Program-made: the position numbers and the translations under genes
Shown here: one piece after another, positions 1 to 26,898 of the stretch
Layout of the letters: every line of letters begins with the position of its first letter
Numbering within the stretch: the stretch's first letter is position 1
The notes under the pieces: generated by a model
The model's database searches: none
Told to the model about the DNA's origin: nothing
What the model saw: the letters and a program-made list of their open reading frames with translations, nothing else
IMG/VR virus record: IMGVR_UViG_3300006919_000352
Span: 1 to 26,898 of that record
Length of the DNA: 26,898 nucleotides
Strand: one strand, 5' to 3'
DNA from: a virus

Positions 1-31
1 CATCATGCTTAGTGGCCCGCCTATTTTATTT

Positions 32-400
32 TTATTTTTTATTTTTATTTTTCTCTAGCATAGCCTCCTCCTTACGTCTTCTAGCACGTTCCCACGCTGT
101 CTTCTGTCTATGGTGTTTGCTGCATAATGTCATAAGGTTGTCTTCGCTTAACATTTCTCCCCCGTCATTTATTTCTTTTATATGGTCTACCTCTTTGCCT
201 TCTACTATCCTTCCTTCCTCTTCGCACCATTTACACAGCGGGTTATTTTTAAAGTACCAGGCGCGTAAGGTCTTCCATTTTTTACTGGAATAGAATTGTC
301 TGTTCTTTGATTCGTGCTTCTTGCTGTCAAACTTTGCAAAGCTTTTAACCTTGCTTAGCTTAACCCACTTAGGTTGTTTCTTCTCTGGTAGCTTCGGCAC
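32..400 (-). CDS. HNH endonuclease
   Basis: This 122-aa protein is an HNH nuclease. C56 and C59 form a zinc pair, D72-H73 is the catalytic DH, N88 follows, and C93 with H96-H97 closes the motif. The N-terminus is lysine-rich and the last 20 residues are very basic, which suits DNA binding. In HK97-like cos phages an HNH protein encoded next to terS and terL stimulates terminase cutting at cos. Here the gene is the last one at the left edge and terS is the first at the right edge, so the two would be neighbours if the molecule is circular or has cohesive ends. It starts one base after the 402-596 gene. The HNH assignment is secure; the packaging role is inferred from position. Confidence 0.9.
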   Translation of the reverse strand: MPKLPEKKQPKWVKLSKVKSFAKFDSKKHESKNRQFYSSKKWKTLRAWYFKNNPLCKWCEEEGRIVEGKEVDHIKEINDGGEMLSEDNLMTLCSKHHRQKTAWERARRRKEEAMLEKNKNKK

Positions 401-401
401 G

Positions 402-596
402 TTAATTGATAGCTTTTAAATATTCTGCGTCGTCAGCCTCATGCTCAAAGCTAAACTTAATTTGCGGTGCACATTCGCCTTCTACCCATTCATGTACTGT
501 AGCAAACAATAAGCTGATTGCTCTCTCTTGTGCTTCTGTAAATTCGTCGTCTTCTTTAAGACTGACCTCTGCTGTTATCGTTGCTGTTAGTTTCAT
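402..596 (-). CDS. small acidic protein of unknown function
   Basis: This is a 64-aa acidic protein. I do not recognise a family. A short beta-like N-terminus is followed by an acidic stretch around residues 14-20 and a predicted amphipathic helix. The start overlaps the end of the 42-aa membrane peptide gene (556-684) by about 41 bases in another frame, and the stop lies one base before the HNH start. The tight packing supports a real gene in the distal part of the early transcript. Function is unknown. Confidence 0.6.
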   Translation of the reverse strand: MKLTATITAEVSLKEDDEFTEAQERAISLLFATVHEWVEGECAPQIKFSFEHEADDAEYLKAIN

Positions 597-684
597 TTCC
601 TTTTATTATGTAATACAATAAGCCTGCTAACCCAATTGGAATTGCAACTATTGCTGTTATTATTCTCGCTAATATTTTTTTCAT
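556..684 (-). CDS. 42-aa single-span membrane peptide
   Basis: I translated this small frame by hand. It starts with ATG at 684, stops with TAA at 556-558 and encodes 42 residues. It begins MKKILARIITAIVAIPIGLA, continues hydrophobic to about residue 27, then has a polar Asn/Ser-rich tail. This predicts one membrane helix with a positively charged N-terminus. The ATG overlaps the TGA of the preceding gene in an ATGA arrangement, the usual sign of translational coupling, and it fills the only gap between its neighbours. No family is recognised. It could be a small inner-membrane modulator, such as a superinfection or lysis accessory protein, but that is speculation. Confidence 0.6.
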   Translation of the reverse strand: MKKILARIITAIVAIPIGLAGLLYYIIKGNETNSNDNSRGQS

Positions 685-914
685 TTGTATAATGTTTTTA
701 GGTCTTCAATTGAAATTTCTGTAATGTCAGCGCTATAATTTTCGTGGTGCTTTTCTGTTTGTTCTTCGTCGTAATTGTAATTTGTAGCAACGCCAAACAT
801 TAATTGGAAGCCAATATCTGAGTTTATTATTTTAGGTATCTCTAACCTCAAGTCGTCATGTTCTTGTCCTTCTCTCTTCCATATTACCTGGTGTTTAGTC
901 GCGCGTGCCATCAA
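681..914 (-). CDS. hypothetical early protein
   Basis: This is a 77-aa protein with a mixed charged composition. I recognise no motif. It may start at either of two consecutive ATG codons (914 or 911) and overlaps the end of the upstream gene by about 20 bases. Its TGA overlaps the ATG of the 42-aa membrane peptide. The coupled arrangement supports translation, but function cannot be inferred. Confidence 0.6.
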   Translation of the reverse strand: MMARATKHQVIWKREGQEHDDLRLEIPKIINSDIGFQLMFGVATNYNYDEEQTEKHHENYSADITEISIEDLKTLYK

Positions 915-1275
915 TAGCTATTTTATACTTCTCAATGATTCTATTCATTTGTGCGTCATACCACAAAGTAAAGTCGAATTCCTGGGCTTTTGGCGAGCTT
1001 TCCCAAACTCTATACAATACCGCTCTTAACCGTTGACTTGGTGTCTTGCCATTAAATTCATAGTCAGTTGTAAATTCTTCAACCGCATTCAGCTCCTCTT
1101 CTGTTATTTTATCGTCTGAGCTTATTAAAACCATGCCAGGTTTCTTTCTTAATTGAAAGACTCGCATCATAGTTTCTTCTGGTAGTTCTTGAGTGTGAAT
1201 AGTTAAAGACAAACTCCCGTCGGCTAATGTCGAAACTTTCGCAATGCCTCCTTCAAATATTACAGATTTTTTCAT
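895..1275 (-). CDS. conserved-looking phage early protein, unknown function
   Basis: This is a 126-aa soluble protein. The first third looks like a beta-rich segment with an SLSLTIHTQ strand. The second half contains a helical stretch, residues about 80-92, reading TPSQRLRAVLYRVWE. I have an impression of similar proteins in phage early regions but cannot name a family. The start overlaps the TGA of the 1272-1487 gene by four bases (ATGA), so it is translationally coupled in the operon that also encodes NinG and HNH. A recombination or replication accessory role would fit the location but is not shown by the sequence. Confidence 0.7.
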   Translation of the reverse strand: MKKSVIFEGGIAKVSTLADGSLSLTIHTQELPEETMMRVFQLRKKPGMVLISSDDKITEEELNAVEEFTTDYEFNGKTPSQRLRAVLYRVWESSPKAQEFDFTLWYDAQMNRIIEKYKIAIDGTRD

Positions 1276-1487
1276 AATAGTAACCCTAACATTTTATCAA
1301 TATTGCTTTCTAAGCTTTGAATAGTGTTTGCATAAGCTATAACGCTATCCCTGGAGCTATTAAGGCTTGTTTCTGGAGCTTTTGCTTTGTTTAAGGCTTT
1401 TCCTCTACCTTTAACATACTTAAGCTGATTAGGCTTCTTTATGTAGTGCCCTGGATATTTGCTTCTAATTTTTTCTAGTCTGTTCAT
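1272..1487 (-). CDS. small basic protein, unknown function
   Basis: This 71-aa protein has a strongly basic N-terminal half (KIRSKYPGHYIKKPNQLKYV) and a more neutral helical C-terminus ending in LGLLL. No family is recognised. It follows NinG after a 66-bp gap and overlaps the next gene by ATGA. The basic half could bind nucleic acid; this is a composition argument only. Confidence 0.55.
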   Translation of the reverse strand: MNRLEKIRSKYPGHYIKKPNQLKYVKGRGKALNKAKAPETSLNSSRDSVIAYANTIQSLESNIDKMLGLLL

Positions 1488-1553
1488 TCCGTAATTTATA
1501 AAAAAGAATTTTAAATAATGCGATTGTCGTTGTAAGTTTTAAACGCTTTCGTG

Positions 1554-1946
1554 TTAACCCAACTCTTTTAGTTTTTCTTTTATCTCTTCAATTTTCATTT
1601 CATAATCACCACGACTAAGCTTAGTTATTTCGTGCGATTTGATTTGTAACTCTTCCGCTGTTCCTGGTCCATGTTGGTTGTCAAGATAAACCGAAAACTT
1701 GTATTGTTCTCCTGCTCGAAAGCAATTGCAAGCCACACATTGCACTTGAACGTTAACCTCGTCCCATCTCAAAGAATGGTGGCGGCGACTCATGAAGTGG
1801 CCTGCCTGAAGGTTTTTCCAGTGGTCTACTTTCCCACAAGTCACACACTTAGATTGTCCTGCGTGGTCTGCATATCGCCTTCTCACATACTCGCTAAATA
1901 GCTTATCGAGTTTTGTTTTTAGTTTGCTTATTGTTATCTTTTTCAA
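1554..1946 (-). CDS. ninG: NinG/Rap-like recombination protein
   Basis: This 130-aa protein has the layout of the lambda NinG (Rap) family. A basic N-terminal helix is followed by the zinc-type pair C34-x2-C37, the AGHF motif with H50, a run of basic residues near R54-H57, N65, and the second pair C70-x2-C73 followed by Asn. NinG proteins are HNH-like Holliday-junction endonucleases that help phage recombination with host functions. It is shorter than lambda NinG (about 200 aa), as is common outside lambdoid phages. Its start overlaps the end of the 1903-2226 gene by about 44 bases. The family call is firm; the exact junction-cutting activity is assumed from the family. Confidence 0.82.
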   Translation of the reverse strand: MKKITISKLKTKLDKLFSEYVRRRYADHAGQSKCVTCGKVDHWKNLQAGHFMSRRHHSLRWDEVNVQVQCVACNCFRAGEQYKFSVYLDNQHGPGTAEELQIKSHEITKLSRGDYEMKIEEIKEKLKELG

Positions 1947-2226
1947 AGTCTAATTGTATTTGGTTAACCTCAATTTTTTTAAGTATAACCGGTTTGCAGT
2001 TCCCGTTAATTATATTGTCATAACCTTTAAGCATTTTTAAATTGCCGATAGTAGCCCCTTTCGTTAAAGTAAGAAAAGGGTACCAGTTAACAAAGTTTTT
2101 TAGTTTCGGGTATGCCATTACTTTTAACGGGTTTCCCTTCATATCTTCAAAAAAGATATAAAAGAAAGTTCCACCGTGTCTACTTTTTCTTTGTTGTATT
2201 CCCTTAAATATAGCTTCTAATACCAT
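1903..2226 (-). CDS. hypothetical protein upstream of ninG
   Basis: This 107-aa protein is rich in aromatic and beta-forming residues in its first 60 positions, for example GGTFFYIFFEDMKGNPLKVM. It ends in a lysine/asparagine-rich tail. The N-terminal part could be a small beta barrel, but I see no diagnostic motif. The gene overlaps the start of ninG by about 44 bases, a fairly long overlap that may mean the distal end is shared with a regulatory start region. Function is unknown. The position between MazG and NinG suggests DNA metabolism. Confidence 0.65.
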   Translation of the reverse strand: MVLEAIFKGIQQRKSRHGGTFFYIFFEDMKGNPLKVMAYPKLKNFVNWYPFLTLTKGATIGNLKMLKGYDNIINGNCKPVILKKIEVNQIQLDFEKDNNKQTKNKTR

Positions 2227-2238
2227 AAGTCTGTTTGT

Positions 2239-2412
2239 TTATTTTGCTTTGTCCTGTTTTTTTAAGGTCCAGCCGGTTAGTAAATAATACACGTCCCACT
2301 CACTTTTTTTGTTCATTGCTTTTGTGAGTTTGTACATGTTTTCAACTGTCACGTTCTCGCGCTCAGCTAATTCATTTTTGTAGTGCTGTCTATTCTTTTT
2401 CGAATGTTCCAT
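2239..2412 (-). CDS. small hypothetical protein
   Basis: I choose the ATG at 2412, giving 57 aa beginning MEHSKKNRQHYKNELAEREN. A longer frame reaching 2496 would lie almost wholly inside the MazG gene in another frame and is unlikely to be used. The chosen start still overlaps the MazG stop by 23 bases. The protein is charged and helical, with an aromatic EWDVYYLL segment near the C-terminus. No family is recognised. Confidence 0.5.
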   Translation of the reverse strand: MEHSKKNRQHYKNELAERENVTVENMYKLTKAMNKKSEWDVYYLLTGWTLKKQDKAK

Positions 2413-2689
2413 TGACCATTTTGCCTTTTCGGTTTGCAATTTCAGTATACGCCATTTCAATACAGTGTTCAATTGAAACACCACCAAGCTCAGCAAGATT
2501 TGTTAGCACCACAACACAGTCTCCAATTGCGTCAACAAATTCCTCTTTGTCGTTTTTCAGTATTGCCTGCGATAATTCGCCAGCCTCTTCAAATAATTTT
2601 AAGCATTGAGTTTTTGTGTCTCCGTCTCTGTAAATTCCGCGCTGTTTTGCCCAGCCTCTAATTAGTTCAAATGTTTGATTTCTGTTCAT
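2390..2689 (-). CDS. MazG-like nucleotide pyrophosphohydrolase
   Basis: This 99-aa all-helical protein shows the metal-binding signature of the MazG / all-alpha NTP-PPase superfamily: EEAGEL at residues 34-39 on one helix and EFVDAIGD at 50-57 on the next, which supply the acidic residues that bind magnesium. Such enzymes split a (d)NTP to the monophosphate and pyrophosphate. T4 gp56 (dCTPase/dUTPase), which removes dCTP while gp42 makes hydroxymethyl-dCMP, belongs to the same superfamily. Here the enzyme lies two genes downstream of the DUF6378-like gene and directly after a thymidylate-synthase-fold enzyme, so a role in adjusting nucleotide pools is a reasonable inference. Substrate is unknown. 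A 141-bp gap with a repeated element precedes the gene. Confidence 0.82.
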   Translation of the reverse strand: MNRNQTFELIRGWAKQRGIYRDGDTKTQCLKLFEEAGELSQAILKNDKEEFVDAIGDCVVVLTNLAELGGVSIEHCIEMAYTEIANRKGKMVNGTFEKE

Positions 2690-2700
2690 TTTTTTATTGA

Positions 2701-2775
2701 TTTTAGTTAATTTATTACACTTCGTTTAAGGCTGTTTTAAAGCCGTTTAAGAGACTTTCACCTCTCTGGAGTATG
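2701..2775 (-). repeat. intergenic element, copy A (upstream of mazG-like gene)
   Basis: This 75-bp stretch aligns without gaps to 16142-16216. By eye 51 of 75 positions match, with blocks TTTTAGT, TACACT, TTTAA, GCTGTTT, GTTTAAG and CTGGAGTAT at identical spacing. Each copy begins 11-12 bases upstream of a start codon (ATG at 2689 here). This copy also holds two direct CTTAAACG boxes about 21 bp apart on the minus strand, with a related CTTTAAAAC between them. A promoter, operator or mRNA-processing element is likely; which one cannot be told. Confidence 0.6.
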
Positions 2776-2830
2776 TTACCCCTCAAATTCTTTGTTTGTT
2801 TATTACGGTCATTTCCCTTGATAGGAGTTT

Positions 2831-3610
2831 CTAACAAATTAGTGGAGCTTTGATAAACGCGTTATGCTTATAATTTACTACACTAAAGTTCTCTGGTTTG
2901 TGAATATTCCACTCCTCAACTAATAGCTCAGGAGCCTCCTGATGAATGTCTTGTTCAACTACTGCTTGAGCCATTTTTTCGTGCTCTAAATACAAATGAG
3001 CATTAGCAATTGACAAATATAATTTTCTTGGTGTTAGCCCTGTTTTGTGTGCAATGTAGTGTGCAAACATTGCTCCAACGATAATATCAAACGGCAGACC
3101 TAAAAATATGTCTGAGCTTCTAAAGTTCATTACTGTATGCAATTCAGTTCCAATTTTATAAAAGTTAAAACCAGTATAACAACAAGGCAGAGTTTGCTCT
3201 TCTAAGTCTGACGGGTTCCATAAAGTCATATAAGCTCTACGAGAATGCTCTTGACTTTTTAGCTGGTCAACAACATAGTTCAATTGGTCTTTATGCCCAT
3301 TAAAGTTTCTTAATTGATAGCCGTAAGATTTTGGAATTATGTTTTCGTCGTTTGCCCAGTTGTTCCACCAATAAATTTTATTCTCGTTTAAAAAGTTAAG
3401 GTCTTCTCTTCCTGCAGCTATCCAACAAAATTCAGCTATTGCTTTTTTCCACAATACTTTTTTCAATGTAATAACAGGGAAGCCTTTAGCCAGGTCAATT
3501 TCCATTGATTCATTTATTAAGGGTTTTATTCCTCCATTGCGGCCCGTTACAGTAACTTTAGACGCTAAAGCTTTTTCAAGCAATTCTTTGTATGCAATAT
3601 CGTATTCCAT
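2831..3610 (-). CDS. thymidylate-synthase-fold enzyme, predicted dCMP (hydroxy)methylase
   Basis: This 259-aa protein has thymidylate synthase architecture throughout. R24 and the GFPVIT motif (43-48) come first, then E60, the Trp pair in YWWNNW (80-85), R124-R125, the nucleophile C144, R164-S165-S166-D167, H205 and Y207. It ends with IKAPLIC. The position matching E. coli TS Asn177, which selects dUMP, is Asp175 here (LPFDI instead of LPFNI); I checked the codon, GAT at 3088-3086. Asp at this site is the mark of dCMP-directed relatives such as T4 dCMP hydroxymethylase. The residue after the nucleophile is Tyr145, where TS usually has His. I therefore predict action on dCMP, as a hydroxymethylase or methylase, rather than ordinary dTMP synthesis. 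ATG 3610 is preferred because it sits one base after the upstream stop; the longer frame to 3661 would overlap that gene. Confidence 0.85.
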   Translation of the reverse strand: MEYDIAYKELLEKALASKVTVTGRNGGIKPLINESMEIDLAKGFPVITLKKVLWKKAIAEFCWIAAGREDLNFLNENKIYWWNNWANDENIIPKSYGYQLRNFNGHKDQLNYVVDQLKSQEHSRRAYMTLWNPSDLEEQTLPCCYTGFNFYKIGTELHTVMNFRSSDIFLGLPFDIIVGAMFAHYIAHKTGLTPRKLYLSIANAHLYLEHEKMAQAVVEQDIHQEAPELLVEEWNIHKPENFSVVNYKHNAFIKAPLIC

Positions 3611-3611
3611 T

Positions 3612-3872
3612 TTATTTGTTTTTAAAGTTATCAAGTCCAGCAACATAACCGCAAATGTCAAGCAACGTGTCTTGTTTAGTTTGATAAGCTAAGCGAGAAA
3701 CTTTTAAAGCAATCATACATTTGTACATATCTTCAGCTGTTATATTCTTATTCGTTAACTCGCTTGCAACTACAGCAGCTTTAGCCATTGATTCATTCAT
3801 TGGCCCGTACTGTCTTTGCTTTTCTCCAGCTTGCTCGTTAATTAATTTGTTTGCTTCCAGTAGTATATTCAT
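3612..3872 (-). CDS. DUF6378-like protein
   Basis: This 86-aa protein matches my memory of the phage DUF6378 domain: an N-terminal helix ILLEANKLINEQ, the YGPMNESM loop (22-29), the TAEDMYKCMIALKVSRL segment and the terminal LLDICGYVAGLDNF helix. In many phages this domain is encoded beside or fused to nucleotide-metabolism proteins, and it may belong to the MazG-like alpha-helical group, but its activity has not been established to my knowledge. The start lies 35 bases inside the previous gene and the stop is one base before the thymidylate-synthase-fold enzyme, so these two are probably made together. Confidence 0.75.
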   Translation of the reverse strand: MNILLEANKLINEQAGEKQRQYGPMNESMAKAAVVASELTNKNITAEDMYKCMIALKVSRLAYQTKQDTLLDICGYVAGLDNFKNK

Positions 3873-4272
3873 TCCCTATTTTTTTTGATTTGTTAATTGT
3901 TTTTTCTATTTGTTTTTGTCTTGCTTTGTAATTCTGAAATTCGGTTAATTGGTTTGTTTGTCTTTTAAGCATTGCATTTTTTTTATAGTCTTTTAGCCAT
4001 ACGTTCCAGGTTCTAACATTAACGAAACAACTTGGGCCGTCGTCAGCATTTCTTGTTCCCTTAACAAATGCAAAAATAACCTCCTCTAAAGTTAAACCTC
4101 CATAGAAATTTATAAGGTCGTCATATAACAACCCAGCCATTAAAACTATTTGTTCTTTTTCAGGTCTTTGACCTAGCTCTAAATATGTTTTGCCAATTAA
4201 GTCAACACAGTCAAGCTTAAGCTGCTTTTGGTCATGTTTAAAGCGATGAAATATTTTTTCTGTCTTATCCAT
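3838..4272 (-). CDS. hypothetical replication-module protein
   Basis: This is a 144-aa mostly helical protein. The middle contains AGLLYDDLINFYGGLTLEEV and FVNVRTWNVWLKDY; the last 45 residues are a basic, glutamine-rich tail. I have seen similar proteins directly after replication initiators in Bacteroidota phages and prophages but know of no assigned function. The ATG follows the stop of the initiator gene without any spacer (TAAATG). A helicase-loader or adaptor role would fit this position in a phage that lacks its own helicase, but no motif proves it. Confidence 0.65.
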   Translation of the reverse strand: MDKTEKIFHRFKHDQKQLKLDCVDLIGKTYLELGQRPEKEQIVLMAGLLYDDLINFYGGLTLEEVIFAFVKGTRNADDGPSCFVNVRTWNVWLKDYKKNAMLKRQTNQLTEFQNYKARQKQIEKTINKSKKIGNEYTTGSKQIN

Positions 4273-4977
4273 TTAATTCTGTTTGTTTATTAGTTCACGA
4301 GCTTCTTGCCAGTTATTGTATGAGCTTTCAATTTTAGAAGTAGTACCCTCATTTTTTTTAAGCTCGAAAAAACCTTTCCAACCATTCTCGACTGACTGCT
4401 CAATTATTTTCATTTGAATTTCCTGGTCTCCATTGGATATTCTTAAAAGCTTTTTCAAAGCTGCTTTTTCGCCCATAGGTTTATAAGTAACCCTGTAAGT
4501 TTCTTTTCTATATTTTTTCCAATATTCCCAAGCTTCAACATTGATATTCAAATCATTCAAAAAGTCAATGTATTTATCTTTAGTATTTAATTGAATTAAG
4601 TTATTAGTCTTATTAGTATTTAATAGCTGTGCGTTTTGTTCATGTGCATTTTCTACATGAACGTTTTCTACATGTGCGTTTTGCACATCTGGTTTTTCAA
4701 ACACCATATACTCCCAAGACTGTATCTTGCCTTTAATTCTAACTTGCTGACGCTTAACATATCCATGAGCAATAAGCTCCTTAAAAGCAGCGTAAACAGC
4801 TCGCTGGCCGTCTTTGTGCCATGTGCAAACTTCACTAACATACAGCTTCCAATTTTCAGGGACAGCTAACAAGTGACACAATAAACCTTTAGCTTTTAAC
4901 GATAAATCTTTATTGAAAATAAATTCGTTATTTATCGTTGTAAAGTTTCGATTCTTTTCAACTTTGATTCTAATCAT
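4273..4977 (-). CDS. replication initiator (replisome organiser-like)
   Basis: This 234-aa protein has two domains. Residues about 14-92 form a winged-helix-type domain: NNEFIFNKDLSLKAKGLLCH, then GQRAVYAAFKELIAHGYVKR, then a beta wing. This pattern is common in phage O-like and DnaD-associated initiators. Residues 98-117 are four pentapeptide repeats of the VQNAH / VENVH type. Residues about 148-207 form a helical domain of the WEYWKKYRKE to ENGWKGFFEL type that recurs at the C-terminus of phage replication proteins. The DNA coding for the pentapeptides is itself a set of 15-bp direct repeats followed by a very AT-rich stretch, so the gene probably carries the origin. It overlaps the DnaA-like gene by 8 bases. 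Confidence 0.8.
   Translation of the reverse strand: MIRIKVEKNRNFTTINNEFIFNKDLSLKAKGLLCHLLAVPENWKLYVSEVCTWHKDGQRAVYAAFKELIAHGYVKRQQVRIKGKIQSWEYMVFEKPDVQNAHVENVHVENAHEQNAQLLNTNKTNNLIQLNTKDKYIDFLNDLNINVEAWEYWKKYRKETYRVTYKPMGEKAALKKLLRISNGDQEIQMKIIEQSVENGWKGFFELKKNEGTTSKIESSYNNWQEARELINKQN
4629..4688 (-). repeat. four 15-bp iterons, candidate origin
   Basis: Four perfect-length tandem units lie inside the initiator gene at 4629-4643, 4644-4658, 4659-4673 and 4674-4688. On the plus strand they read GTGCGTTTTGTTCAT, GTGCATTTTCTACAT, GAACGTTTTCTACAT and GTGCGTTTTGCACAT. They separate the DNA-binding domain from the C-terminal domain. The next 80 or so bases in the transcribed direction (4628-4545) are strongly AT-rich, as expected of an unwinding element. 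This mirrors the lambda origin inside gene O. Confidence 0.7.
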
Positions 4978-5389
4978 TGCCCATAAGTTTAGAATTTATT
5001 TCCTCAACTTTTTTTAAGTAGTATGTTTTCTCTTTCATTAAAATTGATTCGCTGTTAAAACCAGTGTCGTCAATTAAAGTGTTTTTGATTTGAATATAGT
5101 TGTTGCTATAGTGCTTATCGTACTTCATTAAAGTATTATGAACTTCTAGCTGGTGAATTATGGTAGCATGATTCTTACCGAAAAAACCACTAATGGTTTG
5201 GTAAGGGTAGCCATAAATCTCACGGATTAAAACATAACAAAAACGCCTCGCGTCAACTAAAGGTCTTATTCTGCTTTTATCCATTATAGATTCTTCACTA
5301 ATAGAATTTACATAACTAACCGCCGTTAAGACGTTTTGCATGTTTCTATTTTTTTGTGTTGCAATCATTTCTTTTAAATTTTCTTTCAT
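4970..5389 (-). CDS. stand-alone DnaA domain IV-like DNA-binding protein
   Basis: Residues about 39-98 of this 139-aa protein match the C-terminal DnaA-box-binding domain of DnaA. SRIRPLVDARRFCYVLIREI corresponds to the first helices, and FFGKNHATIIHQLE (69-82) corresponds to the DnaA signature helix, whose usual form is FGGRDHTTVLHA. No AAA+ ATPase domain is present, so this is not a full initiator. A protein of this kind could bind DnaA boxes to recruit or block host DnaA. The gene is immediately upstream of the iteron-bearing initiator and overlaps it by 8 bases, which points to a joint role at the phage origin. The start is fixed by a one-base overlap with the upstream stop (TAATG at 5389). 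Confidence 0.8.
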   Translation of the reverse strand: MKENLKEMIATQKNRNMQNVLTAVSYVNSISEESIMDKSRIRPLVDARRFCYVLIREIYGYPYQTISGFFGKNHATIIHQLEVHNTLMKYDKHYSNNYIQIKNTLIDDTGFNSESILMKEKTYYLKKVEEINSKLMGND

Positions 5390-5571
5390 TACAATTCTGC
5401 TTTTATTAGTTCATAAATTCTTGGTGCTAATTCTCTTAGCTCTTTGAGTTTCTTTCTTGATTCTCTTTTAGCACTTTCTTTAACAGTTTTTGAAATATCT
5501 GTTCCAGTTGCTGCATTAATTATCAAATGAGACTCTTTTAAAATTCGGTCAATTCTTTCTTTCTTAGTCAT
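5389..5571 (-). CDS. small charged protein, unknown function
   Basis: This 60-aa protein is almost entirely charged helix, with the stretch KESAKRESRKKLKELRELAP in the middle. It overlaps the upstream gene by 8 bases and the downstream DnaA-like gene by one base (TAATG), so it is part of the replication operon. A DNA- or protein-binding helical peptide is possible. I recognise no family. Confidence 0.6.
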   Translation of the reverse strand: MTKKERIDRILKESHLIINAATGTDISKTVKESAKRESRKKLKELRELAPRIYELIKAEL

Positions 5572-5923
5572 AGGTTTCTAAAATATAGTCATCTTGTACT
5601 TGGTAGCCCTGCTTCCAAAGCTTTTTATACATGTTAGAACAATCTAACTGCGTTCCTTTAAAGATTACTTGATTATTTTCAAATTTAGCGTCTGAATAAT
5701 ATTTTAATAAACTCCAGTCAAAATTCCTAGCAACTCCGCTAAGCTTTGGGTTTTTTAAAACTAGGCACCACAAATGAACAACTTTATTGTCTGGAGGTGG
5801 AATAATTTTAAGGTCCCACCTTTTGTTTTTTGAGTCCAATAAAAAGTATTCATTTGCAGCACATTGATAATCTTGTGACACTTCAATATTATTTTTAAAT
5901 TTAGGATAATTAAAAAAGGTCAT
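5564..5923 (-). CDS. hypothetical protein
   Basis: The start is taken as ATG 5923, one base after the TAG of the SSB-like gene, giving 119 aa. The frame stays open further upstream to 6064, but that part overlaps the SSB-like gene and has low-complexity lysine-rich content, so it is a shadow. The protein is rich in Trp, Tyr and Lys (RWDLKIIPPPDN, LVLKNPKLSGVARNFDW, LWKQGYQV). No family is recognised. It is encoded between the SSB-like and DnaA-like genes, which suggests a DNA metabolism role by context only. Confidence 0.65.
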   Translation of the reverse strand: MTFFNYPKFKNNIEVSQDYQCAANEYFLLDSKNKRWDLKIIPPPDNKVVHLWCLVLKNPKLSGVARNFDWSLLKYYSDAKFENNQVIFKGTQLDCSNMYKKLWKQGYQVQDDYILETYD

Positions 5924-5924
5924 A

Positions 5925-6419
5925 CTAAAAAGGTAGGTCGTCTTCTTTTTTAAAGCCAGCTTTTTCAAGCATTGCAATTTTTTCGTTTGGTTCTTCAGCT
6001 CCCATAAGTACCCAGGCTGCAAACTTTTCTGCTTTGTTTTCAATATCTTCAACTGACAATGCACCTCCTTGCCATATCGCTACAGCGTGTCCTAAAGCGT
6101 TTTGGCGCACTATAAGCTCTTCTCTCGTGAATTTAGTATAAGTACCAGGCTTGTTGCTAGAAACCTCCTTAGAAGTCACCGTTTCAGCAAATTCAGCGTT
6201 CTGCGGTTTTATCTTCCAATAGCCATTTTGATTTTGGTCAGCTGTGTAATAAGCCTCTTGACCTTGAATAAATTTATTTTGATTATCTGACTTTGACGAA
6301 TATTCGCCTGAGTCACCATTTTCAAAAGCAATTTCATACTTGTAAAAAGTTCCATACTGTTTAGAGTCATACGTGCCATTTGCTTGCACACTTTTAACGA
6401 CTGATTTTTTAATATTCAT
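5925..6419 (-). CDS. SSB-like protein
   Basis: This 164-aa protein looks like a single-stranded-DNA-binding protein. Residues 1-70 are beta-rich with aromatic and basic residues (GTFYKYEIAFENGDSGEYSS, then YWKIKPQ), fitting an OB fold. After a helical segment (99-152) it ends in KKEDDLPF, very close to the acidic DD[IL]PF tail with which SSB proteins recruit partner enzymes. The N-terminal sequence is not classic bacterial SSB, so the OB assignment is inferred, while the tail is directly visible. It lies near the head of the replication cluster, overlaps the upstream gene by 11 bases and is followed after one base by the next gene. Confidence 0.7.
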   Translation of the reverse strand: MNIKKSVVKSVQANGTYDSKQYGTFYKYEIAFENGDSGEYSSKSDNQNKFIQGQEAYYTADQNQNGYWKIKPQNAEFAETVTSKEVSSNKPGTYTKFTREELIVRQNALGHAVAIWQGGALSVEDIENKAEKFAAWVLMGAEEPNEKIAMLEKAGFKKEDDLPF

Positions 6420-6678
6420 TTTTGATAATTTTTAAATAGTTTATAGTTATTAAGTCTTGAATGAAAGCTTGCTCTGAAATAGTTCTGACAAAAGACTTGT
6501 CCCACTTGTAACAACGTTTTGCAAATTCATTCATAAAGTCTTGAACGTCTTCAGAAGGAATAAAGCACTGTCCCCTCATTTCAGCTACTAATTCAATAGC
6601 GTTTTTCGCTTTATAAGGAAGCTTGTTGCCTTCCAACTGAAAACATTCATTCATTGTTATTTGAGTTTTATAACCCAT
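6409..6678 (-). CDS. hypothetical protein
   Basis: This 89-aa protein is helical, with a central AKNAIELVAEMRGQCFIPSE and a C-terminal FIQDLITINYLKII. No family is recognised. The start overlaps the previous stop by one base (TAATG at 6678), and the end overlaps the SSB-like gene by 11 bases, so expression is coupled within the early operon. Confidence 0.6.
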   Translation of the reverse strand: MGYKTQITMNECFQLEGNKLPYKAKNAIELVAEMRGQCFIPSEDVQDFMNEFAKRCYKWDKSFVRTISEQAFIQDLITINYLKIIKNEY

Positions 6679-7082
6679 TAATTGTTATGATATTTATTTT
6701 TAGCATGAAGATTCACAATAGCACGGTTTCTCAAAGCTTGATAATCTTCTTCTGACAAATTTAAAACCTGAGCCATTCCAGTTAAGTGAAATTTCACGCC
6801 GTTTTTATTTGCAAGCACTTTGTCTTTATTCATTCTAAAAATTTCGTTATTGATTTCTGTTTCAGAGAAGTGTTTTGAACCTCTTGTTCTACCGCGTTTT
6901 ATTGCAGCTGTTTCAATTACCCCTTCAGGCACTTCAGTTGTTTCCTTAGAAAGCGTTAAACAGCTTTCACAAGTCTCTTCAAGCAAGTTAATGTAGTGCT
7001 CAATAACTTCTCTGTCGTGTTGGTCTAAGCCATATAAAATAGCTCCCAGTTTTCTTTGAATTACTTTTTCTGATTTTGTCAT
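6678..7082 (-). CDS. hypothetical protein, possible DNA-binding
   Basis: This is a 134-aa protein. The C-terminal third (GMAQVLNLSEEDYQALRNRA) has the look of a helix-turn-helix or winged segment, and the middle is basic (IKRGRTRGSKHFSE). No defined family is recognised. Its ATG comes one base after the stop of the cyclotransferase-like gene, so it is co-translated with the amidoligase pair and could be a regulator or partner of that pair. This is inference from order alone. Confidence 0.6.
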   Translation of the reverse strand: MTKSEKVIQRKLGAILYGLDQHDREVIEHYINLLEETCESCLTLSKETTEVPEGVIETAAIKRGRTRGSKHFSETEINNEIFRMNKDKVLANKNGVKFHLTGMAQVLNLSEEDYQALRNRAIVNLHAKNKYHNN

Positions 7083-7083
7083 T

Positions 7084-7614
7084 TTAATATTTGTTAAGAT
7101 TAATGTTTTGCCATAAGGCGTTCTGTTTGTTTTTATAGCGTCTTCTCGCTTTTATATGCTCAACCGATTTGTATTTTGAATGGGTTGGCAAACCGTTATA
7201 CATTTGGTCATGATTCATTTCATGTGAAGCATAGCCTTCAAATAGCATATTCCAATAAGATTCTGAAGGGTCATAAATTCCTCTAGCATTTTGTTTTGTC
7301 ATTTGGTAAATCATTATGCTTTCTGGTTTACCATTGAATAAAATTGGTTCATAGACTTTTCCGTAAAAACTAGGGAAGCCCTCAAGCCTGTCAAGAGACT
7401 TCTCGCATTCCTCAGTAATTAACCAGGCTGCTCCTTCAATTTTGTCTTGTAGCTTGCCGGTATAAATTACGTCGCCAACTCCACGGAATACAAATTTATA
7501 ACCTTCTAAAGTTATCTTGCCTAAGCTTTTTGCAGCTGGGCACCTTCTTGCCATAGAATCTAAGTTAGTATTCATTCCATAAGCAAAGTACAATGTTTTC
7601 TTTTTGTTTGTCAT
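7084..7614 (-). CDS. gamma-glutamylcyclotransferase (GGCT/AIG2)-like protein
   Basis: This 176-aa protein begins with YFAYGMN at residues 9-15, the glycine loop of the GGCT fold (commonly YGSN or YGTL). It has a mid-region acidic motif LDRLEG (74-79), where E78 is the expected catalytic Glu, followed by an aromatic PSFYGKVYEP segment. Family members release 5-oxoproline from gamma-glutamyl amines. The gene follows the amidoligase gene after a 98-bp gap. The amidoligase plus GGCT pair is a recognised neighbourhood in phages and bacteria, interpreted as ligation and removal of a gamma-glutamyl-type amide bond. The C-terminal 50 residues are basic and extend past the usual fold. The fold call is good; the substrate is unknown. 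Confidence 0.82.
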   Translation of the reverse strand: MTNKKKTLYFAYGMNTNLDSMARRCPAAKSLGKITLEGYKFVFRGVGDVIYTGKLQDKIEGAAWLITEECEKSLDRLEGFPSFYGKVYEPILFNGKPESIMIYQMTKQNARGIYDPSESYWNMLFEGYASHEMNHDQMYNGLPTHSKYKSVEHIKARRRYKNKQNALWQNINLNKY

Positions 7615-7660
7615 TTTAATTAGTTTTAAAGAGTTTAAATAATGTTTGTTATAGTTTATA

Positions 7661-7704
7661 TATTAAAAGCGAATAGGACTCCTTAAACGAGCCCTAAACG
7701 CCTC
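7661..7704. repeat. intergenic element, copy C
   Basis: This stretch after the amidoligase stop contains the plus-strand boxes CTTAAACGAGC and CCTAAACGCCTC, one helical turn (11 bp) apart, preceded by TATTAAAAGC. The same three blocks recur at 23815-23850 with a short deletion. It lies about 50-90 bp upstream of the cyclotransferase start. It may be a regulator-binding site; no hairpin with a T-tract is visible here. Confidence 0.45.
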
Positions 7705-7712
7705 AGAGTGAC

Positions 7713-8540
7713 TCACACTCTTCTGTTTGCTGTTGCCCATTCGAACACTCCAGAAACATCGTTGTTGAAGTGAGTAGCTCTGTTCATAAAGAACTTCATT
7801 ACTTTTCTGTTTTGACCTCTTCCGAAAACTTCAGTAACTGAATGTTTGAATTCACCTTTAGTTTTTACAACGTGGTTTTTCTTTTTAACAACATCACACA
7901 TGTTGCATAAAAGCACTATCCAGTTGCAAACTTTTTCAGCGTCAGTTGAACCACCGTGTTGTCTGAATTCTACAGTACCATATTTTCTGTAAGAGAATAC
8001 ATTTACAACTCTGTAGCGTGAGCTCATTACGTTTTCAACATCTCTAAAGTCTTCGCAAGAATTTAAGCGGTTCCAGATTCTGTTAATTTCAACTGGTCTT
8101 GCCCAACGGTTATTGTTTAAAGCTCTTCTTGAAGGTTGCATTACCATATCAATTTCCTCTTGGTGTTTAGCGTAAAACTTTATAAGGTTAGTTAAGTTAG
8201 TAGTTGAATAATCAGTAATGCCAACGTGAACATGTACACCGCAAGACTTGTTTACTTTGCAACCGTATTCAGTAATTAAGTTTAGGACTTGAGCCATTTT
8301 GTTTAAACCTTCTTGACCCTGTAGAATTGGAGAAACTAATTCCATTTTGTAACGTCCGCCATTCACTGTAGAATCGTCAACTAATTTCCAAGTTGAAATT
8401 ACTTGGTGAGTATAACCCATATAAGAAGTAGGAATTCCAGCGTTACTTAATAAAGAAGCAATAGCACGTGGGCTTAAAGTCGAGTGACTCATTTCAATTT
8501 CTACTCCGAAAGTTCTGTTTGATTTTAATTTAGTTTTCAT
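7713..8540 (-). CDS. amidoligase enzyme (glutamine-synthetase-like fold)
   Basis: This 275-aa protein carries the marks of the putative amidoligase family (PF12224). FGVEIEM (11-17) provides the metal-binding acids. DDSTVNGG (55-62) and MELVSPIL (66-73) follow, then CGVHVHVG (100-107) and EFRQHGGS (191-198), which match the catalytic Glu, His and Arg positions of the glutamine synthetase / glutamate-cysteine ligase fold. These enzymes are predicted to make an ATP-dependent amide bond between a carboxylate and an amine, possibly on a peptide or protein. I choose ATG 8540 because MKTKLKSNRTFG leads directly into the first motif and an AC-rich leader precedes it; the frame runs to 8594 without family support. 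It is the first gene after a strong terminator and a promoter-like region, so it opens the second transcription unit. Confidence 0.85.
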   Translation of the reverse strand: MKTKLKSNRTFGVEIEMSHSTLSPRAIASLLSNAGIPTSYMGYTHQVISTWKLVDDSTVNGGRYKMELVSPILQGQEGLNKMAQVLNLITEYGCKVNKSCGVHVHVGITDYSTTNLTNLIKFYAKHQEEIDMVMQPSRRALNNNRWARPVEINRIWNRLNSCEDFRDVENVMSSRYRVVNVFSYRKYGTVEFRQHGGSTDAEKVCNWIVLLCNMCDVVKKKNHVVKTKGEFKHSVTEVFGRGQNRKVMKFFMNRATHFNNDVSGVFEWATANRRV

Positions 8541-8583
8541 AATTGTGTTTTTAATGTGTTTAGTTTGTGTTTGTTTGATGAGG

Positions 8584-8668
8584 TAAAGATACACCTTTTA
8601 CGTTACGTTGTTGAAAAAGATTAACTTTTTTTTAAAAAAACTTTGCTTTTTTTCAGTTTACTAGATAG
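8584..8668 (-). promoter_or_regulatory. promoter region of the amidoligase operon
   Basis: On the minus strand TATCTTTA (8591-8584) is one base off the Bacteroidota -7 consensus TAnnTTTG. It lies 44 bases before the amidoligase ATG. The 14-mer CTATCTAGTAAACT (8668-8655) sits upstream and is repeated exactly at 24687-24674 before another gene with the same leader style. A -33 box is not clear. The 5' leader is AC-rich with hardly any G. Confidence 0.6.
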
Positions 8669-8720
8669 AAAAAACTTTAAAATAATTGTTTAATTTTTCT
8701 AAAAATATACAAATAAGCAT

Positions 8721-8754
8721 AAAAAAACGCCCTGAAAACTTAATTCCAAGGCGT
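8721..8754 (-). terminator. rho-independent terminator after the lysis operon
   Basis: Minus-strand transcript: arm ACGCC (8754-8750) pairs with GGCGT (8731-8727), and the stem can extend inward by several pairs with wobbles. It is followed directly by a run of seven T (8727-8721). It lies 30 bases past the phosphoesterase stop and ahead of the amidoligase promoter region, so it closes the late unit. Confidence 0.85.
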
Positions 8755-8784
8755 CACAAACACACATTAAAGGACACAACTCCT

Positions 8785-9501
8785 CTAATCAAGCTCCATA
8801 GGTATCACTATAGGAAGCGTACCATTCTCTAAAACTACTCCGCAAGATACAATATATTTTTTAGTGAAGTTTTTCGCATAAGCCATTGCAAAACTTCTAT
8901 CGTCAACGCCACAACCAACCTGCATAGCAAATAGCTTTTTGTCTTTGTTACAATACCAGTCAACAAAAGCCTCGGTGTGAATATGTCCTTGCACAATTGA
9001 GGTCTGCCATTCTCGCAACCTTTTTGTTATTCCTTTGCCACTGCAACCAGTTCCATGCACGTACAAAACCCCATCAATTTTATGAGTCATTTGAAAGTCC
9101 CAGCCTGGAGTTCCTAATACTTCTGAATAGTCTTTAACCCATTTTTTTGAAAGTCCAGCGCTAAAACTTTTTCGCGCGATTATTGCGTCATGATTTCCAA
9201 TACAGACTAAAGCCTGCGGGAATTTTCTATACCAGGTCTGGACCATATCAATTGCCCTTTGTAATTCTTCTCCAGCTGAATATCCGTCAGGGTCTTGCTC
9301 ATGAAACGAACTATAATGGTTGTCAATAGCGTCTCCTATTATCACGACTTTATTACAATTAAATTTTTCATAAGTGTCAAGGCAATGCTCTAAATATCCC
9401 TCGCGAATAAAAGGAGCATGCAAGTCGCCAATTACTAAAACCCTATTTGAATCATTTCTAAGCCTTCTAATGAGACTTAATTCGTTTGCTGATAGTTCCA
9501 T
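8785..9501 (-). CDS. calcineurin-like metallophosphoesterase
   Basis: This 238-aa protein has all five signature motifs of the two-metal phosphoesterase fold in order: GDLH (25-28), GDAIDNH (56-62), GNHD (102-105), VHG (148-150) and GHIH (172-175). Family members hydrolyse phosphomonoesters, diesters or cyclic nucleotides. I choose ATG 9501, which overlaps the holin TAA by one base (TAATG); the frame extends to 9585, but that part lies in the holin gene. It is the last gene of the late unit and is followed by a terminator. The placement after the lysis genes is unusual. A nucleic acid or nucleotide substrate is plausible, but the sequence does not decide it. Confidence 0.85.
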   Translation of the reverse strand: MELSANELSLIRRLRNDSNRVLVIGDLHAPFIREGYLEHCLDTYEKFNCNKVVIIGDAIDNHYSSFHEQDPDGYSAGEELQRAIDMVQTWYRKFPQALVCIGNHDAIIARKSFSAGLSKKWVKDYSEVLGTPGWDFQMTHKIDGVLYVHGTGCSGKGITKRLREWQTSIVQGHIHTEAFVDWYCNKDKKLFAMQVGCGVDDRSFAMAYAKNFTKKYIVSCGVVLENGTLPIVIPMELD

Positions 9502-9893
9502 TATTTTTTTATCTTTTCTAAACCACGTGAGCCAAAATATGAGCCTATAACAGTTATAAGAACAACCGTCAAAAGGTCTGTCCATTTTTCTTCTACAACA
9601 AAAGAAATTGCTCCAGCGTCAATGAATATTAAAAGCGTTGTAGAAATAACTAGCCAGGCTAATACTAAAGGCCGAATTGATTTGCTAAGCCATGAGTCTG
9701 AATTCATGTCCGCCTGCCATCGTTTTGTTACTTCTTGCTGAAGCTTTTCTTCAAACCCTAAAACAATTTTTTTGACTTCAGCTTTAACAAGTTCTTTTTC
9801 TTCTGCTGAAGTATGTATTTTGTCAATAGCATTTCCTACTGAGTCGACTAATTCTTTAGCTCCTGAATTGAATATCTTTTTTAGTAAAGCCAT
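9501..9893 (-). CDS. holin of the 3-TM family
   Basis: This 130-aa protein has an N-terminal amphipathic helical part (1-65) and then the typical holin core: SKSIRPLVLAWLVISTTLLI (70-89) as the first clear membrane segment and WTDLLTVVLITVIGSYFGSR (104-123) as a second, ending in a basic tail GLEKIKK. The W-x-S-x-SIRP motif before the membrane part is characteristic of the Holin_3TMs family (PF11351). It permeabilises the inner membrane so the endolysin reaches the wall. The start overlaps the peptidase gene by 13 bases. Confidence 0.85.
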   Translation of the reverse strand: MALLKKIFNSGAKELVDSVGNAIDKIHTSAEEKELVKAEVKKIVLGFEEKLQQEVTKRWQADMNSDSWLSKSIRPLVLAWLVISTTLLIFIDAGAISFVVEEKWTDLLTVVLITVIGSYFGSRGLEKIKK

Positions 9894-10279
9894 AATGCTG
9901 GTTCTTTCGTTATGTCGTTATCGCAATGAATAAAAGTTCGCCCTATACCTATTCGATTAAAACCAGCTGCCACTAAAGCATTAACTATTTTTATTCTATT
10001 GCCTGAAGTAGAACAATGAATGTCAGCTGCGCAACCAGCTAAGTGGGACGAGCCTACTCTCCCGCCCACAATTTCATTGTGCTTTCTTGTGCGAAAACCT
10101 GAGTTAATTTTGAAAGGTATTCCAGCAATAGTTCTTGCTTCGTCTATCATTTCTAAAAACTCTTTTTTCATGTGTTTCCCTGAACCAGGTTGGTCAGGTG
10201 AATCAAACTCCGCTAACTTAAAATTTTTCATCTCTTTTAAATTTCTAATACTTTTCGTCCAAGTCCCCAGGTCAAACAT
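9881..10279 (-). CDS. M15-family peptidoglycan peptidase (endolysin)
   Basis: This 132-aa protein is a small zinc peptidase of the M15A group (D-Ala-D-Ala carboxypeptidase / L-Ala-D-Glu endopeptidase type). The zinc ligands are H79 and D86 in SSHLAGCAADIH and H118 in FIHCD; SGFRTRKHNE (60-69) supplies the conserved Arg. There is no signal peptide, so export would depend on a holin, and two membrane proteins flank the gene. The start at 10279 overlaps the stop of the 53-aa membrane gene (TAATG). An internal ATG at codon 17 (MKNFKLAEFDSPD) is a possible alternative start, because homologues often begin with that text. Confidence 0.88.
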   Translation of the reverse strand: MFDLGTWTKSIRNLKEMKNFKLAEFDSPDQPGSGKHMKKEFLEMIDEARTIAGIPFKINSGFRTRKHNEIVGGRVGSSHLAGCAADIHCSTSGNRIKIVNALVAAGFNRIGIGRTFIHCDNDITKEPALWLY

Positions 10280-10440
10280 TATTTTTTCTTTTGTGCGTTT
10301 AAAATTTTCATAACAGTATAAACTATTGATAATAATAGTAGCAATAATTTTAAAGCGTTTTCTATAGCTGTAAAACTAATTGCTAAGGTGGATATGTTAA
10401 TTAGTAAAACGTCGGAGGTTTCTTTTAATATTGATTTCAT
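10279..10440 (-). CDS. 53-aa membrane protein, holin-like
   Basis: I read this small gene by hand: ATG at 10440-10438, TAA at 10281-10279, 53 aa, starting MKSILKETSDVLLINISTLA. It has two hydrophobic stretches (about 11-26 and 29-47, the latter containing a run of six Leu) separated by a short ENA turn, and ends in QKKK. This predicts a hairpin of two membrane helices, or one helix plus an amphipathic one. It starts two bases after the tail gene stop (TAA, A, ATG) and its stop overlaps the peptidase ATG. That tight coupling at the head of the lysis cassette fits a small holin, antiholin or pinholin-like factor. No family is recognised. Confidence 0.7.
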   Translation of the reverse strand: MKSILKETSDVLLINISTLAISFTAIENALKLLLLLLSIVYTVMKILNAQKKK

Positions 10441-10441
10441 T

Positions 10442-11284
10442 TTAATTGAATAATGCTGAGCAAACTACTTGCACGTCAAAATATGCTTGCTTAGAAGCGC
10501 TCTGGGTTTTGGATTGTCTTATAGTTGGGATTAATACGTCATTCGTACTGAATTGACCGTTAGCTGTTATTTCTAGTCTTTCGTCTAAAAATTGATGCCC
10601 TTGGTTGTATGAGCCTGTTCCTGTTGTTGAATTTTGGCAAACTAAATTAAGCGTTGAATTTGAAGACCCTGTTGGGTCAAATTCTTTTTTCCAGAAGCTC
10701 AATGTAAGTTCCGTTGAATTCGCAACATTTGTTACCAGGTTTGTTTTTATAGTATGTATTTTGAAGTCTGTTCCAATAGCATTTAGCATTCCGTATCGAC
10801 CCCCAAAGTTATTACCCTTGTTGTTTCCATCAGCGAAAATAGAAGCCCCGTTTGAAGTAAAAGTTCCTTGACTTAATGTACCTAAATAGTCATTTGTTGT
10901 TGTTCCTGTATTCATTGCAAAGTTAGCATTCAAATGAACAGTAAAATAACGCCTGTATCTGTCTTTGACTAAAGTTGTATTGTCAACTATTATTGAGGAG
11001 CCGACGGGATAATCAGCGTTAGCAGAAACGGACTCAACCGTTATTGAGGTTTGCCCTGCAAAAACTTCTTGGGTTGTTGTAAGAATTAAGCTTGTTGTTG
11101 TATACGGTTTTGCTATAGTTATCTTAGCCCCTTTTGGTAGCGTTACACCTCCATAAGCACTAACAAAAATTCTAGCCGTTGAAGCTCCTGAAACAATAGC
11201 AGTGCTTAGTGCTCCATAAACATTTTGAAAGCGCTCAAATTCAATTCTTTTCATTAACCCTACATAGTTATCTGCGTGTCCCAT
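10442..11284 (-). CDS. putative tail tip / fibre protein
   Basis: This 280-aa protein is rich in Thr, Ser, Asn and Gly and alternates polar and hydrophobic residues, as in beta-structured virion proteins. Residues 40-110 look like a small beta domain (PKGAKITIAKP, AGQTSITVESVS, YPVGSSIIVDN). The C-terminal half (from about 160) resembles a compact jelly-roll-like segment with Asn-rich loops. No catalytic motif is visible. It lies last in the tail block, right before lysis, the usual site of receptor-binding or tip proteins. The start is 3 bases after the upstream stop. The structural role is inferred from position and composition. Confidence 0.6.
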   Translation of the reverse strand: MGHADNYVGLMKRIEFERFQNVYGALSTAIVSGASTARIFVSAYGGVTLPKGAKITIAKPYTTTSLILTTTQEVFAGQTSITVESVSANADYPVGSSIIVDNTTLVKDRYRRYFTVHLNANFAMNTGTTTNDYLGTLSQGTFTSNGASIFADGNNKGNNFGGRYGMLNAIGTDFKIHTIKTNLVTNVANSTELTLSFWKKEFDPTGSSNSTLNLVCQNSTTGTGSYNQGHQFLDERLEITANGQFSTNDVLIPTIRQSKTQSASKQAYFDVQVVCSALFN

Positions 11285-11287
11285 TCT

Positions 11288-13597
11288 TTATAATTTGTGA
11301 TGATTATTATCTTTTTCTAATAACAAAAGGTTGTTTATTATTATGTGATTAATATGGTGATTGTTTACTTTTATTCCAGTCACTTTTCCGTCTGTAGCTG
11401 TAAAGCTCATTGATAAGCTTCTCCACTCGCCAGACCATTCGTTTGAGCGAGCCGTAAACTTGCCTCCGTTAAAAATAAAATAGGTATCTCCAAAGCCTGT
11501 AATGTCTTCCCTATATGCCATGTGAAAAAATAACGGGTCAGGGTTAGGTCTGCTTGTTTCAGTTCTTAAAATTTTCCCTGTCATTATAATTTTCTGCTTG
11601 TTTGTTAGCCTCAAATATTCGTCTCCTTTTATAACTTGAGCAAGCAAATGAGTTATGTTTGGGTTGTTCCTGTAATACCATGAACCAGTTAGCCCCCATT
11701 GAAACATTTGCAAAAAGCCTGCGTTGCTTAAATAGAAGATATTATTTTTTCTAAATATTGCAGGCCCATCAAAAAACATACTTTTCTTTTCTACCTGTGC
11801 TCCACTAATTGTTGGGTCATTAGCATTTTGCTCAAAGAAGTAAACGTTTTGGTCATAGTTTTCTCCGTTTAAAAATAATGTTAAGCCTACTGTAACAAAG
11901 TTTTCAGCCGCTCCATAATTTCCTCCCGTGTCTAAAATTTGGTTAACTTCAATAGCTCCTGAAGTAACAACCCAGCCTGAAGCTGTAACATCTGTTTCTG
12001 TGTTTGCTATCGGGTCAATTTCAAAAACTCTATAAGCCGTGTGATACTTAATAGAACCATTTGAAGGAAGCTCCTCCATTTGTTCTAAATTTATCCCTCC
12101 TAAACTAAAAGAAAAATTTTGGTTCATGCCAGGTTGAAGGGTGTTAAACAAACCGAACTGGTTGTTCGCGTAAACGTCTTGCTGTGTTGTTTCCCATTCA
12201 TATTTGTCTGTAGCAGGATTGTACACTAACCAGTAGTCGTCTTGCCTAACAAAAAACATGAATTTAATTATATAAGCATTTTGAGGTTCTGTGTTTAACC
12301 AGCCTCCGACGGGAGGGACCGGACACTGTACATTAATACCAAAGTCCATTGTAAAAGTTATAAGGTCTCCAGCGTTTCCTCCCACATACGTGTTTATATA
12401 TTGATTTGTAGTAGGCTGCGAATTTACCCCCATTGCAACTGTCCCCAATAAAGCATAATCGTACTCAGCAGAACCAAACTCTTCTCCTGGTCCAAAAACT
12501 AAGTTTGGGCCGTCTTCAACCGTAAGAACAACGTCTCTAGTTCCTGGACTAAAGGTAAACATAATTTCAGCTCTTTGACAGTCGTAACCAGTATCTAAAT
12601 CTCCTAGCATTAAACCAGCATCAAAGGGACTTCCATTGTTGTAGTGTGTGCCACTTCTGTTATACTGGGAAGCTTTAACTGTAGGGCCTGGAGTTCCTGC
12701 TGCTGCTGTAACCGCTATCGCACTTAGTTGTTGAATTTGCCAGCACCCATCGCTCATACATATTCGAGCATTATAGAATTCTAAAATATATTTTAAAACG
12801 TCATAAGCACTCATGTATCTTATGCCTGAATTTTGTTCTGTATTTCCTACGGTATAATATGCGTCACTTCGCGCAAAACAAACCAGCATGGGATTGTATA
12901 AGCCATCGTCTTCTGAGTAAAAAGTTCTGTCTGTCCACCAGTTAAAATAAAGTTTTGCAAAAGCATTTCCTGGGTAGTTATCAATAAAAAAATTACTGTT
13001 AGCAGTAGGCAAAAGTCTTAAGATAGCCATCACTAAAGCATGGTGAGAATACCAGCTTCCACTCATTGCTCCATTAACACCTACAGCAAAGTTTGCGTCT
13101 GTCGCATTATTAGCTGTATCTTTTATATCTGTTAGCTCGTTTATTTTAAAGCTCTTAAGCAAGCTTAAACCGTCTATAGCACGCATTCTAAACGCTTGAG
13201 GGTAATGGTCGTCAGCTAAAGTTGTTTCTTGCAAAACTAAAATACCTTTCCAGATATAGCCTTCAGGTACAAAAGGCACTATTGGGTCGTTTTGAGTTCC
13301 TCCAGTATTTAACGCTATTTTAACTAGGTATTTCCCTACGTCAGCATTCATAATATCTAAAAAGAAAGCGTCGTCTGTTGAATTCTGACTATAAAAAGTA
13401 AACGAACATTCACTTGATTTTATTGGGTCGTCTATATCTTTTCCCTGTCCTGAATAACTAATTGAAAACCCATCAGCTCCAAGCGTAAATTCATCGCTGC
13501 TTGTTGGAGTGTTTTGTGTTTCACTATAAATTTCTACCTGGTAAAAATTTTCGTTGTCGTCTTTAAAACAACCGTACCTTTGAACGTACCATGCCAT
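11288..13597 (-). CDS. large tail protein, putative tail hub / baseplate
   Basis: This 769-aa protein begins with a beta-rich domain (YQVEIYSETQNTP, FTLGADGFSISYSGQGKDID) that recurs at the start of large tail proteins in Bacteroidota phages directly after the tape measure gene. The middle is long, Asn/Tyr/Gly-rich and beta-like; the end (HHINHIIINNLLLLEKD) is a short hydrophobic His-rich tail. The start overlaps the tape measure stop by one base (TAATG at 13597). Position and size suggest the distal tail / hub protein, perhaps with carbohydrate-binding domains. I see no lysozyme or peptidase catalytic signature. Confidence 0.7.
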   Translation of the reverse strand: MAWYVQRYGCFKDDNENFYQVEIYSETQNTPTSSDEFTLGADGFSISYSGQGKDIDDPIKSSECSFTFYSQNSTDDAFFLDIMNADVGKYLVKIALNTGGTQNDPIVPFVPEGYIWKGILVLQETTLADDHYPQAFRMRAIDGLSLLKSFKINELTDIKDTANNATDANFAVGVNGAMSGSWYSHHALVMAILRLLPTANSNFFIDNYPGNAFAKLYFNWWTDRTFYSEDDGLYNPMLVCFARSDAYYTVGNTEQNSGIRYMSAYDVLKYILEFYNARICMSDGCWQIQQLSAIAVTAAAGTPGPTVKASQYNRSGTHYNNGSPFDAGLMLGDLDTGYDCQRAEIMFTFSPGTRDVVLTVEDGPNLVFGPGEEFGSAEYDYALLGTVAMGVNSQPTTNQYINTYVGGNAGDLITFTMDFGINVQCPVPPVGGWLNTEPQNAYIIKFMFFVRQDDYWLVYNPATDKYEWETTQQDVYANNQFGLFNTLQPGMNQNFSFSLGGINLEQMEELPSNGSIKYHTAYRVFEIDPIANTETDVTASGWVVTSGAIEVNQILDTGGNYGAAENFVTVGLTLFLNGENYDQNVYFFEQNANDPTISGAQVEKKSMFFDGPAIFRKNNIFYLSNAGFLQMFQWGLTGSWYYRNNPNITHLLAQVIKGDEYLRLTNKQKIIMTGKILRTETSRPNPDPLFFHMAYREDITGFGDTYFIFNGGKFTARSNEWSGEWRSLSMSFTATDGKVTGIKVNNHHINHIIINNLLLLEKDNNHHKL

Positions 13598-16131
13598 TAG
13601 CTAAAACTATTTAAACGTTTGTTATACCTTTCATTTGACAAGAATATATCTTCCCCTGATATTCTACCGGTCACTATTACTTCTTGCCCTCCCATCATTG
13701 ATTTTAATTTAGACAGTGGAGCGATAACTTCAGGGTCAACATTTGCTCCAGGGTTATCACCAACTATTGCCGCTGTTTCGCCGAATGCTAAACCACCTTC
13801 TGCTAATGCAGGAAGCGGAGCGGCTAATACAGTACCAAGCTGAACAGCTCCCAAACCAGCTATAATTGCTGACCAAGGAAGTCCTCCTGTTAATGGGCTT
13901 GCGGCCACTGCTGCTATAACAGCACTTGCTGTATTCACAACGATTCCTAAAGCAGCTGTAGCTTTATCAATTTTCGCTTGACGTCTTGCAAGCTTTGCAT
14001 GCTCTTTTGCTGCTTTTTCTTCAATAGCTCCTTTGTTAGTTGCGTAATTAGTTTCAGCGTCTTCTAAAGCTTGGTTTTTAGCTTCTTCGCTCATTACACT
14101 ATTTTCTATTGCTTCAAGTTCTTGTTCATGCTGAAGTTGTAAATTTTCTAATTGTGCCGCTGTTTCTTGGTTTAGTTTTTCTTTTTGGTTGTTTGTATGC
14201 TGAGTGAGAATGTCCCCAAGCTGCCCGAAAACTTGTCCATAAGTGTTTTGAAATTCAGACAGTTTGCCTTCTGCTGTTGAAGCCCATTCGCTCCATTCGT
14301 CTTCTGACTTATCAAAAAACCCTTTTTGTTGGTCTTCAAAAGATTTGAAATAATTTGGGTCTGGTTCGGGCGGCCCCATCATTGGGCCACTAGGGTCTGT
14401 TGTTGTTGTGGTTGTTGTACCACCTCCGCCACTACTTCCAAAGAAGCCTGTTATTTTATCCATTACACTCTGAGCCATATCTTGAGCTCCGTCTACAGCT
14501 CCTTGAATATCGTCTTCAGTAATATATTTTATTGGGTTTTTTCCTTTTATATTGTCTATCCCTTTTGCAATAGCTTCTGCTGTAGTTTCTCCTAACTCTT
14601 CACCGGCAGCTAGAAGGTCTTTATTTTTTGAAGGGTCAAAAGTAGACGCTAAGGCTTCTTTAGCTTCATCTAAACCCTTAGCCAACGTGTCAATATCTAA
14701 AGTGAAAACACCTTTTATTATGTTACCTATTCCGCCAAACAAACTTGTGAAATTTGATGCAAAGGATTTTATTAAAGCTATACCTGCTTTTACAAAAAAC
14801 TTAATAGCCGCGACCGCCAGCTTAAACCTTAATGCAATTGCTTCGGCAATAACTCTTATTAAAGTAGATTCGTTGTATAAGTCAATAAAGTAATTAATAA
14901 CTTGAACCAAGGTCTTTTTAACTGGTTCCCAATTTTTGTAAATTAATATTGCTGCGCCTACTACCGCTGCGACAACTAAACCAACCGGCGAAAGGGCGGC
15001 TGCTAATACTGAACCAATTGTTCCAAGCAACGTTAACAAAGGCCCTATTGCTGCTGCGGCTGCTCCTGCTGCAACTATTAAGCCTTGTTGTTCTGAAGAT
15101 AAATTTGAAAACGCTGAAGCTCCTTTAGAAATGAAACCAATAACCTTTTGGAATATAGGCAAAAGAATTTCACCTAACTGTATTCCTACCCCTTCCAATT
15201 GACTTTGTAGCTTTCTCATAGACCCACCTAAACCGGAGTCCATTATTTCTGCCATGCTTTTAGCTTCGCCTTCTGAGTCTCTAAAGTCGTCCGTTAGGTC
15301 CTGTATTGCTTGCCCATTGTTCGCTAAGATAGTTGCGACGGTTGCCCCTCGTTTCCCGAACATTTCCATTGAGGTTGCTAATGGGTTGGTCGAGTTATTT
15401 ATTTGGTCCATCGCTTCGCCCATAGTCATTCCTTCTTTTGCTAAGTCAAGGAATATATTTCTTAAGGCTGTACCTGCTGTTGAAGCTTCAACTCCATTGT
15501 TTACTAAAACACCAAGAATTGCTGTTGTTTGTTCTAAGTCTGCTCCAGCTTGTTTTGCTACGGGTGCAACTGAGCTCATAGCAGTTTCAAATTTAGCCAT
15601 GTCTAATGCTGACGAACTAAACGAGTCTGCCATTATGTCGGCAATTTTAGTCATGTCAGAAGCTTCCATTCCGAAAGCCTGCATTGTTTTTGCTGCTACT
15701 GTAGCCGATTGAGCAAGGTCAGAATCTGTTGCCTGAGCTAGTGCTAGAATTGATTCTGTCGAGTTATTTATTTCCTCAGGTGTTAAACCTAACTTGGATA
15801 GTTCTAATTGAAGACCTGCAACCTGCGAGGCTGTAAACATCGTTGTTGAGCCTAACCTTTTTGCGTCTGCTTCTAGCGCTTTAAACTGTTGTCCAGTCGC
15901 TCCAGAAATTGCTTTTACTTTAAGCATAGCTTGCTCAAAGTCCATAAAAGTTTTTCCTGCTACAGCTGCTATTCCAAGAAGCGGAGCTGTTAAACTTGTG
16001 CTCATTGACTTACCTGCACGCTTAGCTCTGTTGCCGAATTTTGATAAACTTTTCTGCGCTTTATTTATTCCCTTTTGAAACTGTCTAGAGTCTAGTCCGA
16101 GGAATAAATTTATACTCTTTTTACTTGCCAT
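13597..16131 (-). CDS. tail tape measure protein (TP901 type)
   Basis: This 844-aa protein carries the TP901 tape-measure core at about residues 85-290, including TMQAFGMEASDMTKIADIMA and EQTTAILGVLVNNGVEASTA. The N-terminus has the VFLGxDxxxFxKGxxKAxxxLxxFG-like start (10-33). Hydrophobic segments at about 350-398 (GLIVAAGAAAAAIGPLLTLL, SPVGLVVAAVVGAAILIY) and again before the C-terminus probably insert in the host membrane during DNA entry. A Gly/Thr low-complexity linker lies near residues 565-580 and a charged coiled coil at about 630-700. At roughly 1.5 angstrom per residue the tail would be about 125 nm; this is a rule-of-thumb estimate. It follows an intergenic element (16142-16216). 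Confidence 0.92.
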   Translation of the reverse strand: MASKKSINLFLGLDSRQFQKGINKAQKSLSKFGNRAKRAGKSMSTSLTAPLLGIAAVAGKTFMDFEQAMLKVKAISGATGQQFKALEADAKRLGSTTMFTASQVAGLQLELSKLGLTPEEINNSTESILALAQATDSDLAQSATVAAKTMQAFGMEASDMTKIADIMADSFSSSALDMAKFETAMSSVAPVAKQAGADLEQTTAILGVLVNNGVEASTAGTALRNIFLDLAKEGMTMGEAMDQINNSTNPLATSMEMFGKRGATVATILANNGQAIQDLTDDFRDSEGEAKSMAEIMDSGLGGSMRKLQSQLEGVGIQLGEILLPIFQKVIGFISKGASAFSNLSSEQQGLIVAAGAAAAAIGPLLTLLGTIGSVLAAALSPVGLVVAAVVGAAILIYKNWEPVKKTLVQVINYFIDLYNESTLIRVIAEAIALRFKLAVAAIKFFVKAGIALIKSFASNFTSLFGGIGNIIKGVFTLDIDTLAKGLDEAKEALASTFDPSKNKDLLAAGEELGETTAEAIAKGIDNIKGKNPIKYITEDDIQGAVDGAQDMAQSVMDKITGFFGSSGGGGTTTTTTTDPSGPMMGPPEPDPNYFKSFEDQQKGFFDKSEDEWSEWASTAEGKLSEFQNTYGQVFGQLGDILTQHTNNQKEKLNQETAAQLENLQLQHEQELEAIENSVMSEEAKNQALEDAETNYATNKGAIEEKAAKEHAKLARRQAKIDKATAALGIVVNTASAVIAAVAASPLTGGLPWSAIIAGLGAVQLGTVLAAPLPALAEGGLAFGETAAIVGDNPGANVDPEVIAPLSKLKSMMGGQEVIVTGRISGEDIFLSNERYNKRLNSFS
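14393..14425. repeat. triplet microsatellite in the tape measure gene
   Basis: A GTT-type triplet run codes for a poly-Thr stretch next to a run of four Gly (SSGGGGTTTTTTTD). It is a low-complexity linker between tape-measure domains and a likely site of length variation. Confidence 0.6.
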
Positions 16132-16141
16132 TTTTAGTGCT

Positions 16142-16216
16142 TTTTAGTCAGTTTCGTACACTCAATTTAAAGCTGTTTAGGACGCGTTTAAGGACCTAAC
16201 TAGCTTCTGGAGTATA
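16142..16216 (-). repeat. intergenic element, copy B (upstream of tape measure)
   Basis: This is the partner of copy A (2701-2775), with 51 of 75 positions equal by eye and no gap. It begins 11 bases before the tape measure ATG. On the minus strand it carries CTTAAACGCGT, CCTAAACAG and CTTTAAATT at about one-turn spacing, and at the upstream end CTCCAGA. A 16-bp dyad GAGTATACATATACTC (16210-16225) adjoins it and overlaps the stop codon of the chaperone frame. Confidence 0.6.
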
Positions 16217-16223
16217 CATATAC

Positions 16224-16619
16224 TCATTTTCTTACTTTGTCAAATAGGGTCAAATTACTAGATAAGCCTTCTTGAGGCTTTTTTTGTTTTGCAAGCTCCC
16301 TCTTTTTTCTTGCAAATAGTGCTGCTTCTTGCCTTTCTTTGAGCGATTTTACTTTGCCACTTTTCTTGTCTTTCGGCAATGGAATTATGTCTTTTGGTTT
16401 TAACGATTTCCCCTTTTTCATGTGAGGTTGTAAAACGAAAACAGCCATTGTTCGGAGCAAGTCCCAATTGTGAATTTGCTCGTCCTCCAGTTTTTTCAAA
16501 TATCCTTTTTGCATAAGCCTAAACTCACGCATTGTTAAATTCCAAAACTGTTCTGGAAGCAAGCCTAAAACGCCATAGGCTGTAACTTCCAAGTCTTCAA
16601 AGGTTATTTCTTCTTGAGG
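16224..16619 (-). CDS. tail assembly chaperone, T domain (-1 frameshift extension)
   Basis: This reading frame has no convincing start of its own: the first usable codon would be a TTG at 16592, inside conserved-looking sequence. Read from the slippery site it gives PQEEITFEDLEVTAYGVLGL followed by LPEQFWNLTMREFRL and LKPKDIIPLP, the pattern of the second half of phage G-GT tail chaperones. The 3' half is very basic. With a -1 shift at 16619-16625 the fused protein would be 242 aa (111 from the G frame and 131 from this frame). The product binds the tape measure during tail assembly. It lies directly before the tape measure gene, as expected. Confidence 0.78.
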   Translation of the reverse strand, partial: PQEEITFEDLEVTAYGVLGLLPEQFWNLTMREFRLMQKGYLKKLEDEQIHNWDLLRTMAVFVLQPHMKKGKSLKPKDIIPLPKDKKSGKVKSLKERQEAALFARKKRELAKQKKPQEGLSSNLTLFDKVRK

Positions 16620-16951
16620 CCCTTTGTCGCCTCCTTCGCGTTTCCCTTTGTGTTGCTTTTAACATTAAAGCTATTTCCAAAAAGTTTCATTGCTTTTTCT
16701 AAAAGCTCAATGTCAGTGTCAAGTGCGTCTGCAATATCGTCAACAGTTAAGTCACACGATTTGTTTGCTTTTCTCGCTCCATCTCTTAAGCCGCAAAGAA
16801 TTAAACAACAAGCCTCATCCAGCCCCATGTTATTTCCCAATTCTGTAATTTGATTCAAGCCAACATTTTGCTCTTGGCAATACATTCTCAAAGCATTCAT
16901 TCCGAAACGGATTGCATAGCTTTCCCCATTTATTTCTATTAAGTCGTACAT
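16604..16951 (-). CDS. tail assembly chaperone, G protein
   Basis: This 115-aa acidic helical protein (LIEINGESYAIRFGMNALRM at the start, then GLDEACCLILCGLRDGARKA and DDIADALDTD) has the composition and position of phage tail assembly chaperones between the major tail protein and tape measure genes. The last 20 residues become Lys/Gly/Thr-rich and include two slippery heptamers, so most ribosomes would stop at TAA 16606-16604 while a fraction shift to the T frame. Start is ATG 16951. A 73-bp gap separates it from the major tail protein gene. Confidence 0.8.
   Translation of the reverse strand: MYDLIEINGESYAIRFGMNALRMYCQEQNVGLNQITELGNNMGLDEACCLILCGLRDGARKANKSCDLTVDDIADALDTDIELLEKAMKLFGNSFNVKSNTKGNAKEATKGLKKK
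16619..16625 (-). promoter_or_regulatory. -1 frameshift slippery site A AAG GGC
   Basis: On the transcribed strand A AAG GGC is an X XXY YYZ heptamer exactly in the zero frame of the G gene. After slipping, AAA GGG pairs with the same tRNAs and the ribosome enters the T frame. An AAGGAGG sequence (16636-16630) lies 4 bases upstream. Confidence 0.78.
16643..16649 (-). promoter_or_regulatory. second in-frame slippery heptamer A AAG GGA
   Basis: This is a second X XXY YYZ heptamer, also in the zero frame, 24 bases upstream of the first. Slipping here also opens the T frame without a stop, so either or both could be used. Confidence 0.6.
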
Positions 16952-16965
16952 TTTTCTATTTGTTT

Positions 16966-17061
16966 TTAAAAAGAAAAGTCAGGGCGTTTTGCAGTCAAGC
17001 TCAGCCCGTCGTCCTCTAAAGTTATTATGAATTTGTAGCCTGAGTAACTTGTCCCGTGCAT
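16966..17061 (-). CDS. possible 31-aa peptide overlapping the major tail protein end
   Basis: An ATG at 17061 opens a 31-codon frame, -1 relative to the major tail protein, ending TAA at 16968-16966. The peptide MHGTSYSGYKFIITLEDDGL continues to a SLTAKRPDF end and has a plausible beta-hairpin look, and it fills most of the 73-bp gap before the chaperone gene. I see no slippery site that would make it an extension of the tail protein. It may be a chance frame. Confidence 0.3.
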   Translation of the reverse strand: MHGTSYSGYKFIITLEDDGLSLTAKRPDFSF

Positions 17062-17462
17062 TCAAATGAAGCAGAAAAAGTTGAGCTATCTTCAACGCCT
17101 GAGCTTATAGCTAAGCTTGTCATGTAAGCTTTAACTTGATAAACTTTGTCGCCAGTTTCAGCAGTACCAAACTCTATATTGAATAAAGTTCTTGCTACCC
17201 ATAAGTCATAAAGGTCTTCATAGCCTAACGTCGCGTCTAAAGCCGTCATAGCTTCAACGTCAACACTAACACTTCTTAAGCCTTCTAAACTTTCTGAGTA
17301 GCCTGCACTGTCTTTTGTTGTTGCTTCTCTTGTTTCCATAGAGAAAGTTATGTTTGCTGAAGTTGCGTGGGTAATTGCTACAAATGTAGTCCCACCACCC
17401 CCAGACGCCACGTCAACCCCTACAAAGAGGTCCGTTCCGTTTACTATTCCAGTAGTAGCCAT
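17025..17462 (-). CDS. major tail protein (TP901-1 type)
   Basis: This 145-aa beta-rich protein fits the major tail (tube) protein. The start MATTGIVNGTDLFVGVD, the TREATTKDSAGYSESLEGLR segment and the C-terminal AISSGVEDSSTFSASFECTG strand pair are characteristic of the TP901-1 / gpV-like family, which stacks in hexameric rings around the tape measure. Gly-rich residues 21-25 form a loop. Its ATG overlaps the upstream TAA by one base. Gene order (terminator, small gene, tube, chaperones, tape measure) supports the call. Confidence 0.85.
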   Translation of the reverse strand: MATTGIVNGTDLFVGVDVASGGGGTTFVAITHATSANITFSMETREATTKDSAGYSESLEGLRSVSVDVEAMTALDATLGYEDLYDLWVARTLFNIEFGTAETGDKVYQVKAYMTSLAISSGVEDSSTFSASFECTGQVTQATNS

Positions 17463-17692
17463 TATTTAGTTAATTTAGGGTTATTGTTATTATTTAATTT
17501 TTCTTTCTTTTCAACTTTTTCAATAGACTTTTTTTCGTCTTTTGGTTTAAAGTCGTGAGGCTCTAGTATCTCGACTGAGCCCTTACGCCATAGCTTTTCG
17601 GCTACATTGCTTTTTAAAACCATTTGCTGGTTTACTTTTGCTGGTTTACATTCCGGGTGCAAAACAGTTTCTTTTATAAATTTTACTCTCAT
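17462..17692 (-). CDS. small basic protein between tail terminator and tube genes
   Basis: This is a 76-aa protein: an ordered first half (MRVKFIKETVLHPECKPAKV, then KLWRKGSVEILE) and a low-complexity Lys/Glu/Asn tail ending NNNNNPKLTK. It is encoded at a position where many siphophages have a small virion-associated or decoration-like gene, but no family is recognised. The ATG comes two bases after the upstream stop, and the stop overlaps the next ATG. Confidence 0.65.
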   Translation of the reverse strand: MRVKFIKETVLHPECKPAKVNQQMVLKSNVAEKLWRKGSVEILEPHDFKPKDEKKSIEKVEKKEKLNNNNNPKLTK

Positions 17693-17694
17693 AT

Positions 17695-18144
17695 CTAACT
17701 TTTTGAAATTCTTATGTCAAATTCTAATGTAGCGAAATACACTCCGCTAGGTTTTACTTTTTCATTGAACCCTGTTGTTATGTCTACAAACGAACAAGAT
17801 TGCACATAGTAGCTCGTTAAATCGTTAGCGTCTGTTGTTCTGTCTAAAGCGTCTCTTATAGCCCCTGCGTAAGTTCTAAGTCTTTCGAAACGAATATCTG
17901 GCGCAACAAAACAATTAACTAAAAGTGTCACAGTATCTAACTGACTTGCACTTGTTTTCGTTGGTGTTGGGTCAGTATTTCTAAAAGCATAGGTGATATA
18001 TGCACCTGCTCCCACGAACCCGTGTAAACCTTCCAAGGCCCCATCTTCAGGGAAGCATTTATCCACAAAACTACTTAAGCCTGTTCCGTTTATTATTTTT
18101 GAATAAACAAACTTTGACGGCAATTGATAAGCTCCTATACTCAT
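17695..18144 (-). CDS. tail terminator / completion protein (DUF3168-like)
   Basis: This 149-aa protein has an alpha/beta pattern: RFERLRTYAGAIRDALDRTT as a central helix and GVYFATLEFDIRISKS as the last strand. That is the outline of DUF3168 / gpU-like tail terminators, which cap the tube at the head end. Divergence is high, so position carries much of the weight: it sits between the gp10-like gene and the tube gene, as in HK97-type clusters. It overlaps the upstream gene by 4 bases. Confidence 0.7.
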   Translation of the reverse strand: MSIGAYQLPSKFVYSKIINGTGLSSFVDKCFPEDGALEGLHGFVGAGAYITYAFRNTDPTPTKTSASQLDTVTLLVNCFVAPDIRFERLRTYAGAIRDALDRTTDANDLTSYYVQSCSFVDITTGFNEKVKPSGVYFATLEFDIRISKS

Positions 18145-18608
18145 TTTAATTTTTTACCAAAAAGCTTCATGCTTCTTTTGTTTAACGTCTTATAAATTTC
18201 ACCCTCTAATAATGCTAAGGCTTGACTTCCTGCTTGTATTGCTACTTTCGGCAATAAGCCTAAACCATTAACGGTAACATCTCCGCCTCCAGGGTTAAAC
18301 CCATATTCTAAAATATAAAAATATTCAGCTGGGTTTTTAATGTCGTCTATAACCTTTGGCCCTACATAAACCGAAGGACGCCCCGCTTTTGTATTTCTTT
18401 TTGAAGGGAATATTCCAATTTTTTTCGCTAGTAGTCCTTTGTCTTTAGGTACTAATTGTTCAAGCTTTGCTTTTAATGGTTTTGCAGATTGCTTTAACGA
18501 TTGAGCTAAAGCTCTGTTGACTTGTCTTGAACGCGGGTATAATTTATCCAGACCTTTTTTAATAGTCAACATACTTTTTTTATCAATGTCTAATTTTAGC
18601 TTGTCCAT
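18141..18608 (-). CDS. HK97 gp10-like head-tail joining protein
   Basis: This is a 155-aa basic protein. The N-terminal helices contain KSMLTIKKGLDKLYPRSRQV and ALAQSLKQSAKPLKAKLEQL, followed by a PSVYVGPKVIDDIKNPAEYF segment and a Gly-rich loop. This is the layout of the HK97 gp10 / minor capsid family found between head closure and tail terminator genes. It starts by overlapping the head closure stop by one base. The family call is moderately strong. Confidence 0.78.
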   Translation of the reverse strand: MDKLKLDIDKKSMLTIKKGLDKLYPRSRQVNRALAQSLKQSAKPLKAKLEQLVPKDKGLLAKKIGIFPSKRNTKAGRPSVYVGPKVIDDIKNPAEYFYILEYGFNPGGGDVTVNGLGLLPKVAIQAGSQALALLEGEIYKTLNKRSMKLFGKKLK

Positions 18609-18973
18609 TAAGTCATGCTTTGGTCTATTCCTTCCGCTCTTTGTATTCTTATTTTTAAACCTACGCCTCTTCCTATTTCCTCAATACCTACAACAGAATA
18701 AGGTTCCTGGTCTCCCGAGGTGTTTTTGTTATTGTAAATTGTAACAACAGAATTGTTTTTGAATATCGTATTGAAGCGAGTTATTATTTCAAATTCTGTG
18801 TTTGTATATCGTGCGTTTGCATTAAAGGTATTTTCATTTTTTCTTAAAAGCCTTCTAAAATAAAAAGTTGTCGGCGAAGAAAACGTTTTTAGCCTTTGTC
18901 CGGTGTTTGTATCGGTTGTCATTGTTGTTGTGTAAACAGTTCCAACCTGGTCTAATGTTCCAATGTTTAGCAT
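18608..18973 (-). CDS. head closure protein (SPP1 gp16-like)
   Basis: This 121-aa beta-rich protein has the outline of the phage head-tail joining family: a start near GTLDQVGTVYTTTMTTDTNT (an insertion-rich first strand pair), then TNTEFEIITRFN, VTIYNN, and the final GVGLKIRIQRAEG strand. Such proteins close the connector after DNA packaging. The ATG shares one base with the connector stop (TAATG), and the stop shares one base with the next start, so three connector genes are translated as a chain. Confidence 0.8.
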   Translation of the reverse strand: MLNIGTLDQVGTVYTTTMTTDTNTGQRLKTFSSPTTFYFRRLLRKNENTFNANARYTNTEFEIITRFNTIFKNNSVVTIYNNKNTSGDQEPYSVVGIEEIGRGVGLKIRIQRAEGIDQSMT

Positions 18974-19614
18974 TATACCGTTGCTTGTTTGTATTGATTA
19001 ATTAAGTGCTGTGCTCCTAAAGGTACTTGGTAAACTATTGTCCCGCTTATAACATCTTGGCGCATTTCGTAATACCTTCCAATAACTAAATACATTGCTT
19101 GTATTAAGCCTTCTGGAATTTGCAATGCTTCACTAGGCCCAGCGTCAAATTTAACCTCTACACAGTCCGGAGCGTCTTCTGTTGTTGGCCAACTTGTTCC
19201 ACTTGTCGGGTAGATTTTAACTGTTGCATTTGGGTAGTCTAAATTGCTAACTTTATAATCAGTGTCAACCGTTAAAGTTTGTAAGTTTCCTGAAGAGTCA
19301 TTGTATTTCACATGAGCAACCGCATTTCCGCTAAAACCTAAATCGATAACAGGCAAAAAGCCGTCAGCAATATATTTCATTTCAACTTCGGTCATTAACA
19401 TTCCAGCTTCTTTCTCTACAATGTTTTGAGCCATCTTTATAAGGCTTGTGATATATGCGTCGTCACCAGTATAACTTGAATCAATTCTTAAGTGAGCTTT
19501 CGCTTCAGCTAAACTAATTGCCCAGGTTGTTCTAGCGCTTTCAATTTTCAACCTTCCATAAGGTAAATATGGTTGGTAAATATCAATTCCGAATAAATTT
19601 GTTATTGTGCTCAT
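18973..19614 (-). CDS. head-tail connector (gp6/gp15-like)
   Basis: This is a 213-aa protein. After a short N-terminal part, LAEAKAHLRIDSSYTGDDAY (35-54) and ITSLIKMAQNIVEKEAG form the helical bundle typical of gp6-like connectors. A beta insert (about 85-175) is followed by a terminal helix set PEGLIQAMYLVIGRYYEMRQ. The insert makes it longer than HK97 gp6 (about 100 aa) and resembles the longer phiE125-gp8-type proteins. It forms the ring under the portal. It is preceded by a hairpin-bearing gap after the capsid gene. Confidence 0.85.
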   Translation of the reverse strand: MSTITNLFGIDIYQPYLPYGRLKIESARTTWAISLAEAKAHLRIDSSYTGDDAYITSLIKMAQNIVEKEAGMLMTEVEMKYIADGFLPVIDLGFSGNAVAHVKYNDSSGNLQTLTVDTDYKVSNLDYPNATVKIYPTSGTSWPTTEDAPDCVEVKFDAGPSEALQIPEGLIQAMYLVIGRYYEMRQDVISGTIVYQVPLGAQHLINQYKQATV

Positions 19615-19621
19615 TTAGTTA

Positions 19622-19672
19622 AATTTTAAAGTGATATGCTAAGGAGCGCGTTAGCTAACTCCCTAGCTTATC
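19622..19672. repeat. intergenic element, copy E, with hairpin
   Basis: The gap between capsid and connector genes holds GCTAAGGAG (19638-19646) and CTCCCTAGC (19659-19667), a 9-bp stem with one wobble and a 12-base loop containing the palindrome GTTAGCTAAC. No T-tract follows. Blocks AATTTTAAAG, CGCGTT and CTAGCTT recall copy B at 16142-16216. It could be an mRNA 3' stabiliser or partial terminator after the capsid gene. Confidence 0.5.
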
Positions 19673-19694
19673 AACAAACAGAAAAGGGATATTG

Positions 19695-20930
19695 TTACGC
19701 TGTTAAAGACGTAAATTTAACCGCTCTTTCGCCTTGCGCTAAAGCAAAGTCAACAAACGTGTTTACAACTAATCTTACTTGACCAGCGGCTGCATTTGTA
19801 TACGGGTCAACTATAATGTCTACACCGCCAAACATTCCCACCGTTACGTTAGACCAGTCTGCGAAAATACCGTCAGCAGAAGTACCTGCAGAAGCGCCAC
19901 AGTGGCTTGAGTAATAAGTTGGGTAACCGTTAACCATTTGCTGGTTGTAGTTCATTCCAACCATTCCTGGGTTAATACCAGAAACTTGAGCAGATTGCTT
20001 AAGTTCTTTTAAGAACGTTGGGTGTAATACGTATGCAAGGTTTCCACTTAAAGCACCAGCTTCAGCTAAAGTTTGCTCAGCTAAAACTAAGTCGCTAAAC
20101 ATTGAAGCGTTAGCCGAGTAAGTAGACTCAGTGAATGTTCCTATATCAGCGTGCTGAGAAATAGCATCAGGAGCACTTGTTACAGTAGCATCCGAGAACA
20201 TTGCGTCACAAATTGCATCAGCAACAGCTTTTCCTAAATCGCCCATAATTGCAGTTTCAACACCAGAACCATTTTGCGCTAGTAACTCTTTAGACAAGTT
20301 AACATAACCAGCAATTCTTTTTGGCGAAAGTGTTACAGAAGAAAAAGCAGCACCGCCATCAGCAGCAGCTCCATTTTCAGCAGCGAAAGCAACAGAAGAC
20401 TTTCCAATGATTGGAATACGTGCGTCAGAAGTTAAGTTCAAAAATTTAGCTCCTAAACGGTTGTAAATAGCTTCCTCTCTAATCGCATCAACAAAGCCTT
20501 CAACAGATAAGCCTGGAATGTTAGAAGTAAGGTTAGCTCTTTTTTCTAGCATTGAAGCAGGAATTCCAATACCTTGTATTGATTTGCCGTGCGCTCTAGC
20601 TTCATTGATAGCTTGCTCTTGAACTTCTTTTTCTACGCCACTTAGGTTTCCATTAATAACACCGTCAACGTGCTTTAGGAATGAGTAGCCTCTTTTAATT
20701 GTGTCTTCTTCTGAGACAACATTTTTCGCGTCTTTTGCTTTCATAGTTTCTAATTTAAGTGCGCGTTCTGCGTCAGCTTTTAAGCTTTCAGCTTTTTCGT
20801 TTAGTTCATCGAACTTAACTTTTTCGTCTGCTATTAAATCTCTCTCTTCGAGTTCCGCAACAGCGACTAAAGCTTCCATCTCTTCAACTACTACTGAACG
20901 CTCTTCAGTATAAAATTTAGATGATTTCAT
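19695..20930 (-). CDS. major capsid protein (HK97 fold)
   Basis: This 411-aa protein is an HK97-type major capsid protein. Residues 1-75 are a charged coiled-coil delta/scaffolding domain (VEEMEALVAVAELEERDLIA, KVKFDELNEKAESLK). Then comes a variable linker and the capsid core from about 125: ARIPIIGKSSVAF, LSPKRIAGYVNLSKELLAQN, YVLHPTFLKEL and FVDFALAQGERAVKF are all typical. The prohead protease probably removes the delta domain. HK97 capsid protein is 385 aa, so the length is normal. It starts 7 bases after the protease stop, in the standard portal-protease-capsid order. Confidence 0.93.
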   Translation of the reverse strand: MKSSKFYTEERSVVVEEMEALVAVAELEERDLIADEKVKFDELNEKAESLKADAERALKLETMKAKDAKNVVSEEDTIKRGYSFLKHVDGVINGNLSGVEKEVQEQAINEARAHGKSIQGIGIPASMLEKRANLTSNIPGLSVEGFVDAIREEAIYNRLGAKFLNLTSDARIPIIGKSSVAFAAENGAAADGGAAFSSVTLSPKRIAGYVNLSKELLAQNGSGVETAIMGDLGKAVADAICDAMFSDATVTSAPDAISQHADIGTFTESTYSANASMFSDLVLAEQTLAEAGALSGNLAYVLHPTFLKELKQSAQVSGINPGMVGMNYNQQMVNGYPTYYSSHCGASAGTSADGIFADWSNVTVGMFGGVDIIVDPYTNAAAGQVRLVVNTFVDFALAQGERAVKFTSLTA

Positions 20931-20937
20931 CAGTTAA

Positions 20938-22443
20938 TTATTTAAGTTTAACAATTTTTAATTTACGAGCGGCAAGGCTTCGATTCCAAGAATCAATTTC
21001 CTCGTTTTTCATTTCCTCTTTTTCACGCTCTAGAGTCTCCTTCATATTGTCTTTCCAAGCTTCCATACTTCTTAAACCAACAGAAGCATTTGGATATGCC
21101 GGATAGGTGACTGCGGACACGTCATATAAACGAGAAACTTTTTTAATAGTTCTAACCGCTGCACCATTTTCTCCTTGTTCCCATGAATCGTCTTCAACAG
21201 TAAAAGCAAATGAGCTTTCTGAAATATCACCACGCTTTAAGCTAACTAATAAATCACGACCTGCTGAAGTGTCTGGAATAGCTACTTCATATCTCAAACC
21301 TTTATCGTCAACACGAAGCTTTAAAGTTCCTGAAGTTGTTCTTCCCATAATATAATTTGGGTCATGGTTTAATAAGAAACGAACATCGTCTTCTTCACGT
21401 CCACTAAAAGCATCTCTTGAAATAAATTCAGTAAAGCCTCCTAAGTTATTAGATTCTGAATTGAATACAGCTCCATAACCAACCACAATATTTTTTCCAC
21501 CTTCTTCTCTTACTTCAACATTTTGCAAAGCAAAGTTTCTTGTTTCAACATCAGGCGAAAGTTTAGAACGATAGTCTTCTTCTTTTGAGTTATCCTCTAC
21601 CATTACTTCTTCTTCGTTTTGAATCTCTTCAGTTTCTTTTACTTTTTCAACTTCTTCAGATTCTTCGTCATGAATTTTTTTGTAGTGAATAATATATTCG
21701 TCTTCAGTTTCTTCAAACTTTGTTATGTGTCGAGCTTCAGAATTCTTTAGCTCTTCGATAATTTCATTTTGTTTTGCTTCCATGTCATTTGACTTTGATT
21801 CGTTTTTTATTTCATTAACTTTTTTTCTTGACCAAGAAAAACCAGGGTCTCCTCCCCATAACGCCCACGCAATTCGTCCATTGCTTGGATAGCCTTCTTC
21901 ACCAGGTCTAAAGCCCTCAGCTTTTTTGTCAACCTCGTGGCGACTAAAAAAAGAGAACATTCTTTTAATTGAGCTTAAGCTTAAGTTGCTTCCATTTGCA
22001 ATGTCTCTTGCTCTTGCAATTCCAACCGCTGTTCCACCTCTTCCAAACTCTCTTCGCCAAGCTAAACCCATTTCAGCTTCTTTAACCATTCCTTTAGTTG
22101 GTTTTCTGTCAATATCAGCTAAAGCTCTTTCGTCCATTTCTTTTTTTACTGGGTGTTTAGCCGGTAATAAATCTGTGTCGTGTTTTCCTCTTCTGTATTT
22201 TCCTTTTTCTAAAGCATATAAAAAAGAATTCACACGAGCATAAGCCCACTGGTCTGCGCTCTTAACTGTCGGACGCACACTTGACGGGTTTGATTTGTAT
22301 GCTCCCAGGCCTCGTTTAAAGACTTCTAAGACAGTTTTGTAAGTCACCTTAGCATTATACTCAAAGGACTTATCTTTAACCTCCTGGTTGTGTTCTTTAA
22401 CTTTATTTCTTAAAGCCTTCTCTATTCTTTTACTTATCGCCAT
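20938..22443 (-). CDS. prohead protease fused to two extra N-terminal phage domains
   Basis: This 501-aa protein is more than twice the usual protease length. Residues about 34-95 are one phage domain (LEVFKRGLGAYKSNPSSVRP, QWAYARVNSFLYAL). Residues 114-207 are another (AEMGLAWRREFGRGGTAVG, KKAEGFRPGEEGYPSNGRIA) that I have seen in many phage structural proteins without a known role. Residues 220-295 are an acidic coiled linker. Residues 300-460 are the HK97-family serine protease (U35): VVGYGAVFN, catalytic H360 in LLNHD, Ser410/411 in GDISESSFAF, and YDVSAVTYPAYP. The acidic linker may act as a scaffold. An internal ATG at codon 221 (MEAKQNE) could also yield a shorter 281-aa protease. The start overlaps the portal gene by 14 bases. 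Confidence 0.88.
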   Translation of the reverse strand: MAISKRIEKALRNKVKEHNQEVKDKSFEYNAKVTYKTVLEVFKRGLGAYKSNPSSVRPTVKSADQWAYARVNSFLYALEKGKYRRGKHDTDLLPAKHPVKKEMDERALADIDRKPTKGMVKEAEMGLAWRREFGRGGTAVGIARARDIANGSNLSLSSIKRMFSFFSRHEVDKKAEGFRPGEEGYPSNGRIAWALWGGDPGFSWSRKKVNEIKNESKSNDMEAKQNEIIEELKNSEARHITKFEETEDEYIIHYKKIHDEESEEVEKVKETEEIQNEEEVMVEDNSKEEDYRSKLSPDVETRNFALQNVEVREEGGKNIVVGYGAVFNSESNNLGGFTEFISRDAFSGREEDDVRFLLNHDPNYIMGRTTSGTLKLRVDDKGLRYEVAIPDTSAGRDLLVSLKRGDISESSFAFTVEDDSWEQGENGAAVRTIKKVSRLYDVSAVTYPAYPNASVGLRSMEAWKDNMKETLEREKEEMKNEEIDSWNRSLAARKLKIVKLK

Positions 22444-23650
22444 TTGGTTCTCCGTCTTCTGGTGGTTGTTCTGAATCAGTTATAGGAGCGAAATTTAGAG
22501 GGTAATAATGTTTGTCCCCTGCGTCTCCAGGCAAGTCGTTTAATTCTTCAAGTCTTCTAATCTCATTAATTGATAAAACACCTATTGAACTCATTTCTCT
22601 GTAATAGTCTGCTCGAGCTGCTGAGTCACCCCGAAGCAAGCCTGCTACATTAAGTTTTATGTATAACGAATCTTGTTCATTTTCTCTAAACAATTTTCGG
22701 TTCATTTCCTCCTCTAAGTTAACTAAGTAAGGTCTAAGCGTGTGCATTACAAAGTCAATAGATTGTTGTTCTATATTTGAATAAGTTGCACGGTCTAAAT
22801 CTTGAATCATGTGAGGAGGCACTCGAAACAATCTTGCTATTTCTGCTATTTGAAATTTTCTCGTGTTCAAAAAGTCGGCGTCCTGAGGACTTAAGCTAAT
22901 TGATTTGAATTCCATTCCTTCTTCAAGAATAGCTGTCTTGTGAGCATTGCTTGGTCCGTTCGCATACTTATTATTCCACGAGTTTCGTAACCTTTCTGCT
23001 GCTTCTTGTGTTAATTTTCCAGGGTGCTTTAATATACCTGAAGGAGTTGCCGCATTCCCATAAAAGCTTCCTCCATATTTATTAGCCGCAATACTAAGCC
23101 CAATTGTATCTCGGTGAAGTTCAACAACGGACTTCCCTTTTATTCCGTCATAACCTAACCCCATAAAGTGCAAAATATTATCGGCTGTAAAAGGCGTTTC
23201 ATGGTTTTTAATTGAATAAAAAACTTCGCCCCCCGTATACTTAACGTCAACGTCTTCTGGGTTTACATATATTAATTGAGTAGGTCGAGCTGCGGAGTCT
23301 CGTTCAATTATGTAATACGAATTGCCTTGCAAGCATAAATTCGCCATTAAGCTATTGCGCCAAGTGTAGCTGGTCATAATTTTATTTGGACGCTTAGCTA
23401 TTAAGTTGTAAACCGGGTGTGTCCTATCCGTCACAACGTTGCCGTTATTTTCCCTTTTCATTACGTGGATAGGAAGAGAAGCTACTGACTCGGCTAATAC
23501 CCTAACGCAAGCGTAAACCGCTGAAAAAGTTAAAGCTGTTTTTTCGTCTACCCTAACTCCAGTATTTGAGCCACCAAGCCCTAAACTATTAAAAATAAAA
23601 TTCTGTCCGTCGTTCCTTTTTTCAGAACGTAAAAAGTCAAATAAAGCCAT
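22430..23650 (-). CDS. portal protein (HK97 family)
   Basis: This 406-aa protein is a clear HK97-family portal. LTFSAVYACVRVLAESVASL (40-59) and the conserved core FQIAEIARLFRVPPHMIQDL followed by ATYSNIEQQSIDFVMHTLRP carry the family's signature. The C-terminus is acidic and proline-rich. Twelve copies form the channel through which terminase pumps DNA. It follows a terminator and a TAnnTTTG promoter box rather than terL directly, because two extra genes separate it from terL. It overlaps the protease gene by 14 bases. Confidence 0.94.
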   Translation of the reverse strand: MALFDFLRSEKRNDGQNFIFNSLGLGGSNTGVRVDEKTALTFSAVYACVRVLAESVASLPIHVMKRENNGNVVTDRTHPVYNLIAKRPNKIMTSYTWRNSLMANLCLQGNSYYIIERDSAARPTQLIYVNPEDVDVKYTGGEVFYSIKNHETPFTADNILHFMGLGYDGIKGKSVVELHRDTIGLSIAANKYGGSFYGNAATPSGILKHPGKLTQEAAERLRNSWNNKYANGPSNAHKTAILEEGMEFKSISLSPQDADFLNTRKFQIAEIARLFRVPPHMIQDLDRATYSNIEQQSIDFVMHTLRPYLVNLEEEMNRKLFRENEQDSLYIKLNVAGLLRGDSAARADYYREMSSIGVLSINEIRRLEELNDLPGDAGDKHYYPLNFAPITDSEQPPEDGEPNGDK

Positions 23651-23667
23651 TGAGTCAATTTATGTTA

Positions 23668-23675
23668 CAAAGATA
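23668..23675 (-). promoter_or_regulatory. Bacteroidota-type -7 box of the head operon
   Basis: The minus strand reads TATCTTTG (23675-23668), a perfect TAnnTTTG. It lies 18 bases upstream of the portal ATG and about 45 bases past the terminator hairpin. A good TTG at -33 is not visible, so the box may need an activator. Confidence 0.6.
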
Positions 23676-23716
23676 AGCCCATGCACAATAAGTATTACGC
23701 TTTTTTTAATGTAATT

Positions 23717-23749
23717 AAAAAGCCCCTCTACAAACTAATGCAGAAGGGC
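23717..23749 (-). terminator. rho-independent terminator before the portal promoter
   Basis: Minus-strand arms GCCCTTCT (23749-23742) and AGAGGGGC (23729-23722) form an 8-bp stem with one G-U pair and a 12-base loop, followed by TTTTT (23721-23717). It ends the two-gene insertion between terL and portal. Confidence 0.8.
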
Positions 23750-23814
23750 GTCAAACACATTTAGAGGACTCTCACCTCAACCAAACACAATTCTTGGCTG
23801 TTTATATGTCTTTG

Positions 23815-23850
23815 TATTAAAAGCTTCTTAAACGAGCTCTAAAAGCTTCT
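23815..23850. repeat. intergenic element, copy D
   Basis: On the plus strand this reads TATTAAAAGC, then CTTAAACGAGC and TCTAAAAGCTTC, matching copy C (7661-7704) block for block apart from a short deletion. It overlaps the last codons and stop of the 23839-24189 gene. Confidence 0.45.
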
Positions 23851-24189
23851 ATCGACCCAGTCAGTCATACTATTAGAATTGTTTGTTAATATAACTTGAT
23901 AACCGTTTGAGCCACTTGGGTGATTGTAAGAGTAGTCAATTACTATCTTCTTTGAAACGTTGTCGTGCATTGCTGTAACCTTAGCTGTCATTTCTTTAAT
24001 AGCTGGAGCAAACATTCCTAAACTTTTAGGGTCAATTTTATATTCTTGTCTTGCTATATACGCTTTGTCTTTAGTGTGATAAGTTTCAGGTAAAGTTTCA
24101 AATTCAGTTTGAAATTTAAAGCCTAGTAGTTCAAGCTTGATTCTTATTACTTCTTCGTTTAAATAATTTGCGTTTCTTAAATCGTTCAT
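23839..24189 (-). CDS. unrecognised protein in the terL-portal insertion
   Basis: This is a 116-aa protein. The first half is helical (NYLNEEVIRIKLELLGFKFQ); the second ends in a beta-rich HPSGSNGYQVILTNNSNS segment. No family is recognised. An AC-rich leader almost free of G precedes the ATG. A terminator follows the stop and a hairpin precedes the gene, so it is flanked by control elements. The position between terL and portal, which are normally adjacent, marks it as cargo rather than a core head gene. Confidence 0.65.
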   Translation of the reverse strand: MNDLRNANYLNEEVIRIKLELLGFKFQTEFETLPETYHTKDKAYIARQEYKIDPKSLGMFAPAIKEMTAKVTAMHDNVSKKIVIDYSYNHPSGSNGYQVILTNNSNSMTDWVDRSF

Positions 24190-24234
24190 AGTGTTGTGTG
24201 TGTTAATGTTAATGTTTGTTTTATACCTACAAGA

Positions 24235-24258
24235 CCTCGCATTTATTTCAGTGCGAGG
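24235..24258 (-). terminator. hairpin between the two insertion genes
   Basis: A perfect 7-bp stem, CCTCGCA / TGCGAGG with a 10-base loop, lies 20 bases after the stop of the 24279-24578 gene. The sequence after it is TCTTGTAGG, not a clean T-tract, so it may be a weak terminator or an mRNA-stabilising hairpin. Confidence 0.5.
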
Positions 24259-24278
24259 CGTTGAGGTTTGTTATTTGT

Positions 24279-24578
24279 TTAACAGTTTACAGATTGAATT
24301 CCGAAGTTAGTAGAGTATTCTGTGTAGATTAATTTAAATTGGTCAACGTCATTGTATTGGTTATCCATATCAACTACAAGGTTTAAAGTGCAGTCGCCGT
24401 CTTTAATCACGTCCCATATTGCTCTTACTTGTAATCCTGAAACAACTATTTCGCTTCCTTTAGGAATAACCTCTCCAGCGTAAATTCCTGTCATTTCTTT
24501 ATATGTTATTAAAGTAACAGTACCGTCTAAATCGTTGTTGTTTTTGTTTTTTGCGTTTGTGTAGAATTTAGTTTTCAT
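24279..24578 (-). CDS. unrecognised protein downstream of the repeated promoter
   Basis: This 99-aa protein starts MKTKFYTNAKNK and is beta-rich throughout (GTVTLITYKEM, GSEIVVSGLQVRAIWDVI, CTLNLVVDMDN), ending SVNC. It has an even number of Cys (2). No family is recognised. Its upstream region shares with the amidoligase gene an exact 14-mer, a -7-like box and an AC-rich leader, and both coding sequences begin ATGAAAACTAAA. It is the first gene of the insertion between terL and portal. Confidence 0.65.
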   Translation of the reverse strand: MKTKFYTNAKNKNNNDLDGTVTLITYKEMTGIYAGEVIPKGSEIVVSGLQVRAIWDVIKDGDCTLNLVVDMDNQYNDVDQFKLIYTEYSTNFGIQSVNC

Positions 24579-24613
24579 TGTGTTTGTGTTTTAGTGTGTT
24601 AATTATTATGGTG

Positions 24614-24687
24614 TAAATATACAGCTTTTTGAATACCGTTGAAACTTTTTAACAAAAAAGATTAAAATAATTTAGTTTACTAGATAG
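24614..24687 (-). promoter_or_regulatory. promoter region of the terL-portal insertion
   Basis: The minus strand has CTATCTAGTAAACT (24687-24674), identical to 8668-8655, and TATATTTA (24621-24614) at the -7-like position, 36 bases before the ATG. A 16-bp dyad AGAATTTAAAAATTCT (24701-24716) lies 13 bases further upstream. Confidence 0.55.
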
Positions 24688-24794
24688 CAACAGCGTTGTA
24701 AGAATTTAAAAATTCTATCTTTTTTTGTACAATACGAGTAAAATTATAAGAGAAAAAAGTATTGAAAACGTCGTTTTTTCCTGGTGTTAGTCCG

Positions 24795-26357
24795 CTAGAC
24801 GAATATTATGCCTCTGTCTTCATAGCCTGAATTTGCGTCTTCATCTCTGTTTAAGTAACAGCCTAAGCCCATTACTAAAGCTATCATACCATCAATTTTT
24901 TCTTTAGACTTTCCTTTGTCCATTTTGATATTGCCAGCCGGGTCTACTTTCACTTGAATATTGTTTAGCATCCATGTCAGTATTGGGTTTCCAGCGTGGT
25001 TAAGTTTTTTGTCTAATACTAACCGCTCTAATTCTTTCGTGGGTTGGTTCATGCTAGCGAAACCTTGCCCGAATGGTTCCATAGGTATTCCTTCATTCAT
25101 TAAGTCTATCACTAATTGAGAAGCATTCCATCGGTCATAAGCTATTGATTGAATGTTAACTTGCTCGCATACTTCTTTAATTTTAGCCTTTATAAATTCA
25201 TAGTCTGTTACGTTCCCAGGTGTTAGCTCCATGTAGCCTTCTTTTTCCCAACCTAAATAGTCAACGCCGTCTCTTCTGCTTCGCGTGTATGCGTTGTCTT
25301 TAGGGCTAAAGAAAAACGGTAGCACCTCAAATTTATTATCTTCCTCAAAGACTAAAACAAAAGCGCTAATATCTCTGACACTTGCCAAGTCTAAACCAGC
25401 CCAACATTGGCGGCCTCTGTACTTACTTAATTCAATTGGCGCAATATCACACTTTTCCCATTGTTTTTGGCTAAGCCATTTGGTCTCGTTGGTAGTCCAT
25501 TGATTCAAATGCAATCTGCGAAAGGTATTCTCGTAAGACACAACCTTTTCTGCTTTCTTAGATTCTTTTTCTAGGTATTCTTTTTTTACAATTGTGCCAT
25601 AACCAGGGTTTGCTTTCGCCCAGGTTTCTGGACTCATAAAGTCGTCGTCAGGCAGTGCCGCATAAACACAACTTAAAAAGGTTTCGTCTTGTATCGCTCC
25701 GCTTTCAACTTTCATTGCATACTCATGCACCTCCCAGCATATAGAATTTTTGTCATAGCCCGCTGTAGTTATTGCCATTGTCAAAGGTTGTTTTCTAGCT
25801 CCTGTTGAAGTCGTTAGTGTGTCCCATAAATCTCTATTTGGTTGAACGTGTAATTCGTCAAAAATTATAGCTGAAGCATTAAAACCATGAGCTGTAGAAG
25901 CTTCTGCACTTATTGCTTTATAAAACGAATTTGATTTCTCATGGACTATTGAGCTTTTAAATAGCTTGCAATTGTTTTTAATAGCAGGGTCATTTAAGGC
26001 CATTGATTTTGCAATATCAAAAACGATTCCAGCTTGCTGTCGGTCTCCAGCTGCTGAATAAACTTCGGCCCCTTTTTCGCCGTCTGCAAAAAGTAAATAC
26101 AAAGCTATTCCCGCCGACAAACTACTCTTGCCGTTTTTCCTGGGCAATTCAATGTAACAAGTCTGAAATTTTCTTAGCCCTGTCTCGCTGTTTTTCATTC
26201 CAAACAAGGGTCTAATTATATCGTCTTTCTGCCACTCTTCTAAAATAAAAGGTTGGCCTGCTAGTTCGCCTTTCACATGGGTGATATGTCTTTCAATAAA
26301 AGCGATAACTCGCTCTGCTGCGTCTTCGTCATAATAGTATTTATCCAAAGAAGTCAT
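24795..26357 (-). CDS. terL: terminase large subunit
   Basis: This 520-aa protein has the two domains of a large terminase. In the N-terminal ATPase part, the Walker A-like LPRKNGKSS is at 71-79, Walker B AIIFDELH at 163-170 and the coupling motif TTAGYDKNS at 197-205. In the C-terminal RNase-H-type nuclease the acids are D323 (GLDLASVRD), D408 (AYDRWNAS) and D489 (KIDGMIALVMGLG). This is the Terminase_1 / YmfN-like group that goes with P27 small subunits and HK97 portals. It overlaps terS by 17 bases. The 216-bp region after the stop holds no further gene and leads into a promoter region. Confidence 0.95.
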   Translation of the reverse strand: MTSLDKYYYDEDAAERVIAFIERHITHVKGELAGQPFILEEWQKDDIIRPLFGMKNSETGLRKFQTCYIELPRKNGKSSLSAGIALYLLFADGEKGAEVYSAAGDRQQAGIVFDIAKSMALNDPAIKNNCKLFKSSIVHEKSNSFYKAISAEASTAHGFNASAIIFDELHVQPNRDLWDTLTTSTGARKQPLTMAITTAGYDKNSICWEVHEYAMKVESGAIQDETFLSCVYAALPDDDFMSPETWAKANPGYGTIVKKEYLEKESKKAEKVVSYENTFRRLHLNQWTTNETKWLSQKQWEKCDIAPIELSKYRGRQCWAGLDLASVRDISAFVLVFEEDNKFEVLPFFFSPKDNAYTRSRRDGVDYLGWEKEGYMELTPGNVTDYEFIKAKIKEVCEQVNIQSIAYDRWNASQLVIDLMNEGIPMEPFGQGFASMNQPTKELERLVLDKKLNHAGNPILTWMLNNIQVKVDPAGNIKMDKGKSKEKIDGMIALVMGLGCYLNRDEDANSGYEDRGIIFV

Positions 26358-26817
26358 AGTCGTCAGATTTTTGTTTCACTTCAGGTTGAGGAATTGAAGC
26401 CCTTGAAGATGGAGTGAAGCCAAACTGTGTAGCGAGTTTTAAGGCCCTGTCTAAACTGTTTCTAGCCATTACTACTTCTGGTTTCATTTTACTTGCTCTA
26501 ACGCGTCCCTCTGCGTCATACGTTCGTTCAATTGCCCCTTCTTTGTTTACCTTCTCAGAACATTCTAAATAGATTCCTATCTCATTACAATAAGCGGCTA
26601 GCAAAGCCAAGTCGACCAGGTGCAACATTTGTTTTCCTTGTAACTCGGTTGCTACTGTTAACCATTCAGCTTTTCCAAACGAATTTAAAAAGTCAGGAGC
26701 TTCAGGTACAAAGTTAATTTTCTCTACTTCCATTTCATTTTCCAATGTCCTAGATTTCACTAAAGTGCCCTGCGCTTTTTTGATTGCAGTCGGTATTTTT
26801 TTTCTTCCTTGTCCCAT
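26341..26817 (-). CDS. terS: terminase small subunit (P27 family)
   Basis: This 158-aa protein starts MGQGRKKIPTAIKKAQGT, the usual opening of P27-type small terminases. It continues with a helical core (KAEWLTVATELQGKQMLHLV, LALLAAYCNEIGIYLECSEK) and ends FGFTPSSRASIP, also typical. It recognises the packaging site and regulates TerL. The frame stays open to the end of the window (a TTG at 26886, or an ATG across the junction if the molecule is circular), but the family motif and the A-rich leader just before ATG 26817 favour this start. A perfect 14-bp palindrome lies 11 bases upstream. Confidence 0.88.
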   Translation of the reverse strand: MGQGRKKIPTAIKKAQGTLVKSRTLENEMEVEKINFVPEAPDFLNSFGKAEWLTVATELQGKQMLHLVDLALLAAYCNEIGIYLECSEKVNKEGAIERTYDAEGRVRASKMKPEVVMARNSLDRALKLATQFGFTPSSRASIPQPEVKQKSDDYDFFG

Positions 26818-26828
26818 TTTTTTTCTTA

Positions 26829-26842
26829 CCGAACCGGTTCGG
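26829..26842. promoter_or_regulatory. 14-bp palindrome upstream of terS, candidate packaging site element
   Basis: CCGAACCGGTTCGG is a perfect inverted repeat, GC-rich in an AT-rich region and directly in front of terS. The cos or pac region of HK97-like phages lies here, near the HNH gene. It could be a TerS/TerL recognition site or an operator. Confidence 0.45.
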
Positions 26843-26898
26843 ATAAACCCAAACTCATGTTCCAGTTTCGCTAATTTTGCACACAAAAAGACGACATA

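Follow-up and report, generated by a model that had tools for sequence, protein, structure and literature searches.

Introduction

In GGCT/GGACT chemistry, a gamma-glutamyl group is cleaved by its own free alpha-amine, which attacks the gamma-carbonyl and so releases 5-oxoproline. An enzyme of this fold works together with a ligase in the butirosin system, where the ATP-grasp ligase BtrJ adds gamma-Glu, GGCT-fold BtrG removes it, and the small acyl carrier protein BtrI carries the substrate. A ligase of the glutamine-synthetase (GS) fold is combined with a small protein in pupylation (PafA/Dop).

Phage amidoligases of the PF12224 family have been annotated since 2009 and no known target for them was found in the literature. 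Their neighbourhood with a GGCT was predicted by Iyer 2009, as reported by later citing papers. Excerpts of PMC11318856, PMC11945000, PMC11253131 and PMC5498523 propose cell-wall modification for amidoligase-GGCT clusters, and an excerpt of PMC10945688 proposes nitrogen metabolism for one such cluster. In the passages of papers citing Iyer 2009, no assay of the isolated phage enzymes was found.

Here, we analysed a viral DNA stretch of 26,898 nucleotides (IMGVR_UViG_3300006919_000352), hereafter the window, which carries both genes. The amidoligase-GGCT pairing itself is already known. What is new here is a small protein family as a partner of the amidoligase. The features considered are the following.

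8726 to 8755, minus strand: intrinsic terminator after the metallophosphoesterase gene (12-pair stem and T tail)
8541 to 8665, minus strand: conserved leader, with islands conserved in the window and in its relatives L002 and L201
7713 to 8540, minus strand: GS-fold amidoligase (PF12224), 275 aa (Pfam, PHROG, AlphaFold, motifs)
7674 to 7696, minus strand: hairpin between the amidoligase and GGCT genes, a terminator-like match
7084 to 7614, minus strand: gamma-glutamyl cyclotransferase-like protein (PF06094), 176 aa (Pfam, PHROG, family profile)
6678 to 7082, minus strand: lineage-restricted protein, 134 aa
6409 to 6678, minus strand: amidoligase-associated small protein, 89 aa, of a family found downstream of the amidoligase on the same strand

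The amidoligase and the GGCT-like protein

The amidoligase is recognized by the PF12224 profile with 119.9 bits (curated cut-off 22; E 2.2e-34) and matches phrog_2443 at 6e-47. The ORF listing begins at an upstream GTG (8594); we preferred the ATG at 8540 as start codon because close relatives begin at ATG. The AlphaFold model (pLDDT 95) has a glutamine-synthetase/YbdK fold. Structure comparison places it near YbdK and the glutamine synthetases, with Z of 12-13 over about 220 residues, and Foldseek retrieves YbdK at 1.8e-6. The fold and the ExE, HxH and ExR motifs expected of PF12224 are all present, and the ExE (E14, E16), GxHxH (G101, H103, H105) and ExR (E191, R193) motifs are invariant in sets of 26 and 54 relatives. 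The first-pass annotation, which had described a GS-fold amidoligase with the family motifs, is upheld on this point; the loss of catalytic residues in close relatives, which it named as an outcome speaking against its reading, was not seen, the residues being intact in all of them. The protein is most likely an ATP-dependent gamma-glutamyl ligase, as predicted from its sequence.

The downstream protein is matched by PF06094 (34 bits, cut-off 22.8; E 4.8e-8) and by phrog_2520, 'gamma-glutamyl cyclotransferase', at 9e-22. Compared with human GGCT and the PF06094 GGACT proteins, the window's GGCT family profile matches human GGCT at 2.5e-19, and residue E78, invariant in 23 relatives, aligns to its catalytic Glu98. 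The glycine loop reads YGMN, not YGSN, with Y, G and N kept. A GGCT-like protein with its glycine loop and catalytic Glu, as first annotated, is therefore confirmed. This enzyme could be the one that reverses the product of the ligase; for both enzymes, the presumed substrates are assigned by homology.

Conservation of the amidoligase-GGCT neighbourhood

Of 193 amidoligase loci, drawn from contigs of viruses and bacteria, 91 show a GGCT gene within the fetched flanks, and in 89 of these 91 it follows the amidoligase downstream in the same orientation. There is some redundancy among the loci, which means that the figures count loci and not independent events. By tblastn, GGCT was found in 43 of 50,697 phage records. 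Linkage of the two genes therefore exceeds chance, in agreement with the earlier description of the pair as a known conserved neighbourhood. Gene order in related phages had been suggested as a check. In the two close relatives of the window, L002 and L201 (amidoligase identity about 64%), it is kept, over most of the 16.5 kb of L002 and around the module in L201.

Elsewhere, PF12224 enzymes adjoin a class-II GATase or, in one Hymenobacter-type locus examined, peptidase C26, so that pairing with candidate amide-handling enzymes seems to be a wider theme. The presence of GATase and that of GGCT are negatively associated at amidoligase loci (odds ratio 0.14, p 3e-6), to which we give no weight because phylogeny confounds the comparison. 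In the Hymenobacter-type locus (L287, 2884-4910), a chromosomal PF12224 amidoligase gene overlaps that of a peptidase C26, of the gamma-glutamyl hydrolase family. A similar high-scoring PF12224 match without the small protein occurs in many other genomes of the same sample.

A small protein family follows the amidoligase

It had been suggested that the gene at 6678-7082 could be a third component of the module. Its 134-aa product has no Pfam or PHROG match, and across the 193 loci homologues were found only in L002 and L201, apart from a weak non-adjacent match in L207. This candidate was dropped; the conserved partner is instead encoded by the next gene, at 6409-6678, whose start overlaps the stop of the preceding gene (TAATG).

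The family of this 89-aa protein emerged from clustering all neighbours of 190 anchored amidoligase loci. At 90 of the 190, a member stands just downstream of PF12224 on the same strand, often overlapping it. The corresponding profile matches 99 ORFs. For 97 of them, an amidoligase gene of the same orientation lies upstream at a distance of no more than 2 kb; the two that remain are a second, weak match in L245 (E 0.007) and the small gene of L037, which stands at the contig end. The small gene overlaps the amidoligase gene or starts at most 30 nt after it in 63 of these 97 loci. In the window, two genes separate them.

Whole genomes gave a similar picture. Among 25 chosen for an amidoligase match, all 20 small-family matches follow a PF12224 match. 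Among 200 genomes sampled by bacterial family, 15 of 18 small-family matches follow a PF12224 match at 76-139 bp, the other three being one degenerate copy, interrupted by five in-frame stops, and two longer proteins. This second test is not fully independent, because the profile (A7) was built from amidoligase neighbours, some Hymenobacter members included; 8 of the 15 adjacent matches are in genomes that were not part of the set fetched earlier. In 150 further genomes of one other bacterial family, no small-family match was found and five genomes carry an amidoligase without the small protein. The small protein is not universal: it is missing from about one amidoligase locus in two, among them almost all of the Firmicutes-type branch.

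Architectures are correspondingly mixed, with amidoligase-GGCT counted 41 times, amidoligase-small 35 times and amidoligase-small-GGCT 32 times, besides versions with GATase. The order amidoligase-GGCT-small is common to the window, L002, L201 and L227. On a tree of 174 amidoligases, at least 17 changes in GGCT presence and at least 15 in small-protein presence are needed. The presence of the small protein is independent of that of GGCT (odds ratio 1.08), and no PF06094 gene was found anywhere in 11 of 14 checked genomes with amidoligase-small loci. Taken together, these two observations argue that the small protein belongs to the amidoligase. The 11 genomes also make the amidoligase and the small protein look like the core of the system in one branch, with GGCT as an optional eraser.

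Divergence points the same way. Mantel correlation with the amidoligase is 0.88 for the small protein and 0.77 for GGCT; the partial values are 0.68 for the small protein given GGCT and 0.15 for GGCT given the small protein, all of these values being inflated by shared ancestry.

These results bear on the proposal that the enzymes feed host glutamate, glutathione or nitrogen metabolism during infection. An excerpt of PMC10945688 proposes such a role for a Planctomycetes phage with amidoligase, GATase, glutathione synthase and GGCT. A dedicated small partner is, however, not expected of a metabolic enzyme, and GGCT is absent from most of the partner-bearing genomes checked. We regard an auxiliary metabolic role as very unlikely.

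Properties of the small protein

Over 45 members, the small family has no consistent Pfam, PHROG or NCBIfam match, scattered matches being at E 0.002 or worse, and its profile matches no PDB chain. The AlphaFold model has a pLDDT of 73 and no Foldseek match under 0.001. A calponin-homology fold was considered and rejected, the best match (VIA, Z 2.9) being taken as noise. Conservation is highest at F72, L76, M49, V31, R55, G61, G80 and D75; the last position is Asp in 75% of the 45 members and Glu in 11%. Across these members no Lys, Cys or acid is invariant, no C-terminal motif is conserved, and the C-termini vary.

A close-kin scan of viral sequences with the small family retrieved the window's own relatives only. 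PADLOC models matched neither the amidoligase, GGCT, the small protein nor the 134-aa protein. Two genomes of the 200-genome sample encode longer proteins that contain the small domain and have no amidoligase nearby. The domain therefore has other uses, and it may be used in defence islands. One of these longer proteins (L284, 4153-4617) adjoins an AbiTii gene; a similar protein is encoded in L285 (3560-4009).

The small protein might be an acceptor or carrier that receives glutamate or another acid from the amidoligase, in the manner of LysW/BtrI or of a peptide tag, with GGCT then releasing or deprotecting it. Tight adjacency, small size and divergence correlated with that of the amidoligase are in line with this, as is the known removal of a gamma-glutamyl protecting group by the GGCT-fold enzyme BtrG. 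No typical attachment residue is invariant, however, whether Lys, Cys or a C-terminal motif, and we hold the acceptor or carrier role to be rather unlikely. For the same reason, the missing invariant lysine and conserved C-terminus, we favour an adaptor or regulator over a tagged substrate.

Expression signals

The module follows a strong terminator, as first annotated: the element at 8755-8726 is real, with its 12 pairs and T tail, and has a folding z of -4.28. Between it and the endolysin-like and holin-like genes stands a calcineurin-like phosphoesterase gene (8785-9585, minus strand; phrog_221), in the same order in L002 and L201.

The leader (8541-8665) contains a TATCTAG-AAA motif, AAAAAAAAGTTAA, TATCTTTAC and an A-rich stretch ending in AACACAATT before the ATG. 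TATCTTTAC resembles the Bacteroidota -7 element; the strict Bacteroidota consensus TTG/TANNTTTG was not found in the leader. The conserved islands are consistent with a promoter. Of the promoter region claimed for the pair, an upstream element conserved in three phages is thus retained, whereas a match to the strict consensus is not. In the region 8541-8700 (minus strand), the motif CTATCTAGTAAA upstream of the amidoligase is retained in L002 and, with little change, in L201, and is a possible operator or promoter element.

Between the two enzyme genes, the hairpin at 7696-7674 has a GGGCTCGTTTAAG core that is invariant in three phages. It is possibly an attenuator or a processing site and may lower transcription of GGCT. 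Because of this conserved hairpin, the amidoligase and GGCT may be made in unequal amounts.

The genes on both sides of the pair are on its strand. That the pair is made early or at a high level in this phage, which the first-pass annotation held to be likely, stays an inference. In other phages the pair is found next to the terminase gene, within the head-to-tail block or downstream of the lysis genes, which argues that an early role is not general.

Other genes of the window

A ThyA homologue (2831-3661, minus strand) carries GLPFD, as does that of L002. At this place thymidylate synthases have GLPFN (Asn177 in E. coli), Asp being typical of dCMP hydroxymethylases, and judging from this residue the homologue may make 5-hydroxymethyl-dCMP. 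A MazG-like gene (2390-2689) is nearby. A link between the amidoligase and ThyA, with hypermodified DNA in mind, was dropped, as ThyA is found in only 4 amidoligase loci. A stand-alone DnaA C-terminal DNA-binding domain (PF08299; 4970-5389, minus strand), without the ATPase, is encoded beside a replication-initiation gene (4273-4977). Phage matches of the window's terminase, capsid and ThyA are all under 60% identity. No close bacterial relative pointing to a host was found in a first genome scan and only distant ones in a second.

Proposed mechanism

Our preferred reading, held tentatively and at slightly less than an even chance, is that the locus is a reversible amide-modification module in which the small protein is an adaptor or regulatory subunit of the amidoligase. 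The amidoligase would use ATP to activate a carboxylate, most probably that at the gamma position of glutamate, and join it to an amine. If GGCT acts on the product, this would be a gamma-glutamyl amide whose alpha-amine is free, because GGCT needs a gamma-linked glutamyl group of that kind, and GGCT would remove the group as 5-oxoproline. The small protein would present the amine substrate or control the activity of the amidoligase. Candidate amine targets are a phage protein, a host protein, a wall peptide or a small amine.

The data suggest, as the unit in which to look for activity, the amidoligase with its small protein, rather than the amidoligase with GGCT alone. The small partner is found in phages as well as in prophage-like loci, across several bacterial phyla, and is separable from GGCT, which provides a handle on the target of the amidoligase.

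Comparison with known systems

The modules of phiEco32 and LUZ24, like that of the window, have a PF12224 amidoligase with GGCT close downstream and a single direction of transcription. They are larger: in the window, which may be a genome fragment, no ATP-grasp, COOH-NH2 ligase or class-II GATase was found among the scanned proteins, which are encoded near the pair and downstream of it, leaving a two-enzyme version. For phiEco32/LUZ24, cell-wall modification is predicted, by which a changed peptidoglycan peptide would serve superinfection exclusion. Carrying this published prediction for related modules over to the window is made unlikely by the three enzymes missing among its scanned proteins, by the small family, no member of which was found in LUZ24 and phiEco32, and by the window sequence, which gives no pointer to the wall.

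The best structural matches of the amidoligase are YbdK, the GCS2 carboxylate-amine ligases and gamma-glutamylmethylamide synthetase, with which it shares the fold and the metal/ATP motifs, though with 12-14% identity over the aligned part and a shorter chain.

Pupylation resembles the locus in combining a GS fold with a small protein, and Dop is among the structural matches of the amidoligase. One might imagine a phage-borne GS-fold system that tags proteins or works with a carrier, the 89-aa protein being modified and GGCT being the eraser. The chemistry would be alike, but the small protein is unrelated, and the conserved C-terminal Gln/Glu of pupylation is not present in the 45 members of the window's small family; we consider such a system improbable. 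The butirosin system resembles the locus as well. We claim no homology with BtrJ, BtrG and BtrI; the likeness lies in the combination of a ligase, a GGCT-fold enzyme that removes the group and a small protein.

Follow-up and report, generated by a model that had tools for sequence, protein, structure and literature searches.

The tail module and the overlap of G and T

The window analysed here, which is the whole 26,898-base stretch of an IMG/VR virus record, carries a siphophage tail module on its minus strand with the genes in the order tail tube, G, T and tape measure. The overlapping open reading frame pair G/T sits between the genes for the major tail tube protein (17025-17462, minus strand; PF06199, 2.2e-13) and the tape measure protein (13597-16131, minus strand; PF10145, 2.4e-34), as the lambda G/GT type requires. 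G, the 0-frame product of 115 amino acids (16604-16951, minus strand), is assigned as tail assembly chaperone by its reading frame, its position and a weak match to phrog_2115 'tail protein' (1.9e-4); its relatives matched only this family and an unnamed one, each in 8 of 11 members. T matches Phage_TAC_6 (PF09550) above the cut-off in the window (5.9e-7), and the same family was matched by the T homologs in 10 of the 11 members of alignment A4 (E 0.01), although for one of them, L028, the match lies below the curated cut-off. With the G profile no match among PDB sequences was obtained up to E 1, and with the T profile a single one at chance level (E 0.98); tblastn likewise returned no match for the window's G among named phages and none for the protein encoded at 11288-13597.

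The 3' end of G reads ACA AAG GGA AAC GCG AAG GAG GCG ACA AAG GGC CTC AAG AAG AAA TAA, with the stop codon at 16606-16604 (minus strand). The T frame is -1 relative to G and stays open from about 16658 to its stop at 16226-16224 (minus strand), which confirms the layout proposed in the earlier note, namely that a -1 shift would join the two frames. That note named two heptamers of the form X_XXY_YYZ as slip sites, A_AAG_GGA at 16649-16643 and A_AAG_GGC at 16625-16619; read directly, both are present at these positions and in the frame of G, and so is the AAGGAGG (16636-16630, minus strand) which it placed 4 nt ahead of the second heptamer. Its description was incomplete in one respect: a third in-frame heptamer, G_GGA_AAC (16646-16640, minus strand), overlaps the first by four bases and had been omitted. 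Eleven minus-strand open reading frames of the window (4211 codons) contain 47 in-frame heptamers of this form, and the 18-codon overlap of G and T contains three against about 0.2 expected by chance; coming from one genome alone, this excess is suggestive only. The decisive evidence for the slip site is the conservation of GGGAAAC across loci.

Some other genes of the window were noted as well. A gene for a gamma-glutamyl cyclotransferase (PF06094, 4.8e-8; 7084-7614, minus strand) adjoins one for an Amidoligase_2 protein (PF12224, 2.7e-34; 7713-8594, minus strand), a pair which suggests a phage-carried pathway of peptide or glutamate modification. The phage also encodes a thymidylate synthase (PF00303, 2.8e-60; 2831-3661, minus strand), whose TTG start as listed probably lies too far upstream. 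The prohead protease (PF04586; 20938-22443, minus strand) has an N-terminal extension resembling DUF5824 just under the cut-off.

Conservation of GGGAAAC among relatives

Relatives were collected from viral contigs by peptide patterns in G or in T, both of which exclude the slip site and the junction; 80 of 112 loci were kept in the G-selected search and 80 of 339 in the T-selected one. Where G and T overlap, GGGAAAC stands in frame in all 81 G-selected loci (Bacteroides phage L098 excluded) and in 82 of the 89 T-selected loci, the latter comprising the 80 from viral contigs, two from genome contigs and seven further relatives (L005-L007, L010, L011 and L016 were omitted from this count). The junction set, consisting of 79 of the 80 G-selected loci plus L009, L010 and L098, amounts to 82 loci and 67 distinct regions: 66 of them contain GGGAAAC, seven contain A_AAG_GGA and a single one, belonging to the window's own lineage, contains A_AAG_GGC. 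The sole region devoid of GGGAAAC is that of Bacteroides phage L098, in which A_AAA_AAA is found. Both G-selected counts omit L019, which, like L018, matches at 100%. When genome contigs were scanned, no relative was found with G and two were found with T, one of them L100 from a Firmicutes MAG; a G search in 397 genomes gave a single weak match (L182).

The constraint at GGGAAAC is, judging from codon choice, on the nucleotides and not on the protein. Asn is encoded by AAC in 58 of 58 distinct segments at the site, compared with 160 of 308 Asn codons elsewhere in G and 771 of 2492 in long open reading frames. The codon preceding GGA AAC in the same 58 segments specifies various residues (Glu as GAG 43, Lys as AAG 9, Ser as TCG 3, Val as GTG 2 and Gln as CAG 1), its final base being always G; at other positions of these G genes, most codons for Lys, Glu, Gln, Ser and Val have other final bases.

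These counts weigh against the two heptamers first put forward, that is, against slippage at A_AAG_GGA, at A_AAG_GGC or at both, the second aided by AAGGAGG as an internal Shine-Dalgarno (SD) sequence. Both heptamers lie in frame within the open T frame, and A_AAG_GGG is among the efficient motifs in E. coli, so that the related A_AAG_GGA could slip somewhat, but on average GGN codons shift less readily in the same organism than AAN codons do (PMC4066793). Furthermore, a stop codon of the -1 frame lies within 15 nt upstream of GGG in 59 of 75 distinct segments and immediately abuts it in 17, in which the upstream A_AAG_GGA is unusable and the shift must occur at GGGAAAC or later. The AAGGAGG motif is composed of the final spacer bases and most of the 5' arm of the hairpin described below; it is situated downstream of GGGAAAC, which it does not stimulate, and its distance of 4 nt from the second heptamer falls short of the 9-14 nt given for SD stimulation of -1 shifts (PMC5009743). 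We consider this explanation very unlikely.

Still less credible is independent synthesis of T from a start codon inside the T frame. A TTG at 16592 in the window could serve such a purpose, and 56 of 73 relatives have a TTG between the slip site and the end of the conserved FW motif, but the position of the first one is unstable, ranging from codon 18 to codon 71, and 14 of the 73 have no ATG, GTG or TTG in this interval at all. The absence of an ATG ahead of the conserved domain, which the earlier note had pointed out, holds for the window and for 68 of the 73 relatives (L025 and L166, unmatched by the motif pattern, were dropped from these counts). The genes of the window rely on ATG in an A-rich context, a feature missing from T, since an SD-like 4-mer precedes only one of 29 ATG starts; the 20 nt upstream of these starts contain 52% A compared with 37% overall, the input being restricted to ATG-start open reading frames judged likely genes.

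The preferred slip site, GGGAAAC, does have its boundaries. The seven T-selected loci in which it is missing are distant relatives: L012, L013, L014, L015 and L017 have A_AAA_AAA or A_AAA_AAG candidates instead, L099 has a G_GGA_AAG candidate, and in the examined overlap of L100 no heptamer of the form X_XXY_YYZ is present, which counts against extending the signal to all TAC_6 proteins. Distant G/T pairs in possible prophages of flavobacterial family genomes carry G_GGA_AAG (L180) and A_AAA_AAA (L181). Given these flavobacterial relatives, L099 included, the preference for AAC characterises, on the loci compared, this phage family and is no rule for the host group.

The downstream hairpin

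A spacer of 6 nt (16634-16639, minus strand) separates GGGAAAC from a hairpin identified by stem search and folding, whose 5' arm GAGGC (16629-16633, minus strand) and 3' arm GCCTC (16616-16620, minus strand) enclose a loop of 8 nt (16621-16628, minus strand). The heptamer A_AAG_GGC of the window is itself part of this loop and of the 3' arm. All 75 distinct segments with GGGAAAC have a hairpin at such short spacing, a feature of the dnaX type; the segments are related and do not represent 75 independent events; the stem begins 6 nt past the heptamer in 67 and 7 nt past it in eight of them. It comprises 4 to 6 pairs with loops of 4 to 13 nt, in 18 arm/loop types, and shows compensatory changes, among stems as diverse as GAGGAG/CTCCTC, GAGGTG/CACCTC, GCCGC/GCGGC and GCTCC/GGAGC.

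Several lines of evidence support the stem. Sliding the search along 58 segments gave a peak at +6 with five of five pairs in 46 segments, compared with 35 at +7, where the register is shifted by one, 16 at +22 and 0 to 4 at other offsets, and in dinucleotide shuffles of 18 representatives the observed stem score was reached in 25 of 9000. Covariation in alignment A7 (21 loop-7 rows, 13 distinct) was 0.308 compared with 0.111 when shuffled, none of 500 shuffles reaching the observed score, and slid partners yielded 0.115 at most; two pairs of this alignment are changed on both sides. The stem alignment included L102 and L105 but not L090 and L176 with their five-pair stems, and the ungapped alignment A5 was excluded from the pair counts. 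Individual stems are modest: the hairpin of the window has a short stem of 5 bp (-9.5 kcal/mol, z -1.95), and that of L010 does not stand out clearly from its shuffles by energy (z -0.61). When arms were swapped between stem classes, at least four pairs were kept in 108 of 306 combinations, as many stems share a GAGG/CCTC core. An Rfam scan of 16400-16800 returned nothing up to E 5.

A longer fold is also predicted in the window (16598-16650, minus strand; -16.4 kcal/mol, z -3.73), in which the region of the heptamer pairs with 16603-16598, and an outer pairing resembling it occurs in L059. In the lineage of the window this fold could modulate the shift, although the reading given below does not depend on it.

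The loop also bears on the notion that the shifted message stems from slippage of RNA polymerase instead of the ribosome. In several relatives it contains a run of seven A, but this run is not conserved (other loops are, for example, GACAAAGG, GAAG and AAAGAAGAAGAAA), in contrast to GGGAAAC and the stem, and the longest run within GGGAAAC is three, so that we attach next to no probability to this origin. Equally negligible is a separation of the two frames by sequencing error or gene decay: individual contigs can be damaged, as that of L025 (3294-3344), probably damaged or erroneous, with its T frame stopping 17 codons past the slip site, but 67 distinct loci, drawn from many samples, share the identical -1 layout with heptamer and stem kept, and this recurrence already refutes error or decay.

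A candidate -1 signal in probable Bacteroidota phages

GGGAAAC, its 6-nt spacer and the hairpin very probably drive a programmed -1 frameshift of the lambda G/GT type. Most ribosomes would terminate G at the TAA at 16606-16604. A minority, having GGA (Gly) in the P site and AAC (Asn) in the A site (16645-16640), would move back by one base onto GGG AAA, presumably aided by the small hairpin 6 nt downstream, which may stall or pull on the ribosome. Translation would then continue in the T frame for 138 codons and a stop (16224-16640, minus strand), an extension predicted from the open -1 frame and its PF09550 match, yielding a GT fusion of about 242 amino acids (104 + 138) with the sequence ...NTKGN|REGGDKGPQEEITF... 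around the junction. The earlier note had placed the junction at ...TKG|PQEEI and proposed the peptide TKGPQEEI for its detection; as the shift at GGGAAAC predicts ...NTKGN|REGGDKGPQEEI instead, a test based on that peptide would miss the main product. In the window, A_AAG_GGA one codon upstream could add to the shift. By analogy with lambda, in which G and GT act as chaperones linking the tape measure protein and the tail subunits and in which many G and few GT are made at a ratio of 30:1 (PMC5009743), the G and GT of this family may chaperone the tape measure protein and recruit tail tube subunits. The shift would, by the same analogy, set the ratio of G to GT.

Tail chaperone -1 frameshifts are already well known, and were reportedly treated by Xu, Hendrix and Duda in 2004. 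Compared with lambda G/GT, the A-site codon is AAC here and AAG in lambda, the hairpin downstream is conserved here, T belongs to Phage_TAC_6, and the searches made returned no match between the sequence of G and that of lambda G. GGGAAAC has been named before in Burkholderia phage KL1 (gp18/gp19), Caulobacter phage Colossus and the haloarchaeal virus HCTV-1, and the signal of the window therefore belongs to a known type. In KL1, GGGAAAC was likewise predicted in tail chaperone genes with a stem-loop found by mfold within the 35 downstream bases; unlike the present case it is a prediction for one phage with a host of another phylum, the heptamer directly precedes the stop codon, and the account of the slip site gives no comparative support for it (PMC3483164). 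Colossus (PMC3556154) and HCTV-1 (PMC5009743) share the tail chaperone slip site G_GGA_AAC but have unrelated hosts, and the passages dealing with their slip sites mention no downstream structure. The dnaX gene of E. coli resembles our loci in the succession of heptamer and hairpin and differs in having an upstream SD-like stimulator (PMC3711429), which is rare here, as SD-like 4-mers at -22 to -8 of GGGAAAC were found in 3 of 75 segments. Anti-SD duplexes of -5 kcal/mol or below were seen in 4% of cases at the site compared with 13% at random positions. Less ordinary are the near-invariant AAC and the hairpin without SD in a host which probably does not use SD.

The phage family, an uncultured one, probably infects Bacteroidota. 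T homologs were found on a contig of a Polaribacter MAG and in 3 of the 397 genomes of its family (the MAG included), there are distant Bacteroides phage matches, and the gene starts, being A-rich and without SD, resemble those of Bacteroidota, but the best matches of the portal and tape measure proteins are to phages of Firmicutes. Bacteroidota ribosomes have been reported to fail at SD recognition (PMC9976891), and the frameshift work found for this phylum concerns the SD-dependent +1 site of prfB (PMC8710568). A search of openly licensed papers yielded no report of a -1 signal in Bacteroidota phages consisting of a hairpin without SD. For E. coli, the heptamer G_GGA_AAC has been termed one of low efficiency, although it is probably used by IS elements (PMC4066793). 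One could tentatively imagine, without granting it better than a minor chance, that the -1 cassette is adapted to non-SD ribosomes: an upstream SD would be dispensed with, reliance would be solely on the hairpin at its fixed spacing of 6 nt, and an A-site codon weak in E. coli would be kept because Bacteroidota ribosomes or tRNAs slip on it differently.

For the annotation of this family, the T genes of the relatives need a joined GT model with the junction at GGGAAAC, by which their gene models are corrected. The comparative support, i.e. 75 distinct segments with a covarying stem at fixed spacing, concerns a -1 signal in phages that probably infect Bacteroidota. A signal composed of a hairpin only would offer a direct way to study the workings of -1 frameshifting where SD pairing is absent, and would also allow us to ask why a heptamer which is weak in E. 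coli persists.
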